The notes below the pieces were generated by a model. The model saw nothing but the letters and a program-made list of their open reading frames with translations, made no database searches and was not told the origin of the DNA. Of a stretch of DNA of 64,000 nt, positions 1 to 64,000 are shown one piece after another. Positions within the stretch are counted from its first letter, which is position 1. Every line of letters begins with the position of its first letter. The stretch is from Gammaproteobacteria bacterium (lineage in GTDB: Bacteria > Pseudomonadota > Gammaproteobacteria > Enterobacterales > Neiellaceae). Position numbers and translations under genes: made by a program. The stretch is taken from positions 1 through 64,000 of the forward strand of contig JAFOOX010000036.1 in assembly GCA_017425245.1 (NCBI GenBank), read 5' to 3'.

Positions 1-258
1 CAGCGCTGCGGCACGCTCGGTGTCCAGCCGCACCACCAGATGGTAGTGGTTGGCCATCACCGCATAAGCGCCTAGGTCGATGGTGAAGATCTCACTCAAT
101 AGCGCCAACCGCTCTAACACCCAAGCCTTACGGTGGCTGTAATCATTGCCAGTCAGGCGGTCTTCACCGCACAGAAACGCCCGCCGCACGCAGCGACAAA
201 CGCAGTGATACCAAGGGGTGGCAGCAGGGCAAACAAGCTCAGAACGGGGGCGGGTCAT
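1..258 (-). CDS. REP-associated tyrosine transposase (RAYT / Y1_Tnp), 3' part outside window
   Basis: Reading leftward from the ATG at 258, 86 codons run off the window edge without a stop. The visible protein begins MTRPRSELVCPAATPWYH and contains VMANHYHLVV, the HUH-type motif (two histidines around a hydrophobic) of the IS200/IS605-like Y1 transposases in the RAYT subfamily. These enzymes process single-stranded REP hairpins and are usually domesticated single-copy genes. The catalytic tyrosine would lie beyond the edge and cannot be checked. The N-terminal 'PWYHCVCRCV' stretch fits the usual RAYT start. REP hairpins occur elsewhere in this window (19122, 51023, 51450, 51590, 54489), so this is a plausible source enzyme, though that link is inference. 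Confidence 0.85.
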   Translation of the reverse strand, partial: MTRPRSELVCPAATPWYHCVCRCVRRAFLCGEDRLTGNDYSHRKAWVLERLALLSEIFTIDLGAYAVMANHYHLVVRLDTERAAAL

Positions 259-303
259 GGGCTTCCTCCATGAAGCGCAATCAGGGCCTGCTTAGCTTAG
301 CCA

Positions 304-410
304 CTGGTTGATTTTTGGCCAGAAAAGATGGATGTCCTTTTAGTTCGCTGGTTGATTTTTGGCCAGAAAAGATGGATGTCCTTTTAGTTCGGCTGCTTTT
401 AGTTCGGCTG
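304..410. repeat. Nested tandem duplications (44 bp x2, then 15 bp x2) at 5' end of hydrolase gene
   Basis: A 44-bp unit at 304-347 is repeated exactly at 348-391. The end of the second copy starts a further exact 15-bp tandem duplication, 381-395 and 396-410 (CTTTTAGTTCGGCTG). Neither 44 nor the total is a multiple of three, so the duplications change the reading frame upstream of the hydrolase. They look like recent slippage or repair products. Confidence 0.9.
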
Positions 411-1085
411 TTCGATGCCAGCCGTAACCGTCAGGTGCCGGTCACCCTGTACTGGCCCGCCAGCCGCGATTGCAGCCCGCACCAGCCTTGCCCGGTGGCA
501 CTGCTGAGTTCCGGCTATGGCGTGGCCCACGATCGCTATGGCTTTATCGCGGCCAGCCTGCAGCAGGCCGGCTATCTGGTGGTGGCGATCCAGCATGAGT
601 TACCCGGCGACCCGCCGCTGGCCACCAGCGGCAAGCTGTTTGAACGCCGCCAGGAGAACTGGCAGCGCGGCGCCCTGACCCTCGCCTTTGTGCGGGCCAC
701 CCTCGCCGACCGCTATCCCGGGTATGACTTCGACCGGCTGACCCTGATCGGCCACTCCAATGGCGGTGACATCTCGGCATGGCTGGCAGCCAGCAACGCG
801 CCTTACATCAGCCGCCTAATCACCCTCGACCATCGCCGGGTGCCGCTGCCACGCAACCCCGCCATCACCATGCTGTCACTGCGCGGCAGCGACTTAGCGC
901 CAGATGCCGGGGTACTGCCCGCCGCCAACGAGCAGCCCGGCCTGCGGCTGTGCGTGGTGCCGATCCGCCACGCCCGCCATAACGACATGACCGATGCAGG
1001 CCCCCGCTGGCTGCAGGCCACCATCGTCACCCGCCTCAGTGGCCATCTGGCCGGGGTGGATTGCGCCCTGCTACGCGGCCTCTAA
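372..1085 (+). CDS. Alpha/beta hydrolase, probably 5'-damaged
   Basis: The 237-residue product is an alpha/beta hydrolase. It has the nucleophile elbow GHSNGG in mid-protein and a late histidine region (RHARHNDMTD) that could supply the catalytic His. The substrate is unknown. Family members normally carry a signal peptide before the 'VRLFDASRNR' strand. Here that region is replaced by repeated MDVLLVRLLLVRLFD sequence made by tandem duplications at 304-410, so the native N-terminus seems lost or rewritten. ATG 372 is used here; TTG 315 would add 19 residues encoded by the duplicated unit. No clear ribosome-binding site precedes either start. The gene may be a pseudogene, or may still make a cytoplasmic protein. 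The body (from about residue 15) is intact, with no internal stop. Confidence 0.65.
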   Translation: MDVLLVRLLLVRLFDASRNRQVPVTLYWPASRDCSPHQPCPVALLSSGYGVAHDRYGFIAASLQQAGYLVVAIQHELPGDPPLATSGKLFERRQENWQRGALTLAFVRATLADRYPGYDFDRLTLIGHSNGGDISAWLAASNAPYISRLITLDHRRVPLPRNPAITMLSLRGSDLAPDAGVLPAANEQPGLRLCVVPIRHARHNDMTDAGPRWLQATIVTRLSGHLAGVDCALLRGL

Positions 1086-1099
1086 CGGCCCGCGTTATG

Positions 1100-1505
1100 C
1101 GGTCCACGCCCCCAATCTGGCGCAGCTGCACTAGCGACAGGCCCACTGCACGGCAGATGCGGCTACGCCGCAGGCATGCCACTGCGTGGCGGCAGAATGC
1201 GAGGCTGACCGCCTCGCGCTGGGGCAGCGTTAATGCCGCTGCGCGGCAGATGCGGCTGCGCCGCTGCAAGCGAGGTTGCCCACCTCGCGCTGGGGCAGAG
1301 GGGCGTATCGCCACGCCCCTCTGCACACCCGGGCGCCCCCAAGTCCACCACCATCAAGATCTGGCTGGTGTTCTGCCGGGCTACGGGGTCGCCACAAAGT
1401 CACATCCCTGTGCCTTAGTGGCTTTCGTCGCCGTCCAGGCGACTCACCCCCTACACCCGACTAACCGTGGGTTGGCTGGCGTGATTGCGGGTGGTGGGCA
1501 AGGGG
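1100..1505 (-). repeat. Structured modular repeat, copy 1
   Basis: Read on the minus strand, this copy starts near 1505 with CCCCTTGCCCACCACCCGC. It has the core hairpin P1 at 1427-1443 (stem GTCGCC/GGCGAC), a second hairpin P3 at 1401-1412 (CACA/TGTG around GGGA) inside a GCCAC/GTGGC stem, then the long hairpin P4 at 1295-1324 (stem of 12 bp, GCAGAGGGGCGT). A tail follows in which GCGAGG-type and GCGGC-type hairpins repeat. It fills the gap between the hydrolase and the ATPase. No credible coding sequence is present. Confidence 0.85.
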
Positions 1506-1519
1506 TACCTTTGTCCCAT

Positions 1520-4144
1520 TCAGCGCCTTTGCAGAACATCAAGCGCGTCATCCAACATGGCGACCGACTTGACGATGGCCCTCACGGTGGCACGGTCGAA
1601 CTCGTGGTCGAGCCGCGAGTCATGCGTCCCCCGGTTGAGATAGCCCCACTCAATGCTGGTGCCGCTCACATTGAGAAGAGCCGTGAGTGCGGCGACCGCC
1701 TGTGGGGCACCATCGTATTGTGCCGCGATCCGGTCGACTGCCGATCGCAACTTGCAGCACTTGTTGTTCAACTCCCAAGGAGAGCGTGGTCCACCCAGCT
1801 TGATGTCGATCCGACCGTCCCCTCGCCGTCCTAACCATGTCCACAGGCGGTCAGTAAGACTTTCCAGTGCAGGCCGGGCATGGCGCAGCGCCTCACGCTT
1901 CTCGTCGGCCGCTAGCGCCTGCTCGGCAAGCAGAACGTAGTTCTTCGTGGGGGGATCACTGTCTACCCGCAGCTCGTGCTCCCCTTGATGCGGTAGGAAC
2001 TTGTAGCGCTTAATGGCACCGACTCGCTTGGCCCCTAACTCCTGTTGGATGCGATGCAGGAACTCCTCTGCGTGCGAGGTAAGAATGACCTGCTTGCCGT
2101 CGAGCCAACCGTCCTCGAAGAATGTGCGCCAGATGCCATCGCGGTGATCGTCGTCAATCGCGTTGACGACGTCATCGAAGATGACCACGGGGCAGCCCTG
2201 TGAGATGTTCTTGGCGAGCAGAATCGCAAGACCCAAGCATTTGATGTGCCCTTCGCTGAAGACGATCAGTGCGTCGTAGCGCACGCCCGGCTCGCTGGAG
2301 AACTCCACCTCGATCTTGCCGTTCTCTGCCACAGGCAACCAAAGCGCGTGCAGCAGATCGCCGGGCGGATCGGCCCGGTTGAATTCGTTGTACAGATCGC
2401 GGGCCAGTTCTCCCAGTCCCTGCAGTAGCACACCCGGCAAAGCTGCTAGATAGGCCTGGATCTCGGGCAAAAAGCCGTCGTATGCGGTCTTGATCCGTTG
2501 ATGGTGGGCCACCACCGGCACTTCGGCCGCGACCGCCTGGATCAGGTAGCTGTTCGCTTCTTCGAACTCGGCCACGGTCTGACTGGCGGCAGCCAGCTCC
2601 TGATCGGCCGTCACACGCATAACCCGCAGCCGTTCGATCTCCAGCTGATGCTGCTGCAGCCGGTCGCGTTCATGGGCCAGCGCACCTCGCTGCGCATGCA
2701 CTTCTCGAGCCTGCGCGTCGAGGCCTTCGATGGTCTCTGCGATCTGCAACAGGGCTTGCCAGGCGCGCCGTTCCCCATCAATCCACTGACCGAGCCAATT
2801 GCCCGCAGCGGTGGGAGGCAGCAGCGGCAGGTCCGCGGCCTGCAGCTCGGCTGGACAGGCGATCTCAGCCGCCGCCACGACACGGCGCATCTCGTCCCAG
2901 AGCGAACGGACAGCTTCGTTCAATTGCGTCCTAAGATTGGCATCTTGCTTTTGAAGGTCAGCCAGTTGCGCGAGCTGCTCCAAGCCGGTTCGTGCTTTGT
3001 CGAACGGGTCTTGGGCCACGGAGGCCAGTCCAGTTCCACAGGCTGGGCAAGCGATCGCACCGTCGGCCAGGGCCAGCACTGCCTCGTAGAGCTTCGCGTA
3101 CGACACTTCGCCGGCACGGGCCGCAAGTTGCGCGGAAGACGCCTGCAACAACTCCTGGAGGCGGTAGGCATCGGCCAGTAATGCCTCCAAGCGGGCCTGG
3201 GTCACCCCGTGAATGCTAGGTGGCGCTGCGTCTAACTGTGCCTGCACATCAGGCAGCCGCCCAATTTGCTGCGGCGTACCGAGCAGCCACTCCACGCAGG
3301 CCTGATAAGTCGCGCCGGGCAGCATGCGCTGCGCCAAGGCTTGCTCCAGGGCTTCGACCGCTGCAACCTTTTGCGGGTGTGCGGCAATGGTCTGCTCGGA
3401 GTTCGCCAACAGAAGGCGGCGCTGCGCTAGCTGCGCCGCCTGGATGCCGGTAAGCATCAGGTCCTGGTCGAGCGAGGGGTTGAAGCCACGCACGAATTCG
3501 CTGAACTGGTCCACGCCGAACAGGGTTGCGATGAGTTGGCGCTGATCACCCGGGGTCCTTGCGGCAATGCGTGCGAAGTCGTCCAGGCGATTCTTCTCGA
3601 TAAAGCAGAAGCGGTACTCGGCTTCGTCGGGCTGGACTACCTGCGCTTCGTCTCCCACCTTGAACGACAGGGCTGGCGCAACATGTCGGCGCAAGCGAGC
3701 GTTGTTGCAATACAGCCGCTGGTCGAGCCGCTTGGCCTGGGCTTCGCTAATCGAACCAAGCATCGCTACTTCCAAGGCCTCGCAGAAGCTGCTTTTGCCG
3801 GTTCCATTGGCTCCGTAGACCAAGGTGATGTCATGGCTGAGGTCGAACGTCTCCTGTCGCATGAACCCGCGAAACGGCCCAACTTCGAGCTGATGAAGCC
3901 TACCAAGTGCCGACCCGGCTTCAGGGCCGCGACCGTCCCCGGCGTACTCGACGGGCATCTGCGCCAGATTATCGATGGTTAGCGGCGCTAAGCGCGTGGA
4001 TCGCCCGCGTCGTGCTGCACCCACCTCGGCCAAAGGCTCTAGGTGGTCAAGCACCAGATTCGCCAGCCGGCGCACATCATCGTGCACCTGCCGCTGCGCT
4101 AGGTGTTCCAAGAAACGGTGGTACTCCGAATGAATGCTTGCCAT
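1520..4144 (-). CDS. Rad50/RecF-like AAA ATPase with zinc-hook CxxC, putative defence protein
   Basis: This 874-residue protein has a split ABC/SMC-type ATPase head. Walker A is GANGTGKS (residues 111-118). A signature-like SEGHIKCLGL lies near 630-640, Walker B is PVVIFDD (652-658), and the switch-like TSHAEE is near 689. Between them are predicted coiled arms of about 250 residues with a CPAC tetrad at 366-369, placed like the zinc hook of Rad50 and RloC. After the head is an extra C-terminal domain (about 710-874) ending with LNRGTHDSRLDHEFDR. Similar tails occur on defence-type SMC-like ATPases, but I cannot assign an enzymatic activity to it. A good ribosome-binding site (GAGGGGTG) precedes ATG 4144. 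The gene stands alone between two inverted repeat copies. A role in phage or DNA defence is inferred from architecture and setting; DNA repair is the alternative. Confidence 0.8.
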   Translation of the reverse strand: MASIHSEYHRFLEHLAQRQVHDDVRRLANLVLDHLEPLAEVGAARRGRSTRLAPLTIDNLAQMPVEYAGDGRGPEAGSALGRLHQLEVGPFRGFMRQETFDLSHDITLVYGANGTGKSSFCEALEVAMLGSISEAQAKRLDQRLYCNNARLRRHVAPALSFKVGDEAQVVQPDEAEYRFCFIEKNRLDDFARIAARTPGDQRQLIATLFGVDQFSEFVRGFNPSLDQDLMLTGIQAAQLAQRRLLLANSEQTIAAHPQKVAAVEALEQALAQRMLPGATYQACVEWLLGTPQQIGRLPDVQAQLDAAPPSIHGVTQARLEALLADAYRLQELLQASSAQLAARAGEVSYAKLYEAVLALADGAIACPACGTGLASVAQDPFDKARTGLEQLAQLADLQKQDANLRTQLNEAVRSLWDEMRRVVAAAEIACPAELQAADLPLLPPTAAGNWLGQWIDGERRAWQALLQIAETIEGLDAQAREVHAQRGALAHERDRLQQHQLEIERLRVMRVTADQELAAASQTVAEFEEANSYLIQAVAAEVPVVAHHQRIKTAYDGFLPEIQAYLAALPGVLLQGLGELARDLYNEFNRADPPGDLLHALWLPVAENGKIEVEFSSEPGVRYDALIVFSEGHIKCLGLAILLAKNISQGCPVVIFDDVVNAIDDDHRDGIWRTFFEDGWLDGKQVILTSHAEEFLHRIQQELGAKRVGAIKRYKFLPHQGEHELRVDSDPPTKNYVLLAEQALAADEKREALRHARPALESLTDRLWTWLGRRGDGRIDIKLGGPRSPWELNNKCCKLRSAVDRIAAQYDGAPQAVAALTALLNVSGTSIEWGYLNRGTHDSRLDHEFDRATVRAIVKSVAMLDDALDVLQRR

Positions 4145-4284
4145 GTCACCCCTCTAAAGAGACAGACGCTCTGAGCCGCGTCCTTGGCGTTATTGGTCTG
4201 CCACCCGCAGACTAGCCTTGGGTGAATCTTGCTTCCATTCTCCCCAACTGAATCCGAGGCCCCGCTCGAAACGCAGCTAGGCGA

Positions 4285-4655
4285 GCCTACCTTATAAGCT
4301 GCGCAGTAAATGTGAACGCGTGTCAAATCAGTGCTGCGGCTCGCGCTCCCACCCCGTTTGAGCAGTGGCGGAACCACATCGCAGCCAAACACGGCATTGG
4401 GGCTGGTGGTGGGTCGAGGGGACAGGAAGTCACCGAGAGCGAGCCCGGCACAGGGATGTGCCGTCGAGCGGCCCACCGGCAGCACCGGAACAGGCCACTA
4501 GCATCAATAGCGCTGCTCTACCGGGCCGCCGGTGGGTGCAGGGAGGCCGTGCGGAAACGGCCTTCCTGCTCGTCGTGGAGGGGGCGAAACCCCTCCATCC
4601 GCTGCCACGCAGTGGCAAATCTGCTGCGGCGCATCAGCCAACGCAGCGAGCCTCA
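4285..4655 (+). repeat. Structured modular repeat, copy 2
   Basis: The left end is CCTACCTTATAAG at 4286, shared with copies 5 and 7. A module with GTTTGAGCAGTGGCGG follows. The gamma-type core has GGGGAC-AGGAA-GTCACC (one mismatch in the stem) and a CGGCACA-GGGA-TGTGCCG hairpin. P4 near 4535-4565 has a GCAGGGAGGCCGT stem. P5 is GGAGGGG-GCGA-AACCCCTCC, with a GNRA-type loop. It occupies the space between the ATPase and the lipoprotein gene. Confidence 0.85.
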
Positions 4656-4661
4656 GCTCAA

Positions 4662-4994
4662 CTATTCCCGACTGCACGTCATCTGTTGGTTCGCAAAATA
4701 GATGCAGTCGCCATCCCAGCCCGTTACATCACCCAAAGGCTGACGCAAGGCTGCTTCGCTATACAGCCGGCCGCTGAACAAGGGCTGACCATCGTGCTCG
4801 GCATATATCCCCGCTTCAATCTCGCGCTCAGCAACACTAAGCAACTGGATATAGACCCCGCCATCAGCACCGCCAACCCAAGCAGCCTCAACAGGCACGG
4901 ACGATGGCCGCGCACCGCTTGGCCCGGCCTGCTCAGCCTGCAAGCAGCCGATCAGCATCAACGACAAGGCCAGCGCTACAGAACGTGTCAACAT
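4662..4994 (-). CDS. Small predicted lipoprotein, function unknown
   Basis: The 110-residue product starts MLTRSVALALSLMLIGC, a lipoprotein signal peptide whose lipobox (LIGC) puts the lipidated Cys near residue 17. The mature part is short, acidic and has two further cysteines (DGDCIYF and QMTCSRE) that could form a disulphide. It matches no family I recognise. ATG 4994 is preferred because GGAGG lies seven bases upstream; ATG 4997 directly before it is the alternative. The gene sits alone between repeat copies 2 and 3, so it may be accessory. The lipoprotein call is secure; the function is not known. Confidence 0.65.
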   Translation of the reverse strand: MLTRSVALALSLMLIGCLQAEQAGPSGARPSSVPVEAAWVGGADGGVYIQLLSVAEREIEAGIYAEHDGQPLFSGRLYSEAALRQPLGDVTGWDGDCIYFANQQMTCSRE

Positions 4995-5095
4995 CATGCC
5001 GCCTCCAGCGTCAGTAACCGCTTGGTGGGTTCAAAATTAATGTCCGGGTATTGTGACCGCCAGATCTGACGACATCCACCCCAGCGCCAGCACGG

Positions 5096-5790
5096 TCCCC
5101 CACCCCGTTTGAGCAGCGCCAAGATCACGCAGCAGCCAAACACAGCATCGGGGCTGGTGGTGGGTCGACGCCGAGGACATCCATTCGGAGAACAGCGGCA
5201 GCGCAGTCTTCCGATCACCTCGAGCACCACCCGCACGGCGCTAAGCCTACGCACTGCCAGTCGGCCGTAGGGGTTGAGGCAACAGGACGTTGCCGAAAGC
5301 CACTATGGGCCAGGGACGGCACATTGTGGCGACCCCCTAGGCCGGCAGGACTACAGCCATACATTAATGGTGGTGATCGCGGGGGCCGGCTGGAGGGGTC
5401 GACGCCGAGGACATCCATTCGGAGAACAGCGGCAGCGCAGTCTTCCGATCCCCTCGATCACCACCCGCACGGCGGTAAGCCAACGCTCAACCAGACGGCC
5501 GTAGGGGTTGAGGCAACAGGACGTTGCCGAAAGCCACTATGGGCCAGGGACGGCACATTGTGGCGACCCCGTAGGCCGGCAGGACTACAGCCATACATTA
5601 ATGGTGGTGATCGCGGGGGCCGGCTGGAGGTGCAGGAGGAGGGTCCGGCTACCCTCCTCCTGCCCGTCGCGCGGGGGCGGCACCCCGCATCCGGGCGGCG
5701 CAGCCGCAATCTAGCACCACGCAGTGGCATCCGCGCAGCCCAGCCGCCCCCCAATCTGGCGCAGCTGCACCAGCAACAGGCGCGCTAGAG
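5096..5790 (+). repeat. Structured modular repeat, copy 3, with a 234-bp internal tandem duplication
   Basis: A 234-bp unit (5164-5397) is repeated nearly identically at 5398-5631. Each unit holds a GTCGACGCCGAGGACATCC module, the alpha core P1 (GGCAAC-AGGAC-GTTGCC, first at 5278-5294, second at 5512-5528) and the GCCAC/GTGGC stem. Only the second unit is followed by P4 (GCAGGAGGAGGGT stem, about 5632-5663) and the tail hairpins. The insides differ by only a few bases, so the duplication is recent. Short open frames through it follow the repeat and are not genes. Confidence 0.9.
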
Positions 5791-5915
5791 GCGCAATCTG
5801 CGCCCTCGCGGTGCATTGGCCAGCCCCTTGAAAACCCTGGACATTATCCGGTCAATCAAGGTAACTCACTGAGGGATAAACGGATAAATCTGAGTTAACC
5901 CTTCTGTCACAAATC

Positions 5916-5931
5916 TGGCACAACCGTTGCT
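5916..5931 (+). promoter_or_regulatory. Sigma-54 (RpoN) promoter of the urea operon
   Basis: TGGCACAACCGTTGCT matches the sigma-54 consensus TGGCAC-N5-TTGCW. The invariant GG (5917-5918) and GC (5929-5930) are ten bases apart, the required -24/-12 spacing. Transcription would start near 5942, 35 bases before the ATG at 5977. In proteobacteria such promoters on urea and amide genes are activated by NtrC under nitrogen limitation; I did not find a convincing NtrC site in the repeat-filled upstream region. Confidence 0.88.
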
Positions 5932-5976
5932 GAACACACTCTTGAATACAAGATGGCGTGCAACGGGACGGTGCAG

Positions 5977-7785
5977 ATGAGTGAGCAGGCAACAACGGTA
6001 ACCACAGCGGGCTGGACGCTCCGCGACTGGCAGCAGGCCTATCGGCAGGGGATGCCGCCATCCGCCTTGCTGTTGCCCCTGCTCAACGCCTTAACCACCC
6101 GTGATCCGGCCTGGATCAGCCTGATCACGCCGGCCCAGTTGCAGGCCCAGCTCGATGCCCTGCTCAGCAGCGGTGCCAGCCCCGCCAGCCAGCCGCTGTT
6201 CGGGGTGCCGCTGGCGGTCAAGGACAACATCGACGTTGCCGGCTTGCCCACCACCGCCGCCTGCCCCGCCTTTAGTTATCAGCCGGAGGCCGACGCCCAC
6301 TGCGTGGCCCGGCTGCGCGCCGCCGGCGCCATCATCATCGGCAAGACCAACCTCGACCAGTTCGCCACCGGCCTTGTAGGCACCCGCTCGCCCTATGGCG
6401 CGGTGGTCAACAGTTTCAGCAGCCTGCATGTGGGCGGCGGCTCCAGCTCCGGCTCGGCCAGTGTGGTGGCCCGTGGTCTGGTGCCGCTGGCGCTGGGCAC
6501 CGATACCGCCGGCTCCGGTCGGGTGCCGGCCGGCTTCAACAACATTGTCGGCCTCAAACCCAGCCGTGGCTGGCTGAGCGGCAGCGGCGTGGTGCCGGCC
6601 TGCCGCAGCCTCGATTGTGTCTCGGTGTTTGCCCTGACGGTGGAGGACGCCCTGCTCGCCGCCCGCCTCGCCGGCGGTGACGATGAGCGCGATCCCTTTA
6701 GTCGCCGCCCCTGCTGGCCGGCCGCCGTCGCCCCCAAGCGGCTGGCGATCCCCGCCACCACCCCCTGGTTTGGCGATAGCGAGCAGGCCGCCGCTTGGCT
6801 GCTGGCGCTGGAGCAGGCCCAGGCCTTGGGGCTGGAACTGGTGGAGACCGACTTCACCCCGCTGTGGCAGCTGGCCGCCCTGCTCTATGAGGGGCCGTGG
6901 CTGGCCGAGCGCGATGTGGCGGTGGGCGCCTTCCTGCGCGCCAATGCCGATGCAGTCAACCCGGTGGTGCTCGACATCATCAACAAGGCCGGCCGGTTCA
7001 GCGCCAGCGACAGCTTCCGTGGCCACTACCGCCGCGCCGAGCTGCTGCGCCAGATCGATGCACTGTGGCAGCAGGTGGATGGGCTGCTGGTGCCCACCAG
7101 CCCGCGTCTGCCGACATTGGCTGAGGTGGCTGCCGCGCCGGTGGTGGTCAACAGCCAGCTCGGCACCTGGACCAACTTCGTCAATCTGGCCGACTGCTGC
7201 GCCCTGGCCCTGCCCGCCCCCTTCCGCAGCGATGGGCTGCCGGCCGGCATCACCCTGATCGCCCCGGCCTGGCGCGATCAGGGGCTGGCCCTGCTCGGCC
7301 AGCAGTGGCAGCAGGCGCTGGCCCTGCCGCTGGGGGCCACAGGCCGCGCTTTGCCTGCCGCCCAGCCGCTCACTGTCGATGAGCCAGAGCAGGTGCAGAT
7401 CGCCGTGGTCGGCGCCCATTTAACCGGCATGCCGCTCAACCACCAGCTCACCAGCCGCGGCGGCCGCCTGCTGGCGGCCACCACCACCGCCCCCTGCTAC
7501 CGCCTGTTTGCCCTGCCCGGCACGGTGCCGCCCAAACCGGGGCTGGCCCACGTCGGCGGTGATGGTCAGGCCATCGCCGTCGAGCTGTGGTCGCTGCCGC
7601 TGACCCAGTTCGGCAGCTTTGTCGCCGAGGTGCCGCCGCCGCTGGCCATCGGCAGCCTGGAGCTGGCCGACGGCCGGCTGGTGAAAGGCTTTGTCTGCGA
7701 ACCCCGGGGGCTGAACGGCGCCCGCGATATCACCCACTTCGGTGGCTGGCGCGCCTTTATGGCGGCGTCGGCGACCAGCCTTTGA
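5977..7785 (+). CDS. atzF: Allophanate hydrolase
   Basis: This enzyme hydrolyses allophanate to two ammonia and two CO2, the second step of ATP-dependent urea breakdown. The 602-residue length fits the family. The N-terminal two thirds is an amidase-signature domain: catalytic Lys82 in VKDNIDV, the glycine/serine loop GGGSSSGSA (153-161) with the cis-serine, and the nucleophile Ser180 in DTAGSGR. Residues from about 460 on are the family's C-terminal domain. ATG 5977 is chosen over the in-frame ATG 5953 because GGGACGG lies just upstream and residue 1 then matches a typical start. It is the first gene after the sigma-54 promoter. Its stop overlaps the ribosome-binding site of the urea carboxylase gene, so the two are translationally linked. 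Confidence 0.95.
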   Translation: MSEQATTVTTAGWTLRDWQQAYRQGMPPSALLLPLLNALTTRDPAWISLITPAQLQAQLDALLSSGASPASQPLFGVPLAVKDNIDVAGLPTTAACPAFSYQPEADAHCVARLRAAGAIIIGKTNLDQFATGLVGTRSPYGAVVNSFSSLHVGGGSSSGSASVVARGLVPLALGTDTAGSGRVPAGFNNIVGLKPSRGWLSGSGVVPACRSLDCVSVFALTVEDALLAARLAGGDDERDPFSRRPCWPAAVAPKRLAIPATTPWFGDSEQAAAWLLALEQAQALGLELVETDFTPLWQLAALLYEGPWLAERDVAVGAFLRANADAVNPVVLDIINKAGRFSASDSFRGHYRRAELLRQIDALWQQVDGLLVPTSPRLPTLAEVAAAPVVVNSQLGTWTNFVNLADCCALALPAPFRSDGLPAGITLIAPAWRDQGLALLGQQWQQALALPLGATGRALPAAQPLTVDEPEQVQIAVVGAHLTGMPLNHQLTSRGGRLLAATTTAPCYRLFALPGTVPPKPGLAHVGGDGQAIAVELWSLPLTQFGSFVAEVPPPLAIGSLELADGRLVKGFVCEPRGLNGARDITHFGGWRAFMAASATSL

Positions 7786-7796
7786 AGGAGCCTGCC

Positions 7797-10700
7797 ATGT
7801 TTACCACTGTGCTGATCGCCAACCGTGGCGAGATTGCCGTGCGCATCGCCCGCACCCTGCGCCAGCTCGGCGTCAGGAGTGTCGCCGTGTACAGCGACAG
7901 CGACCGCCACAGCGCCCATGTCGATGCCTGCGATGCAGCGGTCTGTCTGGGGGGCGACAGCGCCGCCGACAGCTACCTGCTGGTGGACAAGATCCTGGCG
8001 GCAGCCAAGGCGACCGGCGCCCAGGCGATCATCCCCGGCTATGGCTTTCTGTCGGAAAACGCCGCCTTTGCCGAAGCCTGCGCCGCCGCCGGTATCGTCT
8101 TTGTCGGGCCAACGCCGGCCCAGCTGCGTCAGTTCGGCCTCAAGCACACCTCGCGTGAGCTGGCCGCCGCCGCCGGCGTGCCCCTGACCCCGGGCACCGG
8201 CCTGCTCTCCAGCCTTGAGGAAGCCCTGACCAAGGCCGCCGAGCTGGGCTACCCGGTGATGCTCAAAAGCACCGCCGGTGGTGGTGGCATCGGCCTCACC
8301 CGCTGCGCGTCGGCACCAGAACTGGAGAGCGCTTTTGCCACGGTGCAGCGCCTCGGCCAGAGCTATTTCAGCGATGGCGGAGTGTTTCTCGAGCGCTATG
8401 TCGACAACGCCCGCCATGTCGAGGTGCAGATCTTCGGTGATGGCCAGGGCAAGGTTGCCGCCATCGGCGAACGCGACTGTTCGCTGCAGCGCCGCAACCA
8501 GAAGGTGGTGGAGGAGACCCCAGCCCCCAACCTGCCAGCGGCCACCCGGCAGGCGATGCTGGATGCCGCCCGCCAGCTCGGCCAGTCGGTCTGTTACCAA
8601 TCGGCAGGTACTGTCGAGTTCATCTACGACGCCGGCCGCGATGCCTTCTACTTCCTTGAAGTGAACACCCGGCTGCAGGTGGAGCACCCGATCACCGAGC
8701 TGGTCACCGGCCTCGATCTGGTGGCCTGGATGATCCAGACCGCCGCCGGCAACCCGCCGGATCTGAGCGGCGAGTTCGTGCCTCAGGGGGCGGCCATTGA
8801 GGTGCGCATCTACGCCGAAGATCCGGTCAAGAACTTCCAGCCCTCGCCCGGCGTGCTCACCGAAGTGGTGTTCCCCGAGGGGGTGCGCATCGACGGCTGG
8901 GTAGCCACCGGCACCGAGGTCAGCCCCCATTTCGACCCGATGCTGGCCAAGCTGATTGTCCACGGCATCGACCGCAGCGACGCCATCGCCAAACTACAGC
9001 AGGCGCTGGGCGCCACCCGGCTGGCCGGCATCGCCACCAACCTCGACTACCTGCGCCAGATCCTGGCCTGGCCCACCTTCGTCAGCGGCGCCGTCTCCAC
9101 CCGCGCGCTGGAGCAGTTCCAGTTCGCCGCCCCGGTGGTGGAGGTGGTGCAGCCGGGCACCTACAGCACCCTGCAGGATTACCCCGGCCGCGTCGGCTAC
9201 TGGGATATCGGCGTGCCGCCCTCTGGCCCCATGGATGACTACGCCTTCCGCCTCGCCAACCGCATTGTCGGCAACCACGACAGCGCCGCAGGCCTTGAGT
9301 GCACCATCATCGGGGCGACCTTGCGCTTTCACCGCGATGCCATCATCGCCCTTACCGGCGCCCCGACCCCGGCCACCCTTGATGAGCAGCCGCTGCACTT
9401 CTGGCAGCCGGTCAGCGTCAAGGCCGGCCAGCTGCTGACCATCGGCCGCGCCAGCCACGGCTGCCGCACCTATCTGGCGGTGCGTGGCGGCTTTGATGTG
9501 CCAGTTTATTTGGGCAGCCGTGCCACCTTTGCCCTCGGCCAGTTTGGTGGCCATGGCGGCCGGCCGCTGCGCGCCGGCGACATGCTGGCCTTGAGCCAGC
9601 CCGGTGTCGCCGCCTGCACCACCCCGGCGCCAGTGCATGCGCCCGCCGCCGCCCCTGCCGCGCTGGTGCCCGATTACCCCTGCGACTGGGAGATCGGCGT
9701 GCTCTATGGCCCCCACGGCGCTCCTGACTTTTTCACCCCCGAGTCGATGGAGACCTTCTTCGCCAGCAGCTGGGAGGTGCACTACAACTCCAACCGCCTC
9801 GGCATTCGCTTAAATGGCCCCAAGCCGGTGTTTGCCCGCACCGACGGCGGTGAGGCCGGCTTGCACCCGTCCAACATCCACGACACCGAATACGCCATCG
9901 GCAGCATCAACTTCACCGGCGACATGCCAGTGATCCTGACCCGCGACGGCCCCAGCCTCGGCGGCTTTGTCTGCCCGGTGACCATCGCCAAGGGCGAGCT
10001 GTGGAAGGTCGGACAGGTCAAACCCGGTGATCGCATCCGTTTCAAACGCCTCAGCTTTGATCAGGCCCTGGCGCTGGAGCTGGCCCAGGACGCCGCCATC
10101 GCTGCCTTGAGCCCGCTGCCGGCGTTGCCCCATCTGCCGGCCCCCAGCCTGGCCCCCACCACCACGGTGTCGGCCACGGTGATCGCCGAACTGCCGGCCA
10201 GCGGCGAACGGCCGGCGGTGGCCTACCGTCAGGCCGGCGACCGCTACCTGCTGCTCGAATATGGCCCGACGGTGCTGGATCTGCGCTTCCGCCTGCGCGT
10301 GCATGCGCTGATGGAGGCGCTCAAGGCCAACCCCATCGCCGGCATTCTGGAGCTGTCGCCGGGGGTGCGTTCGCTGCAGATCCATTACGACAGCCGGGTG
10401 ATCCACCAACGGCTGCTGATCGACGCCCTGCTGGCGCTGGAGGAGCAGCTGCCGCCGGTGGCCGAGATGCGCATCCCCACCCGCGTGGTGCGGCTGCCGC
10501 TGGCCTTTGAAGATTCCGCCACCCTCGACGCCGTCGCCCGTTACCGCCAGTCGGTGCGCGACACCGCCCCCTGGCTGCCGAGCAACGTCGAGTTTATCCG
10601 CCGCATCAACGGCCTCGACTCCACCGCCGAGGTGGAGCAGATCATCTACGACGCCCGCTACATGGTGCTCGGCCTCGGTGATGTCTATCTCGGTGCCCCC

Positions 10701-11417
10701 TGCGCGGTGCCGGTGGATCCGCGCCACCGCCTGCTCACCTCCAAGTACAACCCGGCGCGCACCTACACCGCCGAGGGCACGGTCGGCATCGGTGGCGTCT
10801 ACATGTGCATCTACGGCATGGACTCGCCCGGCGGCTATCAGCTGGTCGGCCGCACCCTGCCGATCTGGAACAAGTTCCTCAAGAACCCGCAGTTCAGCGC
10901 CGGCGAACCCTGGCTGCTGCGCTTCTTCGATCAGGTGCAGTTCTACCCGGTCAGCGAGGCGGAGCTGACCGCCCAGCGCGAGGCGTTCCGCGAGGGCAAG
11001 CTGACCATCGACATCCACGAGGAGTGGTTCGAGCTGGCCGCCTACGAGCAGTTCCTGGCCGACAACGCCGCCAGCATCGACGCCTTCAAGTCCCGCCAGC
11101 AGCAGGCCTTTGCCGAAGAGGTGGCCCACTGGGCGGTGAGCGGCGGTTTTGAAGCCAGCAGCAACGACAGCGCCCCGGCCGCCGAGCTGGATCTGGATGG
11201 CCATGTGGTGGCCGCCGACATCAGCGGCAACATCTGGAAGCTGCTGGTGGAGGCCGGCAAGGCGGTGGAAGCAGGCGACCCGCTGCTGATTGTCGAGGCG
11301 ATGAAGATGGAGTTCGCGGTGCACGCGCCGGTCTCCGGCACCGTGCGCAGCCTGCACTGTCAGCAGGGGCGGCCGGTCAGTGCCGGCGACCCGCTGCTGG
11401 TGATTGAACCGGCCTGA
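7797..11417 (+). CDS. uca: Urea carboxylase (biotin-dependent)
   Basis: This enzyme carboxylates urea to allophanate using ATP and bicarbonate. The 1206-residue product has the complete domain order. A biotin carboxylase / ATP-grasp unit (about 1-450) starts LIANRGEIAVRIARTLRQLG and has RNQKVVEETPAP. A KipA-like part (about 470-780) begins at TYSTLQDYPGRVGYWDIG, and a KipI-like part spans about 820-1060. A C-terminal biotinyl domain carries EAMKMEF, with Lys1170 as the biotin site. ATG 7797 has AAGGAG six bases upstream, overlapping the stop of the preceding gene. Together with AtzF it forms the urea amidolyase pathway; no urease gene is in the window. Urea is the likely substrate, given the UrtABCDE genes downstream, although guanidine carboxylases are close relatives. 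Confidence 0.95.
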   Translation: MFTTVLIANRGEIAVRIARTLRQLGVRSVAVYSDSDRHSAHVDACDAAVCLGGDSAADSYLLVDKILAAAKATGAQAIIPGYGFLSENAAFAEACAAAGIVFVGPTPAQLRQFGLKHTSRELAAAAGVPLTPGTGLLSSLEEALTKAAELGYPVMLKSTAGGGGIGLTRCASAPELESAFATVQRLGQSYFSDGGVFLERYVDNARHVEVQIFGDGQGKVAAIGERDCSLQRRNQKVVEETPAPNLPAATRQAMLDAARQLGQSVCYQSAGTVEFIYDAGRDAFYFLEVNTRLQVEHPITELVTGLDLVAWMIQTAAGNPPDLSGEFVPQGAAIEVRIYAEDPVKNFQPSPGVLTEVVFPEGVRIDGWVATGTEVSPHFDPMLAKLIVHGIDRSDAIAKLQQALGATRLAGIATNLDYLRQILAWPTFVSGAVSTRALEQFQFAAPVVEVVQPGTYSTLQDYPGRVGYWDIGVPPSGPMDDYAFRLANRIVGNHDSAAGLECTIIGATLRFHRDAIIALTGAPTPATLDEQPLHFWQPVSVKAGQLLTIGRASHGCRTYLAVRGGFDVPVYLGSRATFALGQFGGHGGRPLRAGDMLALSQPGVAACTTPAPVHAPAAAPAALVPDYPCDWEIGVLYGPHGAPDFFTPESMETFFASSWEVHYNSNRLGIRLNGPKPVFARTDGGEAGLHPSNIHDTEYAIGSINFTGDMPVILTRDGPSLGGFVCPVTIAKGELWKVGQVKPGDRIRFKRLSFDQALALELAQDAAIAALSPLPALPHLPAPSLAPTTTVSATVIAELPASGERPAVAYRQAGDRYLLLEYGPTVLDLRFRLRVHALMEALKANPIAGILELSPGVRSLQIHYDSRVIHQRLLIDALLALEEQLPPVAEMRIPTRVVRLPLAFEDSATLDAVARYRQSVRDTAPWLPSNVEFIRRINGLDSTAEVEQIIYDARYMVLGLGDVYLGAPCAVPVDPRHRLLTSKYNPARTYTAEGTVGIGGVYMCIYGMDSPGGYQLVGRTLPIWNKFLKNPQFSAGEPWLLRFFDQVQFYPVSEAELTAQREAFREGKLTIDIHEEWFELAAYEQFLADNAASIDAFKSRQQQAFAEEVAHWAVSGGFEASSNDSAPAAELDLDGHVVAADISGNIWKLLVEAGKAVEAGDPLLIVEAMKMEFAVHAPVSGTVRSLHCQQGRPVSAGDPLLVIEPA

Positions 11418-11446
11418 GTCCGCAGTAACGACCCCAGGAGAGAGCC

Positions 11447-12175
11447 ATGAGCGCATCGTCCAAGCCCCCCGTTGCCAGCGGCCTGCGCCGCAAAGAGCGG
11501 CCGGAGAACCTGGCAGAGCGGATCTACATCCAGCTCAAGCAGGAGATCTTCGAGTTTCACCTGCTGCCCGGTGACCGCTTCAGCGAAACCGAGGTCGCGG
11601 CGCGCATGGCCGCCAGCCGCACCCCGGTGCGCGAGGCGCTCTACCGGCTGCAGCGCGATGGCTATGTCGACGTTCATTTTCGCAGCGGCTGGCAGGTCAA
11701 GCCATTCGACTTTCGCACCTTTGAGGAGCTCTACGACCTGCGCGTGGTGCTGGAGTGCGCGGCGGTGCGCCGGCTGTGCGAACGGGAGCGCGAGCCGAGC
11801 CAGCTCGACGATCTCAAGCGCATCTGGCTGGTGCCGGAAGCCGAGCGGCTGACCGACGGCCAGACGGTGTCGGCGCTGGATGAACGCTTCCACACCATGC
11901 TGGTCGAGGCCTGCGGCAACCGCGAGATGGCGCTGATCCACGCTCAGGTGAGCGAGCGCATCCGCATCATCCGCCGCCTCGACTTCACCAAGGATGCGCG
12001 CGTCAGCGCCACCTACAGCGAACACGGCCAGATCCTGCGGGCGATCCTGCAGCGGCGCAGCGAAGAGGCGCTGCTGCTGCTCAAGTCGCACATCGAGGCG
12101 AGCAAGGCGGAGGTGCGCAAGATCACCCTGCACATGCTCCATTCGGCCCGGCCGCAGAGCGATACCAGCGATTAA
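11447..12175 (+). CDS. GntR-family (FCD/FadR type) transcriptional regulator
   Basis: This 242-residue regulator has an N-terminal winged helix (about 20-85, including FSETEVAARMAASRTPVREA) and a C-terminal all-helical FCD ligand-binding domain. In that domain LDERFHTMLVEACGNREM and the later SEHGQIL supply the usual metal or ligand histidines. It lies 29 bp after the urea carboxylase gene with a GGAGAG ribosome-binding site, inside the urea operon. It is therefore likely a pathway-specific regulator, perhaps responding to allophanate or urea; the ligand is inference. Nothing is odd in length or sequence. Confidence 0.92.
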   Translation: MSASSKPPVASGLRRKERPENLAERIYIQLKQEIFEFHLLPGDRFSETEVAARMAASRTPVREALYRLQRDGYVDVHFRSGWQVKPFDFRTFEELYDLRVVLECAAVRRLCEREREPSQLDDLKRIWLVPEAERLTDGQTVSALDERFHTMLVEACGNREMALIHAQVSERIRIIRRLDFTKDARVSATYSEHGQILRAILQRRSEEALLLLKSHIEASKAEVRKITLHMLHSARPQSDTSD

Positions 12176-12251
12176 CTGAACCGACTTTTGGCCACTGGCG
12201 CTGTTGCCACGGCCATTTTGACCGAAAGGTCGTTACGAGGGAGATGAGACC

Positions 12252-13292
12252 ATGCGAGTGATTCAACGTCCGCGTTCTGTGCGTCCGACCCTGCTGGCTG
12301 CCGCTATGGCCGCCACCCTGTTGCCGCTGGCAGTGCAGGCTGCCGAGGTGAAACTGCCGGAGGTGTCTGTCGGTGCTGGCATGCGCGCCAGCTACACCTC
12401 GCTCGAAAACGGCGCCGGTGAGGGTGAGCGCAGCAACGACTTTAACCTCGACAGCGTGCGCCTGTTTGTCAGTGGCAGCGTCACCGACACCATCAAATTC
12501 AACTTCAACACCGACTACGACGGTAGCGATGAGAAAGTGAAGGTGATGGATGCCCTGGGTCGCTTCGAATACAGCGACACCCTGAACATCTGGGTCGGCC
12601 GCTTCCTGCCCCCCACCGACCGCTCCAACCTGTCGGGCCCCTATTACCTGAGCACCTGGACCTTCCCGGTGGTGCAGGGCTACCCGGCGATCTTCGCCGG
12701 CCGTGACGACGGCGTGGCCTACTGGGGCCAGGTGGGTGGCGGCAGCTTCAAGTGGCAGGCCGGGGTGTTTGAAGGGGTCGAACAGGCCGAAGGGGAGAGC
12801 GATGAGCTGCTCTACGCCGGTCGCCTCACCCTCAACCTGTGGGACCCGGAATCAGGCTACTACAACAGCAGCACCTACTACGGCGAGAAGGAAGTGCTGG
12901 CCTTCGGTCTGGTCGGCCAGAGCCAGGATGGTGACAGCGCCTACAGCCTGGATGCGCTGATGGAGACCAACGTCGGCGCCGGCGTGGTCACCCTCGAAGG
13001 TGCCTACTACATGTACGACGGCCTCGGTGGCCTGGGCGGTGATGAGAGCGATGGCTACTTCGTGCTCGGCGGCTACCTGTTCCAGCCGACCGGCCCCGGC
13101 CGTTTCCAGCCCACCGTCCGCTATGCCTCTGGCTCAGTGGACAAAGGTCCTGAAGGCGAAGTGATTGATTACAACCTGAACTACATCCTGAAAGGCCACA
13201 GCGCCCGCATCAGCGCTACCTATCAGACCCGTTCCGACGATCTCTACGGCGAGGATGACGCCTTCATCCTTGGCGTGCAGTTGCAGATGTAA
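12252..13292 (+). CDS. Outer-membrane porin of the urea operon (FmdC-like)
   Basis: This 346-residue precursor has a Sec signal peptide ending LPLAVQAAE (cleavage after about residue 31) and an amphipathic beta-strand pattern up to the terminal LGVQLQM. It resembles the FmdC-type porins found with amide/urea ABC transporters, which carry short amides or urea across the outer membrane. It lies between the GntR gene and urtA, 30 bp before urtA, with a clear GAGGGAGA ribosome-binding site. The 76-bp leader before it shows no second sigma-54 site of correct spacing. Substrate is inferred from context. Confidence 0.85.
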   Translation: MRVIQRPRSVRPTLLAAAMAATLLPLAVQAAEVKLPEVSVGAGMRASYTSLENGAGEGERSNDFNLDSVRLFVSGSVTDTIKFNFNTDYDGSDEKVKVMDALGRFEYSDTLNIWVGRFLPPTDRSNLSGPYYLSTWTFPVVQGYPAIFAGRDDGVAYWGQVGGGSFKWQAGVFEGVEQAEGESDELLYAGRLTLNLWDPESGYYNSSTYYGEKEVLAFGLVGQSQDGDSAYSLDALMETNVGAGVVTLEGAYYMYDGLGGLGGDESDGYFVLGGYLFQPTGPGRFQPTVRYASGSVDKGPEGEVIDYNLNYILKGHSARISATYQTRSDDLYGEDDAFILGVQLQM

Positions 13293-13322
13293 CCGACCCT
13301 ACCCCTACAAGGAGCGCAAAGC

Positions 13323-14618
13323 ATGAATATGAAACGCATCGCCTCGGGGATCGCCGCTGCCGGTCTGGCCAGCGGCCTGACCCTCGCCAGCTGGATGGCC
13401 CAGGCGGAGGAGACCATCAAGGTCGGCATCCTCCACTCGCTGTCCGGCACCATGGCCATCAGCGAAACCACCCTCAAAGACACCATGCTGATGCTCATCG
13501 ACGAGCAGAACAAAAAGGGTGGCCTGCTCGGCAAGAAGCTGGAGCCGGTGGTGGTAGACCCAGCCTCCAACTGGCCGCTGTTTGCCGAAAAAACCCGCGA
13601 GCTGCTGACCAAGGACAAGGTCGCTGCCATCTTCGGCTGCTGGACCTCGGTGTCACGCAAGTCGGTGCTGCCGGTGGTGGAAGAGCTCAACGGTCTGCTC
13701 TTCTACCCGGTGCAGTACGAGGGTGAAGAGTCGTCACGCAACGTCTTCTACACCGGTGCCGCGCCGAATCAGCAGGCGATTCCGGCGGTCGATTACCTGA
13801 TGAACGACGTCGGCGTGAAGCGCTGGGTACTGGCCGGTACCGACTATGTCTACCCGCGCACCACCAACAAGATCCTCGAGGCCTACCTGCTGGCCAAAGG
13901 GGTCGCCAAGGAAGACATCCTGATCAACTACACCCCGTTCGGCCACAGCGACTGGCAGAACATCGTGGCTGACATCAAGCGCTTCGGCTCCGCCGGCAAG
14001 AAGACGGCCGTGGTCTCCACCATCAATGGTGATGCCAACGTCCCCTTCTACCGCGAGCTGGCCAACCAGGGGATCTCGGCTGAAGCCATTCCAGTGGTTG
14101 CCTTCTCGGTGGGTGAAGAGGAGCTGTCCGGCCTCGACGCCAAGCCGCTGGTCGGCCATCTGGCGGCCTGGAACTACTTCATGAGCGTTGAAGATCCGGC
14201 TAACGCCGCCTTCATCAAGCAGTGGCAGGCCTTCACCAAGAACCCGAAGCGGGTCAGCAACGACCCGATGGAAGCCCACTACATCGGCTTCAACATGTGG
14301 GTGAAAGCGGTTGAGAAAGCCGGCACCACCGACACCGACAAAGTGGCCGAAGCGATCATCGGCGTGAAGGTGCCCAACCTGTCGGGTGGCACTTCGGAGA
14401 TGCTGGCCAACCACCACATCACCAAGCCGGTGCTGATTGGCGAAATTCAGGAAGACGGCCAGTTCCAGACCGTGTGGCAGACCGAAGGTCTGGTGCCGGG
14501 CGACGCTTGGTCTGACTTCCTCGAAGGCAGCAAGGACATTGTGGCCGACTGGACCGCGCCCATTAAGTGCGGCAACTACAACAGCAAGACCAAAGTCTGT
14601 TCCGGTCAGAACTTCTGA
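13323..14618 (+). CDS. urtA: Urea ABC transporter, substrate-binding protein
   Basis: UrtA is the periplasmic urea receptor of the UrtABCDE high-affinity uptake system. The 431-residue precursor has a signal peptide ending ASWMAQAEE and the conserved binding-protein body starting IKVGILHSLSGTMAISE. The motifs FGCWTSVSRKSVLPVVEE and FYPVQYEGEESS are typical of UrtA rather than of the branched-chain amino-acid binding proteins it descends from. It is preceded by AAGGAG. A strong hairpin 9 bp after its stop probably limits read-through or protects the message, giving more UrtA than membrane subunits. Confidence 0.96.
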   Translation: MNMKRIASGIAAAGLASGLTLASWMAQAEETIKVGILHSLSGTMAISETTLKDTMLMLIDEQNKKGGLLGKKLEPVVVDPASNWPLFAEKTRELLTKDKVAAIFGCWTSVSRKSVLPVVEELNGLLFYPVQYEGEESSRNVFYTGAAPNQQAIPAVDYLMNDVGVKRWVLAGTDYVYPRTTNKILEAYLLAKGVAKEDILINYTPFGHSDWQNIVADIKRFGSAGKKTAVVSTINGDANVPFYRELANQGISAEAIPVVAFSVGEEELSGLDAKPLVGHLAAWNYFMSVEDPANAAFIKQWQAFTKNPKRVSNDPMEAHYIGFNMWVKAVEKAGTTDTDKVAEAIIGVKVPNLSGGTSEMLANHHITKPVLIGEIQEDGQFQTVWQTEGLVPGDAWSDFLEGSKDIVADWTAPIKCGNYNSKTKVCSGQNF

Positions 14619-14626
14619 CCCCTGGG

Positions 14627-14650
14627 CGGGCGGGGCAGCAGCCCCGCCCG
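14627..14650 (+). terminator. Intercistronic hairpin after urtA
   Basis: A perfect 10-bp GC stem, CGGGCGGGGC-AGCA-GCCCCGCCCG, is followed by TCTGTTATG, a weak U-tract. The next transporter genes are tightly spaced and need this transcript, so it is more likely a partial terminator or 3'-end stabiliser than a full stop. Confidence 0.7.
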
Positions 14651-14707
14651 TCTGTTATGCGTGATTTACCCGGCTTTATGCCCCGAATTCTGTCTGAGGA
14701 TCTGCCT

Positions 14708-16384
14708 GTGACTGAGCGCATCCCTCTCCTTCACCGTAATGCGCTGCCGCTGCTGGCGCTGCTGCTGTGGTGCGGCGCCGGCCTGGCCACGGCCGAGCCA
14801 GCCATAGACACCGCCACCCCGGCGCCCAGCGTCGAGGCTGCAGCCAACGCCAGCCCAGCCCCCCACCCGGCGCTGGCCCTGATCGGCGGCAGCTTTAACG
14901 CGCGCGCCGCAGCAGCCCGCCAGCTAGCCAGCAGCGGCGAACCACAGGCGGTCGCCATCCTTGAAGCGCTGCTCGGCGGCCAACTCTATGGCGGCGGCGA
15001 GCCGCCACAGCTGGTGATCAAGCAGGGCAGCGCCTTCAGCGATGCCCTCAGCGGTGCCGCACTGGCCGAACTGCCCACTGGCGCCCGCAAGATCCCGGTC
15101 AACAACAGCCTGCGTGGCCAACTGCGCGACCTGCTGGCCACCTTGAGCCTGCGCCATAGCGATCCGCAGGTGCGCCGCGATGCGGCCCTGCGCCTGCTCG
15201 GCAACGCCGCCGATGGCCGTTATCAGCCGCTGCTGGCCGAACTGCTGACCAGCGAACAGCACCCCGAGGTGCGCCAAGCGCTGCTGCTGGTGCAGGCCCT
15301 TGGCCAGCTCGGCAGCGGCAGCGAACAGCAGCAGGCTGTCGCCGTCGACACCCTGGCCGACAGCCTGCAGCCGGAGATCCGCAACGCCCTTGAGGTCTTG
15401 GCCAGCGCTGATGGGGCCAGCGCTGACGGCAACCCGACGCTGGCCGCAGCGGCGCGCACCGCCGCCGACGCCATTGATGCGCGCATCCAGCGCTTTCAGC
15501 TACTGGAGAACATCTTCTTCGGCCTCAGCCTCGGCTCAGTGCTGCTGCTGGCCGCCATTGGTCTGGCCATCACCTTTGGGGTGATGGGGGTGATCAACAT
15601 GGCCCACGGCGAGCTGATCATGATCGGCGCCTACACCACCTACAGCATTCAACTGCTGCTGCCCAACCACATCAGCCTGGCCCTGCTGCTGTCGATTCCC
15701 GCCGCCTTTGTGGTGTCGGGGCTGGTGGGCATCGCTATCGAGCGTGGCATCATCCGCCACCTCTATGGCCGGCCGCTGGAGACACTGCTGGCCACCTTCG
15801 GCGTCAGCCTGATCCTGCAGCAGGCGGTACGCTCCATCTATTCCCCCCTCAACCGCGCCGTCTCCTCACCCGAATGGCTGAGCGGCTCATGGCAGATCAA
15901 CCCGGTGTTCGCCCTCACCTGGAACCGCCTCTACATCCTGTTCTTTGCCTTGGCAGTATTTGCCGCCCTGTGGCTGGTGCTTAAGCACACCCGCCTTGGC
16001 CTGCAGGTGCGAGCGGTGGCCCAGAACCGCGGCATGGCCCGCGCCATCGGCGTGCGCGCCAGCCGGGTGGATGCCCTCACCTTCGGCCTCGGCTCCGGCA
16101 TCGCCGGGGTGGCCGGGGTGGCGCTGTCGCAGCTCACCAACGTCGGCCCCAACCTCGGCCAGGACTACATCATCGACAGCTTCCTGGTGGTGGTGTTTGG
16201 CGGTGTCGGTAACCTGTGGGGCACCCTGGTCGGCGCCTTTGGCCTGGGCATCATCAACAAATTCCTCGAGCCCTGGGCGGGCGCCATGCTGGCCAAGATC
16301 CTGGTGCTGATCGCCATCATCCTGTTCATTCAAAAACGGCCGCGCGGGCTCTTCCCGCAGAAAGGCCGGGCCGCGGAGGGCTGA
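14708..16384 (+). CDS. urtB: Urea ABC transporter, permease UrtB
   Basis: This inner-membrane permease has 558 residues from GTG 14708, which has GAGGA seven bases upstream and gives a normal signal peptide (TERIPLLHRNALPLLALLLW to ATAEP). Longer starts (ATG 14657) lack a good site. As usual in UrtB, a periplasmic HEAT-like segment (about 40-260) precedes the permease domain. That domain carries the LivH-type signature near INMAHGELIMIGAYTTYSIQ and GLGSGIAGVAGVALSQL. It partners with UrtC, three bases downstream, and with ATPases UrtD and UrtE. Confidence 0.95.
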   Translation: MTERIPLLHRNALPLLALLLWCGAGLATAEPAIDTATPAPSVEAAANASPAPHPALALIGGSFNARAAAARQLASSGEPQAVAILEALLGGQLYGGGEPPQLVIKQGSAFSDALSGAALAELPTGARKIPVNNSLRGQLRDLLATLSLRHSDPQVRRDAALRLLGNAADGRYQPLLAELLTSEQHPEVRQALLLVQALGQLGSGSEQQQAVAVDTLADSLQPEIRNALEVLASADGASADGNPTLAAAARTAADAIDARIQRFQLLENIFFGLSLGSVLLLAAIGLAITFGVMGVINMAHGELIMIGAYTTYSIQLLLPNHISLALLLSIPAAFVVSGLVGIAIERGIIRHLYGRPLETLLATFGVSLILQQAVRSIYSPLNRAVSSPEWLSGSWQINPVFALTWNRLYILFFALAVFAALWLVLKHTRLGLQVRAVAQNRGMARAIGVRASRVDALTFGLGSGIAGVAGVALSQLTNVGPNLGQDYIIDSFLVVVFGGVGNLWGTLVGAFGLGIINKFLEPWAGAMLAKILVLIAIILFIQKRPRGLFPQKGRAAEG

Positions 16385-16387
16385 TCC

Positions 16388-17547
16388 ATGCTGTTGCAAC
16401 GCCTGCTTAGCCACGACCGTGGCGGCCAGATCCTGCTGGTCCTGCTGCTGGCGGTGATGGTGCTGGTGCCGGTGCTCAATCTGGCCGTGCCCGCCGATTC
16501 GCCGTTCCACCTCTCCACCACCACCGTCACCCTGCTCGGCAAATACCTGTGCTATGCCCTGCTGGCCCTGGCCCTCGATCTGATCTGGGGTTACTGCGGC
16601 ATCCTGTCGCTCGGCCATGCGGCGTTTTTCGGCCTCGGTGGCTACGCCATGGGCATGTACCTGATGCGCCAGATCGGTGATCGCGGTGTTTACGGCAACG
16701 CCGAGCTGCCCGACTTTATGGTCTTTCTCAACTGGCAGGAGCTGCCCTGGTACTGGCTCGGCTTCGACCAGTTCTGGTTTGCCGCGCTGATGGTGGTGCT
16801 GGTACCGGGGCTGCTAGCCGGGATCTTTGGTTACCTCGCCTTCCGCTCGCGGGTCACCGGGGTTTACCTGTCGATCATCACCCAGGCGCTGACCGTGGCC
16901 CTGATGCTGGCCTTTGAACTCAACAGCATGGGCTTTGGCGGCACCAACGGCCTGACCGACTTCAAGGAGATCCTCGGCGCGCCGATCACCGCCGACAGCA
17001 CCCGCGTCGCCCTGTGTGTGGCCTCAGCCTTGATGCTGGCGCTGGCCTATCTGCTGTGCCGCGCCATCGTCACCTCGCGCTATGGCCGCATTGTGCTGGC
17101 GCTGCGCGATGCCGAATCGCGCACTCGCTTCTGCGGCTACAAGGTGGAGCACTTCAAGCTGTGGCTGTTTGTCTTCTCGGCGGTACTGGCCGCCATTGCC
17201 GGCGCCCTCTATGTGCCGCAGGTGGGGATCATCAACCCCGGCGAGTTCAAGCCGCTCAACTCCATCGAACTGGTGGTGTGGGTCGCCGTCGGTGGCCGCG
17301 CCACCCTCTACGGCGCGGTGGCCGGCGCCTTTAGCGTCAACTACGCCAAAACCTGGCTGACCAGCGTCTACCCCGAGGCCTGGCTGTTCGCCCTCGGGGC
17401 GCTGTTCGTGCTGGTCACCCTGTTCCTGCCCAAGGGGCTGGTGGGGGTGGTGGCCACGCTGCGTCAGGCGCGGGCCGATGGTTCACTGCAGCGTAACTGG
17501 CAGCGGCTGGCCAGCCGCTTCGGGGTGCCGACCAAGGGGGAACAGCC

Positions 17548-17551
<4 letters not shown>
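16388..17551 (+). CDS. urtC: Urea ABC transporter, permease UrtC
   Basis: The second permease subunit, with 387 residues and about ten membrane segments, belongs to the LivM family. Landmarks are LDLIWGYCGILSLGHAAFFG near residue 65, the signature loop RDAESRTRFCGYKVEHFKLW, and a C-terminal SVYPEAWLFALGALFVLV. It starts three bases after the urtB stop and its last four bases overlap the start of urtD, so the subunits are translationally coupled. Confidence 0.95.
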
Positions 17552-18384
<833 letters not shown>

Positions 18385-18385
18385 G

Positions 18386-19081
18386 ATGCTCAGCGTCCAC
18401 AACGTCAACCAGTTCTATGGCGAAAGCCACACCCTGTGGGACCTGAGCCTGACCATCCCCAGCGGCGGCTGCGCCTGCCTGATGGGCCGCAACGGCGTGG
18501 GCAAAACCACCCTGCTGCGCTGCGTCATGGGGCTGCAGCCGATCCGCAGCGGTGATATCCAGTTCGGCAATCAGAGCATCAACAAACTCACCACCGAAGA
18601 CCGCGCCCGCGCTGGCATCGGCTTTGTCCCTCAGGGGCGCGAGATCTTCCCGCTGCTGACGGTCGAAGAGAACCTGCAGATCGCCCTCGCCGGCCGCCGC
18701 GATGGCGCCAAGACAGTGCCAGAGAGCATCTACCAGCTATTCCCGGTGCTCAAAAGCATGCGCCACCGCCGTGGCGGCGACCTCTCCGGCGGCCAGCAGC
18801 AACAGCTGGCCATCGGCCGTGCCCTGGTGCTGGAGCCCAAACTGCTGATCCTCGATGAACCCTGCGAAGGGATTCAGCCCAATATCGTGCGCGAGATTGG
18901 CGATGTGATCCGCCGCCTCAACAGCGAGCTGGGGATCACCGTGCTGCTGGTGGAGCAGAAACTGCCCTTCGCCCGCCGCGTCGCCGACAGCTTCCATATC
19001 CTCGACAAGGGGCGGCTGGTGGCTGAAGGGGCGATTGGTGAGCTGTCTGACGACGTCGTTCAACGGTATTTGAGTGTTTAG
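18386..19081 (+). CDS. urtE: Urea ABC transporter, ATPase UrtE
   Basis: This is a second ABC ATPase of LivF type, 231 residues from ATG 18386, one base after the urtD stop. Walker A is GRNGVGKTT, the signature LSGGQQQQLAIGRAL, and Walker B LLILDEPCEGIQP. The EGIQP sequence is characteristic of UrtE. It closes the urea operon. A 7-bp hairpin (GTGCAGG/CCTGCAC, 19081-19098) directly follows but has only a three-T run, so the terminator is weak. Repeat copy 4 begins shortly after. Confidence 0.95.
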   Translation: MLSVHNVNQFYGESHTLWDLSLTIPSGGCACLMGRNGVGKTTLLRCVMGLQPIRSGDIQFGNQSINKLTTEDRARAGIGFVPQGREIFPLLTVEENLQIALAGRRDGAKTVPESIYQLFPVLKSMRHRRGGDLSGGQQQQLAIGRALVLEPKLLILDEPCEGIQPNIVREIGDVIRRLNSELGITVLLVEQKLPFARRVADSFHILDKGRLVAEGAIGELSDDVVQRYLSV

Positions 19082-19121
19082 TGCAGGGAGGCCTGCACCT
19101 TTGCCGCTGCGGGGCGGCCAG

Positions 19122-19148
19122 CCGTTCGCCCTGAGCCTGTCGAAGGGC
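19122..19148 (+). repeat. REP-type palindrome
   Basis: TTCGCCCTGAGCCTGTCGAA followed by GGGC forms a short stem (GCCCT/AGGGC). The same sequence recurs at 51023, 51450, 51590 and, inverted, at 54489. It is a REP sequence common in proteobacteria and a likely substrate of RAYT proteins such as the one at 1-258. Confidence 0.85.
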
Positions 19149-19169
19149 GGCACATTGACCTGAATGGCT

Positions 19170-19517
19170 GAACAAGATCCGCCGCTGCGCGGCGGCAGAT
19201 GCCAACTGCGTTGGCGATGCGGGAATGCGGCTGCGCCGCACGGCGTTAAGACAAATCGCTGTGGCGATTTGGGTAAGAGCGCCGACTGGCCGGCGCTGGC
19301 CAGGTAAGGGCCGGACCCGCCCGGCCCTTACCAATCCCGGCGGCCCCCAAGCCCACCACCATCCAGATCTGGCTGATGTTCTGCCGGCCTACGGGGTCGC
19401 CACAATGTGCCCTCCATGGCCCATAGTGGCTCTCGGCAACGTCCTGTTGCCTCGCCCCCTACGCCCGACTGGCCGTGGGTTGACTGGCGTGGGTGCGGGT
19501 GGTGGGCAAGGGGGGAG
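19170..19517 (-). repeat. Structured modular repeat, copy 4
   Basis: On the minus strand it begins near 19517 with CCCCTTGCCCACCACCCGC, as copy 1 does. The alpha core has GGCAAC-AGGAC-GTTGCC, then GCCAC/GTGGC enclosing a GGCCATGGA loop. P4 is the GGTAAGGGCCGG-GCGGGT type. The tail holds an AAATCGC-CACA-GCGATTT hairpin and GCGGC hairpins. It fills the gap between the urea operon and the integron cassettes; the attC at 19566 lies 50 bp beyond its 5' end. Confidence 0.88.
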
Positions 19518-19565
19518 AATGCGGCGCCGACTCAGGTCGTCAGGTCAGCTTCCCTGATCTCGGCG

Positions 19566-19643
19566 GCCTAACGCCCGGCTCTCGCGCCGGTTTGGAGCCG
19601 CGAAGCGGCGGAAAATCGGTCGCTGTGCAGCCGATTGTTAGAA
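19566..19643 (-). other. Integron attC site of the ATPase cassette
   Basis: On the minus strand the site runs TCTAACAAT-CGGCT ... AGCCG-GGCGTTAGGC. It has imperfect inverted R boxes (CTAAC/GTTAG), paired L boxes (CGGCT/AGCCG) with the unpaired AAT versus GGC spacers typical of attC, and a central hairpin region. The 3' box GTTAGGC matches the consensus GTTRRRY. It starts 6 bp after the stop of the gene at 19650-21092 and is oriented with it. Confidence 0.85.
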
Positions 19644-19649
19644 GTAACC

Positions 19650-21092
19650 TCAACTGGTGCTTAATTCCAGCTCGTTGAATATTTGCATTGGATCTTCGGG
19701 TTGCAACGCCCAGCGATAAGCAGGGTGAACCTCCCAGTCATAGCCGAATTCGGTAAACTTATTTGATAAGTACCGATTCTCCTCGAAATATTTTCGATCA
19801 ATGCCTGCGGGAGTTTGTTTGCGGGCGGTAATAAAATTAATTTTATAAAGAAATGCAGCCAGCTCTTTAGTTTCAACTTGATTTCCATTAGCCCAACGAA
19901 ACTTTCCTTGCTCCTCAATCATCTTAAGCTTTCTCAGAAGTTGATCTGTGCTGTATACATAACCCTGAGATGCTTTTCTTTGTATTTTTGAAGGGCGCAT
20001 ACCAAGTATCAGTTTTTCTACACCAGGCAGTTCCGAACGATATTCATTAATGGTATCTTGAAGCCGTCCCTGCGAATACTCTTCAAAAATCGACTCCAAG
20101 TTGTCAGTGGATATTTTATCTGAATCGTTAGAATGCGCTTTTCTTCCTGCCAAAGTTAGAAGTTTAACCAAATCTCGCGGCCGCTTTCTAATTAGTGACA
20201 TTAGAACCCTATACATAGGCGCATTACTCCAATGCCCTTTTCCAGTGAATCTTTCCTCAATCACGGGAGTTAGATATTTCATCAACTCGGATTGATGCTT
20301 CTTTAGAAGCTCACCCTCATCAATCAGTCTTCCAAAATAACTCTCTACTCTTTTAACAAGAAGAACCAATATTTCATGGTTAGTCCATGAATACCAGATT
20401 ACCGAACTTTCTGTTTTGTCAGTCGATTCATCAGAAGTCCGAGCCAAATAATAAACATCTGATCGCAAACTAATTCTAAAAAATATCCCTCTATTTTCGG
20501 TAGAAATATCCCGTACGGCGTTAAGGAGTGCTGATATTCTCAGAATGTCGTGCTTTCTCCCTTGCCACCCTCGGTCCAAATCATCTATGTACACTGAAAT
20601 ATTTTTGCTCTTGAGAAAGTCCCTCAGCACAGCTTCTTTAGATGCAGTTAGGCTAAGCTTATCGTCAAGCTTTAATGTTGAAGCAAGAAAATCTAAGGCA
20701 GCACCACCGTATTGGTTCAATTTACCTCGCCAGCCATCAAATAACATGCCGAATGAAGTCAACGCTTTTTTTGCGATAATTTCGTTAATGCCTGTCTTCC
20801 AGTCCCTGATAAGCCTTAGAAAATCATCCGTTTCTTCGCCAATGCCAATAATGTCATCAGGCTTAATCAAAAGCGTGAGCCTATTGTTTTCTGCCTCCTC
20901 ATCAATTGCGACCTGAAAAAGAGCTGACTTCCCAATCCCCTTGTGTCCCACGAGTATTCGTAATGGCAGATCATTTACAACCTGCTTATAGGCCTTACTC
21001 TTAAAGTAATACTCTTTAAGCCTTGTGGGATCTTCATCTTCAGCAGCCTCATGGCCAAATAGTTTTTGCAGTTCGTATTCACTAAAATCCAT
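19650..21092 (-). CDS. P-loop ATPase, Sll1717-like, in an integron cassette
   Basis: This 480-residue protein has Walker A GHKGIGKS (49-56) and Walker B SVYIDDLDR (166-174). It is followed by a STAND/KAP-like helical region with charged motifs such as IRKRPRDLVKLL. Its N-terminus (FSEYELQKLFGHEAAEDEDP) fits the Sll1717-type P-loop ATPases often found in defence islands. The actual function is unknown. The gene is strikingly AT-rich beside its GC-rich neighbours and uses A/T-ending codons, a sign of transfer. It is bounded by attC sites at 19566 and 21128, so it is a gene cassette, not part of the urea region. No promoter was found within the cassette. Confidence 0.82.
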   Translation of the reverse strand: MDFSEYELQKLFGHEAAEDEDPTRLKEYYFKSKAYKQVVNDLPLRILVGHKGIGKSALFQVAIDEEAENNRLTLLIKPDDIIGIGEETDDFLRLIRDWKTGINEIIAKKALTSFGMLFDGWRGKLNQYGGAALDFLASTLKLDDKLSLTASKEAVLRDFLKSKNISVYIDDLDRGWQGRKHDILRISALLNAVRDISTENRGIFFRISLRSDVYYLARTSDESTDKTESSVIWYSWTNHEILVLLVKRVESYFGRLIDEGELLKKHQSELMKYLTPVIEERFTGKGHWSNAPMYRVLMSLIRKRPRDLVKLLTLAGRKAHSNDSDKISTDNLESIFEEYSQGRLQDTINEYRSELPGVEKLILGMRPSKIQRKASQGYVYSTDQLLRKLKMIEEQGKFRWANGNQVETKELAAFLYKINFITARKQTPAGIDRKYFEENRYLSNKFTEFGYDWEVHPAYRWALQPEDPMQIFNELELSTS

Positions 21093-21127
21093 ATCTCATA
21101 CTCTTCAAAGGTACTGAGTTCAAAGGC

Positions 21128-21188
21128 TTCTAACGCCCGCGTCATAAGCGCGAGATTACGAGCGTCCTAATTGACGCGATTGTTAGCA
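21128..21188 (-). other. Integron attC site of the KAP NTPase cassette
   Basis: On the minus strand it reads GCTAACAAT-CGCGTCA ... TGACGCG-GGCGTTAGAAGC. The CTAAC/GTTAG boxes are inverted and the CGCGTCA/TGACGCG arms pair perfectly over seven bases. The AAT/GGC asymmetry equals that of the site at 19566. Only 2-3 bp separate it from the stop of the NTPase gene at 21191, the usual compact cassette arrangement. Confidence 0.87.
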
Positions 21189-21190
21189 GT

Positions 21191-22591
21191 TCACGCCTCA
21201 AATCTAGAAGCGATTTCAATTTTCTTTAGTAAGTAACCCAAAGAACCAATGCCGCCGTTCCAGTCAAAATCATTGATAATTTCCAATATTCTTTGAGCTC
21301 GTTGTTTTTCTTCTTTGCTTGAGGAATCGGAACCTATTACTTCTTGATATTTATTCGATATTTCATCGTAACTATGGCTGTGTGATTTGCAAGTAACGAT
21401 ATATGCCTCTAGCGCTGTGCCATAATTAGTCAAAAGCAAATCTGTGGCGCCAGGTTGTGTCATAAACCTTTCCAGCAGTTCAAATACATTGATCTCATCA
21501 GAAATCAATTCCTTGTACAAGTCTGGCAATTTGACTTTCAATACAATGAGGAAGCAAAGAAAAAGGGGGAACAGCTTATAGTTTTCAGGTGTTGTTCTGA
21601 TGGAAAGACTAAGAAGTGAACAGCAGTGCTCTTGCTCACGTAGCGTTAAGCTATACAGCTCAAAAAGCTCCGAGAACATCTTTAAAGACTGCTCGCCTTC
21701 GTACTGAACTCCTCCTGCATTCTTCTTTGAAAAATACTCATTAAACGAATATTTCTTGAACAAGGCTTTTACAAAAACCCCTTTGTCCGGAGGAGGGAGA
21801 ATATAATCAAAGTCCATAAATCTTCGCAAGTAGCCGTTTACATTCAGCCCTTCACCATAAATTGCTCTGATAGATGAGCCCAGTTGCTTTTTGTCCGCAC
21901 CAAGAACAAAGACAATGTTGTCTACGTTAAAGAAGTGTTTTGCTTTTTCCAGAATCTCAATTGCAAAGTTTGGCCTGCAGCGATCAAGTTCATCGATAAT
22001 AAAAACCAGTGGTTTAGGGTTGTCTGGGTCGGTTGTACTACTTGCTAGCTGGGATATGGCCTTCCGAAATGACTTTATAGACTTCTTGGAGTTTTCGTAC
22101 CTCTCTATCTGTTCTTTTGCTATCGACTCGGCGAGCCCTGCAAGAGCCTGTTCAGTAACCTTATCGAGATCCAGTGCGCCAGCCGTTGCAATCTTTGCAG
22201 CAACGGGAACTGAGCGTTTTAAAAGTGCAATACCGATATCTTTAGTTTTACCAAGGTATTCTCTAGCTTTCGACTCATCACCGGTTTTTGATAGTTCAGT
22301 TATCGATGCACTTATCTCCCCGATAAGGCATACAAGAGCATCATCAGAAAAATCACTTTCCCAAGCATTGAAGTAGATCGTTGGTACATCGTTATTCTTC
22401 AAATGCTGTTCCCACATCCTAAGGAAAGTGGTTTTTCCTTGTCCCCAAGGAGCATCAATGCAAACAACTACCGAGTCATTTGCAGACAAGACGAACGCTG
22501 TTAAGGCCTCTCCAGTCTCCTTGCGACTCAATGCGTCATTTTTATATGGGTCGTCTTTATTAATTTCAATTTCACGACTTTTTAGTATCAC
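21191..22591 (-). CDS. KAP-family P-loop NTPase in an integron cassette
   Basis: This 466-residue KAP NTPase has Walker A APWGQGKTTF (47-56), Walker B PLVFIIDELDRCRP (194-207), and the family's helical insert between them, including hydrophobic VPVAAKIATAGAL (128-140). KAP proteins are often membrane-linked and occur in antiphage systems, which fits a cassette origin, but this one's function is unknown. GTG 22591 is chosen because GGGAAGAG lies just upstream and the frame beyond it runs through integron-site sequence. AT-rich composition sets it apart from its surroundings. It precedes the second NTPase cassette in the same orientation, so one upstream promoter could serve both. Confidence 0.85.
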   Translation of the reverse strand: MILKSREIEINKDDPYKNDALSRKETGEALTAFVLSANDSVVVCIDAPWGQGKTTFLRMWEQHLKNNDVPTIYFNAWESDFSDDALVCLIGEISASITELSKTGDESKAREYLGKTKDIGIALLKRSVPVAAKIATAGALDLDKVTEQALAGLAESIAKEQIERYENSKKSIKSFRKAISQLASSTTDPDNPKPLVFIIDELDRCRPNFAIEILEKAKHFFNVDNIVFVLGADKKQLGSSIRAIYGEGLNVNGYLRRFMDFDYILPPPDKGVFVKALFKKYSFNEYFSKKNAGGVQYEGEQSLKMFSELFELYSLTLREQEHCCSLLSLSIRTTPENYKLFPLFLCFLIVLKVKLPDLYKELISDEINVFELLERFMTQPGATDLLLTNYGTALEAYIVTCKSHSHSYDEISNKYQEVIGSDSSSKEEKQRAQRILEIINDFDWNGGIGSLGYLLKKIEIASRFEA

Positions 22592-22751
22592 TCGGCTCTT
22601 CCCTTTTACTGCTAACGTTGCCGCCAGCGGCCCGATTGAGTGAAGCCTTTTGGGGTAAAGTGCGAAGCCCCCCAAAAGGCGGAACGAGTGAAGGTCCAGC
22701 GCATGAGCGAAGCAATGCCTAGGACACGCACTCGATACCACGAAAATCAAG

Positions 22752-23115
22752 CCTACCTTATAAGTTTTTCAACAAAATGTGAACACGAGCCAAATCCGGG
22801 CGGCTACTCAATCTGCCACCCCGATTGAGCAGCGGCGAAACCACACCGCAGCAGGCCACGGCATCGGGGCTGGTGGTGGGTCGAGGTGACAGGAAGTCAC
22901 CGAGAGCGAGCCCGGCACAGGGAAGTGCCGTCGAGCGGCACGCCAGCAGCACCGGAACAGGCCATAGGTATCAATAACGCTGCTCTACCGGGCCGGCTGG
23001 TGGTGCAGGAGGAGGGTCCGGCTACCCTCCTCCTGCTCGTCGCGCGGGCGCGAAAGCCCGCATCCGGGCGGCGCAGCCGCAATCTGCCGCGCCGCAGGCG
23101 CATGTCGCCAGTCCT
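22752..23115 (+). repeat. Structured modular repeat, copy 5
   Basis: The left end is CCTACCTTATAAG. The gamma core pairs perfectly (GGTGAC-AGGAA-GTCACC) and continues into CGGCAC-AGGGAA-GTGCCG. P4 is the GCAGGAGGAGGGT type near 23003-23035, as in copy 3. P5 is GCGGGC-GCGAAA-GCCCGC. No gene is visible from the KAP start to 23893. Confidence 0.87.
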
Positions 23116-23184
23116 TACCCGGCCAGCGCCGGCCGGTCGGCGCTCTTATCAATTCGCCACGCGATTTGTCTTAGCTGCGGCGCA

Positions 23185-23515
23185 GCCGCAATCCCCCTAC
23201 CCGTTTGAGCAGCGGCGAAACCACACCACAGCAGGCCACGGCATCGGGGCTGGTGGTGGGTCGAGGGGACAGGAGGTCACCGAGAGCGAGCCCGGCACAT
23301 GGATGTGCCGTCGAGCGGCCCAGCAGCAGCACCGGAACAGGCCACAAATCTGGATAGCGCTGCTCTACCGGGCCGCCGGGATTGGTAAGGGCCGGGCGGG
23401 TCCGGCCCTTGCCCGGCCTGCGCCGGCCGGTCGGCGCTCTTATCAAATCGCCAAGCGATTTGTCTTAGCTGCGGCGCAGCCGCAATCTGCCGCCACGCAG
23501 TGGCATCCGGCGGCG
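23185..23515 (+). repeat. Structured modular repeat, copy 6
   Basis: It lacks the CCTACCTTATAAG end and starts with the CCGTTTGAGCAGCGGCG module. The gamma core has one stem mismatch (GGGGAC-AGGAG-GTCACC) and a CACATGGATGTG hairpin. P4 is the GGTAAGGGCCGG-GCGGGT type and the tail has AAATCGC-CAA-GCGATTT. It follows copy 5 in the same direction after a 70-bp linker. Confidence 0.85.
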
Positions 23516-23524
23516 CAGCCGCAA

Positions 23525-23630
23525 TCCCCAACCCATTTGAGCAGCGGCGAAACCACACCGCAGCGGGCCACGGCATCGGGGCTGGCCGTGGGTTGGCTAG
23601 CGTGAGTGCGGGTGGTGAGCAAGCGGTGGG
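23525..23630. repeat. Chimeric repeat fragment (6b)
   Basis: The first half (23525-23585) is the plus-oriented GTTTGAGCAGCGGCG module. At 23586 it switches to CCGTGGGTTGGC and the rest of the inner end of a minus-oriented copy, like 1465-1505 and 19473-19512. The core and P4 are missing. It looks like a recombination junction between two copies. From about 23631 to 23893 I see only unassigned sequence with no convincing gene. Confidence 0.75.
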
Positions 23631-23893
23631 GAATCTATGCAACCTTGCAGGACCTAATCAGTTGCTTGGTGTCAGCTGATGCCTGCACGCCAACGAGCAT
23701 TCCCCGGTCCTGAAACTGCTGCAACCCAACGACTGAATCAGCGAAGACCAGCCTCCGTTCCGATGGATCTTGAAGACTACTCGCATTCTTAAGCGGCCAA
23801 CGCGGGGTAGACTGCACCCGTGGTCTTGGGATGGCTGTTCTTGGAAGGTGGATCGCGCTAAGGTTGAACTGATGACGTCCGGAGGAAAAGCTA

Positions 23894-24106
23894 ATGTCGG
23901 CTAAGGGAATTCGCCCCATCGTCAGCGAGTACCACCTGTTGTGGGAAGCGCTTAAATATTATGAGGAGCGGCTAGAAAAGCTCTCCGCCATGGAAACGGA
24001 TGAAGACCGGCAACTTACCTATGACGAGAAGCTGCAAGATCTTGAAGGAATGCTCAAGGCACTAAAGATTGCAGCCCAAGAAGATTACCAGCTCGATTTG
24101 AGCTGA
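23894..24106 (+). CDS. Small hypothetical protein, helical and acidic
   Basis: The 70-residue product begins MSAKGIRPIVSEYHLLWEAL and is almost entirely charged amphipathic helix, with heptad-like leucines in ALKYYEERLEKL. It has a strong ribosome-binding site (GGAGGAAAAG) and is followed 28 bp later by a Rho-independent terminator, so a real transcription unit is likely. I do not recognise a family. It could be a small antitoxin- or adaptor-like protein, but nothing beyond size and helicity supports that. Confidence 0.6.
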   Translation: MSAKGIRPIVSEYHLLWEALKYYEERLEKLSAMETDEDRQLTYDEKLQDLEGMLKALKIAAQEDYQLDLS

Positions 24107-24133
24107 GACCGGCCTCGTCAGTGCTCACGCTAC

Positions 24134-24155
24134 AAGCCCACGAATGTGGGCTTTT
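24134..24155 (+). terminator. Rho-independent terminator
   Basis: AGCCCAC-GAAT-GTGGGCT is a perfect 7-bp stem followed by TTTTC. It lies 28 bp after the stop of the 70-residue gene. Confidence 0.85.
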
Positions 24156-24243
24156 CACTCGATGATTTGGTAATAGGCATGATGTCGCGCTATATGTTTG
24201 CTGGTGAAGCAACGCCTTGATATCTTGGCAAGCTGGAGATTTT

Positions 24244-24465
24244 ATGAGAACCATTGACATTGAAGATGCAGGAGCAGTATTAAAGGAAATGCTGGTAAAC
24301 CCTGATCCTGTTGATGAGGATATTGTCATCAACGCCGGCAACGGAAAGGTTCTTGGTATCATTATTTCCGAGCAGGCCTATGCATTCTTTCTAAAAAAGG
24401 TAGAAAGCGAAGAGGACCGCAGTGATGCGGCCACCATCGAAGAATTTCACCGAACCAAGGTTTGA
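24244..24465 (+). CDS. Phd/YefM-like antitoxin-type small protein, no toxin partner seen
   Basis: The 73-residue product is MRTIDIEDAGAVLKEMLVNP followed by a strand segment. VINAGNGKVLGIIISEQAYA resembles the strand-helix that Phd/YefM antitoxins use to dimerise (the 'g-vvavlis-eay' pattern). Family members repress their own operon and neutralise a downstream toxin, but no toxin follows here; the next gene is on the other strand. GGAG at 24234 supports ATG 24244 over the in-frame ATG 24217. It may be an orphan antitoxin. The assignment rests on a weak motif. Confidence 0.5.
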   Translation: MRTIDIEDAGAVLKEMLVNPDPVDEDIVINAGNGKVLGIIISEQAYAFFLKKVESEEDRSDAATIEEFHRTKV

Positions 24466-24504
24466 ACGCAGACCACACAGCTAACTAAGCACCGCCTGGA
24501 CCCG

Positions 24505-24849
24505 CTAGCCCTGTTGACCAAGGGCCGGGAATGCGGATTGGATGTAGTAGTAGGTCTTTTCATAAATGCCGAGCATGACATCGTCATAGGCATGTTCATG
24601 GGCAGGATCGTAGTTGTCGTCGCTGTCATCAATGAAGGGGTAGCGCAGTTCTGCTCGCTGCATCTCGATGTCAGCGAGCACCAGGAGATTGCGGGCATCC
24701 TGTTCAGTGAGAAGCAGGTATTCGTTGGAGCCGGGCTGATGATCGGAGAACAATGGTTGTAGCGCGACATAGCCCTCGCTGCGCACCACCTCACTCAACA
24801 TGTCGATCAATTCGGCCGGCAGCAATACCTGCTTCTTTTTCATACTCAT
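24505..24849 (-). CDS. Hypothetical protein, third gene of the DUF2778 operon
   Basis: This 114-residue acidic cytoplasmic protein begins MSMKKKQVLLPAELIDMLSE and has no signal peptide or membrane segment. An aromatic stretch, YEKTYYYIQSAF, lies near the end. It starts 14 bp after the stop of the membrane-protein gene and is transcribed with it and the transpeptidase-like gene. I do not recognise a family. Co-transcription with a candidate effector-immunity pair makes a second immunity or regulatory role conceivable, but this is only positional inference. Confidence 0.6.
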   Translation of the reverse strand: MSMKKKQVLLPAELIDMLSEVVRSEGYVALQPLFSDHQPGSNEYLLLTEQDARNLLVLADIEMQRAELRYPFIDDSDDNYDPAHEHAYDDVMLGIYEKTYYYIQSAFPALGQQG

Positions 24850-24863
24850 GCTACCCCATTCTC

Positions 24864-25211
24864 TTACATCTTGTTGTGCCGCCGTCTGATCATCGCAACC
24901 AACAGCGGCACAAGAGTCACCGCACCGGCAGCGCTGAAGCCACTGAACAGATAGCCCATGCCTAGCTCAGCAATCACGGCCGAGCGCATCGCAGGGTCGA
25001 GCACTATGTCCAGCATCCCCCATCCAAGTACGACCGTTACCAGCAGGCCAACCACCCATAAAGCGGGGCGCCACCAGGTCAACGCTGAGCACACTGCAAT
25101 GGCGACAATGGCAACCAACCATTGATCGCCGTAACCGGGTAGCTTGTCCGCTACTTCGGCCATCACCGGCAACGACGCTCCAGCCAGCATCAACAGCAAT
25201 AAGAATCTCAT
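24864..25211 (-). CDS. Small membrane protein, candidate immunity partner of the DUF2778 protein
   Basis: The 115-residue product has a signal peptide (MRFLLLLMLAGASLPVMAEV, cleaved near Ala18) and then three hydrophobic segments (about 30-45, 48-66 and 85-108), ending in a basic RRRHNKM tail. The start codon directly follows the stop of the transpeptidase-like gene with no gap, implying coupled synthesis. Peptidoglycan-targeting effectors of this kind are usually paired with an envelope-located immunity protein, and location and linkage fit. No sequence similarity to a known immunity protein is claimed. Confidence 0.6.
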   Translation of the reverse strand: MRFLLLLMLAGASLPVMAEVADKLPGYGDQWLVAIVAIAVCSALTWWRPALWVVGLLVTVVLGWGMLDIVLDPAMRSAVIAELGMGYLFSGFSAAGAVTLVPLLVAMIRRRHNKM

Positions 25212-25649
25212 TTAACCGGTAACCTCGACGGCAATAGTTATAGGGCTGCCCTTGATTGCAGCAAGCAATTTATCAGTCTGCCTGTTGCCCAACACGCCGC
25301 CACCAATATCAATACAACCTGCGGAGCCATCCATCCCGCCACCATGGATAAAAAAGCCGTCTCTGCCAAAGGTGTTAGTGCCTGCCGCTGGGTGCAGCCT
25401 AATTCGCCAATCGCCCCAATCACCTTGTGCGCGTCTGATCACATCACCGGCAAGAATAGGGTCACTTAGTTCTTTAGGATCGATGTAATAGAATCCCACC
25501 GGAATTGGCCCCTGATTAGCGGTGACCATACATGAAACCGATGGATTATTCATGCAGCCATCACGACCGCTGGTCGCTCGCATAGACACAGAATAAGCCG
25601 GGGTCGCAAACGACAGCACCTTCCGACTAATGCTGAATGCAATCCTCAT
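25212..25649 (-). CDS. DUF2778 / Tlde1-like L,D-transpeptidase-fold protein, putative effector
   Basis: This 145-residue protein has the DUF2778 pattern. NQGPIPVGFYYIDP precedes the catalytic segment FFIHGGGMDGSAGCIDIGG, with His and Cys arranged as H-x(7)-S-x-G-C in L,D-transpeptidase-like enzymes. Known members (Tlde1) are type VI secretion effectors that cut or exchange peptidoglycan stem peptides in rival cells. There is no obvious Sec signal. GGAGGTGAT six bases before ATG 25649 is a strong ribosome-binding site. No secretion genes are in the window, so delivery is unknown. It heads a three-gene operon with a candidate immunity gene. A housekeeping role is less likely, given the family and setting. 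Confidence 0.78.
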   Translation of the reverse strand: MRIAFSISRKVLSFATPAYSVSMRATSGRDGCMNNPSVSCMVTANQGPIPVGFYYIDPKELSDPILAGDVIRRAQGDWGDWRIRLHPAAGTNTFGRDGFFIHGGGMDGSAGCIDIGGGVLGNRQTDKLLAAIKGSPITIAVEVTG

Positions 25650-25750
25650 ATCACCTCCATGTTAAGAATATGCACGTCATGTGCACCAACGATAGCAAGA
25701 ACAGAGAATATCTACCTAAGCGTCAATGGCACGCAATCGTGCCGTTGCGT

Positions 25751-26033
25751 TCATCTTGTCTTGTAAATGCGTTTAAAATTGACCCTGTTTTTGAAAATTC
25801 GATGACAAAGCACACCACCAGCGATAAAACCACCGATGCCAACCACCCATCCCATAAAGGACAAGACATCAGGCATGATTGCCGTCGTTTTAAACCCAAC
25901 AAAACCAGCTATTGCGATAAGAACGACGTAAAGCGCGGGCGGGCAGCCATACTCAATTTCAGCCTGACAACCGCGACAGACTTTCGCTCCGTGCGGTACC
26001 TGTTCACGACAATGTGGGCAGTTTATCCCTCAT
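25751..26033 (-). pseudogene. Zinc-ribbon membrane protein gene with a 5' frameshift
   Basis: A 91-codon minus-strand frame (26026 to 25751) encodes NCPHCREQVPHGAKVCRGCQ, a double-CxxC zinc ribbon. Two hydrophobic helices follow (LYVVLIAIAGFVGF and VLSFMGWVVGIGGFIAGGVL), then a basic tail ending in TGA. No ATG, GTG or TTG opens this frame. An ATG at 26033-26031 is one base out of frame (ATGAGGGATAAAC); dropping one G would give M-R-I-N-C-P-H-C. It is therefore either a fresh single-base frameshift, a sequencing error, or an ATA start. Its order before the DUF2778 gene on the same strand suggests it once headed or preceded that operon. Confidence 0.7.
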
Positions 26034-26109
26034 ATTCGCGTCCCTTCTAAAGTCTAACCAGACTTATACAAATCCATGTGCGCCCACCGTGGATGGACGC
26101 TAACAGAGC

Positions 26110-26780
26110 TTACCTTACAAGCCGCACAACAAAATGTGAACACGCGCCAAATCCGAGCTGCGGCGCAGTCTCCCACCCCGTTTGAGCAGCGGCGAAACCA
26201 CACCGCAGCAGGCCACGGCTTTCCAAGGACAGCCCCCCCAAAGCCACGGCCGCAGTCTAACCCACCCAGCGACTCAAGAATGCAGCAGCCTTTCACATTC
26301 CCCAAATCGGACATAGCACGAACGCGGTTGTCCACTTTACAACCAGCGGCAGTGCCGTCTTCCCACACCCGTTTGAGCGCCAGCGCAATCACCTAGCCGC
26401 AAGCACTGCCTGCGCGCGGGGTTGCGGGCGAGGCAACAGGACGTTGCCGAGAGCCACTAAGGCACAGGGAAGTGACTTTGTGGCGACCGCAAACCAGTGC
26501 GGAGTAACCAACAACGCCAAACGCTGGCGCTCTACCGGACCGCCGGGATTGGTAAGGGCCGGGCGGGTCCGGCCCTTACCCGGCCTGCGCCGGCCGGTCG
26601 GCGCTCTCACCAAATCGCTTCGCGATTTGTCTTAATGCTCATTCACCGTGAAACGGAGGTTAAGGCCTGCCCGTCGTGGAGGGGGCGGAACCCCTCCATC
26701 TGCTACCACGCAGTGGCATCTGCTGCAGCTACGCACCAGAGTGGCCGTCGCCAAGTCCCTGATCGGCCAGTCGATGAAAT
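26110..26780 (+). repeat. Structured modular repeat, copy 7
   Basis: The left end CTTACCTTACAAG resembles copies 2 and 5. It is longer because a 130-bp unrelated stretch (about 26220-26345) separates the GTTTGAGCAGCGG module from a second GTTTGAGCGCCAG module and the alpha core (GGCAAC-AGGAC-GTTGCC at 26432-26448). P3 is CAC-AGGGA-AGTG. P4 is the GGTAAGGGCCGG-GCGGGT type. The tail has AAATCGC-TTC-GCGATTT and a GGAGGGG-GCGG-AACCCCTCC hairpin. Confidence 0.85.
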
Positions 26781-26804
26781 CGGCACACGCGGGGTTAATC
26801 CCGT

Positions 26805-27704
26805 TTACTTCCGCGACACCAACCCTACCCCCAGGATCACCAGCGCCATGCCCAGCAGGTGGTAAAGGCTGGTCGGTTCGTTGAGCCAGACCACCGCCAG
26901 CAGCAGGGTGAAGACCGGGCCGACGCTGCCGAAGATGGTGGCGCGGGTGGCGCCGATGCGCTGGATCGCTTCGGCCACCATGTAGGTGGGCAGCACCGTC
27001 GACACAAAGGCCAGCAGTAGGGCGTAACCCAGCACCTCGCCATTGACCAGCAGCGCGGACAGCGGCCGCACCAGCACAAAGTGAATCAGCACAAACAGAG
27101 TGGAGCCGAGCATGGCGATGCTGGTAAACAGCGGGCTGCCCAGCCGCCGTAGCGCCCCTTTGGCCAGCACCACATAGATGGCGTAACTGAGCGCCGAGCC
27201 CAGCACCAACGCCACCCCGTGTAGCACCTGGGCGCTGTCGCCCAACTGCTGCTCGCGGCCATAGATCACCCACACCCCGAGGTAGCAGAGCAGCAGGGCG
27301 GCGACGATGCGCGCTGTCAGCCGTTCACCGAGAAAGATCGCGGCCAGCACCGCGATCAGCGCCGGATAGGTGAATAGGGTCAGACGTTCGAGCTGGGCCG
27401 AGATCAGCTCCAGCCCCAGCAGATCGAGGATCGAGGCCAGGTAGTAGCCAAAGAACCCGAGGGCCACCACCTTGAACAGCAATGACTTGGGCTGCTGCGC
27501 TGGCCAGCCCTGACGCCACCATAGCCAGGCCAGAATCGCGCCATAGAAGGGGGCCGACAGCAGCATGCGCAGGGCCAGCAGGGTTTCGGCGTCGACACCG
27601 GCGGCATAGGCCAGCTTGATGAAGATCGACTTGAGGGCAAACAGGAAAGTACCGGCGATCGCCAGCACCACCCCAAGCAAGGCAGATGAAGGAGCAAAAC
27701 TCAT
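26805..27704 (-). CDS. EamA-family (DMT superfamily) transporter
   Basis: This 299-residue inner-membrane protein has ten predicted helices in two EamA repeats (about 8-140 and 155-295). The second repeat holds LPTYMVAEAIQRIGATRATI and ends in the usual PTSLYHLLGMALVILGVGLV. Members export metabolites or amino acids; the substrate cannot be read from the sequence. It is the first ordinary chromosomal gene after the accessory region and stands alone, facing repeat copy 7 with its 3' end. Confidence 0.88.
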   Translation of the reverse strand: MSFAPSSALLGVVLAIAGTFLFALKSIFIKLAYAAGVDAETLLALRMLLSAPFYGAILAWLWWRQGWPAQQPKSLLFKVVALGFFGYYLASILDLLGLELISAQLERLTLFTYPALIAVLAAIFLGERLTARIVAALLLCYLGVWVIYGREQQLGDSAQVLHGVALVLGSALSYAIYVVLAKGALRRLGSPLFTSIAMLGSTLFVLIHFVLVRPLSALLVNGEVLGYALLLAFVSTVLPTYMVAEAIQRIGATRATIFGSVGPVFTLLLAVVWLNEPTSLYHLLGMALVILGVGLVSRK

Positions 27705-27777
27705 GTCAATCCACTGAGCGCGACGCAGCGGCTGATGATGCCACAGTCAGCCGCGACATGGGGGCTGAACGGCCGCG

Positions 27778-30700
27778 TCAGCCGCCGTCAGCCACCAGCC
27801 GCCACAAGGCCACCCGACCCTTGCCATCGCCTTTGGCCTGATAGAGGGCACTGTCGGCACGACGCAGCAGCTCCTGATCATCCACCGCCAGCAGGCCGGT
27901 CTCGGCCTCGGCGATGCCGATGGAACAGCCCAGCGCTTTGCCTTGAGGATAGCTGACCGGTTTGCCAAGCAGGATCGACAGCAGCGGGGCAAAGTGGCCG
28001 TTGGCGTCCAGCGCCTGTAACAGTCGGTCTGCCACCCGCCGGGCGTTGGCCGCCGGCGTACCCGGAAACAGAATCACAAACTCGTCACCGCCCCAGCGGG
28101 CGGCGAGATCCATGTCGCGCAGACCGGAGCGCAGCAGTTCGGCAAAGGCTTTGAGCACCTCGTCACCAATGTCGTGGCCGTAGCTGTCGTTGATGTACTT
28201 GAAGTTATCGAGATCGATAAAGGCCAGCGCGCAACGGGCTGAATGGCCGGTGGCGGTCACCATCTCCTCGCGCAGCCGGGCCTGCATCGCCTGACGGTTG
28301 GCGAGGCCGGTGAGCACGTCGGTGGTGGACATCCGCACCAGCCGTTCACGGTGAGCGATCTGGGCGAATTGGGCCGCCAGCTGGGCGGCGAGCAGGCTTA
28401 GCACTTCGCGATCATGACGGTCGAAATAGCGGCTGGAATCAAGGGTGTTAAGCATCAGCGCGCCAGCCAGCTTGCCCTCTTCCATTAGCGGCAGGGCCAC
28501 CAGCGATCGGTAGGTGGCGCGGGTGCCGATCTCGCCTTCGCGGTGCAGGCGGTTCTCCACCAGCACGCCGCTCTGCTCCCCCAGCCTGGGTAACTGGGCC
28601 ACCAGCTGCTGGGCTTCCAGCTCATCGCCAAAGCTGGCCAGCATCAGCCACTCGCCCTCATGCTGACGGAAGATGGCAGCGGCGTGGGCCGACAGGTTGG
28701 CGGCCACAAAACGCAGGGTAGTTTGGGCCAGCGCCTTCATCGATTCGTACTGATCGACCATACGCTGCAGCCTTGATAGCAGATTAACCTCGCGTAGCCG
28801 TTTGCGGGCGTCGTCGAGACGGGTCTGTTGCACTGCCATGGTGACCAGATCATCAAGGGCCAGATTGACAACCTGCAGCCGCTCGGGCGGAAGATCGATG
28901 TCGGGGTCTCCCCCCTCCTCGAGCCTCAGCAGCGCCTCGTGGATGCGCTGATAGCTGACCGGCATCATCATCGCACTGCACAGCTGCAGGGCCTGCTGCA
29001 GGTAGGTCACCGCCTTGCTGCGCTGCCCTTGGCGGCACATCAGCTGGGCCAGCTCCAGATAACAGAGCGGCAGCATGCGGTTGTCGATATCCAGCTGGCC
29101 GCCCAGATACTCCGGCGCGGCTTCGAAGATCTCGCGGGCCTGGATAAAGTCACGCTGGGCCATGGCCAGCGAACCACGCAGCAGGGCACGCAGGAATTCA
29201 CCGGAGGGCGACGGCTGGAAGGTCAAAACCCGCATCCGTTCGATGCACTGAGCGGCCTGAGCCAGCTCGCCCAGCTTGACATGGCAGAAGCCCTTGAGGG
29301 TGTAGACATCGTAAAGATTGCGGAACGGAAAATGGGTCAGGCGGCGAGCGCGACAGATGGCCAGCAGCTGATCGACCAGTTCGATGGCCCGCTCATAATG
29401 GCGGGTAAGCATGTAAAGCCAAGCGATATTGAACAAGGTGACCAGCACTTCGCTGTAGTCACGCTCGCGGCGCACCACGGCAAAGGCGCGAGCGTAATGC
29501 TTCATCGCCTGTCCATACTGTTCCAGCAGGGTGTGGAAGTAGCCGATGCCATTACGGATACGCACCAAATCGAGCTGATCGCCCAGCTCGCTGCGCAGCG
29601 TTTCGCTGATGTTGAAGCAGCGGAACATGGCGTAATATTCATGACGGTAACTGTGCAAAATGCCTCGGCCCTGGAAGGCGGCGGCCAGCTGGGCACGATG
29701 GCCACAGGCACGGGCTAGCCGAATCGCCTGCCGGCTGACCTTAAGCACGTCGGTCACCAACACCTGATCGGAGAAGCGCAGGAACACATAGTAGTTACGT
29801 AGGCAGTAGATCAGGGCGTTGGTCAGGCCGTGGCGCTCCAGCAGTACCGTCAGCTGCTGGAATTGGGCCAGGCCGATGGGGGTGGTCGACTTGTCGTGCA
29901 GGTAGTAAAAGACAAACAACCCTTTGGCCAACTGCAGTTCATCCTGCAACTTCTCGGCCAAAACGATCGACTGGCGGGCCGCCTGCTGCGCCGACTCGAA
30001 ATCTTGGCGCTGCTGATAACAATAGGAAAGCAGCCGCTGTACCAAGCACAGGCGGGAGCTGTCGGCAGTCAGCTCCAGCTCATGGGTCAGGGCTTCCAGT
30101 ACCGCCAGGGCGTCGTCCACTTCGTTGAGATCAAGCAATGATTCGGCGTAATAGAGCTGAAGTTCATGCTGCTGACTGGCCGGCCAGATAAGCGCCACTT
30201 CCTCCAGCAACTCACGCGCTGCAGCCACCACCTCAGCAAAGGCCAGTAACACCCGTGCCCGTTTCAAACGTGACAGACAGATACTGGCCTCAGGCCAGCT
30301 GGCTGGCGGCGACGGCATCGCCAGCCCCTCCACCGACACCAGCGCATGGCGGCTGTCGATCCAGTCGAAAAAATGCTCCCAATCCGCCTCAAACCGGTTA
30401 TCAGACAGACAACGGTGCGTCGCCACCTGCAGCACGATCAGCATGGGCGCAGCGGTCGGTGTTGCGGCCAACCGCTGCAGCAGGTGCAGCAGGCTGGGTC
30501 CGGCCTGCTCCAACTGCTTGAGCAGCAGCACCCGGCCCACCACACTGGCATCGGCCACCAGCGTGGCCAGGCCGTTGAGCAGGCTCTGGTATTCGAAATG
30601 GCGATCATCAAGCAGCGGCAGCTTGTCGCCATCCGGCTCTTCGCCGTTGGCCAGCGCCGCCAGCTGTTCGCGCAGCGACAGATAGCTGACATGGCGCTGC

Positions 30701-30963
30701 ACCGCCTGCTGGCGCTGAACAGCCGTACCCTGGCCCTGCCACCAGCCGATCAACGGCTCAAATGGCTGCAGGGCATTGAGCGGCGGCGTGGGTAGCAGAT
30801 CACACTGGATCCCTTCGCTATGGGCCAGATGAGTCACCGCCGCCCGCACCAGTTGGCCATCCTCGCACGCCACCGCCACCAGCCCGGGACAGGCCAGATC
30901 AGCGCTGGCCTGTTGCCAAGCCAGTAACAGCTGGTTTTCAAGAGTAGCGTAGCTGTCGCTCAT
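27778..30963 (-). CDS. Diguanylate cyclase with degenerate STAND-like, TPR, GAF and GGDEF domains
   Basis: This 1061-residue cytoplasmic protein has no membrane segment. Residues about 1-220 resemble the NTPase region of MalT-like proteins but show no Walker A. Residues 230-640 form TPR-type helical repeats, about 720-870 a GAF domain (GTRATYRSLVALPLMEEGKL), and about 885-1055 a GGDEF domain. The active-site motif is RWGGDEFVILF, preceded at the correct five-residue distance by RDMD, an intact inhibitory I-site. It should therefore make cyclic di-GMP under product feedback. The input sensed by the TPR/GAF part is unknown. It is a single-gene unit. Confidence 0.9.
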   Translation of the reverse strand: MSDSYATLENQLLLAWQQASADLACPGLVAVACEDGQLVRAAVTHLAHSEGIQCDLLPTPPLNALQPFEPLIGWWQGQGTAVQRQQAVQRHVSYLSLREQLAALANGEEPDGDKLPLLDDRHFEYQSLLNGLATLVADASVVGRVLLLKQLEQAGPSLLHLLQRLAATPTAAPMLIVLQVATHRCLSDNRFEADWEHFFDWIDSRHALVSVEGLAMPSPPASWPEASICLSRLKRARVLLAFAEVVAAARELLEEVALIWPASQQHELQLYYAESLLDLNEVDDALAVLEALTHELELTADSSRLCLVQRLLSYCYQQRQDFESAQQAARQSIVLAEKLQDELQLAKGLFVFYYLHDKSTTPIGLAQFQQLTVLLERHGLTNALIYCLRNYYVFLRFSDQVLVTDVLKVSRQAIRLARACGHRAQLAAAFQGRGILHSYRHEYYAMFRCFNISETLRSELGDQLDLVRIRNGIGYFHTLLEQYGQAMKHYARAFAVVRRERDYSEVLVTLFNIAWLYMLTRHYERAIELVDQLLAICRARRLTHFPFRNLYDVYTLKGFCHVKLGELAQAAQCIERMRVLTFQPSPSGEFLRALLRGSLAMAQRDFIQAREIFEAAPEYLGGQLDIDNRMLPLCYLELAQLMCRQGQRSKAVTYLQQALQLCSAMMMPVSYQRIHEALLRLEEGGDPDIDLPPERLQVVNLALDDLVTMAVQQTRLDDARKRLREVNLLSRLQRMVDQYESMKALAQTTLRFVAANLSAHAAAIFRQHEGEWLMLASFGDELEAQQLVAQLPRLGEQSGVLVENRLHREGEIGTRATYRSLVALPLMEEGKLAGALMLNTLDSSRYFDRHDREVLSLLAAQLAAQFAQIAHRERLVRMSTTDVLTGLANRQAMQARLREEMVTATGHSARCALAFIDLDNFKYINDSYGHDIGDEVLKAFAELLRSGLRDMDLAARWGGDEFVILFPGTPAANARRVADRLLQALDANGHFAPLLSILLGKPVSYPQGKALGCSIGIAEAETGLLAVDDQELLRRADSALYQAKGDGKGRVALWRLVADGG

Positions 30964-31016
30964 GGATGATTCCGGCCCCGCCGGTCACTGCGTCACTGCA
31001 ATTCAAGCCACAGTAT

Positions 31017-31042
31017 AAGGGGCCGCTCAGGGCGGCCCCTAT
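31017..31042 (-). terminator. Terminator hairpin downstream of trmL
   Basis: On the minus strand, AGGGGCCGC-CCTGA-GCGGCCCCT is followed by TATAC. The stem is strong and the U-tract poor. It lies between the trmL stop (31099) and the cyclase start (30963), so it mainly serves trmL. Confidence 0.7.
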
Positions 31043-31098
31043 CACGGGCAAAGACCAGACCACGAAAACATGACCAACCCCGAAAAAGCGCAGCCGGC

Positions 31099-31563
31099 TC
31101 ACCCTAATTGGGGATAGTCAAACTGGCGCAGGGCTTCATAGACCACCACCGCCACCGCATTGCTAAGGTTCAGCGAGCGGCTGTCCGGCCGCATCGGAAT
31201 ACGCAGCAGCGATGTCGTCGACAGGCTGTCGAGAATGGCTGACGGTAAACCTCGGGTCTCACACCCAAACAGCAGCAGATCGCCGCATGCAAACTGGATG
31301 TCGCTGTGACGCTGCTGACCGCGGGTGGTGCAAGCCAGCACCCGGGCAGGATTGAGCGCCGCCAGCAATGCCGGGTAATCCGCGTGGCGGCGTACCTCAG
31401 CAAACTCATGGTAATCGAGGCCGGCACGGCGCAGGCGTTTGTCATCCCAAGCGAACCCCAGCGGTTCAATCAGATGCAAGCGCATGCCGCTGTTAGCACA
31501 CAAGCGAATGATGTTGCCGGTATTGGGCGGAATCTCCGGCTGGTAGAGGGCAATATCAAGCAT
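31099..31563 (-). CDS. trmL: tRNA (cytidine/uridine-34-2'-O)-methyltransferase TrmL
   Basis: This 154-residue SPOUT methyltransferase 2'-O-methylates the wobble base of two tRNA-Leu species. Family landmarks are [18 protein letters not shown] near the start, the GCETRGLP loop, and the C-terminal knot sequence [17 protein letters not shown] that binds S-adenosylmethionine. Length equals that of E. coli TrmL. It starts 39 bp beyond the histidine-kinase stop on the same strand (upstream gene cpxRA-like) and could be the last gene of that unit. Confidence 0.95.
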
Positions 31564-31601
31564 CTGGCAGTTACCGGTCGCAGATCAGCAGGCGACGCAG
31601 C

Positions 31602-32930
31602 CTAGCGGCCGCCATCGCCAGTGGCAACTGGCAACACCAGGTTCACCTGCAGCCCACCCAGCTCACCACGCTCGGCGCTGACCCGGCCGCCGTGCTGGCG
31701 GCTTACGGCTGCCACAATCGCCAGCCCCAAGCCGGCCTGACCGCTGTGGCCCTGCCCCTGAACGAAGGGGGCGAAGGGGTCCTGACCATCCTCCAACATC
31801 AAACCACGCCCATCATCGGCAACCATCAACTGCACTTCGTCACCATTGCGCGTCATTCTTATCGCCACCCGCTGACGGGCATGACGACAGGCGTTGTCGA
31901 GCAGGTTGTCGAGCAGGGCGCGCAGCATCACGCCATCACCGTTAACACTGACGGCACAGAGTTCGGTAGTGCAGGTCAATCCACGCTGCTCGATGGTCAA
32001 CGCCAGATCGGCAACTGCGGCCTCAACCAGAGGGGTTAGCAGCAAGCGTTGCTGACCGCCCAACGGCGTCTGGCTGCGGGTCAACATCAATACCTGATTC
32101 AAGCGTTCGTCGAGCTGGGCCACCGCCCGCTCCACCTGCTGCAGCATCTCCTCGCCCTGCTGGCGGCGCAGCAGCCCGGCCGCCAGTCGCAGCCGGGTCA
32201 ACGGACTCTTGAGTTCGTGGGAAACATAATGGAGCAGGGTTTGACGGGCCAGCAGCTCACGCTCCAGCGCGTCAGCCATGGTGCTCATGGTGCGCGCCAG
32301 CTGGCCAAACTCGTCATGGCGCTGCTGCAGCTGGCGATCAGGGCGGCTCTGCCACTGGCCACTGGCCAGCTCCCGGGCATGATGTTCCAGTTGCCGTAGC
32401 GGCCGGCCGAGACGACTGGCCAGCAGCGCACAACCCGCCGCACTGACCGCGAAGAACAGGCCAAAGGCCAGCAGCGGCCAGTCGCTGATGAAACGCGCCA
32501 CCAGCGCCCCGGCATGGGGAGCTTTGCGGCGCGCCAGTAGCACAGGTCCGTCACCATCGACGGCAAAGGGGCCAAGGTAGTGCCAACCATCGATCACCCG
32601 CAGCTGCGGCGGTTGATCCAGCCACTGCGGCAGCTCGGCCAGCAGTCGAGGGCTAGCCGCCGGCCCCTTCAACTGTTCGCCATCGTGACTGAACACCAGC
32701 AGTTGCTCATCACGACCATGGCGCGGGGGCAGAGGCCGACCATCAGCCAGCCTCTGCAGCGCCCGCGCCACCGGCGGCGGCGGCTGACCATCAAAGGGCA
32801 TGGCCGGCGGTGGCGGCGACCAGGCCCTTGGCAGTACCAGCAACAGCAGCAGCATGGCCACCAGAATCAGCCAAAACCACAGCACCAGCCGCCAGTAGAG
32901 ACCGCCGGTAGGCAGCTTAAGCCTGGGCAT
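31602..32930 (-). CDS. cpxA: CpxA-like sensor histidine kinase
   Basis: This 442-residue kinase has two membrane helices (about 11-31 and 150-172) around a periplasmic sensor of about 120 residues. A HAMP domain follows, then dimerisation helices with H-box HYVSHELKSPLTRLR. The ATPase has N-box LLDNLLDNACRHA, DDGRGL and GLGLAIV. The order response regulator, kinase, with a divergent CpxP-like gene, is that of the Cpx envelope-stress system. The start overlaps the regulator's end by 14 bp. The periplasmic part is proline-rich (PPPPAMPFDGQPPPP), unlike E. coli CpxA, so the sensed signal may differ. Confidence 0.88.
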   Translation of the reverse strand: MPRLKLPTGGLYWRLVLWFWLILVAMLLLLLVLPRAWSPPPPAMPFDGQPPPPVARALQRLADGRPLPPRHGRDEQLLVFSHDGEQLKGPAASPRLLAELPQWLDQPPQLRVIDGWHYLGPFAVDGDGPVLLARRKAPHAGALVARFISDWPLLAFGLFFAVSAAGCALLASRLGRPLRQLEHHARELASGQWQSRPDRQLQQRHDEFGQLARTMSTMADALERELLARQTLLHYVSHELKSPLTRLRLAAGLLRRQQGEEMLQQVERAVAQLDERLNQVLMLTRSQTPLGGQQRLLLTPLVEAAVADLALTIEQRGLTCTTELCAVSVNGDGVMLRALLDNLLDNACRHARQRVAIRMTRNGDEVQLMVADDGRGLMLEDGQDPFAPFVQGQGHSGQAGLGLAIVAAVSRQHGGRVSAERGELGGLQVNLVLPVATGDGGR

Positions 32931-33618
32931 CATCGACCACCCATTGATAGCCGCGGCCACGCACCGTCTTGATCCGCTCGCGGCCGTCATCACGCACCGG
33001 CAGCTTCTGGCGCAGGTGGCTGACATGCACATCGAGGCTGCGATCGAGCGGCGACAGCGGCCGGCCCAACGCTTGCTGACAGAGCTGGGCGCGATTGACC
33101 ACCTTGCCGCCATGGGCCACCAGCACCTGCAGCAAACGGTATTCAACAGCGGTCAGCGGCAGCAGTTCGCCGCGGCAGCGGGCCTCCAGCGCGCCATCAT
33201 CAAAGCTCAGATCGCCGCTGCTGCGGCTGGTGCGGCTGCCGGCATGGCGGCGCAACAGCGCCCGCACCCGGGCCAAGAGTTCACCCTCGTCAAAAGGCTT
33301 GGCCAGATAATCATCGGCACCAGCATCCAGCCCCTGCACCTTGTCGATCGGGTCGCCACGGGCGGTGAGCATCAGCACCGGCCCGTCATAGCTGACCCGC
33401 AACCGGCGCAGCACCTCATAACCGCTCAAACCGGGCAGCATCACATCCAGCAGCACCAGTTCCGGTGGCCGCGCTTCAGCCAGCGCCAGGGCATCACGGC
33501 CGTTGTGGGCAGCGGCAACCTGATAGCCCTCCAGCCGCAACAGGGTGGCGAGCAAGCTACAGAGATCGCGATCATCATCCACCAGCAGCAGTTGCGGCTG
33601 CCGTTCAGCTGTCTCCAC
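32917..33618 (-). CDS. cpxR: CpxR-like response regulator
   Basis: This 233-residue OmpR-type regulator has a receiver domain with phospho-acceptor Asp in LVLLDVMLPGLSGYEVL, acidic pair LLVDDD and Lys in LAKPFDEGEL. It is followed by a winged-helix DNA-binding domain (about 135-230, RSLDVHVSHLRQKL). GTG 33618 is chosen because AGGAGG lies seven bases upstream and the length then equals CpxR; frames extending to 33738 lack such a site. It pairs with the overlapping kinase gene and diverges from the CpxP-like gene. Confidence 0.9.
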   Translation of the reverse strand: METAERQPQLLLVDDDRDLCSLLATLLRLEGYQVAAAHNGRDALALAEARPPELVLLDVMLPGLSGYEVLRRLRVSYDGPVLMLTARGDPIDKVQGLDAGADDYLAKPFDEGELLARVRALLRRHAGSRTSRSSGDLSFDDGALEARCRGELLPLTAVEYRLLQVLVAHGGKVVNRAQLCQQALGRPLSPLDRSLDVHVSHLRQKLPVRDDGRERIKTVRGRGYQWVVDDAQA

Positions 33619-33767
33619 CGACCCCTCCTGTTTGCCCGCTGCCGTCACCTTAAGGGGGTGCGCCACCCCTGCCCATAGCCTTAGCACTTCTTCAGCAAAG
33701 GCAACAGCCAATTCACACCCAGCAGGCGACACTGCCAACGTGGATTAACCACCAAGGAGCCTAAACC

Positions 33768-34244
33768 ATGAACACTCTCACCCGATCCCTTACTCTCGCC
33801 GCCACCCTGCTGCTGGCCAGCACCGTTTTTGCCGCACCCGGTGACTGCAACGGCGGCTCCCGCCGCGCCAACGGCCCCGGTGGCGACCCGTGGCGTGGCG
33901 TCCTCAGCGAGCTGGATCTGAGCAGCGAACAGCAGACCGCCATCGACAAGCTGCTGGACGATGCCCGCGACCAACGGCTGAACAACCGTGAGCAACGCCG
34001 CGACCGGCGTGAGCAGCACCACGAGCAGATGGTCAAACTGCTGCAGCAGGAGAGCTTTGATGAAGCAGCAGCCTCGGCCCTGCTTGCCGCCGAAGACGAG
34101 ACTCGCGACCAGCAGCGGCTAGCGATGATGAAACTGCATCACCAGATTGGCCGCCAGCTCAACGACAAGCAGCGTGAACAGCTGGTGGCGCTGCTCGATG
34201 AGTGGTTCGAAGAGCGTGGCCCGCGCGGTGGCCGCGGTAAATAA
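33768..34244 (+). CDS. cpxP: CpxP/Spy-family periplasmic protein
   Basis: This 158-residue precursor has a signal peptide ending TVFAAPG. The helical mature part has the family's LxxEQ pattern twice (LSSEQQTAIDKLL and LNDKQREQLVALL). The middle is unusually rich in Arg, Glu and His (NREQRRDRREQHHEQ). CpxP binds and inhibits CpxA and acts as a periplasmic chaperone. Divergence from the cpxR-like gene and position before fieF reproduce the E. coli order. The 149-bp divergent gap has no clear pair of GTAAA boxes, so CpxR control is expected but not shown. Confidence 0.85.
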   Translation: MNTLTRSLTLAATLLLASTVFAAPGDCNGGSRRANGPGGDPWRGVLSELDLSSEQQTAIDKLLDDARDQRLNNREQRRDRREQHHEQMVKLLQQESFDEAAASALLAAEDETRDQQRLAMMKLHHQIGRQLNDKQREQLVALLDEWFEERGPRGGRGK

Positions 34245-34268
34245 CCAACGGCAATCGACGAATGACCT

Positions 34269-34290
34269 GGGGCGGCTATAATGCCGCCCC
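34269..34290 (+). promoter_or_regulatory. Hairpin with -10 box in its loop, directly abutting the fieF start
   Basis: GGGGCGGC-TATAAT-GCCGCCCC is a perfect 8-bp inverted repeat whose loop is a consensus -10 hexamer. The ATG of fieF begins at the next base. A transcript from this -10 would start at about 34289-34291, giving a leaderless message. No Shine-Dalgarno sequence is present. The -35 region is unclear. As RNA from the upstream gene the same sequence would be a strong hairpin. Confidence 0.6.
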
Positions 34291-35190
34291 ATGCATATCG
34301 CCCCCGCCCAATACCAGCAGCAGGTGCGCCGCGCGGCCACCGCCGCCACAGCGACCGCCTGCCTGCTGATCAGCCTCAAACTGGTGGCCTATCTGGCCTC
34401 CGGTTCCACCAGTGTGTTGGCCGCGCTGGTCGATTCGCTGATGGATGCGGCCGCCAGCCTGCTCAACCTCATGGCCTTGCGTTTTGCCACTCAACCCGCA
34501 GATGACCACCATCGCTTCGGCCACGGCAAGATGGAGAGTCTGGCTGCCCTCGGCCAGTCGCTGTTCATTACCGGCTCGGCGCTGTTGCTCGCCATCGAGG
34601 GAATGTCGCGAGTAGTCAACCCGGCACCGGTTACCGCCCTGCCGTGGGCCATCGGCGTGATGCTGTTCTCCATGGTGGCCACCCTCGCCCTGCTCACTTA
34701 TCAACGTCATGTGGTCAAACAAACCGGGTCACTGGCAATTAAGGCCGACTCCCTCCATTATCGCTCGGATATGCTGCTCAACGGCGCCATCCTGCTCGCC
34801 CTGTTGTTGAGTGGCCTAGGCATCAACCGCGCCGATCCCATTCTGGCCATGCTGATCGCCGGTTACATGCTGTGGAGCGCCCGCCACATCGCCCTTGATG
34901 CCAGCCATGCCTTGCTCGACCGCGCCCTGCCCGATGACGAGCAAGCCCGCATCCGCGAACTGGTGTTAGCCGAGGCTGGGGTGCTGGGCATGCACGATCT
35001 GCGCACCCGCCAGTCAGGGCCCACCCGCTTTATCCAGCTGCATCTGGAGTTGGACGAGCAGCTGTTGCTGGTCGATGCCCATGCCATTGCCGATCGGGTC
35101 GAGAAAAAACTGCGCGGCGCCTTCGGCGGGGCCGATGTGCTGATCCATCAGGACCCCTGCCCGGTCGTTAACAAGCCACCGGCCAGCTGA
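34291..35190 (+). CDS. fieF: Cation efflux protein FieF (CDF family)
   Basis: FieF exports Zn(II), Fe(II) or Cd(II) in exchange for protons. The 299-residue protein has six membrane helices. The metal-site pair is LVDSLMD (two Asp, helix 2) and HYRSD (His and Asp, helix 5). A cytoplasmic domain ends DVLIHQDPCP, and HGKMESLAAL in the second loop is also conserved. ATG 34291 aligns with the E. coli start although no ribosome-binding site precedes it. It follows the cpxP-like gene as in enteric bacteria. Confidence 0.95.
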   Translation: MHIAPAQYQQQVRRAATAATATACLLISLKLVAYLASGSTSVLAALVDSLMDAAASLLNLMALRFATQPADDHHRFGHGKMESLAALGQSLFITGSALLLAIEGMSRVVNPAPVTALPWAIGVMLFSMVATLALLTYQRHVVKQTGSLAIKADSLHYRSDMLLNGAILLALLLSGLGINRADPILAMLIAGYMLWSARHIALDASHALLDRALPDDEQARIRELVLAEAGVLGMHDLRTRQSGPTRFIQLHLELDEQLLLVDAHAIADRVEKKLRGAFGGADVLIHQDPCPVVNKPPAS

Positions 35191-35251
35191 GCTGTCGTCG
35201 CTGGCGCCGCGTATTGCTATGCTGACTACCTGCCAATGACGGAGCCAATCC

Positions 35252-35761
35252 ATGCCCCTGCTCGATAGTTTCTGCGTTGACCACACCCGGATGCAGGCCC
35301 CCGCTGTGCGCGTGGCCAAAACCATGACCACCCCTCATGGCGATCCGATCACCGTTTTCGATCTGCGCTTTTGCTTGCCCAATGCCGAGATCATGGGCGA
35401 GCGCGGCATCCACACCTTGGAACACCTGTTCGCCGGCTTCATGCGTGACCACCTCAACGGCGATGGCGTCGAGATCATCGACATCTCGCCCATGGGCTGT
35501 CGCACCGGTTTCTACATGAGCCTGATCGGTCAGCCGGATGAACAGCGGGTGGCTAACGCCTGGCTGGCGGCGATGAGCGATGTGCTCCAGGTCAATGACC
35601 AGTCGCAGATCCCTGAGCTCAACCTCTACCAGTGCGGCACCGCAGCCATGCACTCGTTGGATGAAGCCCAGCAGATCGCCCGTGGCATCGTCGAGCGTGG
35701 CGTCAGCGTCAACCGTAACGCCGAGCTGTCACTGCCCGCCGAGATGCTGGCCAAACTCTAA
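35252..35761 (+). CDS. luxS: S-ribosylhomocysteine lyase LuxS
   Basis: LuxS converts S-ribosylhomocysteine to homocysteine and DPD, the precursor of autoinducer-2. The 169-residue length is normal. The metal-binding HTLEH motif, catalytic Cys in [10 protein letters not shown] and the second metal ligand region CGTAAMHS are intact. ACGGAGCC precedes the ATG. Its stop overlaps by four bases the end of the convergent cyclase gene. Confidence 0.97.
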
Positions 35762-37551
35762 CCCGCATCGGCCATCACCAGCCGATTACGACCGCGCGAC
35801 TTGGCCAGATAGAGGGCCTCGTCGGCGCGGCGCTGCAGGGTCTTGCGGCTGTCGCCGGGGTGATAGCAGGCCAGACCAATAGAGCAGGTGACCTGCGGAT
35901 CGCTGGCCGAATGAGCCAGCCCCTCGCGCAGCCGCTCCAGCACCACCTCCGCCCCATGCTGCTCGGTATGGGGCAGAAAGGCGACAAACTCCTCGCCCCC
36001 CACCCGCGCCAGCAGATCGCTCCGCCTGAGCCCGGCGGCAAACACCTCTACGGCATGGCGCAGCACATCGTCGCCGCGGTCGTGCCCATAGCGATCGTTG
36101 ATCTGCTTGAAGTGGTCGAGATCGATAATGGCCAGAGCAAAGGGCTGATGATGGCGCTCCTGACGGGCGATCTCCTGATCAACCACCTCGTTGAGCTTGC
36201 GCCTGTTCCAGATGCCGGTCAGCGGATCCTTGTGTGACAGCTCACGCAACTGCCGCTCCAACAGCTTCTGCTCGGTCAGATCGAGAAAATTACCGATGAT
36301 GTGGCGCTGGCGACCGGCCACTACTAGCTGGTTGAACTCGCTGAGCTGGGCATAGCTGTCGCCATTAGCCCGTTTGCACGCCAGTTCGCCGCGCCACTTA
36401 CCACTGCGCTTGAGCCCTTCGGTCACCAACTGCAGCTGCTCCGGCTCGGCCAGCAGGTTGGCAAAAGGTTGGTCAACGACCTCTTTGGCGGCAAAACCGG
36501 TGATGCGGCTAAAGGCGGCATTGACCTCCATCACCTGCCACTGGCTGTCGGTGATCACCAGTGCCGCCATCGACTCCAGCGCCGCCCGGCCCAGAGCCGC
36601 TTCGCGCCAGCGCTGGGCACGGCCATGCCACCACAGTGCCAGTAGCGGCGACAGCAGCACCACCACGCCTGCCAGCAGCAGCACCGGCCACAGATACTCC
36701 ACCAGCTGCTGGCGCATCAGCTGCCAACGCTGATCGACCGTCAGCTGCCAATGTAAATGAACTGGCAAGCCATCATTGTCACCCCTTGGCAACGGTTGCT
36801 GCAGCGCCAGTATCACCCGGCTGTGGTCATCCATCTGCTGTGGCCAAAAGGTGCCACTGTTGTCGAAACCGATCAGCGCAGGTCCCTCACCGACCGTCAG
36901 CCACACCCGGCCAAGCAGGGAACCCAGCCACATCTCCGACATCAGCGAGCGGTAACTAAGCTCCGCCACCACAAACAGCGGCTCGCCATCACCCGTCGTT
37001 ACCCGCGCCACCATCGGCCAACGCAGCTCCGCTAGCCGCTCGTCACTATCCGGTTCCGTAAGCGGCCGGGGCTGTGCGATGTAAAGGCCCAGATTCAGTC
37101 CATCAATCTGCTTTAGCCATGGCAGGCAGTCAGGATAGGACTCTTTGCCAAGCGCCACCTGCAACGGCATTCGCTGCGGATCATAGTGTCCATCAACCAG
37201 CAGACGGCCGTCACCATCCACCAGCGCCAGTCGCCGCACCAGCCCGCTGTTCAGCATCGCCTGACGCCAGCGTGTCAGCAGCGGCGCCAAATGGCGCTGT
37301 TGGCGATCGGCGACGAAACGTTCGAGGGAAGGGTCAGTGGCCAGCTGGCGCAACACTTGGCCATGGTTTTTACGGATGGCATCGTACAACGCGCCGCTAA
37401 AACGCAAGGCAATGGCACCAACGGTCATGGCATTGCGCTCAGTCGCCTGCTGCAAGCGATAGTAGGCGATGGCGCCAAGGCTGCCGACCAGGGTCAACCC
37501 CATCAACACCACCAGCGCCATCAACCGGCCAAGGGAGAGGAGTCTGTTCAC
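35758..37551 (-). CDS. Membrane-anchored diguanylate cyclase with PAS domain
   Basis: This 597-residue protein has an N-terminal membrane helix (about 5-27), a periplasmic sensor (about 28-275) and a second helix (about 280-305). A PAS domain ([20 protein letters not shown]) is followed by a GGDEF domain with [11 protein letters not shown], and RRSD five residues before it is an intact I-site. It should make cyclic di-GMP in response to an external and a PAS-bound signal, both unknown. Starts are unusual: GTG 37551 or TTG 37554, with AAGG very close upstream. It converges on luxS with a four-base overlap. Confidence 0.9.
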
Positions 37552-37611
37552 CAACCTTGTCCCAGTCTGTTGTTGCGTGCCCTCAGCAGGCGGTTAGTTC
37601 CAGTGTAGTGA

Positions 37612-38766
37612 TCACTGACCAATCACGCCTGCCCGCTCCAGCGCTACTGCACAGCGCGCCAGACCTTGATCAAGCTGGCTACGGCTGCAGCCGAAATTCA
37701 GCCGCAGATACCCTGGCGCGCCAAACGGAGCGCCATCAGAGAGGCCGACGCCATGCTGCTCAAACCAGCCAGCGGCATCGCCAAGGCCGAGCGCGCGCAG
37801 ATCGACCCAACTCAGATACGTAGCCTGTGGCTGACTATGGCTAATACCGAAACGCTGCCACAGCGCCGCCACCTGCAAACTGTTAGCGTGCAGGTAGCGG
37901 CACTGCTGATCCAGCCAGTCACCGCCCTCGCGCAGCGCCGCTTCTGCAGCCACCAGCCCGAGCAGGTTGGGGGTCGGCAGCAACCCGTGCATGGCCGTTT
38001 TGAAGCGCATGCGTAGCCTGGGATCGGCAATCAATGCCCAGGCGCAGCCGAGACCGGCCAGATTGAAACTCTTGGAGGGGGCCATCAATACAATGCTGCG
38101 TCGCGCCGCATCCTCGCTGATGGCAGCAAACGGCTGATGGCGCAGCTCCGGTTGCAGCAGCAGGTCGCTGTGGATCTCGTCACTGCACACCAGCACGTCA
38201 TGGTCGGCGGCCAGCTGCGCCAGCTCGGCCAGCTCATCCGGGCGGTAAAGCGTGCCCGTGGGGTTATGAGGATTACAGAACAGCAGCAGCTGGCCGCGCC
38301 CGCTGATCGCCCGCTCCAGCACCTGGGGCAATAACCGCCAGCGGCCATCGACATGGCTCAGCGGCACGGGCTGAATGACACGGCCAGCGGCTTTGACCGC
38401 CTCAAAGAAGGGTGGATAGACCGGCGTCGGCACCAGCACCGGCAGATCGGTGATGCCCAGCGCCCGCACCACCAGATGCAGCGCTGGCACCAGCCCCGGC
38501 AGGTAGACCAGCGACGTCCCCTCCGGTTGCCACTGGTAGCGGTCAGCACACCAGTGGCGGATGGCGCTGGTCAAGGAGGCGCTGGGCCGGCCGTAACCAA
38601 AGATGCCATGAGCCACCCGCTGCTGCAGCGCTGCCAGCACCGCCGGCGGTGCCATGAATTCAGAGTCCGCCACCCACATCGGCAACACGTCGCGGCCCGC
38701 ATAGCGGCTCCATTTGCTGCTGTCGCTGGTGGAGCGGTCATGGATCTGGTCGAAATCGAACAACAT
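37612..38766 (-). CDS. MalY/PatB-type PLP aminotransferase (probable cystathionine beta-lyase)
   Basis: This 384-residue fold-type I PLP enzyme of the MalY/PatB group cleaves C-S bonds in cystathionine and similar thioethers. It begins with the family's FDFDQIHDR and has LPMWVADSEF. PLP is held by NPHNPTGT, SDEIHSDL and the Schiff-base Lys in SKSFNLAGLG. ATG 38766 with GAGGGG upstream is chosen over the in-frame ATG 38784. Its neighbour luxS also acts in homocysteine recycling, though the two are not in one operon. Confidence 0.88.
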   Translation of the reverse strand: MLFDFDQIHDRSTSDSSKWSRYAGRDVLPMWVADSEFMAPPAVLAALQQRVAHGIFGYGRPSASLTSAIRHWCADRYQWQPEGTSLVYLPGLVPALHLVVRALGITDLPVLVPTPVYPPFFEAVKAAGRVIQPVPLSHVDGRWRLLPQVLERAISGRGQLLLFCNPHNPTGTLYRPDELAELAQLAADHDVLVCSDEIHSDLLLQPELRHQPFAAISEDAARRSIVLMAPSKSFNLAGLGCAWALIADPRLRMRFKTAMHGLLPTPNLLGLVAAEAALREGGDWLDQQCRYLHANSLQVAALWQRFGISHSQPQATYLSWVDLRALGLGDAAGWFEQHGVGLSDGAPFGAPGYLRLNFGCSRSQLDQGLARCAVALERAGVIGQ

Positions 38767-38924
38767 CGGCCCCTCGTTGCCCAAAACCGTCGATCGCGGC
38801 TCCCGTATTCAAGCGGTGGCATGCTGCTGCCGTCAAGGCGCAAGCCTGCAAGCGTGACCGCAGCGCGTTATAGTGCAGCCAGGAATCACCATGCCCAACC
38901 GCTTTTCATCTGTCAGGAGTAGCT

Positions 38925-39938
38925 GTGCCCGCTGACGGCGCCCCATTTATCAGCAACGAAGCAACCCTTAGCGAGCGCTTGGCCGACATCGCCAGCCATC
39001 TGCAAGCCAGTCGGCGGCCCCTGCGCTGGAGAGGCCAAGGCGGGATTGAACTGGTCGGCGAAGCCTTCGGCAACAGCGCTGCCGAGCGGGCCGTACTGCT
39101 GGTCACGGGCCGGGTCGAGAGCTTTCTCAAATATGACGAACTGACGGATGAGCTGCTGCGCAATGGCTACGCCGTCTACCGTTTCGACCATCGTGGGCAG
39201 GGGCTGTCAGGCCGCTTGCTAGCCGACCGCCACAAGGGCCATATCGATAGCTACGCCGCTTTTGTAGCCGATCTGCAGCAGGTGATCGCCTCCATCAGCA
39301 GCAACGGCAGCCACCACCACCTGCTGCTAATCGCCCACTCCATGGGGGCTTGTATCAGCGCCCTGGCCCTGGCCGACAGCCGCACCACTGCAATCACTGG
39401 CGCTGCTCTCTGCTCGCCGATGGTCCGCCTGAAGAGCGGAGGCCTGCCGCACTGGGCGGCGCTGGTGTGGCTTAACCTGTGGCACCTGCTGCTAAGCTGG
39501 CTGCATCGGGCCAGCGGTGACTCGCCCTATTTTCGTGACGGCGGCCCCTATCGCGAGCGGCCGTTCGAAGACAACCACATCAGCCATAGCCTGACCCGTT
39601 ACCGGATGTTTCGGGCCATGCTGGCCCAGCGGCCTGACACTCAACTGGGCGATCCAACCCTGGCGTGGGTGGCACGCAGCTTCCGCGCAGCTGCCCGCGC
39701 CGTCACCCTTGCCAGCCAGATCCGCGCCCCCTTGCTGGTTCTGGAAGCCGGCGCTGATCCGCTTATCGATCCACGCGGCATCGCCCGCTTTTGCTTGCGC
39801 GCGCCGCACTGCCGCTACCTGCGCATTGATCATGCCCGCCACGAACTGCTGTTCGAAAGCGACCCGATGCGCCAACCGGCACTGCTGGCGATCTACCGTT
39901 TCTTTGACCACTGCTGTAGTGGAGCACCCCAGCCATGA
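38925..39938 (+). CDS. pldB: Lysophospholipase L2-like alpha/beta hydrolase
   Basis: This 337-residue hydrolase has the nucleophile elbow AHSMGA, an HRGQGLSGR oxyanion-loop region, the Asp region in LEAGADPLIDPRG and a late His in HARHELLFE. PldB hydrolyses lysophospholipids at the inner membrane. GTG 38925 is preceded by CAGGAG. The last four bases overlap the start of the HAD gene, the pldB-yigL pairing known from enteric bacteria. Confidence 0.9.
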   Translation: MPADGAPFISNEATLSERLADIASHLQASRRPLRWRGQGGIELVGEAFGNSAAERAVLLVTGRVESFLKYDELTDELLRNGYAVYRFDHRGQGLSGRLLADRHKGHIDSYAAFVADLQQVIASISSNGSHHHLLLIAHSMGACISALALADSRTTAITGAALCSPMVRLKSGGLPHWAALVWLNLWHLLLSWLHRASGDSPYFRDGGPYRERPFEDNHISHSLTRYRMFRAMLAQRPDTQLGDPTLAWVARSFRAAARAVTLASQIRAPLLVLEAGADPLIDPRGIARFCLRAPHCRYLRIDHARHELLFESDPMRQPALLAIYRFFDHCCSGAPQP

Positions 39939-40750
39939 TTCATCTCATCGTCACCGACCTCGACGGCACCCTGCTCACCCCCGATCACCAATTGCTGCCC
40001 TTCAGCGCCGCCACCTTGCGTGCGGTAGCCACCAGCGGCCGCCAGCTAGTGATCGCCTCCGGCCGCCCCTGGCGCGATGTCTCCCATTTCCGCAACGCAC
40101 TGGATCTGCCGATGATGCTGATCACCAGCAACGGTGCCCGCGTTCACGATCAGAGCGGTCACCTGCTGTTTCGCCACGATCTACCGTCATCGGTGGTCGC
40201 AGAACTGCTGGCTCTCGACACCCCGCCTGAGTTTCATCTCAATCTATACGTCGACGATGAGTGGCTGGTGGTCGATGACTACCCAGAGCTACTGGCCTTC
40301 TACACCGCCAGCGGTTTCGGTTATCGCCGACTGGACCGTGATCAGCTGCCCCTTAAAGGGGTAGCCAAACTGTTCTGGGTCGGACCACCCGAGCTACTCA
40401 ACCAATGGCAGCAACAACTTGAGCTACACTTCGGTAAAAACATCCATGCGGTGTTTTCGAACCGCGACTGCTTGGAAGTGATGGCAGCCGGGGTGAGCAA
40501 AGGCGAAGCCTTGCAGGTGGTGCTCGACAGCCACGGGTTGGATGCCAATCAAGTTATGGCCTTCGGTGATGGCCTTAACGATCTGGAGATGTTGAAGGCC
40601 GTAGGGCATCCTAGGTTGATGGCTAACGCCGATCCACGGCTGGTGACTCAGCTACCGGGGGCGCAGCAAATCGGCCATTGCCGGGACCAAGCTGTCGCGG
40701 TCTATCTGCAGCAATGGCTGGCAGAAAATGAAGCGCTAACACAAAGCTGA
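39935..40750 (+). CDS. yigL: HAD-superfamily sugar/PLP phosphatase YigL-like
   Basis: This 271-residue Cof-type HAD phosphatase has motif I DLDGTLLTPDH, motif II with LITSNGARV, Lys in VSKGEALQVV and the acidic motif AFGDGLNDLEML. E. coli YigL acts on PLP and sugar phosphates; the substrate here is inferred from gene order. It is translationally coupled to pldB. Confidence 0.92.
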   Translation: MIHLIVTDLDGTLLTPDHQLLPFSAATLRAVATSGRQLVIASGRPWRDVSHFRNALDLPMMLITSNGARVHDQSGHLLFRHDLPSSVVAELLALDTPPEFHLNLYVDDEWLVVDDYPELLAFYTASGFGYRRLDRDQLPLKGVAKLFWVGPPELLNQWQQQLELHFGKNIHAVFSNRDCLEVMAAGVSKGEALQVVLDSHGLDANQVMAFGDGLNDLEMLKAVGHPRLMANADPRLVTQLPGAQQIGHCRDQAVAVYLQQWLAENEALTQS

Positions 40751-40853
40751 TCTGGATCGCTATTTGCCAGCGTCGTTGGTCAAAAACAAAACGGTGCTGT
40801 GGTACATTGTCGCGCCGGTCACCCTAGGCGCGATTTTGGTGGAGTTTTGAGCC

Positions 40854-41330
40854 ATGACAACGCGTTCACTGCTTCTGTTGATGTCCCTGATGCTGAGCAA
40901 GGCGGCTTTTGCTGGCGTATACCAATGCGCTGACGGAACCTTCAGCGACCGACCCTGCGCCGATCCTGGCGGCAAGTCGGTCAATCTGCATGCTGCTCCC
41001 CAGGCGCCGGCCCAGTTTGACGGCCTAGCCGAAATACAAAGTGTGGATGTCGTTGCCGGCCATGCCAGTGGTGCAGCAGCTGCAGCTGACACCAGAGCCT
41101 GTAATCTGGCTGATTACCAGACCAAAGCGGCCATCGAACAAGGAATTAGGAGCTGGTCGGTCAGCCGCTGCATGACGATGGATCAAGTGGAGCGCGTCAC
41201 CCGCCGAGCCCAATATGATCAGTTCCGCCATATCAATGGCAATGGTCAGGAAGTGGTTGAATGGGTTTATAACGGCCTGCAACCGGGCCGTGTTATCTTT
41301 GTTGACGGCCGAGTGGTCGACTTGCGCTGA
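40854..41330 (+). CDS. DUF4124-domain periplasmic protein
   Basis: The 158-residue precursor has a signal peptide ending KAAFAG and the DUF4124 pattern VYQCADGTFSDRPCADPGG right after it, with two Cys able to form a disulphide. A second pair of Cys follows (RACNLADYQ and VSRCMTM). Function of the family is unknown. GGAG precedes the ATG. It may form one unit with the LemA and M48 genes downstream, 39 bp and 12 bp apart. Confidence 0.82.
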   Translation: MTTRSLLLLMSLMLSKAAFAGVYQCADGTFSDRPCADPGGKSVNLHAAPQAPAQFDGLAEIQSVDVVAGHASGAAAAADTRACNLADYQTKAAIEQGIRSWSVSRCMTMDQVERVTRRAQYDQFRHINGNGQEVVEWVYNGLQPGRVIFVDGRVVDLR

Positions 41331-41369
41331 TTCCGTTGTGCTTCAATTCCATTGCAAGGAGTGGTTGAT

Positions 41370-41954
41370 ATGGGATTGTGGATACTGCTGGCGCTGCTGA
41401 TTGCCCTGTTCGTTTATGCCATCAGCCTCTATAACGGGCTGGTGGCAGGCCGCAATAACTTCCGTAACGCTTTTGCCCAAATCGACGTTCAATTGACCCG
41501 GCGCTACGAACTGATCCCCAATCTGGTGGAAGCCGCTAAAGGCTATCTCAACCACGAAAAGGACACCCTTGAGGCAGTGATGGCTGCCCGCAATGGCGCC
41601 TCAGCCGCCAACAAGGCCGCCTCTGCCCACCCCGAAGATAGTGCAGCCATCAACGCCCTGAGCGCCGCCGAAGGGCTGCTTGGCAGTGCTTTGGGACGCT
41701 TTTACGCAGTAGCCGAGGCCTACCCTGACCTCAAGGCAGATGCCACCATTAGCCGCTTGATGGAAGAACTGGCCAGTACCGAAAACCGCATCGCCTTTGC
41801 CCGTCAGGCCTATAACGATGCAGTGATGAGCTACAACAACGGCCGTGAACAGTTCCCTGGCAATCTGGTGGCCAACCGCTACGGCTTTAGCGCTGCCAGC
41901 CTGCTGGAAATTGGTGCCGAGACCCACCGCCAGGCCCCTGCCGTCAAGTTCTGA
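41370..41954 (+). CDS. LemA-family protein
   Basis: This 194-residue membrane-anchored protein has one N-terminal helix (GLWILLALLIALFVYAIS) followed by the family's YNGLVAGRNNFRNAFAQIDV and RRYELIPNLVEAAKGY, then a four-helix cytoplasmic or periplasmic bundle ending in FSAASLLEIG. LemA proteins are commonly encoded with M48 or HtpX-like proteases, as here. ATG 41370 has AAGGAG nine bases upstream. Function is unknown beyond envelope association. Confidence 0.93.
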   Translation: MGLWILLALLIALFVYAISLYNGLVAGRNNFRNAFAQIDVQLTRRYELIPNLVEAAKGYLNHEKDTLEAVMAARNGASAANKAASAHPEDSAAINALSAAEGLLGSALGRFYAVAEAYPDLKADATISRLMEELASTENRIAFARQAYNDAVMSYNNGREQFPGNLVANRYGFSAASLLEIGAETHRQAPAVKF

Positions 41955-41966
41955 GCTCGCTAACGT

Positions 41967-43763
41967 ATGGACTTCCGCCACCACCAGAGCCTGCACCGGC
42001 GACGCAGCCTGTGGTTGCTGGCCAGTTTTTGCGCTGCCGTTGCGGCCACAGTGGCAGGTGTCAATCTGCTCACCTACATCGGCTGGCTGTGGTTTGCCGC
42101 CCCGCCCCACAGCGCGCCCTTCACCACCTTCTCCTGGTTGCTTTGGCTACAACACCCCCTGTGCTGGATCAGCGTTGCAACCACGCTGGCCGTGATCCTG
42201 CTCGGTTCAGCGCTGCGCCTGATGGAGCTGCGTGGCGGTGGCGTGGCGGTGGCGCTGATGATGGGCGGCCGCGAGATTCAGCGCAGCAGTGGCGACGAGC
42301 ATGAGCGACGCTTGCTGAATGTGGTCGACGAAATGGCCATCGCCGCGAGCCAGCTACCACCACGGCTGTTCGTCATTGACCGGGAGCGGGCGCTTAATGC
42401 ATTTGTCGCAGGTACCAGCCCGGCCAACAGTGCACTGGTGGTCACCGAAGGGCTGCTGGCTACCTTGAGCCGGGATCAGCTGCAGGGGGTGGTGGCCCAT
42501 GAGTTTGGCCATATCCTGCAGGGCGACGTCGCGCTCACCACCCGGCTGATCGGCTATCTGGCCGGCATTTTGATGATCAGCCGCATTGGCCGTTTCCTGG
42601 TGCGACTGAATGTCGGCAACGGCGAGGTACGAAGCCGCCGCGATGGCCGCATCGCTATCCCACTGCTGTTGCTCGGGCTAGCCCTGTGGCTGGTCGGCTG
42701 GATCGGCTGGATCGGTGGCCGACTGATTCAGGCTGCAGTCTCACGTCAGCGCGAATATCTGGCAGATGCCACGGCCGTGCAACTCACCCGTCAGACCGAA
42801 GGGCTAGCCGGTGCCCTTAAACAGATCCTTGAGCACCCTCTCGGCGGCCGGCTGCTTCATATCAAAGCCAGCGAAGTAAGCCACCTGTGCATCGCCAACA
42901 GCCTCCATGGCCAGAGCTGGCTGGCGACTCATCCGCCACTGGATGCGCGTATCCGTAAGCTCCAGCCGTGGTTCCGACTCCTGCGTCGCCAACAACACCA
43001 ACCAACCAGCAAAGCTCCACAGCCCACACCAGCCGTCAGCGCCGAAAATGGGGCCCAGCAAATGCTGAGCAGCCTGCAGCAACAGTGTGGCGATGCCCTG
43101 CAACAACCCGAACTGGCGGCCAGTGAGCTACTGGTGCTGCTGGCCTTGGCCCAGCGCCAGCCACAGCAGGCGCTGGCACTGATTGGTGGGAGTGATGAGC
43201 AGCAGTTAACCCTGGATCTGCAGCGCCAGAAGCTGGCGGATCTGAGCGAAGCGCAGCGCCTGCCCTTACTTCAGCTACTGATCGCCACCGCCCGCCAGCT
43301 GCCTTTGGCTAGCCAACAGCAGTTGACCCGCCAGCTACTGCAGGTGGTGGACAGCGACGGCGACCATGACCTGTTTGATCTGCTGGCACTGGCCCTGTGG
43401 CAGCAGCACGCCCAGCCATCACCGGCACCAGCGCCGATCCATCGCTATCAGCAGGTTGAAGCAGAACTGCTGCTGCTGTTCTCGCTCCTGGCGCATAGCG
43501 GCCACGGCGATCCCCAAGCCGCCTTCCAGCTCGCCGCCAGCGGCTTCAAGCTAACGACTGACCAACCGTTAGCACCGGCGGCATTCAGCGGCGAGCGCAT
43601 TAGTAGCGCGTTGCAACGTCTGTCTGGCCTCCACCCCCTACTGCGCCAGCCGCTATTTGACGCCTGCCGCGAAACCGCGATGGCCGATGGCCACCAGTCA
43701 CCCGCCGAGCAACAGCTGCTGACGCTGCTGGCACTGGTACTGCAGCTACCGCCGCCACGCTAG
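41967..43763 (+). CDS. M48-family membrane zinc metalloprotease
   Basis: This 598-residue protein has two N-terminal helices (about 10-33 and 55-85). The catalytic segment is VVAHEFGHILQGD, with zinc-binding His residues and the catalytic Glu; the third ligand is likely the Glu in QREYLADATAVQL. Two more helices (about 185-205 and 228-250) complete the HtpX-like core. The C-terminal 250 residues are Gln-rich helical repeats with a terebrinthine-like helical end (CRETAMADGHQSPAEQQLL, TerB-like). It starts 12 bp after lemA. A role in membrane-protein quality control is inferred. Confidence 0.9.
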   Translation: MDFRHHQSLHRRRSLWLLASFCAAVAATVAGVNLLTYIGWLWFAAPPHSAPFTTFSWLLWLQHPLCWISVATTLAVILLGSALRLMELRGGGVAVALMMGGREIQRSSGDEHERRLLNVVDEMAIAASQLPPRLFVIDRERALNAFVAGTSPANSALVVTEGLLATLSRDQLQGVVAHEFGHILQGDVALTTRLIGYLAGILMISRIGRFLVRLNVGNGEVRSRRDGRIAIPLLLLGLALWLVGWIGWIGGRLIQAAVSRQREYLADATAVQLTRQTEGLAGALKQILEHPLGGRLLHIKASEVSHLCIANSLHGQSWLATHPPLDARIRKLQPWFRLLRRQQHQPTSKAPQPTPAVSAENGAQQMLSSLQQQCGDALQQPELAASELLVLLALAQRQPQQALALIGGSDEQQLTLDLQRQKLADLSEAQRLPLLQLLIATARQLPLASQQQLTRQLLQVVDSDGDHDLFDLLALALWQQHAQPSPAPAPIHRYQQVEAELLLLFSLLAHSGHGDPQAAFQLAASGFKLTTDQPLAPAAFSGERISSALQRLSGLHPLLRQPLFDACRETAMADGHQSPAEQQLLTLLALVLQLPPPR

Positions 43764-43821
43764 ACTGGCCGCCCGCCGGGGGGCCACGTATGCTGGGCCC
43801 ATCACCGGTCTGGAGGCACCT

Positions 43822-45006
43822 ATGGTCATTACCCCCCTGCTATCCGGCAATGTTGCTCGCAACTGCCACCCTCTTGGCTGCCAGCGGCTGATTGAGCAAC
43901 AACTGCAGCAGCTGGCAACCATCGGCCCTATAGCCACCCCCAAGCGGGTGCTGATCCTCGGCGGTTCGTCCGGTTTGGGACTGGCGGCGCGCCTCGTCTG
44001 TGCCTTTGGGGGTGGGGCCACTACTTACAGCCTGGCAGTTGAACGGCCACCGCGTGACGGCCAGCCTGGCAGCGCGGGTTATTACCAGCAGCAGCATGTC
44101 ACCCGGCTGGCCCGGGAGCGCGGCCTCGGCGCTTGGGACTACCTGGGCGATCTGTTTGCGGCCGACACCCTGACCACCGTCTGCAACCAGCTGCGCGCCA
44201 CCCTGGGCCAGATCGATCTGGTGATCTACAGCGTTGCCAGCGGCCGGCGAGAAACCAACGGCCAGCTCTGGCAATCGGTACTCAAGCCGGTTGCTGCGCC
44301 GATCGAAGGATTATCACTGCGGTTACAGCCGTTGGGGGTGGAAGCCCAGCACATCGAACCGGCCAGCGCGGCCGAGGTCAACGCCACCATCAAGGTGATG
44401 GGTGGCGAACCCTGGCAGCAGTGGCTGGAAGCGCTGCTGGCAGCAGACCTGCTGGCGCCCGGTGCCCGTACCCTGGCGTTTTCATACATTGGCCCCAACT
44501 GGACAGCCCCCATCTATCGCCATGGCACCATCGGTATCGCCAAGGAGCACCTGCATGCCAGCGCCAATCAGCTCAACGAGCGACTGGCAGCAACCATTGG
44601 TGGCAGCGCCCATGCGGTGGTTTGCCAGGCACTGATCACCAAGGCGAGCGTCTTTATTCCACTGCTGTCGAGCTATCTGGCCGCACTGCATGCGGTGCTC
44701 GAAGAGAGCGAAGGCGATGAGGGGCCGCTGGGACAGATGGTAAGGCTGTTCCGCGACCGCTTGGGGTCCCAGGTGATCACCGATGAGGACCGGCTGATAC
44801 GTCTGGATGACAAGGAGCTGGCGCGCGAGGTGCAACAGGCGGTGGCCATACGGCTGGCCGGCTTGAACCCAGACAATGCAGAGGAACGACTGCAGTTGGA
44901 ACGTTTCAGGGCCGACTTCCTGCAACTGTTCGGCTTTGGCATCGACGGCGTGGATTATCAGCAACCGCTGCCGGCGGAGCTGTTGCTGGCAGACGCCAAC
45001 CGCTGA
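43822..45006 (+). CDS. FabV-like enoyl reductase paralogue
   Basis: This 394-residue protein is related to the FabV gene product at 49702-50883 across its length. It keeps the Rossmann motif GGSSGLGLAAR, the catalytic Tyr-x8-Lys (YRHGTIGIAK) and the conserved FGFGIDGVDYQ end. It departs from FabV at many otherwise constant sites: ERPPRDGQPGSAGY replaces the E-x-R-T-G-x-A-G-W-Y region, and the N-terminus lacks the CxxNAHPxG motif. It may reduce a different enoyl thioester or be regulated differently. GGAGG before the ATG and a terminator after the stop show a single-gene unit. Confidence 0.85.
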   Translation: MVITPLLSGNVARNCHPLGCQRLIEQQLQQLATIGPIATPKRVLILGGSSGLGLAARLVCAFGGGATTYSLAVERPPRDGQPGSAGYYQQQHVTRLARERGLGAWDYLGDLFAADTLTTVCNQLRATLGQIDLVIYSVASGRRETNGQLWQSVLKPVAAPIEGLSLRLQPLGVEAQHIEPASAAEVNATIKVMGGEPWQQWLEALLAADLLAPGARTLAFSYIGPNWTAPIYRHGTIGIAKEHLHASANQLNERLAATIGGSAHAVVCQALITKASVFIPLLSSYLAALHAVLEESEGDEGPLGQMVRLFRDRLGSQVITDEDRLIRLDDKELAREVQQAVAIRLAGLNPDNAEERLQLERFRADFLQLFGFGIDGVDYQQPLPAELLLADANR

Positions 45007-45024
45007 GCCTCTGGCCCCAAAAGA

Positions 45025-45055
45025 GAAAGGGGCCGACATCCGGTCGGCCCCTTTC
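45025..45055 (+). terminator. Terminator hairpin after the FabV paralogue
   Basis: A perfect 13-bp stem, GAAAGGGGCCGAC, is closed by loop ATCCG. The 3' arm itself ends in CTTTC. It lies 19 bp after the stop of the gene at 43822. Confidence 0.85.
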
Positions 45056-45189
45056 GCAGCATCCCTCTGGAGAAGGGCGAGGCGGTTTTTACCGACCCGT
45101 TGTTATATTAGAGCTGCGGCTCAATTTTGGCCCAAAGTCGCTCAATGCGACATCTGCCAAAGGCAAATCGACGCCAATCCAGGCCAGCT

Positions 45190-45206
45190 TTTGGCATGAT
45201 GCCAAA
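45190..45206. repeat. 17-bp palindrome in convergent intergenic region
   Basis: TTTGGCAT-G-ATGCCAAA is a perfect palindrome in the 210-bp gap between two terminators. A related GCCAAAGGC lies at about 45157-45165. Both adjacent genes end here, so it is not their operator. It may be a protein-binding site, a repeat relic or part of an unrecognised small RNA. Confidence 0.5.
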
Positions 45207-45265
45207 GGCCAAACTGTAAGCGTCCATTTACATTTTTACTTTACGTCGTCCCTGGCTGGCAGCGA

Positions 45266-45291
45266 ACAAAAACGCCGCCCTCAGGCGGCGT
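45266..45291 (-). terminator. Rho-independent terminator of the coiled-coil lipoprotein gene
   Basis: On the minus strand, ACGCCGCC-TGAG-GGCGGCGT is followed by TTTTTG. It sits 18 bp after the stop at 45309. Confidence 0.9.
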
Positions 45292-45308
45292 CTGAACAGA
45301 CCGGCCCC

Positions 45309-46622
45309 CTAGTTGGCAGAGACCGAATCGGCAGGTCGACGGGCGGCGGACAGCCCCTTGAGCAGATTTTCGATGCGGCTCTTGCGTGCCACCAAATCAG
45401 CATTGGCCTGTTCCAGTTCTCGCGCCATCTGGCGCTGGCGCTCGGCCAGTTCCCGCTCCTCCTTGACCAGCGCCTCACGGCTAGCGGTAAACTCCTTCTC
45501 CAGTGCCGCCATCGCTGTTTCCAGCTGCTGCTGGTAACTGCCAATCGCCTGCTCTTTCTGAACCCCAAGCACCTTGCGTGCCTCATTAAGGGTGGCGCTC
45601 TTCTCCTGCTGCAACAGGGTCATGTTCTCTTCATATTGAGCCAGCGCCCGATCCTTATCGCCACGGAATTGCTCTCGCTTGGCTTCATGTTCGCGCTGCA
45701 GCTGCTTGAGCGCCTTATCCCGGGCAGCCAGCCGCGCAGCGGTATAACTACGGTACTCCTCGGCAGACAACTTGTCGGTGTCAATGTTGCCGATATCGGT
45801 CTTGTAGCTGTCGTGGGCATCGCGCACGGCGCGGTTGTAATCGCGATCGTTATCTACCAACGCCTTATCGAGCGCCTTGCGCCGCTCCTGATAATCGATT
45901 TCAGCCTTAGTGAATTTCTGCTCAAAATTGGCGTTAAGGTCGATCAGCTGCTTTTTTTGCTCATCATTAATGGTGTTTTGGGCATTCTGAATCTGCCCTT
46001 GCAGGCCATCTTCGATCTGGTCCTTGCGGGCTTCAAACTCATCCTCCCACTTCTGTAACGTCAGGCTGCTGGCTTCGCGGGCACGCAATACCTGCGCGCC
46101 CAGCTCCGCATGCCCTAGCTTGACCTGGTTAACCCGCTCCTCAAGGCGCTTAATCTCGCCCTCCAGCTTCTGCACCTCCTGAGTAGACAGCTCCAGCAGG
46201 CTGCGATAGTCAGGGCTATCGATCAGCACATCGCCCTGTTGGCGAGGCTCCCCCTGGTCCGCAAAGGGATCACTGTCGAAGGCAACCACAATCTCCCAGC
46301 CATGGCCCTGATCTTTGGCATCAGCCACCCCTTTGACCGCCATCTCAACGCCAGCAGCACGCGCCAGCTTGACCACGCGGGTATCACCCAGCGTAAACAG
46401 GGTCTGGTAAAGGTCTTGCTTAGGTGAGAGATCAGCCACCAGTTGATACTGATAGCCTTGGCCAATCGCGCTCTCGGCGGCGATCTGCAGCCCTTCGACC
46501 TGCCACGGCTGCCAGACAATGTGGCGCTCCACCGCTTTGGCCAGCTCATCCCGAGAAGGGGTATCAGTGCACGCAGCCAGGAGTAGCGGCATCAATACAG
46601 ATAACAGAACTCGATACGTCAT
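45309..46622 (-). CDS. Coiled-coil lipoprotein, function unknown
   Basis: The 437-residue product begins MTYRVLLSVLMPLLLAAC, a lipoprotein signal with lipidated Cys18. The mature part has a short globular domain (about 20-135, including FTLGDTRVVKLARAAGVEMAV). It is followed by about 290 residues of nearly continuous coiled coil, rich in Glu, Lys and Gln (EVQKLEGEIKRLEERVNQVK), up to the C-terminus. ATG 46622 is chosen because GAGGAA lies six bases upstream. It is likely an envelope-spanning or peptidoglycan-associated structural lipoprotein; no family name is offered. Confidence 0.8.
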   Translation of the reverse strand: MTYRVLLSVLMPLLLAACTDTPSRDELAKAVERHIVWQPWQVEGLQIAAESAIGQGYQYQLVADLSPKQDLYQTLFTLGDTRVVKLARAAGVEMAVKGVADAKDQGHGWEIVVAFDSDPFADQGEPRQQGDVLIDSPDYRSLLELSTQEVQKLEGEIKRLEERVNQVKLGHAELGAQVLRAREASSLTLQKWEDEFEARKDQIEDGLQGQIQNAQNTINDEQKKQLIDLNANFEQKFTKAEIDYQERRKALDKALVDNDRDYNRAVRDAHDSYKTDIGNIDTDKLSAEEYRSYTAARLAARDKALKQLQREHEAKREQFRGDKDRALAQYEENMTLLQQEKSATLNEARKVLGVQKEQAIGSYQQQLETAMAALEKEFTASREALVKEERELAERQRQMARELEQANADLVARKSRIENLLKGLSAARRPADSVSAN

Positions 46623-46813
46623 GTAATTCCTCATAGCGGTCAACCAACGGCGTGACCAAAGCCACGCCGGCCACGCCAGGGCCGTCCTAGAATTATGCAG
46701 GTCACCACCGCCTCCGGCAGTGCGCGGCTTCAAATTACCACACCAAGGCCAACGCTTCACCGCGCAGTCAAAACGACCTGCCATGGCGAAGAAACAATAT
46801 GTGGAGGAAACCG

Positions 46814-48490
46814 ATGCAGATCCGGACAAAAATGTTGGCCCAGGCGCTGGTGCCCGTGCTGATCCTGCTGCTGGTGGTGCTGCCACTGACCTTGGCCCGG
46901 CTCACCCAGATGAGCGAGGAAAATCTTGCCCAGACCCGTGAGCTTCTACTTCAGGGGCGCCAGCAGCAGCTGCGCGACATTGTTGACAGTGCGATCAGTC
47001 AGATCGCTCCCCTTTACCAAGCGTCCACCAGCTGGGGGGATGACCCAAGCCAAGAGGCTCTGCGTAGTCTGGGCCATGCCAAGTTCGGCGGCGATGGCTA
47101 CCTGTTCGGTTACAACGACCAACATGTGCGTCTGCTGTTGGGTGGCTCCGACAAGGGGCTCGGACAGAGCTTTGCCGATCTGCGCGATAGCGACGGCGTC
47201 CTCTTTGTGCGTGAGCTGATCAACGTAGCCAAGCAACCAGAAGGCGGCTTCGTCACCTACCGTTTTCCACGTCTTAACAGCGATGTACCCGCGCCCAAAC
47301 TCAGCTACGCCCGCTATCTACCCAAATGGCAGCTGACCGTCGGCACCGGCATCTATATCGACAGCGTTGATGCTGAAGTTGCCGTGATTGCCGAACGCGA
47401 ACAGCAGAAGCTGCGCGACATCAGCTGGTCGGTGGTCAGCATCTGCCTGCTGTTGCTGGTGTTGATCATCATCGCCGGCAACATCACCACCAACCGACTG
47501 ATCGCACCACTCAACGCCCTGCATCGTCGGCTGGAAGATATCGCCAGTGGCGAGGGCGATCTGACGCGCCGGGCACCCGTTAGCGGCAACGACGAAATCG
47601 CCGCCCTCGCCCGCGCCTTCAACCACTTTGCCGACACCATTCACAGTATGGTGCGCGACACCAGCAAACTGGTGGGTCAGCTGGCAGCGGTCACCCGCGA
47701 GCTTGCGCAATCAGCGGTTGGCACCAGCCAGGCGGTAGAAGCGCAACGGCGCGAGACCGATCTGGTAGCCACCGCCATGAATGAGATGAGTGCCAGCGCC
47801 AGCGAAGTGGCCAAGGCCGCCCAGGATGCCGCCAACGCTGCGGGGCGCGCGGATCATGAAGGGGCTGACGCCAAGCAGGTGGTTACCGCTACCCGCCGCG
47901 CTATCCAGCAGCTGGCTGAGGAGATCGCCCGCTCAACTGCGACCGTTGACACCCTCGGATCCGACGTCAATGCCATCAGCTCCATCCTTGATGTGATCCG
48001 TGGCATCGCCGAACAGACCAACCTGCTGGCCCTCAATGCCGCCATCGAGGCGGCACGCGCTGGCGAGCAAGGTCGCGGCTTTGCCGTGGTGGCCGACGAA
48101 GTACGCACGTTGGCGTCACGCACCCAACAGAGCACCGCCGAGATTCAGCATATGATCGAGCGACTCCAGCAAGGGGCCCGAGATGCGGTAACCGCTATGC
48201 AGCAAAGCCGCAGCAAGGGCGACAGTGCGGTAGAGCAGGCACGGCTGGCTGCAGCCTCGCTGGATGCGATCGCCAGCTCAATCAGCACCATCAGCACCAT
48301 GAACGATCAGATTGCTACGGCTGCCGAAGAGCAGACTGCGGTAGGCGAAGAGATCAACAAGAGCGTGGTCAAGATTGCCGATGCCACCAGCCAAAGTGAA
48401 CAAAGCACCCAAGCGGTGGCATCACTCAGTCAGCGGCTGAACAGTCTGGGCACCGATCTGGCCCAGCTGGTTAGCCGTTTCCGTATCTGA
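46814..48490 (+). CDS. Methyl-accepting chemotaxis protein with single Cache domain
   Basis: This 558-residue chemoreceptor has a first membrane helix at about 8-30. The periplasmic sensor (about 31-200) has the sCache pattern [16 protein letters not shown] and [16 protein letters not shown] second helix (about 205-228), HAMP and the signalling hairpin [20 protein letters not shown] follow. ATG 46814, six bases after GGAGG, is preferred to the in-frame ATG 46799. There is no CheR-binding pentapeptide at the end. The ligand is unknown; sCache receptors often bind small carboxylates. Confidence 0.93.
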
Positions 48491-48493
48491 ACG

Positions 48494-49579
48494 TCAGCGA
48501 TGCAGGTGACGGTCACGGTAGAGGCTGGCGCCAATCACCAGCAACGCCAGCGGCACACCGTACCACAGCAAGCCGTGGCCAAGCGGGGCAGCCAGCGGAT
48601 TGGCCACCGCATCCAGGCACAGCCAGCTGGTATAGGCCACATAGGCCAGCAGGAACAACGCCCCCTCTACCCGGGTGATACGCCAACCGGAGAAGAAGAT
48701 CGGCAGACAGACCACCGCCACCCCCAGCATCAAGGGCAGGTCCACCGCTATTGCCGATGCCGGCACCGGCAAGCCACCAGCGGTCACCAGCGACGACAGC
48801 CCAAGTACCGACAGCAGGTTAAAGATGTTGGAGCCAACCACATTGCCAACGGCGATATCGCGCTCGCCACGCAGGCTGGCGATCACCGAGGTCGCCACCT
48901 CAGGCAGCGAGGTGCCCACGGCCACGATGGTCAAGCCAATCACCATGTCGCTGACCCCGAGGCTGAGGGCGATGGCCACAGCACCAGTGACCAGGGCTTT
49001 GGAACCCGCCACCAGCATCACCAAACCAACCACCAACAACCCACCATTTTTGGCGTGGCTACGCCAGCCGGGCGGCTCACGGTCGGCGAACTCACGGGCA
49101 AACTCGTCATCCGCAGCAGCAGCGGCAGCCTTGTCACGGCGGGCCTGACCGATCAGGAACAGGGTGTAGCCAATGACCCCGGCAAACAGCAGCGCGCCTT
49201 CACCACGACTAATGCCGCCATCAAGCGCCATTACCACCACCACCAAGGACGCAGCAACCATCAGTGGCAGATCCAGCCGGATCAGTTGACGCGCCACCGC
49301 CAAGGGGGCGACCACAGCCGCCATACCCAGCACCAGCAAAATATTGGCAATGTTGCTGCCCACCACATTACCAATCGCCAGCTCCGCCTTGCCGGCCATG
49401 CCAGCCATGACGCTCACCGCCAGTTCAGGTGCACTGGTACCAAAGGCGACCACCGTCAGACCAATGATCAAAGGGGCGATACCAAAGGCGGCCGCCAACC
49501 GCGACGCCCCTTTGACCAGAAGCTCGGCGCCCCACACCAGCACCACCAGACCACTCACAAGCCAGAGCAGATTGATCAT
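48494..49579 (-). CDS. Calcium/sodium antiporter (CaCA family, YrbG-like)
   Basis: This 361-residue inner-membrane exchanger has ten helices in two inverted repeats. Each holds an alpha motif, GTSAPELAVSVMAG (about 48-61) and GTSLPEVATSVIAS (about 222-235), whose acidic residues bind the cation. The central loop (about 145-180) is short and charged, as usual. It converges on the chemoreceptor gene with a three-base gap. Confidence 0.94.
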   Translation of the reverse strand: MINLLWLVSGLVVLVWGAELLVKGASRLAAAFGIAPLIIGLTVVAFGTSAPELAVSVMAGMAGKAELAIGNVVGSNIANILLVLGMAAVVAPLAVARQLIRLDLPLMVAASLVVVVMALDGGISRGEGALLFAGVIGYTLFLIGQARRDKAAAAAADDEFAREFADREPPGWRSHAKNGGLLVVGLVMLVAGSKALVTGAVAIALSLGVSDMVIGLTIVAVGTSLPEVATSVIASLRGERDIAVGNVVGSNIFNLLSVLGLSSLVTAGGLPVPASAIAVDLPLMLGVAVVCLPIFFSGWRITRVEGALFLLAYVAYTSWLCLDAVANPLAAPLGHGLLWYGVPLALLVIGASLYRDRHLHR

Positions 49580-49652
49580 TCACCTCATCCTCTAGTCATC
49601 AACCCGCGATGGCGGGCAGGACGGCGATTCTACCGGATCGGCAGCAACCGCC

Positions 49653-49679
49653 AAAAAGAACCCGGCTTCAAGCCGGGTC
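49653..49679 (-). terminator. Rho-independent terminator of fabV
   Basis: On the minus strand, ACCCGGCTT-GA-AGCCGGGT is followed by TCTTTTTGG, 22 bp after the fabV stop. Confidence 0.9.
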
Positions 49680-49701
49680 CTTTACGTTAGCAACCTTTAC
49701 A

Positions 49702-50883
49702 TCAAGCCAACGGCAGTTCGGCCAGCGTGCTGATATCGGCCTCATAATCCACACCGGCTAGACCGAAGCCGAACAGACGCAGGAAATCTGCGTTGTAACC
49801 AGCGTAGTCGGTCAGCTGGCTGTAGTTGTCGGTGGTCACCTGCGGCCACAGCTCGGCCACCGCATCCTGCACCTTGGGATCGAGTTCCCAGTCGTCAACG
49901 CGCAGGCGTTGAGCCTCGTCATAGTTGGCCGGGCCCTCAAACAGCTGGCCATAGAGACGGCGGATCTGCTCGATGCAGCCTTCATGGGTGCCGTTAGCCT
50001 TCATCACCTTGTAGAGCAGCGAGATGTAGAGAGGCATGATCGGAATGGCGCTGCTGGCCTGGGTGACCAGCGCCTTGAGCACCGCCACGTTGGCATCACC
50101 GCCAATGGCGGCCAGCGTGGCGCGAATGGCCGTGGCGGCGCGGTCAAGATCTTCCTTGGCTTTGCCGATGGTGGCCTTGCCATAGATCGGCCAGGTAAGC
50201 TTGTCACCAATGTAACTGTAAGCCACGGTGCGCGCAGCCGGGGCCAGCACGCCCGCGTCAGCCAGGGCGTTCATCCACAGCTCCCAATCTTCACCGCCCA
50301 TCACCTTGATGGTGGACGCGATCTCCTCGTCGGAGGCCGGCTCCAGGGTGACTTCATGCACCACCAGTTTGTCGGTGTTGAGGGTGCGGGCGGTGTAGCT
50401 GTGGCCAATCGGCTTGAGGGTCGAGGTGTAGCGCTCGCCGGTCACCGGATCGGTGCGGCGCGGCGACGCCAGCGAATAGACCACCAGATCGACCTGACCC
50501 AGCGTCTCCTTGATCAGCGCCACCGTCTTCTCTTTCATCTCGCTGGAGAAGGCGTCGCCGTTGAGGTTGTAGCTCTTGAGGCCGGCCGCTGTGGCGGCAT
50601 TGTGGAAGGCGACGCTGTTGTACCAGCCGGCGCTGCCGGTGCGGTTCTCTTCACCCTCTTTCTCGAAGAAGATGCCGATGGTGTCAGCGCCGCTGCCAAA
50701 GGCGGCGGTAATGCGCGACGCCAGGCCGTAGCCGGTAGAAGCGCCAATCACCAGCACCCGCTTGGGGCCACCACTGACCGGACGGGCCTTGGCATAGGCG
50801 ATCTGCTCGGCGACATTGGCAGCACACCCGGCCGGGTGGGCATTGGTGCAGATAAATCCGCGCACTTTCGGCTTGATGACCAT
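49702..50883 (-). CDS. fabV: Enoyl-ACP/trans-2-enoyl-CoA reductase FabV
   Basis: FabV performs the NADH-dependent last step of fatty-acid elongation and is naturally resistant to triclosan. The 393-residue protein has the N-terminal [10 protein letters not shown] motif, the cofactor loop [11 protein letters not shown], the [12 protein letters not shown] segment and catalytic Tyr-x8-Lys in [10 protein letters not shown]. It ends with the conserved [13 protein letters not shown]. It is a monocistronic gene with its own terminator. No other enoyl reductase except the paralogue at 43822 is visible here. Confidence 0.97.
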
Positions 50884-51022
50884 GGAGGTAGTTCCTTCAT
50901 TGCTGGCGACCGGCTGGCCGCAAAAGTGCGCCTATTATCGCCAGCTGGCCGCGTTACGCCAGTTTTGCGGTGGTGGTCGGGCCATGGCTATTGGTGCGCT
51001 GCTGCGCAGCGGCGCCACGACC

Positions 51023-51046
51023 GTTCGCCCTGAGCCTGTCGAAGGG
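51023..51046 (+). repeat. REP-type palindrome
   Basis: GTTCGCCCTGAGCCTGTCGA followed by AGGGG; same sequence as at 19122. From 50884 to about 51170 there is no gene, only the fabV upstream region, this REP and GCGGCTGCGC-type short hairpins. Confidence 0.85.
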
Positions 51047-51169
51047 GCTGTGATTGCCGGTGTAGGCAACTGCGATGCGGCTGCGCTGCTGCTGACTTGC
51101 CACTGCGTGGCGGCAGAGGCGCCTGTGGCGCTTGCTGTTGATCACCGCTACGCGGTGGTTGCGGCTACG

Positions 51170-51425
51170 CCGCAGTAGAGCGAGGTTGCCCACCTCGCGC
51201 TGGGGCAGAGGGGCGTAGCGCCACGCCCCTCTGCACACCCGGGCGCCCCCAGCGATCACCACTAACGGGCGTTGGTGGTTGTTCTGCCGGCCTGCGGGAT
51301 CGCCACAAAGGCACCTCCCTGTGCCTTAGTGGCTTTCGGCAACATCCTGTTGCCTCAACCCCTACGGTCGACTGGCCGTGCGTTGTTGTACCCCGTGCTC
51401 GTGGTGATCGAGGGGTGGGGCAGAC
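51170..51425 (-). repeat. Structured modular repeat, copy 8
   Basis: On the minus strand it starts with CCCCTCGATCACCAC near 51422. The alpha core has a compensated loop variant (GGCAAC-AGGAT-GTTGCC) and P3 GGCAC-AGGGA-GGTGCC, a pairing not seen in the other copies. P4 at 51207-51237 is the GCAGAGGGGCGT type of copy 1, followed by GCGAGGT-GGGC-AACCTCGC. Confidence 0.87.
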
Positions 51426-51449
51426 GGAGACGGCGCCGCTGCGTGGCCC

Positions 51450-51475
51450 GTTTGCCCTGAGCCTGTCGAAGGGCT
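51450..51475 (+). repeat. REP-type palindrome within a 64-bp duplicated segment
   Basis: GTTTGCCCTGAGCCTGTCGA followed by AGGGC. The segment 51411-51474 is repeated with few changes at 51550-51613, each ending in this REP. Confidence 0.85.
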
Positions 51476-51589
51476 GTGATTGCCGGTGTAGGCAACTGCG
51501 ATGGCGATGCGCCTTTGGCGGGATAGGTGCCACTGCGTGGCGGCAGATGGAGGGGTGGGGTAGGCGGAGATGGCGCCGCTGCGCGGCCC

Positions 51590-51614
51590 GTTCGCCCTGA
51601 GCCTGTCGAAGGGC
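51590..51614 (+). repeat. REP-type palindrome, second duplicated copy
   Basis: GTTCGCCCTGAGCCTGTCGA followed by AGGGC, ending the second copy of the 64-bp segment. Confidence 0.85.
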
Positions 51615-51629
51615 AGCGTGTGATGCGGC

Positions 51630-51880
51630 AGCTACGCCGCAGACGCCAAGACAAATCGCGTAGCGATTTGGGTAAGAGCGCCGACCGGCCGGCGCAGGCC
51701 GGGCAAGGACCGGTCCCGCCCGGCCCTTGCCAATCCCGGCGGCCCGGTAGAGCGCCAAAATCTGGCGTGATTGGTCAACCCGCGCTGGCGCTCAAACGGG
51801 TTCTGAATACTGCGCTGCCGCTGTTCTCCGAATGGCTGTCCTTGGCGCCTGCTTGGTGATCAAGGGGTGGGAGACACGGA
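51630..51880 (-). repeat. Structured modular repeat, copy 9 (core-less)
   Basis: On the minus strand it starts CCCCTTGATCACC near 51870 and has the CATTCGGAGAACAGCGGCAG module also seen at about 5175-5200 and 5410-5435. A GTTTGAGCGCCAGCG module follows as in copy 7, without P1 or P2. P4 is a GGCAAGGGCCGG variant paired with CCGGTCCTTGCC. The tail has AAATCGC-GTA-GCGATTT. Confidence 0.8.
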
Positions 51881-52022
51881 GTGACCATCCAGTCCACCTA
51901 CGCGCAGGCGATAACGCGCACTGATGAGGTCGCTGGGCTGTTGGTGTATCGAATGGCTCGGGTTTGTTGTCGTCTTCAATATTGAGTATCTTGAATACGA
52001 CACCTGTCCCATGGAGCTAGCC

Positions 52023-52295
52023 ATGTCCCAGTCCACCACCTTGACCGTGCGTTTAAACGCAACGCTCAGCGAGTTTGTCGCCGCCAATGTCAGTAAAGAT
52101 GGCGCTTACGAGAACGTCAGTGAGTATCTGCGCGACCTGATCCGGCGGGATATGGAGCGCAAGGACCAAGCCGCCTTCGAGCGGCTCAAGGCTGAGCTCA
52201 CCCATGCGTTTGCCGCACCCGATACGACCTACCAGCCGTTGACGGCGGCGGCGATCATGGCGCGAAACGCCACCAACGGGCCTAAGGGCAGCTAA
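52023..52295 (+). CDS. parD: ParD-type antitoxin (ribbon-helix-helix)
   Basis: This 90-residue protein has an N-terminal ribbon-helix-helix DNA-binding fold (TTLTVRLNATLSEFVAANV) and a helix ENVSEYLRDLIRRDMER typical of ParD antitoxins. A flexible C-terminal tail binds the toxin. GGAG precedes ATG 52023. The toxin gene begins three bases after its stop. It should neutralise the toxin and repress the pair. The pair lies between repeat copies 9 and 10. Confidence 0.9.
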   Translation: MSQSTTLTVRLNATLSEFVAANVSKDGAYENVSEYLRDLIRRDMERKDQAAFERLKAELTHAFAAPDTTYQPLTAAAIMARNATNGPKGS

Positions 52296-52298
52296 GCG

Positions 52299-52646
52299 GT
52301 GGCAACCGATATGCCCAAGGTACGCATTCAAGAGGCGGCCTCTTGGCGGCTGGACGAGATCTACCGCTACACGCGCGAGCACTGGGGTGAGCAGCAGGCG
52401 CAGCGCTATATTACGGGCCTGTTTGCCGCCTTTGAACGCATCGACAGCCATGGCGTGGCATCCAAGCCCGTGCCCGCCGAGTTTGGTGTCGAGGGCTACT
52501 TCTTCCGCTATGAACATCACATCGTCTATTGGAAACGTCTGGCCAACGGCGATCTGGGCATAGTGACCATCCTGCACGAACGCATGCACCAGATCGGGCG
52601 CTTTAAGTCTGAGTTTTTTGGCGAACAGCCGTCGTCGGAGACGTGA
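52299..52646 (+). CDS. parE: ParE-type toxin (RelE/ParE superfamily)
   Basis: This protein has 115 residues from GTG 52299; ATG 52311 is the alternative start and gives 111. The RelE/ParE fold is shown by EAASWRLDEIYRYTREHWG, by GYFFRYEHHIVYWKR and by the terminal ILHERMHQIGRF, with the conserved arginines in place. ParE toxins poison DNA gyrase, while close relatives cut mRNA; the target here is unknown. It is coupled to the antitoxin gene and followed directly by the tail of repeat copy 10. Confidence 0.9.
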   Translation: MATDMPKVRIQEAASWRLDEIYRYTREHWGEQQAQRYITGLFAAFERIDSHGVASKPVPAEFGVEGYFFRYEHHIVYWKRLANGDLGIVTILHERMHQIGRFKSEFFGEQPSSET

Positions 52647-52664
52647 CCATCTGCCTGCTTGCCG

Positions 52665-53039
52665 CTACCCCCCCGGGCAGCAGACGTAATGCGGCTGCGG
52701 CGCAGACGCAGCAATGCCAACGGCTGTTGGCCGAAGCGCCTGCGGCGCTGGCTGTTGATTTGCCGCTGCGCGGCGGATTCGCCTGCGGCGCCAAGAGTGG
52801 GCTGTCGCGCCCACACGACGAGCTAAGGGAGGGTCGCCGAACCCTCCCTTGGCGAACCCTGTCGGCCCCCAAAGAGCACCACCATCAATATCTGGTTGAC
52901 GTTCTGCCGGGCTACGGGGTCGCCACAATGTGCCATCCATGGCCCATAGTGGCTCTCGGCAACGTCCTGTTGCCTCGCCCCCTTCACCCGACTGGCCGTG
53001 CGTCGGCTTAGCGCCGCGCGGGTGGCGATCAAGGGGGAA
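52665..53039 (-). repeat. Structured modular repeat, copy 10
   Basis: On the minus strand it starts CCCCCTTGATCGCCACCCGC near 53036. The outer stem pairs CCCCCTT with AAGGGGG. The alpha core has GGCAAC-AGGAC-GTTGCC, then GCCAC/GTGGC. P4 is unique (AAGGGAGGGT-TCGGCG-ACCCTCCCTT). P5 is GTGGGC-GCGACA-GCCCAC. The tail holds GGCGCCGCAGGCG-type hairpins up to the parE stop. Confidence 0.87.
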
Positions 53040-53112
53040 TGACATAAGCCATCGCGACTTATCGCCTCGCCCTGACTCAGCTAAAGTCCTCGGTGAGATC
53101 ACGCTCGGTGAC

Positions 53113-54132
53113 ATGGCAATGAACAAACAGTCCGCATATGTTGGCGTGGATGTGGCGTGCGCGGTCGGTAAGCACCTGCCGATTAGTATCGTCATTCGCG
53201 AACTAAACCAAATTAGCCCTCTACCACTCCGGCAACTGCCTTTCGCCCCTCCCAAAGGCTGCGGTAACGTTGGGGTAATTGAAGACAAGCATACTCAGGT
53301 TTTCGCACAAGAAGCACGCGAGTATGTCGTTCGAGCTTGCCAGCATGTCGGCTTGATACCGGCGCGTATTGGCATCGACGCCCCTCTCAGGCCCAGGATT
53401 GCGTCGATCACAAGACGCCATGCAGAAGCGGCCCTTGATCGTAAAGGCATCAGTGCGTTTACCACACCATCACGCGCGGATTTTGAGCAGATCCAAATCA
53501 AAGTACGGGCTCACCTTGCCCAAGGGGGACGACCTGATCGCCTTCCTCACGGCCATCAATTGTGGATGCTGGCTGGCTTTGCTATCGCTGATTGCCTGTC
53601 AGTGGTAGCGCCCTGCATTGAGGTGTACCCGCAAGCCACAATCCGCGTCTTAGGTGGCGGTGCACGCCACAAAACGCGCTCAGGAGCAGTAGCGGAGCAG
53701 CTATCGCTGGTTGCACACCAAACTGGTTTTCCACGTACCGAGGATGATTGGCAGTTGTTTTACCAAATCGCTCATGGACCGGCTCATGACCGTCTGGATG
53801 CATATATTTCTGCGTGGGTGGCCAGCCTTGATGAGCACGAACGGATCGGCTTTGGTACTGTCCCGGACGACGTGATCTGGGTGCCTCGAATCACCAGTGC
53901 GGCATCTTCTGCACCATCACCACCGTCATCGATGACCAGACCAGTCAAGCCGGCCGGGACGACGGGCGGCGATCACGCCATGACCTGCCCAGCTTGCAGC
54001 CATGAATTTAAGCGCTGGCCGTTTGGTTGGGATGCGCATGCCGCTTACCGCTGCCCCGGCCTGCCCCAGTCCCTAACGCCCGAAGAGCGCAAAGCGATCT
54101 ACCGGCAACGCTACAGCCAGTATTTCAAGTAG
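53113..54132 (+). CDS. DUF429 protein with C-terminal zinc-finger-like segment
   Basis: The 339-residue product opens with YVGVDVACAVGKHLPI and later has RIGIDAPLRP and CIEVYPQATIR, the acidic strands of DUF429, a predicted RNase H-like nuclease family. Its biological role is not established. After a Ser/Pro-rich linker (about 262-285) comes MTCPACSHEFKRWPFGWDAH and YRCPG, a putative C2HC zinc finger, in the same frame. Start ATG 53113 or 53119; neither has a strong ribosome-binding site. It is the sole gene between two inverted repeat copies (10 and 11), their 5' ends facing it, so it is a candidate cargo or partner of the element. Confidence 0.72.
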   Translation: MAMNKQSAYVGVDVACAVGKHLPISIVIRELNQISPLPLRQLPFAPPKGCGNVGVIEDKHTQVFAQEAREYVVRACQHVGLIPARIGIDAPLRPRIASITRRHAEAALDRKGISAFTTPSRADFEQIQIKVRAHLAQGGRPDRLPHGHQLWMLAGFAIADCLSVVAPCIEVYPQATIRVLGGGARHKTRSGAVAEQLSLVAHQTGFPRTEDDWQLFYQIAHGPAHDRLDAYISAWVASLDEHERIGFGTVPDDVIWVPRITSAASSAPSPPSSMTRPVKPAGTTGGDHAMTCPACSHEFKRWPFGWDAHAAYRCPGLPQSLTPEERKAIYRQRYSQYFK

Positions 54133-54184
54133 GTGCCTAGCAGAATGGCCCAGCCTCGGCCGTGGAATCGCAGGTGTTGCTTTG

Positions 54185-54475
54185 ACACCCCTTGATCACC
54201 ACCCGCACGGCGCTAGCCGACGCACGGTCTGCCGGGTGAAGGGGTTGAGTCGCCTGGACGGCGACGAAAGCCACTATGGGCCAGGGATGGCACATTGTGG
54301 CGACCCCGTAGCCCGGCAGAACATCAGTCAGGTATTGATGGTGGTGATCTTAGCCCGCCGGAGAGTGCAGGGAGGCCGTGCGGAAACGGCCTTCCTGCTC
54401 GTCGCGCGGGGGCGAAACCCCGCTCCGCTGCGGCGCAGCCGCATCCCGCACCGCAGGTGCATCCGCCCACCCGCT
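54185..54475 (+). repeat. Structured modular repeat, copy 11
   Basis: The left end is CACCCCTTGATCACCACCCGC, pairing with GGTGAAGGGGTTG. The beta core has GTCGCC-TGGAC-GGCGAC as in copy 1, but P3 is GCCA-GGGA-TGGC. P4 is the GCAGGGAGGCCGT type of copy 2. P5 is GCGGGG-GCGAA-ACCCCGC. Confidence 0.88.
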
Positions 54476-54488
54476 AAGTGCAATCACT

Positions 54489-54512
54489 GCCCTTCGACAG
54501 GCTCAGGGCGAG
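54489..54512 (-). repeat. REP-type palindrome (inverted)
   Basis: GCCCTTCGACAGGCTCAGGG followed by CGAG: the reverse complement of the REP at 19122, lying between copy 11 and the metY stop. Confidence 0.85.
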
Positions 54513-54560
54513 CGGGTCATGCACCGGCACGCCAGCGCCAGCTGGCACAACCAACCGCTG

Positions 54561-55832
54561 TCAGGCGGCAACCAACGCCTGATCGAGGTCGGCGAGGATA
54601 TCGTCGATATGCTCGATGCCGACGCACAGGCGGATCATCTCCGGTTTCACCCCGGCTTTGGCCTGCTCCTCTTCGCTCATCTGGCGGTGGGTGGTGCTGG
54701 CCGGGTGGCAGGCCAGGGATTTGGCGTCACCGATATTGACCAACCGCTTGAACAGCTTGAGTGCGTCGTAGAAGCGCTCGCCAGCGGCGAAGCCGCCCTG
54801 CACACCGAAGGTGAGCAGCGATGCGGGGACGCCGCCGCAGTATTTTTCAGCCAGTGCGTGGTAGGGGCTGTCGCTCAGACCGCCGAAGCTGACCCAGGCC
54901 ACTTTCGGGTTCTTTTTCAGGAAATTGGCCACCTTAAGGGCATTTTCGCAGTGGCGCTCCATGCGCAGCGGCAGGGTTTCGATGCCCTGCAGGATCAGGA
55001 AGGCGTTCATCGGCGAGATGGCCGCGCCGGTGTTGCGCAGCGGTACGGTGCGGGCGCGGGCGATATAGGCGGCCGGGCCGAAGGTGTCGGTGTAGACCAC
55101 GCCGTGGTAGGCCGGCTCCGGCTGGGTCAGCATCGGGTATTTGTCGGGATAGTTGGCCCACGGGAAGCTGCCGCCATCGACAATAGCGCCGCCGAGGCTG
55201 GTGCCGTGGCCGCCCATGTATTTTGTCAGCGAGTGGACAACGATGTCGGCGCCAAAACTGAGCGGCTTGCACAGCGCCGGGGTGGCCACGGTGTTGTCCA
55301 CCATCAGCGGCACGCCATGGGCGTGAGCAACCTCGGCCAGCGCCGCCAGATCAACGATATTGCCCGCCGGGTTGCCGATGGATTCACAGTAAACGGCGCG
55401 GGTGTTGCCGTCGATGCAGGCGGCGATATCAGCGGCGCTGTCGCTCTTGGCAAAGCGTACCTCAATGCCCATGGATGGCAGCATGTGGGCGAACAGGGTG
55501 TAGGTGCCACCATAGAGCTGGGGCACAGAGACGATGTTGTGGCCCTGCTGGGCCAGGGTCAGGATCGCATAGTGGATGGCGGCGCTGCCGGCCGACAGGG
55601 CGAGCGCAGCAATGCCGCCTTCGAGTTCCGCCACCCGCTTTTCCAGCACGTCGGTGGTCGGGTTCATGATGCGGGTGTAGATATTGCCCGGCACCGCCAG
55701 GTTGAACAGATCGGCACCATGCTGGGCGTTATCAAATTCGTAGGCGACGGTCTGATAGATCGGCACCGCCACCGACTTGGTGGTCGGGTCGGTGACGTAA
55801 CCGGCGTGAATGGCTTTGGTCTGATCGCGCAT
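54561..55832 (-). CDS. metY: O-acetylhomoserine sulfhydrylase MetY
   Basis: This 423-residue PLP enzyme makes homocysteine from O-acetylhomoserine and sulfide. Family marks are the start TKAIHAGYVTDPTTKSVAVP, YTRIMNPT, the cofactor Lys in HSLTKYMGGHGTSLGG and the long SLGGAIVDGGSF loop of the sulfhydrylase rather than the synthase branch. The C-terminus has HPASTTHRQMSEEEQ. ATG 55832 with GGAG seven bases upstream is preferred to ATG 55844. It stands at the border between the repeat region and the core chromosome. Confidence 0.94.
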   Translation of the reverse strand: MRDQTKAIHAGYVTDPTTKSVAVPIYQTVAYEFDNAQHGADLFNLAVPGNIYTRIMNPTTDVLEKRVAELEGGIAALALSAGSAAIHYAILTLAQQGHNIVSVPQLYGGTYTLFAHMLPSMGIEVRFAKSDSAADIAACIDGNTRAVYCESIGNPAGNIVDLAALAEVAHAHGVPLMVDNTVATPALCKPLSFGADIVVHSLTKYMGGHGTSLGGAIVDGGSFPWANYPDKYPMLTQPEPAYHGVVYTDTFGPAAYIARARTVPLRNTGAAISPMNAFLILQGIETLPLRMERHCENALKVANFLKKNPKVAWVSFGGLSDSPYHALAEKYCGGVPASLLTFGVQGGFAAGERFYDALKLFKRLVNIGDAKSLACHPASTTHRQMSEEEQAKAGVKPEMIRLCVGIEHIDDILADLDQALVAA

Positions 55833-55908
55833 CTGGGGCTCCATGCTGGGTATTCAAGGCCACGCCAGCATAGCCGTGGCGGCAGCCACAGGCGACCCAT
55901 ACCACCCG

Positions 55909-57846
55909 TTACAACCCCAATACCCGGCCGATATCGCGGCTCTGATCACGCATCGCCTGGCTGATCGCTTCGCTGTGGCTGCGGGTGCTGTTGGCCTGCT
56001 GTTCCACCTCGGTCATGGCCCCGGCGAAGGCTTGCAGCTGCTGGGCCTGCTGTTGCACCAGATCATGGGCAGCCTGAGCAGCCTCGGCCGAACGCTGAGC
56101 CTGACCCCGTACCTGACTCAGGGTTTGCTGGAGGCTGGCCGCAGTTTGCTCCTGGCCACTGGCAGCATCATGAATACTGCTGATCTGCACCTTGAGGCTG
56201 CTGGCGGCACTTTCCAGCTGACCAAGCATCGCACCAATTTCGCCCAACGAATCCTGAGTGCGGATCGCCAGCTTGCGTACTTCGTCGGCGACTACGGCAA
56301 AGCCGCGGCCATGCTCACCGGCGCGCGCTGATTCGATGGCGGCATTGAGCGCCAAAAGGTTGGTTTGATCAGCGACGGTGCGGATCACCGCCGTCACTGT
56401 GCCCATGCTAGCAACTGAGCCAGCCAGCTGCTCAAGAATAGTCAGCCCCTGCTGAACCGCCTGACGGGTACTGTCAGCGGCCTGCGCCACCTGACTGGCG
56501 CCCCGGTCCCCCTCGGCCACTAACTGCGACGTCGCTGCCGCCTGTTCGTCTACCACTCCTGACTGGGCCGCCAAGTCACGGGCAAGATGACGCAGATCGT
56601 CCAGTGCTACGGTGGCATGAGCCACATGGCTAGCGCTGGCCGCGGAGCTATCGCTGACCCCCTGCAACTGCCCCTCAAGGGTCAACAGGGCATTGGAGAC
56701 GACGGCCAGCTGCTCGCTACGGGCCCGGTTTTGGGACTCCAACTGGGCCAGCAGCGCATTGAAATAACCCGCTATCTCACCCAGTTCCGAGCGCGCATCC
56801 AAGCCGCTCAGAGCGTGATACTTGCCGCTGTCGACCAGCTGACGGAAGGCATCGCGCAAGTTGCGCAATGGGCGCAACACATGGCGTCGGGTAACCCAGG
56901 CCGAGAGCGCGGCCAGCAGCATCATGGCGGCCACCATCACCGCCAACGCTAACTCCACCTGTGACATAGTACGCTGACGCTGGGCAAGCAAGGCGCCAGC
57001 CAGCGCATCGATTTGCTGGCCGAGGGTTGCAACCTCCTGCTTCAGTTGCGCACTGATCACTGTGCGTTCGCGGATCAGGGTGCTGGTGCGCTGCTGCTCA
57101 GTTGGATAACGACGGATCAGCGAATTCAGCTCCTGCTGAATGCCCTTGGCCTTGTCGCCCGGCGGCTTAGGTTTGCGCAGGGCATAAGGGTCGACGGGTT
57201 CGGCCACCTCCAGTAGCCCCAGTAAAGGCAACGCGGTCAGCTTAACGCCATCAGCCTGCAGTTGCTGGAAAGCTGCAACATAGGCCTTGTCGCTAGCCTC
57301 ATCGCCTTGAGCGAAAAAACGGGCACGGGCCAGCGCTAGCGTTTGCATCTCTTCCAGCGCCGCGGCAGCCAGCTCTACGTAGCGGCGGCCATCGCTGTGA
57401 CCTGCGGCTTGGGCATCCAGGCCGTAACCAAGGGCCAGACTGATCTGGGCGGCGATCTCCCGTTCGGCGTTGATCAGCAGCCCCTGGGGATCGCCACTGA
57501 GTTTGCCAAGGCCAAGATAACGGCTGGCCAAGTTCTCCCCCAACTGCTGACGCGCCGCTTCGAAAGCTTGCCCAGCGGCCACATCGGCTTTGGACAATAC
57601 TTGGCTATCGAGTTGCTGCACCAGTTGCACCGCCGCACTGTGGGCAAGGGCATCGCCACTGCTCAGGTAGCGGTTAACTTGCTGGGGTAGCTCACTGCTG
57701 ATCTGCACCGACAGCTGACTGAACGCGGCCAATTGCTGATCCGAACTACGGATCTGCCAGATCCCCCAAGCCAGCACCGAGGCAAACAGCAAAGCCAGCC
57801 CAACCAACATGGCGGCCTGCAACCTTGAAACCGTTGATACGCGCAT
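55909..57846 (-). CDS. Methyl-accepting chemotaxis protein with helical sensor
   Basis: This 645-residue chemoreceptor has a first helix at about 12-32, a long all-helical periplasmic sensor (about 33-310) and a second helix (about 312-335). HAMP and a signalling domain with [20 protein letters not shown] follow. The sensor is far longer than a four-helix bundle of Tar type and resembles a helical bimodular or PilJ-like sensor; ligand unknown. ATG 57846 lacks a strong ribosome-binding site. Confidence 0.9.
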
Positions 57847-57915
57847 AACCAGCCCCCGCCACAATCTAGGGGGCAGGTTATGACCGTAAGATGACCGAAA
57901 GATGACGGCGTAAAA

Positions 57916-58650
57916 TTAGCTGACAGGCGCGTAGATATCGAAGCGATGGCCGCGGCTGGCCACCGCCCCGCTTGGCTTTACCCCGGCCAACGGTGGCGCC
58001 TGCTCCGGACGTTTGACCACCACCCGTTGGCAGGCCAGCTGGCGAGCCGGCAACAGCAGCGCATCGGCGTCGTCGTCTGCCCCCACCAGTTGCTGCAACC
58101 ACTGCATCTCCTGCTTCACCAGCGCGCTTTTGCGGCGGTGGGGAAACATAGGATCAAGGTACACCACCGCTGGCGGCTCGCCCAACCAACCGGTCAAAGT
58201 GGCCAGGGCAGCACCATAGTGTAGCTGCATGCGGCTGGCGATGGCCGTCGTCGCCTCATCCATCAACGCCCGTTGCAGGGCGTCGGCCAACAGCGCCGCC
58301 AGTGCCGGATGGCGTTCCACCAGTGTCACCCGGGCGCCATGGGCCGCCAGGATGAAGGCATCGCGGCCTAGGCCAGCGGTAGCGTCGATCACGCTTAGTG
58401 GCTGCGACGGTTTGAGGCCAACGGCGCGGACAATCGCCTCGCTGCCACCGTGCAGACGCCGATACCCAAGCTTGCCGCCGACAAAGTCGAGCCGTAACTG
58501 ACCCTCATGGCCAACCCGCTGCAAGGTCAAGCCACAAACGTGGGCATGAAGATAAAAGCCATCAAGAGGCGGTGACGGATCCAACGGCAGGCCAAAGTAC
58601 GCCGCCAGTTGAGGGTCAGCAGTGGTGAGTTGTGGCAGCACCGCGGTCAT
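57916..58650 (-). CDS. rsmJ: 16S rRNA m2G1516 methyltransferase RsmJ
   Basis: This 244-residue enzyme methylates N2 of G1516 in 16S rRNA. It has the SAM-binding motif VIDATAGLGRDAFILA, the DPMFPHRRKSALVKQEMQ segment that identifies RsmJ, and the KPSGAVASRGHRFDIY end. ATG 58650 is used with AGGTGG upstream; GTG 58656 is the alternative. In many gammaproteobacteria prlC lies next to rsmJ. Here prlC is about 5 kb away on the same strand, with three genes between. Confidence 0.95.
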   Translation of the reverse strand: MTAVLPQLTTADPQLAAYFGLPLDPSPPLDGFYLHAHVCGLTLQRVGHEGQLRLDFVGGKLGYRRLHGGSEAIVRAVGLKPSQPLSVIDATAGLGRDAFILAAHGARVTLVERHPALAALLADALQRALMDEATTAIASRMQLHYGAALATLTGWLGEPPAVVYLDPMFPHRRKSALVKQEMQWLQQLVGADDDADALLLPARQLACQRVVVKRPEQAPPLAGVKPSGAVASRGHRFDIYAPVS

Positions 58651-58731
58651 GTCCACCTACCAGCGCTTTTTCCCGCTCGCTCAAGGTTATATGCTGTGGC
58701 CCGGGTTGTCCGGTTCGTCAAAGGCTTTGCC

Positions 58732-60759
58732 ATGCGCTTTATTCTGTTCACTCTGTTGCTGGCTGTGTGCGCTTCAGCGCATGCGGCTACCCTCAGCCTT
58801 GAGGAGATCGTCGGCCTGCGTCAGGTCAACGAATTCACTATCTCGCCTAAAGGCCGCTTTGTCGCCTATGTCCGCCATCAGCCGCGCGATCCGCTGAAGG
58901 ATGAAGATGGCCCCGCCTGGACCGAGCTGCATCTGGTCGACATGATGGGTCACAGCCGCCCCTTTGTCACCGGCCAGGTCAAGCTCGCCAAGTTGCGCTG
59001 GAGTGGCGATGGCCAACGGTTGTTCTTCATCGCCAAACGCGGCAATGACAAGCTAAACAGCCTCTATGCCATACCGGTCGACGGCGGCGAAGCCCAACGT
59101 GTATTGACCGCGCCTCAGGATGTGGAAGATTACGCGCTGCTGGCTGATGGCAGTGCAGTACTGGTAATCGCCAAAGACAAAGGTCCCGAAAACAAAGAGA
59201 AGCTGGCCAAGCGCGGCTTCAATGCCAAGGTATTTGAAGAAGATCCGGAGTTCAGCCGTCTGTGGCGCTACAACTTGGGCGATGACGGCTTGGTCAGCGG
59301 CGAACCGGAGCAGTTGCCGGTGGCCGGCCATGTGATGGCGGTACAAGTTAACCGCTTTGGCGATCGCCTTGCCCTCACCGTCAGCCCCACCCCGGCAATC
59401 GATGATGAGCTAATGGCCGCCAGCCTGACCATTGCCGACAGCGGCGGCCGCCTGCTCACCAATCTCGCTCATCGCGGCAAGCTCGGCGCTGGCAAGTTCA
59501 GCCCCGATGGCAGCCAGCTGCTGTTTATCGGCAGTGCAGATATCAATGACCCCGCTGAAGGACGGCTTTACCTAGCCGATGTGGCCAGCGGCAAAGTGAC
59601 GGACCTGCTGCCCGATTTCGAGGGCCATGTCAGCGCCATTGACTGGCTCAGCGACCGTCAAGCGCTCTATATCGGCGATATTGGTACTGGCAGCCGGCTC
59701 GGGCTGGTCAACCTCGACACCGGCGTCAAAAACAGCCTGATTGATGAGAGTGCCAGCGAGGTACTGCGCGGCCTGGATGTCAGCGACAAAGGCCAAATCG
59801 CCTTAGTCGCTGACAGCTGGCAGCATCCGCCCGAAGTATTTGCCCTGCCCAGCCCCGGCCAGCCGCTCAAACGCCTGACCATCTCCAACCCGCTGCTGGA
59901 GACCCGCGAATTGGCGTCACAGGAGGTGTTGAGTTACAAGGCTCGTGACGGGCTGGAGCTGCAGGGAGTGCTGGTCAAACCGCTGCGTTATACGCCGGGC
60001 AAACGTTATCCCCTAATCATGTTCGTCCATGGTGGCCCCGAAGCCCACGTTGCCAACGGCTGGGTTAGCCGCTACGCCAACCCCGCACAGCTCGCTGCCG
60101 CCGATGGTTTTGTCAGCTTTTTCCCCAACTATCGCGGCAGCACCGGCCGTGGTGTCGCCTTCAGCAAGCTGGGTCAGGGCGACTATGCCGGCGCTGAATT
60201 CAACGATTTGGTCGATGCCAAACAGCATCTGGTCAGCATCGGTCTGGTCGACGAAAAAAAGGTCGGGATCACGGGCGGCTCCTACGGCGGTTACGCCACC
60301 GCGTGGGGCGCCACGGCACTTTCTGAACACTTTGCCGCCGGGGTGATGTTTGTCGGGATCAGCGACCTGATCAGCAAATTTGGCACTACCGACATCCCCA
60401 ACGAGATGTATCTGGTTCATGCCCGCGCCTGGCCATGGGACCACTGGCATGAGCTGCTGGAGCGTAGCCCGGTCTACCATGCCCAGAAGCACCGCACACC
60501 GCTGCTGATCATGCATGGCGAAAACGATACGCGCGTTCACCCCAGCCAATCGCTGGAGCTGTTCCGCTACCTCAAGACCCTCAACCAAGCGCCGGTACGA
60601 CTGGTGCTGCAGCCGGGCGAAGGTCACGGCTATCGCAAGGCGGCCTCACAGCTGGATTATGGCCAGCGGCTGATGGACTGGATGCGCCATTATCTGATCG
60701 CGGGCAACAGCGGCCTGCCGGCCAACCCTGATCACAGTGCCGCACTGAGTGCCGAATAA
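58732..60759 (+). CDS. S9 family peptidase (prolyl oligopeptidase type), secreted
   Basis: The 675-residue precursor has a signal peptide MRFILFTLLLAVCASAHA. A beta-propeller domain (about 25-420) is followed by an alpha/beta hydrolase domain with catalytic Ser in TGGSYGGYATAW, Asp in HGENDTRVHP and His in GEGHGYRK. It is related to dipeptidyl and acylaminoacyl peptidases and should trim short peptides in the periplasm. It diverges from rsmJ, the shared gap being about 80 bp. A hairpin follows its stop. Confidence 0.92.
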   Translation: MRFILFTLLLAVCASAHAATLSLEEIVGLRQVNEFTISPKGRFVAYVRHQPRDPLKDEDGPAWTELHLVDMMGHSRPFVTGQVKLAKLRWSGDGQRLFFIAKRGNDKLNSLYAIPVDGGEAQRVLTAPQDVEDYALLADGSAVLVIAKDKGPENKEKLAKRGFNAKVFEEDPEFSRLWRYNLGDDGLVSGEPEQLPVAGHVMAVQVNRFGDRLALTVSPTPAIDDELMAASLTIADSGGRLLTNLAHRGKLGAGKFSPDGSQLLFIGSADINDPAEGRLYLADVASGKVTDLLPDFEGHVSAIDWLSDRQALYIGDIGTGSRLGLVNLDTGVKNSLIDESASEVLRGLDVSDKGQIALVADSWQHPPEVFALPSPGQPLKRLTISNPLLETRELASQEVLSYKARDGLELQGVLVKPLRYTPGKRYPLIMFVHGGPEAHVANGWVSRYANPAQLAAADGFVSFFPNYRGSTGRGVAFSKLGQGDYAGAEFNDLVDAKQHLVSIGLVDEKKVGITGGSYGGYATAWGATALSEHFAAGVMFVGISDLISKFGTTDIPNEMYLVHARAWPWDHWHELLERSPVYHAQKHRTPLLIMHGENDTRVHPSQSLELFRYLKTLNQAPVRLVLQPGEGHGYRKAASQLDYGQRLMDWMRHYLIAGNSGLPANPDHSAALSAE

Positions 60760-60772
60760 AGGTTTTTACAGC

Positions 60773-60793
60773 AAGGGCGCCATTGGCGCCCTT
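60773..60793. terminator. Bidirectional terminator-like hairpin
   Basis: AAGGGCGCC-ATT-GGCGCCCTT is a perfect 9-bp stem between two convergent genes. U-rich stretches are short on both sides. Confidence 0.75.
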
Positions 60794-60810
60794 GGTTTAT
60801 CCATTTCAAA

Positions 60811-62130
60811 CTAAAGCGGCTGGGCCAGTACCTGACCACGGCGTCGCCCCAACCAATAAACCAGCGCCAGTATTGGCAGCAGTGCCAATACTGTCACCCC
60901 CATACTCAGATGCATCAGACGCAGGGCCGCACTTTTGGCTTCCAGTTGCTGCACCAGCACGCTGCTGTCCGTCGCTGGGCGCAGCTGGGGCAGTGGCGCC
61001 ATCTGCTGCTGATGATGGAACTCCATCATTAGTTGCTGCAATTGCCGCTGCCGCTGCTGATCGCCGATCTCAGTCGCCGCCAGCTGCTGTTCATAGGCAC
61101 TCTGCCACTGGCCATTGGCGGCGGCCAGGGCTGCACTCAGCTGCTGTAGCTGGGGTGCCGGATCGGTCACCCAGCTGGCGCTGGCGGCGTGAGACAGGCG
61201 AGCCTGCTGCAGACGGCTGCTGGCTGTCGCCAGATCGCCTCTGACCAACGCGGCTCGCGCCAGCAGCAACTCGGCGTCGACTCGCGCCCCCGCGTCCAGC
61301 AACTGAGCCACCAGAGGTAGCAACACCCGCTCCAGCTGCTGGCTGTCGCTGCTGCTGGCCAGTGCCAGCCGCAACTGGCCAAGCTGGACCAACGCCTCAA
61401 CATCGACACGTTGATGCTGCCGGCTCAGGGCCAGTAGACGCACCAGCACTTCGTTGGCCAACGGGTAGTTGCCGGCGTGGATGTGGGCCCTGGCCAGCCC
61501 TTCCAGAGCGGGTAACAGCGACGCCGTATCATTGATCCGCTCCGCTTGGCTAACCGCATCTTCATACGCCCTCAGGGCATCGCTGTTAGCACCAGCAGCC
61601 AACAACAATTCGCCATACTGATAGCTGACGCCAGCGCGTACCCGAGGATCACCATTGGCCGGCATTTTTTGACGGGCGGCACGCAACGCAACCATCGCCG
61701 CTAGTGGCCGCCCCTGCTGACTGGCAATCAGTGCCTGAGCGTAGTAACCCCGAGCCTCCCCTTCGCCGTCCCCCAGCTGCGCCGCCAGCGCCCGGCCAAT
61801 CTCGTAGTAGCGGGCAGCAGTCAGGTCGTCACCGAGGGTATCGGCAGCGAAACCAGCGCAGTACCACAATGGCACCAGTTCCGGCTGACGCTGGTCGACC
61901 TTGTCGAGGTACGGGCTGGCGGCCGCCAGCGCCTGCTGAAAGCGCCCCAGATCGCGCTGGGCCTCACAGCTCAGGCGAGCCCGCAGCATGGGTGAAAGCG
62001 CAGCATCCGGCGCTTGCTGCAGATGCTCAAGCGCCGCCGCTGGATCCTGGCGGACCAGCGTCTGCCACTGCTCCAGATCAGCCGTTGGCGACGCCCCACA
62101 GGGAGCGGCCAGCAGCAGCACCAAGCGCAT
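60811..62130 (-). CDS. TPR-repeat periplasmic protein with C-terminal membrane anchor
   Basis: This 439-residue protein has a short signal peptide ([13 protein letters not shown]), about nine TPR-like helical pairs (about 20-330) and a Gln-rich coiled region (about 335-400). A terminal helix, [14 protein letters not shown], is followed by basic residues. The layout resembles the periplasmic half of TPR-containing sensor proteins, but no cytoplasmic output domain follows. The gene starts inside the last 53 bp of the chemoreceptor-hemerythrin gene on the same strand, so the two are likely co-translated and may work together. Confidence 0.78.
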
Positions 62131-63748
62131 CCATTTTCTGCAGCCAAGGTCCATAGCGCCGATCCTCCCCGTGGATGTGATTGACCAACCAGCTTTTGAG
62201 GAACATTACCATGTCAATACGGCTGTTTTCGTCGCCACCGGCCATCTGCTGCTGCAAAACGGCCAACTGCTGCAGCAGCTTGCGATGATGGTCACGGTGC
62301 TCTTCATACTGCGGATAGGCGCTGGCGGCGAGTAACTGCTCTTCGTCGGCGAGATGACGGGCAGCGACCTGCAGCAGCCGCTCGATCGCCTCTACCACCC
62401 GCGCCTGCGCCGCCCCGTCATCAATCAGACGATAAGCGGCATTCATCAGATCAAACAGCTGGCGGTGCTGACGATCCATGCCCGCATGGCCGACGCTGAA
62501 CGCCTCGCTCCAGGGCAGCAGCAGGGAATCCTGCTCCCGCTGGTCATTGGCATAGGGTGTAGTGCGAAACTGCGCCAGCATGCGCTGCGACTGATCTGCC
62601 TCATGCTGGGCGCGTAGCGCCAACAATGCATTGTGGCGAGCACTGTTGGCAACCAGCCGGGAGGTATCCGCCATGCTCACCACGTTACGCGAGATCTGCT
62701 CCGCGACCACTGCTTGGGCTTCCGCGGCCACCGCGATCTGACCATTAAGCCCGCTCAGCTGTTCAATCCCGCCCCCTAAAGTTGCAAGCGCCTGACCCGC
62801 CAGATCCGCGCGGTTGGCGGCTGCCGCCGCAGCCTGCTGGCCAGCACTCATGGCGGTGACAGCGGTAGTCACCCCCTGCTGCAGCAGTTCGATGCGACGA
62901 CTGATCTGATCAGTCGCCTCATGAGTTCGGTGCGCCAGAGCCCGCACTTCACCGGCAACCACGGCAAAACCACGCCCCTGCTCACCCGCACGGGCGGCTT
63001 CAATAGCGGCATTGAGCGCCAACAGGTTGGTCTGATCAGCCAGTGCCCGGATCAGCTCGACGATCTCGCCGATCTGCTGAGAATCGCGGGCCAGTACCTC
63101 GACCGCGCCGCCGGCCTGCTCGATGCCGGATGCCAGCTCACGCATGCTGTTGACACTAGCATCAACCCGCGCCAGCCCTTGCTCACCGGTCTGCTTCAGA
63201 GTCTGAGACAGATCAGCGGCTCGCTCGGTATTGGCGGCGATCTCATGCACCGTAGCCGCCATCTCGGTGGCAGCCGTGGCCACCTGAGCCAGTTCATCAT
63301 CGAGGCAGAGCAGCCGCTGGCTGTTGTCGCGGGCGGCTTGCAGGATCTGGCGATTGAGCACCCCCTGCTGGCGGCTCTGATCGCTGATGGTCGCCAGCAG
63401 CGCATCGAGATCACCAACAAAGCGGTTAAAGCCGGCACCGACACGCACCAGCTCCGGGTGGTTTAACCCTTCGGGCAGGCGTCGGCTCAGATCGCGCTCG
63501 CCACTGGCCAGATGATCGGCCACCAGCCGCACCCCGGGGTGCAAGCGGCGTTGCCCTAGCTGGGCCGCCAGACTGGCCAGCGCCGCCACCAGCAACGCAG
63601 CGCCGATCCACAACCCGCTGTTACCCGCTACCGCCACTGTGTCGGCCGCCAGTTCACCGGCGCTAACAGCCAGCGTAGCCGCCACCGCCAACGCGGCCAC
63701 TGCCGTTACGGTCAGCGACCGCACCCAATTCCACCTTTTGTTCATCAC
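62078..63748 (-). CDS. Chemotaxis receptor with C-terminal bacteriohemerythrin domain
   Basis: This 556-residue protein has two N-terminal membrane helices (about 10-30 and 45-66) with a very short periplasmic loop, then HAMP-like sequence. The signalling domain has [20 protein letters not shown]. The final 130 residues are a hemerythrin domain with iron ligands in [39 protein letters not shown] and [10 protein letters not shown]. It probably senses oxygen (compare DcrH) in the cytoplasm and steers aerotaxis. ATG 63748 or 63745 may start it. It overlaps the downstream TPR gene. Confidence 0.93.
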
Positions 63749-63839
63749 CCTGCCCCTGCACGACTACCTCAGCTGCGGTCGCAGGTTAGCAAGGCGAGAG
63801 CATGGTGCTTGTTGCGCCAGCGCAGCTTTTAGTCCCGGG

Positions 63840-64000
63840 TTAAACGGCTTGCGCGGCAATGCCGCTGTGGCGCAGCAGGGCATCCACTTGCGGCTCCCGG
63901 CCACGGAAGGCGACAAACAGCTCCATGGCTGGCTGTGACGCCCCCTGGGCCAGCACCGTACGGCGGAAATCGTCCCCCACCTCGGCGCTGAAGATCCCCT
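63840..64000 (-). CDS. prlC: Oligopeptidase A (M3 metallopeptidase), C-terminal part
   Basis: The last 53 codons of a minus-strand gene are visible, reading from the window edge to TAA at 63842-63840. The segment QPAMELFVAFRGREPQVDAL followed by LRHSGI is the characteristic end of oligopeptidase A (PrlC), a cytoplasmic zinc endopeptidase that degrades signal peptides and short peptides. The active-site HEFGH lies outside the window. The terminal AAQAV extends slightly past the E. coli end. Confidence 0.88.
   Translation of the reverse strand, partial: GIFSAEVGDDFRRTVLAQGASQPAMELFVAFRGREPQVDALLRHSGIAAQAV

Follow-up and report, generated by a model that had tools for sequence, protein, structure and literature searches.

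A dispersed TwoAYGGAY-like folded element with a fixed orientation towards cargo genes in a gammaproteobacterial genome

The known family nearest to the element described here is TwoAYGGAY (RF01731; Weinberg 2010), an orphan RNA motif since 2010. The two share a junction with two GGA hairpins and gammaproteobacterial hosts, and the element scores at the border of the family; it differs in that P1, one of its two hairpins, has a 5-nt loop in the copies studied, which fall just under the family cut-off. The text consulted on the motif mentions neither a high copy number, nor tail hairpins, nor the bracketing of cargo. Binding of CsrA to TwoAYGGAY has been predicted by Gardner and Eldai (PMC4333381). 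Duss et al. described ANGGAX presented on a stem as the high-affinity form of Rsm/CsrA sites, and two of the RsmZ stem-loops lack the N (PMC4005645). The CsrA-sequestering RNAs of the CsrB/RsmZ type are similar to the element in carrying GGA in stem loops, RsmZ having both the ANGGAX hexaloop and an N-less pentaloop. However, each copy of the element offers two sites, the copies are scattered and number in the dozens, they are polar with respect to cargo, and we could see no promoter. REP/BIME sequences with their RAYT transposases are likewise short, dispersed, intergenic and hairpin-forming, but the element is 175 nt long, has a multi-branched head, encloses cargo between inverted copies and shows no link to a transposase. 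Finally, integron cassettes with attC combine a folded site with small adaptive genes, as the islands described below do, whereas the islands lack attC boxes and are inverted and scattered. Nothing relevant to cargo islands with hairpin ends was found in the open-licence literature.

The window, that is, the whole stretch of DNA analysed, is 64,000 nt long (positions 1 to 64,000 of contig JAFOOX010000036.1) and comes from an assembly of 3.45 Mb in 74 contigs that is 89% complete. Each unit of the element consists of a head, made up of an outer stem, an inner stem and a junction with two GGA-loop hairpins (P1 and P3, in a folded element of about 175 nt), followed downstream by a tail of one long and one short hairpin. 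Most other genomes display the same head-tail plan with different sequences. There are 11 copies in the window, the number given by an earlier sequence-only reading, and they are listed here with the hairpins of copy 1 and one remnant.

1295-1324, minus strand: first 3'-tail hairpin of copy 1 (GCAGAGGGGCG..CGCCCCTCTGC)
1321-1505, minus strand: element copy 1, subfamily 1, including the outer stem
1391-1422, minus strand: P3 hairpin of copy 1, loop C-AGGGAT-G
1427-1443, minus strand: P1 hairpin of copy 1, GTCGCC-TGGAC-GGCGAC
4351-4528, plus strand: element copy, subfamily 2, one P1 mismatch
5210-5396, plus strand: element copy, subfamily 1, first half of a 234-bp tandem duplication
5444-5650, plus strand: element copy, subfamily 1
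19335-19513, minus strand: subfamily 1 copy that bounds the next island on the left
22818-23000, plus strand: subfamily 2 copy with GGTGAC-AGGAA-GTCACC, paired in inverted orientation with 19335-19513
23200-23375, plus strand: element copy, subfamily 2, one P1 mismatch
23537-23627, no strand assigned: chimeric remnant, the 5' part of subfamily 2 joined to an inverted 5' part of subfamily 1
26355-26540, plus strand: element copy, hybrid of both subfamilies
51231-51415, minus strand: element copy, subfamily 1
52863-53036, minus strand: subfamily 1 copy, the one in the window that scores highest against RF01731 (42.8 bits)
54188-54349, plus strand: subfamily 1 copy, paired in inverted orientation with 52863-53036

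The P1 string of copy 1 lies where the sequence-only reading had placed it. The other strings that it quoted were also found, namely GGCAAC-AGGAC-GTTGCC, GGTGAC-AGGAA-GTCACC at about 22883 and the one-mismatch form GGGGAC/GTCACC near 4430 and 23263; its copies 2, 5 and 6 belong to subfamily 2. The core pattern GAAAGCCACNA..GGGA..TGTGGCGACC has four matches, with 0.00 expected by chance. A DNA search of the whole assembly combined with the RF01731 matches gives at least 87 copies in the genome. Subfamily 1 accounts for 42 good copies in the assembly and subfamily 2 for about 32. Many copies lie at contig ends, as is usual for repeats in a draft assembly.

The fold is conserved. An RNAalifold consensus of 43 copies, which represent the main subfamily and all come from the same genome, has the outer stem, the inner stem and the junction with P1 and P3. 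In these copies 98.4% of 1671 cells pair, as compared with 89.9% after shuffling and 29-57% when the partners are slid, and not a single cell is broken in P1 or P3. Twelve pairs are altered on both sides by the count on the named structure in the 43 copies. The earlier reading had proposed that P1 and P3 change in a compensatory way, and that uncompensated changes as frequent as compensated ones would speak against this; that is not what is seen, since 128 cells have changed on both sides and about 27 are unpaired. However, P1 has only two alleles in the genome (25 and 18 copies), P3 has essentially two, and both are swapped as blocks and reshuffled with the five types of 3' tail. In subfamily 1, 16 of the 20 possible combinations of P1 allele, P3 allele and tail type were seen, and because the three reassort freely, blocks are exchanged between copies. 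The covariation within the genome therefore amounts to a few events counted repeatedly, so the copies quoted in that reading are weaker evidence than they seemed.

The independent support for covariation is the comparison across genera, which is a stronger test than that within the genome. In 32 cores drawn from several genera, both sides have changed in 17 of the 19 pairs and the covariation score is 0.817, against 0.203 for shuffled sequences, although these cores were chosen partly by a stem criterion (at least four pairs around GGA) that favours pairing near the loop; the criterion did not extend to the outer pairs of P3. Across the groups 97.9% of the P1 cells pair despite differing stem sequences, and GGA is kept in the loop. 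The outer stem is compensated too (GATC/GATC, GCTC/GAGC, GCCC/GGGC). Compensatory change in P1 and P3 thus stands on the cross-genus covariation, which together with the kept A-N-GGA-N loops and the compensated outer stem also bears out the earlier suggestion that a fold rather than a protein is under constraint, whereas RNA as the folded molecule is a prediction. The GGA strand has 47 G-U cells and 6 A-C cells, or only 11 and 5 by distinct column, in copies that are related to each other; this excess of G-U would favour the GGA strand as the folded one. Folding energy does not favour that strand, and the opposite strand folds slightly better on average. As a separate observation, the copies at five loci in genus g7 (L046, L050, L058, L064 and L070) have long, near-perfect outer stems of sequence unrelated from copy to copy, as if the arms had been templated or acquired independently.

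The fixed orientation of this dispersed element towards foreign cargo is a more informative property than the hairpin alone. Neighbouring inverted pairs no more than 6 kb apart in the window genome are arranged heads-in in 15 cases and tails-in in one (p = 0.0005), or 13 and one after removal of pairs less than 400 bp apart. Other genomes, including the single-contig G112 and the two-contig G139, have 15 heads-in pairs and no tails-in pair (p = 6e-5). The copies in a cluster follow the order minus, minus, cargo, plus, plus. The DNA on the head side has an average GC content of 53.7% and that on the tail side 62.2% (p = 5e-7). The GC is usually lowest in the central intervals (mostly 0.43-0.55), intermediate in the outer ones and about 0.62-0.70 in the flanks. 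Head-in pairs more than 6 kb apart contain ordinary genes. Runs of copies in the same orientation also occur, and a simple two-ended unit does not account for them.

The cargo in the window includes the following genes.

1520-4144, minus strand: SMC/AAA ATPase of 874 aa, between the inverted copies 1321-1505 (minus) and 4351-4528 (plus)
19650-21092, minus strand: protein of 480 aa with no PADLOC or Pfam match, in an interval with a GC of 0.43
21191-22750, minus strand: KAP NTPase, candidate defence family PDC-S20 (8e-167)
52302-52647, plus strand: ParE-family toxin (type II toxin-antitoxin module)
53113-54132, plus strand: DUF429 protein, between inverted copies

Elsewhere in this genome the cargo includes DUF6119, HEPN, AHH nucleases, DUF5677, DUF4145, PDC-S60 and PDC-S31, and in genus g15 it includes NsnA, PDC-S49, PDC-M11A, M11B, PDC-M01A/PtuA, PDC-S31 (twice) and RTasSLATT. 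In the first g15 batch, seven of 10 cargo proteins but one of 10 flanking genes had a match at E<1e-20 (Fisher 0.02), a threshold picked after the data were seen. Most of the proteins in later cargo batches had no match, and most of the scanned cargo proteins of the window genome had none in PADLOC. Because of the post hoc threshold and these later batches, the enrichment of the cargo in anti-phage functions is only suggestive. At L308 (G000:C1:1-9000), an integron integrase gene (656-1594, 382 bits) and an AT-rich stretch lie inside a heads-in element pair, at about 380-500 (minus) and 5304-5468 (plus).

The explanation that we favour, and consider fairly probable, is that the folded TwoAYGGAY-like elements are the ends of non-autonomous, cargo-carrying mobile units that are inserted downstream of gene ends. 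The dispersed element would then be mobile and would mark the outward-facing ends of non-autonomous islands. These islands would lie next to terminators or the 3' ends of genes, and their cargo would be foreign genes, in many cases anti-phage ones. Presumably a head-in pair provides both ends of one mobile unit, or its exchange sites, and an enzyme supplied in trans would move or exchange the units; no recombinase turned up among the cargo proteins scanned. The inverted, head-inward pairs around foreign genes supply a genomic context for TwoAYGGAY, and the motif would no longer be read as an ordinary small RNA. The element ends also offer a way to locate small defence islands, and two questions become testable, namely, what moves the units and whether CsrA acts on them.

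A simpler rival is that the orientation is a by-product of an insertion rule. If elements insert downstream of genes with the tail towards the gene 3' end, convergent intergenic regions would end up with heads-in pairs, and the cargo could be exchanged separately and independently by homologous recombination. Of 41 genes on the tail side, 30 do point the opposite way (p = 0.004), a rough figure because the gene calls are simple ORF scoring. Furthermore, insertions lie directly past terminators and some are single elements without cargo. The rule nevertheless does not predict the same-orientation runs within one island, and the cargo genes often turn their 3' ends to the head instead of the tail (1520-4144, 19650-21092 and 53113-54132 in the window). 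We regard it as possible, but rather unlikely, that this rule is the full explanation.

The assignment to a family is borderline. No match to the window element was found in Rfam at the gathering threshold; the 42.8 bits of the best window copy fall short of the RF01731 cut-off of 43. A genome of the same genus scores 47.3 bits, and among 296 genomes of the order there are 65 with an RF01731 match above the cut-off. Genomes of the same genus and order are multi-copy, often with at least nine scored candidates per genome, and there is no match in 14 control genomes. Since the window copies are below the cut-off though their relatives pass it, we call them TwoAYGGAY-like and not members. As in that family, their two hairpins lie side by side and share a closing stem. 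Plasmid and phage DNA searched with the element gave no match. A pattern scan of named genomes found a sole true relative, Corallincola sp. MAG Go_UH_bin_55; the other matches look like chance by an Rfam spot check of ten loci.

The loops are where CsrA would enter. In the aligned copies P3 always has an ANGGAN hexaloop, and the loop of P1 has five bases, AGGAY or TGGAY. The 51 cores compared from other genera were required to have a C-G pair closing the GGA loop; A is the first base in 78 of their 80 hexaloops. Judged by sequence, the ANGGAN loops fit CsrA/Rsm sites. P3 agrees with A(N)GGAX, P1 allele a agrees without the N and P1 allele b (TGGAC), which is present in 18 of the 43 copies including the one at 1427-1443, does not. 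The host genome has one csrA (C47:203580-203735), and CsrA is present in 39 of 40 relatives, so its presence discriminates little. These data bear on another explanation, that the elements titrate CsrA, like a distributed CsrB, as scattered small RNAs that stand alone or as parts of 3' UTRs, and that their adjacency to cargo is incidental because elements and defence genes alike accumulate in permissive intergenic sites. The stem-borne hexaloops of the high-affinity form (PMC4005645), the published prediction for TwoAYGGAY (PMC4333381) and the near-universal CsrA of the relatives would all agree with it. It leaves the head-in rule, the GC polarity and the conserved tail hairpins unexplained, however, and the TGGAC allele is off the motif. 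Neither a promoter nor a terminator signature was seen; the search around copy 1 yielded nothing resembling a sigma-70 promoter. We would give titration a real chance, but would not bet on it. If the elements are the ends of mobile units, the head may be kept because something reads its folded strand, most probably a CsrA/Rsm-type protein acting on RNA or, alternatively, a recombinase acting on single-stranded DNA. We only tentatively suggest that such units form a previously undescribed gammaproteobacterial class with inverted TwoAYGGAY-type ends, a largely anti-phage and toxin cargo and CsrA reading the ends as RNA.

Sites and cargo have turned over in relatives of the window genome. For example, one intergenic site in genus g11, between the same two flanking genes, is empty in G206, holds the element in G236 and G299 and holds it inverted in G185 and G294. 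In genus g15 a site just past the terminator of an operon that we take, from ORF order and not from a family search, to be that of rplI has head-in ends in both G112 and G208, where the flanks are 93-96% identical and the cargo differs. Other g15 species read into other DNA at this site, with no element in the approximately 270 bases examined. These cases of presence and absence come from sister-genus relatives and not from the window copies themselves. In the comparison with a fragmented genome of the same genus only one locus was informative; at this locus, presumably fabV to judge from its sequence, the window genome is longer by 1.7 kb, and element tails border the additional DNA. No target-site duplication or base-exact junction could be defined at the orthologous sites compared.

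If the elements were of the REP/BIME type, the enzyme would be a RAYT-like Y1 transposase that works on hairpins in single-stranded DNA, and hairpin ends would suit it. A RAYT-like fragment lies at the contig end (window 1-258, minus strand), and its homologue, with 51% identity, interrupts an element tail in G208 (L255); because Pfam does not recognise these fragments, the RAYT label, given from motifs, is presumptive. The distribution over 40 genomes does not support the link, since transposase and element do not co-occur (6/12 vs 9/28, p = 0.31); G028 has 37 transposases and no element, and G001 has elements and no transposase. We consider this origin improbable. Still less credible is the reading of the element as an integron attC site and of the islands as scattered cassettes. 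The islands do hold cassette-like genes (toxin-antitoxin and defence), and an integron integrase is above the cut-off in the window genome and in five of nine others searched. However, the box pairs RYYYAAC..GTTRRRY occur in one of 52 copies, with 0.5 expected, and so the attC reading is not supported; the element-bearing G236 has no integrase above the cut-off, and inverted pairs are unlike cassette arrays.

The surroundings of the copies display some further patterns. There are tandem duplications of 234 bp at 5162-5629 of the window, with one element inside, and of 44 bp at 304-391. The motif GGACAyCCA lies about 28-106 nt upstream of seven of 52 heads (e.g., at 5175-5183 of the window), and a motif resembling it is present ahead of heads in genus g15. 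The tails extend into arrays of small palindromes (e.g., at 4590-4640, 5700-5760 and 23050-23200 of the window) that have a loop of the CGCAG type and differ in their complementary arms (TGCCACGCAGTGGCA, TGCCAACGCAGTTGGCA and TGCGGCGCAGCCGCA). Lastly, three replicons of Betaproteobacteria (L176, L177 and L178, from Variovorax, Caballeronia and Paraburkholderia) have a tail-like hairpin, TTTCTTTGCTTACTTTCTTT..AAAGAAAGTGAG, which follows what appear by eye to be other large inverted-repeat heads.

Follow-up and report, generated by a model that had tools for sequence, protein, structure and literature searches.

What is the hairpin (P5) that closes the 3' end of a repeated element at 4,352 in this DNA, and what does the element do? 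The window analysed here, a 64,000-nucleotide stretch of a draft genome (3.45 Mb, 74 contigs), carries several copies (Table 1). A first-pass annotation had described P5 as a hairpin following P4 and a CTCGTCG-like spacer, with a conserved GNRA-type GCGA tetraloop on stems that differ almost completely between copies, and had read this as a sign of a transcribed RNA that makes tertiary contacts.

The P5 hairpin and its spacer

P5 lies where it had been placed, after P4 and the spacer, and linker and P5 together occurred in 72 of the 121 copies examined from the two species of the genus, which is not due to chance. Its loop is not a tetraloop, as bases had been shifted between stem and loop; the corrected readings are GGAGGGG-GCGAAA-CCCCTCC and GCGGGG-GCGAAA-CCCCGC. 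The six loop bases read GCGAAA, GCGACA, GCGGAA, GCGGCA or GCAAAA (loop size was set to six in the 72-copy count, and a free search also gave six in nearly all copies). The letters GCGA were kept in 32 of 72 loops (GCGAAA: 27, GCGACA: 5), but the remaining ones were nearly all GCGG (31) or GCAA (4), including those of the window copies at 5448-5620 and 26367-26540. The stems do differ strongly between copies with complementarity maintained: across 18 distinct 28-nt modules P5 was 100% paired with 3 compensated pairs, and sliding the partner strand lowered the pairing of the whole structure to 40-52%. The variation is not free, however, as the stems form about six families common to several copies (GTGGAGGGG/CCCCTCCAT: 24, GCGGGC/GCCCGC: 16, GCGGGG/CCCCGC: 14, GTGGGC/GCCCAC: 7, and rarer ones).

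What keeps the P5 loop conserved is base pairing with the spacer immediately 5' of the hairpin. In the 72 copies, loop position 4 and linker position 2 were T-A in 37, C-G in 33 and T-G in 2; loop position 3 and linker position 3 were C-G in 68 and T-A in 4; loop position 2 and linker position 4 were G-C in 71 and G-T in 1; and loop position 1 faced linker position 5 as T.G in 68. The matched combinations were CTCGTCG with GCGA, CCCGTCG with GCGG and CTTGTCG with GCAA, and one and the same stem, GTGGAGGGG, was seen with both CTC/GCGA and CCC/GCGG. Linker and loop were associated among 24 distinct sequences (Fisher's p 6.7e-5), and in the 18 distinct modules their helix was 98.6% paired with two compensated pairs. 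Given the order linker, 5' strand of the stem, loop and 3' strand, P5 loop and spacer would form a short H-type pseudoknot or, alternatively, two mutually exclusive helices, a concrete structure to probe.

The loop therefore does make a contact outside its own hairpin, as had been expected, but this covariation identifies the adjacent spacer and no distant receptor as the partner. Docking of a GNRA tetraloop to a distant receptor is scarcely credible: the letters GCGA in those 32 loops would suit it, but the hexaloop and the loop-spacer covariation rule out a four-base GNRA reading, GCGG and GCAA variants are frequent, and pairing with the spacer explains the variation.

At the corresponding site in another genus, a simple (T)CGCC-GACAG-GGCG(A) hairpin followed 19 of the 23 elements read. 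The linker-loop helix thus looks older, and the P5 stem would be a genus-level addition.

Table 1. Positions in the window of the element studied, its parts, further copies and intervening genes
Feature	Positions	Strand	Remarks
TwoAYGGAY-like core (P1, P2, two GGA hairpins)	4352-4526	+	R1 match 152.6 bits; covariation
P1, 5' strand	4354-4368	+	partner 4509-4523; covariation
GGA hairpin 1	4418-4434	+	loop AGGAA 4424-4428; GGA and C-G closing pair invariant
GGA hairpin 2	4446-4463	+	loop AGGGAT 4452-4457
P4 hairpin	4538-4569	+	13 bp, loop GCGGAA; stem variants in other copies
Linker CTCGTCG	4569-4575	+	T4570-A4587, C4571-G4586, G4572-C4585 and T4573.G4584 pair with P5 loop; covariation
P5 hairpin	4575-4598	+	stem 4575-4583/4590-4598; hexaloop GCGAAA 4584-4589
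Core copy	1335-1507	-	5' end turned towards 4352-4526, with gene 1520-4144 in between
Cargo, SMC/AAA ATPase between divergent copies	1520-4144	-	
Partial core copy	5103-5216	+	
Core copy	5214-5386	+	
Core copy	5448-5620	+	P5 loop GCGGCA
Core copy, left border of island 2	19343-19515	-	
Cargo, two low-GC genes (0.41, 0.42)	19650-22750	-	21191-22750 matches PDC-S20
Core copy	22819-22993	+	P5 = GCGGGC-GCGAAA-GCCCGC
Core copy	23199-23373	+	different 3' module, no linker found
Core copy	26367-26540	+	P5 loop GCGGAA
Core copy, left side of island 3	51246-51417	-	
Core copy	52866-53038	-	central part 42.8 bits with RF01731 (threshold 43)
Core copy	54186-54355	+	P5 = GCGGGG-GCGAAA-CCCCGC

The element core, TwoAYGGAY and CsrA

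P5 forms the 3' tail of a roughly 290-nt element. The core of this element consists of an outer stem, an inner stem and two hairpins with GGA loops closed by C-G. A covariance model of this core built from 55 copies (R1) detected 141 cores in this genome and 38 in the sister species, the only other species of the genus in a set of 40 genomes; the remaining relatives in the set yielded none except a weak partial match in another family (4.8e-4). All but one of the 121 copies lay outside the genes predicted by our own simple gene caller, and a distant blastn search with two copies as queries gave no plasmid relatives.

P1, the two GGA hairpins, the P5 stem and the spacer-loop pairing are well supported by covariation. 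In the core, 20 of 31 pairs were compensated and the covariation score was 0.454, compared with 0.150 after shuffling; P1 (12 pairs) was 97-99% paired with eight compensated pairs, and hairpin 1 had four. The GGA loop with its C-G closing pair was found in 121 of 121 copies for one hairpin and 118 of 121 for the other, and 115 of the 121 carried the letters GA/GA at the foot of hairpin 1. The copies are mosaic, with three core types joined to some six kinds of 3' module. At window 5695-5733, 23068-23106 and 23471-23509, and behind many P5s, the elements are followed by short hairpins in which differing stems carry a GCAG loop; several of these often stand one after another. Near the islands we also found the repeat CCGTTCGCCCTGAGCCTGTCGAAGGGC (window positions 19122, 51021, 51448 and 51588); in other parts of the genome, a similar sequence immediately precedes some elements. 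One core copy has a TPP riboswitch (74.7 bits; L010 4671-4779) some 200 bases further downstream.

At gathering score, Rfam gave no match within the window. Below threshold, the TwoAYGGAY model (RF01731; Weinberg et al. 2010, PMC2864571) matched the core of some copies: it hit 40 places in this genome at E<=0.01, the best with 42.8 bits (gathering score: 43), and in the sister species one copy (G001) passed the threshold with 47.3 bits. The copy at 4352, whose P5 was studied here, was absent from the matches at E<=0.01. TwoAYGGAY has been an RNA family without an assigned function; a published motif study proposed, by prediction only, that it binds CsrA, and describes a tandem G-A motif in one of its stems (PMC4333381). 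Our element resembles TwoAYGGAY in its outer stem, inner stem and two adjacent GGA-loop hairpins, and RF01731 copies in another genus follow the same orientation rule and have a tail of P4 plus a short hairpin. In contrast to that family, it is GC-rich, with a genus-specific sequence, 141 copies in this genome and scores of these copies under the gathering score; and where the other genus carries a short CGCC..GGCG hairpin only, it has a P5 stem and a loop-spacer pseudoknot.

The genome encodes CsrA, and the element's CANGGANG-type loops come in pairs with C-G closure, as in CsrA-binding RNAs. Paired GGA hairpin loops closed by C-G are also a feature of CsrA-sequestering small RNAs of the CsrB/RsmZ type; here, however, each copy has only two GGA hairpins and no terminator, and the copies are scattered over many sites. 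Matches to RF00018 in the genome were below threshold and at places other than the elements.

We consider it probable that this is a TwoAYGGAY-type structured RNA element, with P5 as its 3'-terminal domain, that lies outward around clusters of foreign genes. Family knowledge and the loop consensus suggest RNA function and CsrA binding: in a transcript, the two C-G-closed GGA hairpins would bind one CsrA dimer, and P4 and the P5 pseudoknot would form a compact, nuclease-resistant 3' end.

Outward arrays around foreign genes

Neighbouring copies less than 10 kb apart (overlapping pairs left out) were divergent in 29 cases, tandem in 43 and convergent in 6 (6 convergent against 29 divergent: p 1e-4), while in another genus, counted over two genomes, true RF01731 copies gave 9 divergent, 0 convergent and 14 tandem pairs; these counts treat copies as independent and are weakened by shared descent. 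The excess of divergent over convergent pairs means that clusters read minus...minus, plus...plus, with 5' ends facing the centre. Five divergent pairs were separated by only 41-43 bp. Relative to the upstream gene, 41 copies had the same and 48 the opposite orientation, and without such a bias the element is not a systematic sense UTR. Two candidate regularities were discarded: strict left and right end types (A versus B cores), as inner pairs were mostly B/B, and a conserved border sequence, GGACATCC, which occurred in only 16 of 121 copies.

Elements that face outward on both sides, together with host genes outside that tend to converge on the arrays (50:27, p 0.012; in another genus, host genes pointed at the arrays in 6 of 8 loci, p 0.004), could act as insulators shielding host genes from cassette transcription, with P4 and P5 as terminators. 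This function is unlikely: no U-run follows P4 or P5, the terminator scan was at chance (in the first window cluster, no promoter or terminator signal exceeded chance), and the invariant GGA loops would be left unexplained.

The genes enclosed by divergent copies differ from those of the host. Their largest ORFs had a mean GC of 0.487 compared with 0.638 for host genes (p 3e-8), and the whole intervals averaged 0.503, 24 of 24 being below the host value of 0.636. PADLOC returned strong matches for the window gene at 21191-22750 (PDC-S20, 8e-167) and, in other cargo of this genome, for PtuA of Septu (2.6e-156), PDC-S31 (twice) and PDC-S60; cargo of other genomes matched Shedu SduA (2.7e-229), Septu/PDC-M01A (1.8e-208), NsnA, Ppl, PDC-S49 and PDC-S20. 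The same search on 20 host-side proteins gave partial or weak matches only. As the majority of cargo proteins had no defence match, the label "defence" fits part of the cargo. A TIGR04141/DUF6119 protein (L322 1-1419) and a HipA-like protein (L028 42-1373) were also found as cargo.

At one host site the two species could be compared. The sister species carries a minus element, cargo X and a plus element. In this genome, the same site holds a minus element, cargo Y (GC 0.36), a plus element that includes P4 and P5, then cargo X (90% identical) and a further plus element. What sets the two species apart is thus a complete unit of one gene plus one element in the middle of the cluster, a single clean case that may be read in either direction. 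An empty-site comparison via the neighbouring transporter gene was set aside, its homologues being just ~40% identical. Orientation, foreign cargo and this species comparison point to the element as a putative cassette border; as DNA, each copy would be a border unit that is gained or lost with its cassette, a gene plus an element, in the middle of a cluster.

A more tentative proposal, which we hold to be possible but would not yet favour, is that TwoAYGGAY elements serve as border units in a hitherto unrecognised system for acquiring cassettes. Foreign genes, often anti-phage, would each arrive with one element of their own in the middle of outward arrays between convergent host genes, and this same folded element would tie the new gene to CsrA control. 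The outward order of TwoAYGGAY copies around foreign cassettes in at least two genera places the family in a genomic context and gives it a role that can be tested; the elements also offer a sequence marker for finding new anti-phage systems. A literature search found no paper tying TwoAYGGAY to gene cassettes or phage defence, which is weak evidence of novelty as most subscription journals were outside the search.

Transcribed RNA or folded DNA

The first-pass annotation had preferred a transcribed RNA to a DNA-only hairpin. Kinship with RF01731 and GGA loops of the CsrA type favour that view, but no conserved promoter was seen upstream of the elements. Moreover, the stem pairs comprised 1173 Watson-Crick pairs against 12 G-U and 3 A-C; so few G-U pairs are unusual for RNA and count against a transcript. 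Such near-total Watson-Crick pairing could reflect selection on RNA or on single-stranded DNA.

If selection acts on DNA, the folded single strand might be an integron-like recombination or integration site for foreign cassettes, its folding serving a recombinase. The scarcity of G-U pairs would fit, as would the cassette-like layout with foreign cargo between native borders and an integron integrase inside one element cluster (TIGR02249, 2.5e-114; L332 (C1) 623-1630, minus strand). As in integron cassette arrays, every foreign gene comes with a native element of conserved structure, uniform within the genus. However, attC boxes (RYYYAAC...GTTRRRY) occurred in 2 of 121 copies (shuffles: 0.6), so attC is absent, and the arrays run outward both ways from a centre, whereas integron arrays run one way. 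Of the 94 genomes with RF01731, 56 had an integron integrase, as did 79 of the 201 that lack RF01731; this loose co-occurrence is too weak for a shared machinery, and the GGA loops fit the consensus of an RNA-binding protein. We therefore rate a DNA-level site as rather unlikely.

Still less probable, and in our view very unlikely, is a REP-like mosaic repeat that a Y1 (RAYT) transposase mobilises, with the hairpins as transposase substrates. A transposase fragment does lie at window 1-258, the genome has seven such matches, REP-like hairpins occur 3' of P5, and BIME/REP repeats are likewise mosaic and intergenic, with hairpins. The transposase, however, was found in 70 of 197 genomes of the order while close matches to the element were limited to the genus; the flanks of related transposases (30 loci) had no GGA-hairpin clusters outside the genus, and no transposase was found in the sister species (genome 60% complete). 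There was no association with a Y1 transposase of the kind expected for RAYT/REP repeats, and the element is much longer than BIMEs, bears GGA loops and is ordered outward around foreign genes.

The fragment at window 1-258 (minus strand) is the N-terminal part of a Y1 (REP-associated) transposase, truncated where the contig ends; one of the seven related matches is full-length. Adjoining it, at window 300-400, is a tandem repeat with CTGGTTGATTTTTGGCCAG that is possibly the transposase's own REP hairpin. Near related Y1 transposases in another genus (L208 1027 and 2239; L209 100 and 1054), we observed the hairpins AGGGCA-AAGGGAA-TGCCCT and AAGGCA-AAGGGAA-TGCCTT, with a compensated stem and the same loop.

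Follow-up and report, generated by a model that had tools for sequence, protein, structure and literature searches.

The window (the whole 64-kb stretch of DNA that was analyzed) contains a genuine two-cassette integron array, which lies inside an 82.5-kb contig and extends along the minus strand, beginning at 22616 and ending at 19568. A KAP NTPase cassette comes first and is followed by an Sll1717-type ATPase cassette. The first cassette (21134..22615, 1482 bp from crossover to crossover) carries the minus-strand gene of a KAP-family P-loop NTPase of 466 aa with a GTG start (21191..22591, assigned by Pfam and PADLOC) and its attC site (21130..21186). The second cassette (19572..21133, 1562 bp from crossover to crossover) carries the gene of an Sll1717-family P-loop ATPase of 480 aa (19650..21092, assigned by NCBIfam NF047389) and the last attC site of the array (19568..19641), all on the same strand. 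Each gene stops 4-9 nt ahead of its attC site and has the same orientation, and the GC content of the cassettes is 41.6%, compared with 61.9% for the window. A first-pass annotation of this DNA, made from the sequence, had described two attC sites directly after the genes they serve and AT-rich cassettes of about 1.4-1.6 kb that encode these two protein families, and all of these points were confirmed. Upstream of the first cassette lies a leader (22617..22750, minus strand) that resembles neither attI nor attC, and downstream of the last one lies a conserved 3' junction, which includes the start of a GC-rich element (19456..19572, minus strand). GC-rich palindromic repeat elements bracket the array on its 3' side (19181..19520) and on its 5' side (22750..23640).

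Since a simple motif scan for attC sites with loose rules matched shuffled sequence as often as the real one, it was replaced by a covariance model. The model was built from 18 attC sites, all outside the window, taken from the integron on contig C1 of the same genome and from integrons of relatives; RNAalifold recovered the R''-R' and L''-L' helices, with compensatory changes in 13 of the 17 pairs. In the whole 64-kb window, the model matched exactly the two places reported in the first-pass annotation, namely the attC of the Sll1717 cassette (32.8 bits, E 1.4e-5, over the full model) and that of the KAP cassette (32.2 bits, E 2e-5), with no other match up to E 10. The sites passed the attC-model check that the first-pass annotation had named as a possible refutation. 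The window has two copies of the end motif CTAACAA...GGGCGTTAG, and not one of 100 Markov-shuffled windows has any. A scan of the window with Rfam gave nothing over the gathering thresholds. Thus, the locus has two attC sites that show R''-R' and L''-L' pairing and have the same orientation as the genes, and no intI gene is nearby. This is the form of a CALIN, as had been proposed. With neither intI nor attI at this place, it is not a complete integron.

The ends of the first cassette were determined by DNA comparison with the corresponding locus of Pseudidiomarina indica (L077), to which it is 89.4% identical over 1488 bp. The homology extends from the base before GTTAGC at 22616 to the GTTAG of the attC site at 21134-21130, and both limits are G^TTAG crossovers. 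By this sequence comparison, the KAP cassette is proven, its homology ending at both crossovers as cassette exchange would leave behind: it is bounded by G^TTAG and has the same ends in different contexts. In P. indica another attC site precedes the KAP gene, and in the window this upstream site is absent. No second copy of the Sll1717 cassette was found to confirm its ends, and the second cassette is therefore delimited by the two flanking attC sites. No empty site was found either; the urtD loci of relatives from other genera have no synteny to the right of urtE, and there was no match to urtD in a genome of the same genus (60% complete), hence no empty site there.

The KAP gene scored 126.8 bits with Pfam KAP_NTPase (PF07693; gathering threshold 20). 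Like members of the PADLOC defence-candidate class PDC-S20, it matched that model over the full length (557.3 bits), and it differs from what the class describes in recurring as an integron cassette. It is not QatA, as judged by 79.7 bits against an NCBIfam equivalog cut-off of 600. The protein is 92% identical to that of P. indica, 91% identical (in a partial record) to that of Denitrificimonas caeni, and 57-79% identical to those of seven records from several groups. The first-pass annotation had regarded the occurrence of the same genes without attC in close relatives as evidence against cassettes. This was found in part: four of the nine close KAP relatives have no recognisable attC, and the covariance model detected attC at the gene in the other five, which belong to five other lineages. 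The site lies directly 3' of the gene in P. indica, a Marinobacter, an Oceanospirillaceae MAG, and D. caeni, whereas in a Thiomicrorhabdus MAG attC sites lie directly 5' of the gene and about 210 nt 3' of it. The attC sites after the KAP genes of P. indica and D. caeni are nearly identical to that of the window cassette. In Marinobacter sp. DY40_1A1 (L080), the KAP cassette is included in an array with more than a dozen attC matches. Both genes of the array are uncommon. Among 369 genomes of the class, KAP relatives with E < 1e-40 were found in three other genomes, and none were found in viral contigs. The predicted structure (pLDDT 73) had as its best solved match, a weak one, RdrA of the defence system RADAR, with E of approximately 1e-3 and low TM-scores; this model-based match indicates an AAA-type ATPase and little more. 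A sequence comparison of the KAP protein with solved chains gave no match.

The Sll1717-family gene scored 218.2 bits with NF047389 (cut-off 75). It is not the antiphage protein DS41_1, since that model gave 31.5 bits against an equivalog cut-off of 370, and for the N-terminal part only. Its nearest relatives (84% and 80% identity) adjoin phage amidase, portal, and terminase genes; these two close relatives are in phage-like contigs without attC. In the viral contig L091, the relative is beside phage lysis genes, and a gene next to it belongs to a phage family of unknown function; in the viral contig L092, the relative is beside portal and terminase genes. A distant relative was found in a Pf-type phage of Pseudomonas aeruginosa. 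Phage and prophage loci are a setting in which defence genes are often carried. Except for the source genome itself, no Sll1717 relative was found among 99 relatives, and none with E < 1e-30 among 369 genomes of the class. The predicted structure of this protein was discarded (pLDDT 39).

From their families and contexts, both genes are likely to have an antiphage function, and the suggestion in the first-pass annotation that both protein types have an antiphage flavour agrees with the PDC-S20 match of the KAP gene and with the phage genes beside the Sll1717 relatives. Most probably, each gene would act as an independent single-gene antiphage NTPase, a sensor or switch ATPase that takes part in the antiphage response by sensing or by executing it. 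A combination of the two as a two-gene system was rejected, as Sll1717 is absent from the locus of every KAP relative. The alternative that both are ordinary accessory NTPases with no part in phage defence appears unlikely to us. We found experimental proof for neither family, PDC-S20 is a candidate class, and the Sll1717 gene is far under the DS41_1 model, all of which would fit that alternative; against it are the strength of the PDC-S20 match, the prophage-like loci and the Pf-type phage in which Sll1717 relatives occur, and the defence-candidate and toxin genes in other arrays of the same genome.

The absence of an integrase, noted in the first-pass annotation, holds for the window but not for the genome. 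A full-length IntI is encoded on contig C1, where it is the only match in the genome over the cut-off of an IntI model (TIGR02249, 381.7 bits; cut-off 265), and thus an integrase that might act in trans exists. It shares 57% identity with IntI2 and with integron integrases of Shewanella. A LexA-type box, CTGTATGGGCATACAG, lies beside intI in the promoter region (L012:1619). The C1 locus also has its own attI and an array, in which the covariance model recognised five attC sites, one of them weakly; four of these five were in the training set of the model. The C1 integron (L012:623-5300) has a five- or six-cassette array and is itself bordered by the GC-rich elements. The attC model also matched contigs C2, C33, C35, and C70, which were outside the training set. 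Several arrays stop at contig ends. Because the assembly is a draft of 3.45 Mb in 74 contigs (89% complete), a second intI could be missing from it.

A sequence of about 127 bp is common to the attI of the C1 integron and to arrays without intI. We found 11 further copies of this attI, on contigs C33, C57, C58, C35, C73, C70, C67 (two copies), C41, C68, and C50 (orphan attI loci L104, L106, and L122 to L129), and intI was absent from all 11 of these loci. Degenerate copies are present on C74 and C7. The genome of the same genus has two copies (L130 and L131), and the 127-bp sequence was found in none of five genomes from other genera of the family, near none of the integrons of other genomes, and in no plasmid searched. 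Most copies begin at an inverted-repeat arm (the arms of the unit are CGCTCGCTTTTCACGCA ... TGCGTGAAAGCGAGCG) and end at CTGTTA, where the cargo begins. The copies have a conserved block GGACTTC...GGTATAAAAAT, and most contain the conserved block GCTGGACTTC...GATACGGTATAAAAATCAGCCACATGGAACC. The C1 attI showed no consensus sigma-70 promoter, so that a promoter-like role of a block in attI is a guess. In 7 of the 11 orphan loci, attI begins 15-30 nt past the end of a GC-rich element, and at several loci attC sites follow the cargo. The cargo has a GC content of 37-58% (62% for the window) and includes matches to the defence-candidate models PDC-S15, S31, and S60, a NucC-like nuclease domain, and RlaP; in the same-genus genome, it includes a BrnT toxin.

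It could be argued that a MITE-like repeat with a promoter is all that the 127-bp sequence represents, and that its place before intI and cargo is no sign of attI function. The start of the unit at an inverted-repeat arm in nearly all copies would be expected of such a repeat. However, the homology runs approximately 20 nt past the second arm to the GTTA crossover, at which the cargo starts in nearly all copies, one of the copies takes the attI position next to intI, and attC sites follow the cargo at several loci. We consider a mere repeat highly improbable.

Another explanation is that a complete integron at the window locus lost intI and attI by deletion, and that the other attI copies are relics of duplicated integrons, with no service in trans. 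In fact, the C73 locus (L124) and locus L130 of the same-genus genome retain the region upstream of intI beside attI, with no intI, and the LexA-type box is kept in C73; these two loci are relics of former integrons. The degenerate copies on C74 and C7, as well as the decayed appearance of several terminal attC sites, could be understood in the same way. However, most orphan copies start at the inverted-repeat arm without the intI upstream sequence, the crossover GTTA or GTTAG is kept in 10 of the 11, and a full-length IntI persists in the genome. Furthermore, with 89% DNA identity to a cassette in another genus, the KAP cassette does not look like an old relic. Thus, deletion as the origin of the window array and of the orphan copies in general seems rather improbable.

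The first-pass annotation had also placed the array inside a pair of structured elements. Elements are indeed present on both sides, but the arrangement is not unique: GC-rich palindromic elements occur in the window at 4284-5730, 19181-19520, 22750-23640, and 26107-26634, and at dozens of other loci in the genome. Many of them are at contig ends. The AT-rich cargo that they border has integron parts at some loci and none at others, and the many cargo loci so bordered include most of the 11 orphan attI copies. The element before attI has the sequence GGTGATCGAGGGG or variants of it, and at many loci an inverted element, ACCCCTTGATCAC, follows the cargo. Between two groups of these elements, the window has small open reading frames at 23895-25649, possibly another bracketed cargo island, of which the one at 24217-24465 appeared antitoxin-like by eye.

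Starting at the crossover base, the 3' junction of the window array shares 84% identity over 58 nt with the junction of C67a, an attI-led array on C67, and 75% over 72 nt with that of C2, and it is followed by the same GC-rich element as in other arrays. Thus, the 3' side of the window array is of the common type. The elements, and part of this junction, are also found beside cargo that has no integron part, so that the bracket by itself proves nothing about an integron origin; for the same reason, an interpretation of the conserved junction as the right half of attI was abandoned. The 5' side is different. The attI model gave no match in the window up to E 10, so that the 3' junction and the brackets are all that ties the array to the dispersed set. 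The leader at 22617-22750 is hairpin-rich, matched only itself in BLAST searches of its own and related genomes, and was rejected as an attI or attC site after no match was obtained with either model or with BLAST. No consensus promoter was found in it.

These features bear on the possibility that the window array is an off-target CALIN, that is, that IntI inserted both cassettes at a non-attI (attG-type) site. The brackets would then be incidental, because such repeats fill the variable intergenic regions of the genome. The absence of attI from the locus and the unique leader are what this possibility predicts, insertion by an integrase encoded elsewhere is an accepted origin of CALINs (PMC8618304), and the elements border non-integron cargo too. 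However, a random site would not give a junction 84% identical to that of an attI-led array from the crossover base onward, unless the elements themselves are the target. We regard off-target insertion as possible and somewhat doubtful.

Taken together, the window array is probably one of many dispersed integrase-less arrays that depend in trans on the single IntI of C1. IntI, probably induced by DNA damage through the LexA-type box, would recombine attC hairpins and dock cassettes at the dispersed attI copies, and the store of cassettes would thereby be divided among many small loci. The docking unit may have been copied around the genome with the help of the GC-rich elements that bracket it. 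The window locus would have kept the common 3' junction and the brackets, with its attI lost, replaced, or never present. More tentatively, and with slightly less than even confidence, we propose that the genome has a distributed integron, in which about a dozen orphan attI sites, copied around the chromosome as units between GC-rich palindromic repeats, are served by a single SOS-controlled IntI; several cassettes would be in first position at once, defence cargo would be kept in many small loci and not in one array, and the window array would be one such locus, changed on its 5' side.

Normally, a single attI is present per integron, and as a result only the first few cassettes are well expressed. 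If the proposal of many orphan attI sites served by one integrase is true, this limit would be lifted. It would also provide a route by which integrase-less arrays arise and stay active, whereas CALINs are usually read as products of decay or off-target insertion. The KAP NTPase, found again on cassettes in five or more other lineages, joins the candidates for cassette-borne phage defence. Outside class 1, attI sites are poorly described and are not detected by IntegronFinder (PMC9024848), and genomes of this kind would thus be missed. In a limited search of the open-access literature, no account of a single genome with many orphan attI copies was found.

CALINs are already known, as are cassettes that carry defence genes, and the scattered attI layout is what looks new, the window array being an ordinary member with an odd 5' end. 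As in the phage-defence integron libraries of the Vibrio parahaemolyticus study and of Kieffer et al. 2025, both cited in PMC12444791, the cassettes carry candidate defence genes; here, the genes are a KAP PDC-S20 gene and an Sll1717-type ATPase gene, the layout is dispersed, and the function is predicted. As in the attG insertion of Loot et al. 2024, also cited in PMC12444791, the window cassettes are at a place without attI and IntI is elsewhere, but their 3' junction is common to attI-led arrays of the same genome. According to the definition of IntegronFinder, a CALIN is a cluster of attC sites lacking an integron integrase (PMC9024848); off-target insertion, loss of intI, and rearrangement have been put forward as origins of such clusters (PMC8618304). 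The two tandem attC sites of the window, with co-oriented genes and no intI nearby, resemble a CALIN. Unlike a typical one, the array has in its genome a full-length IntI and at least 11 orphan copies of the attI of that integrase, and it is bracketed by dispersed GC-rich elements with a 3' junction common to attI-led arrays. One IntI with at least 11 copies of its docking site, most of them with cargo, is an unusual integron layout. The C1 locus, with its full-length intI, LexA-type box, attI, and cassette array, is like a sedentary chromosomal integron with an SOS-controlled IntI; unlike such an integron with its one long array, this genome has its cassettes spread over many small loci, most of which have a copy of attI and no intI.
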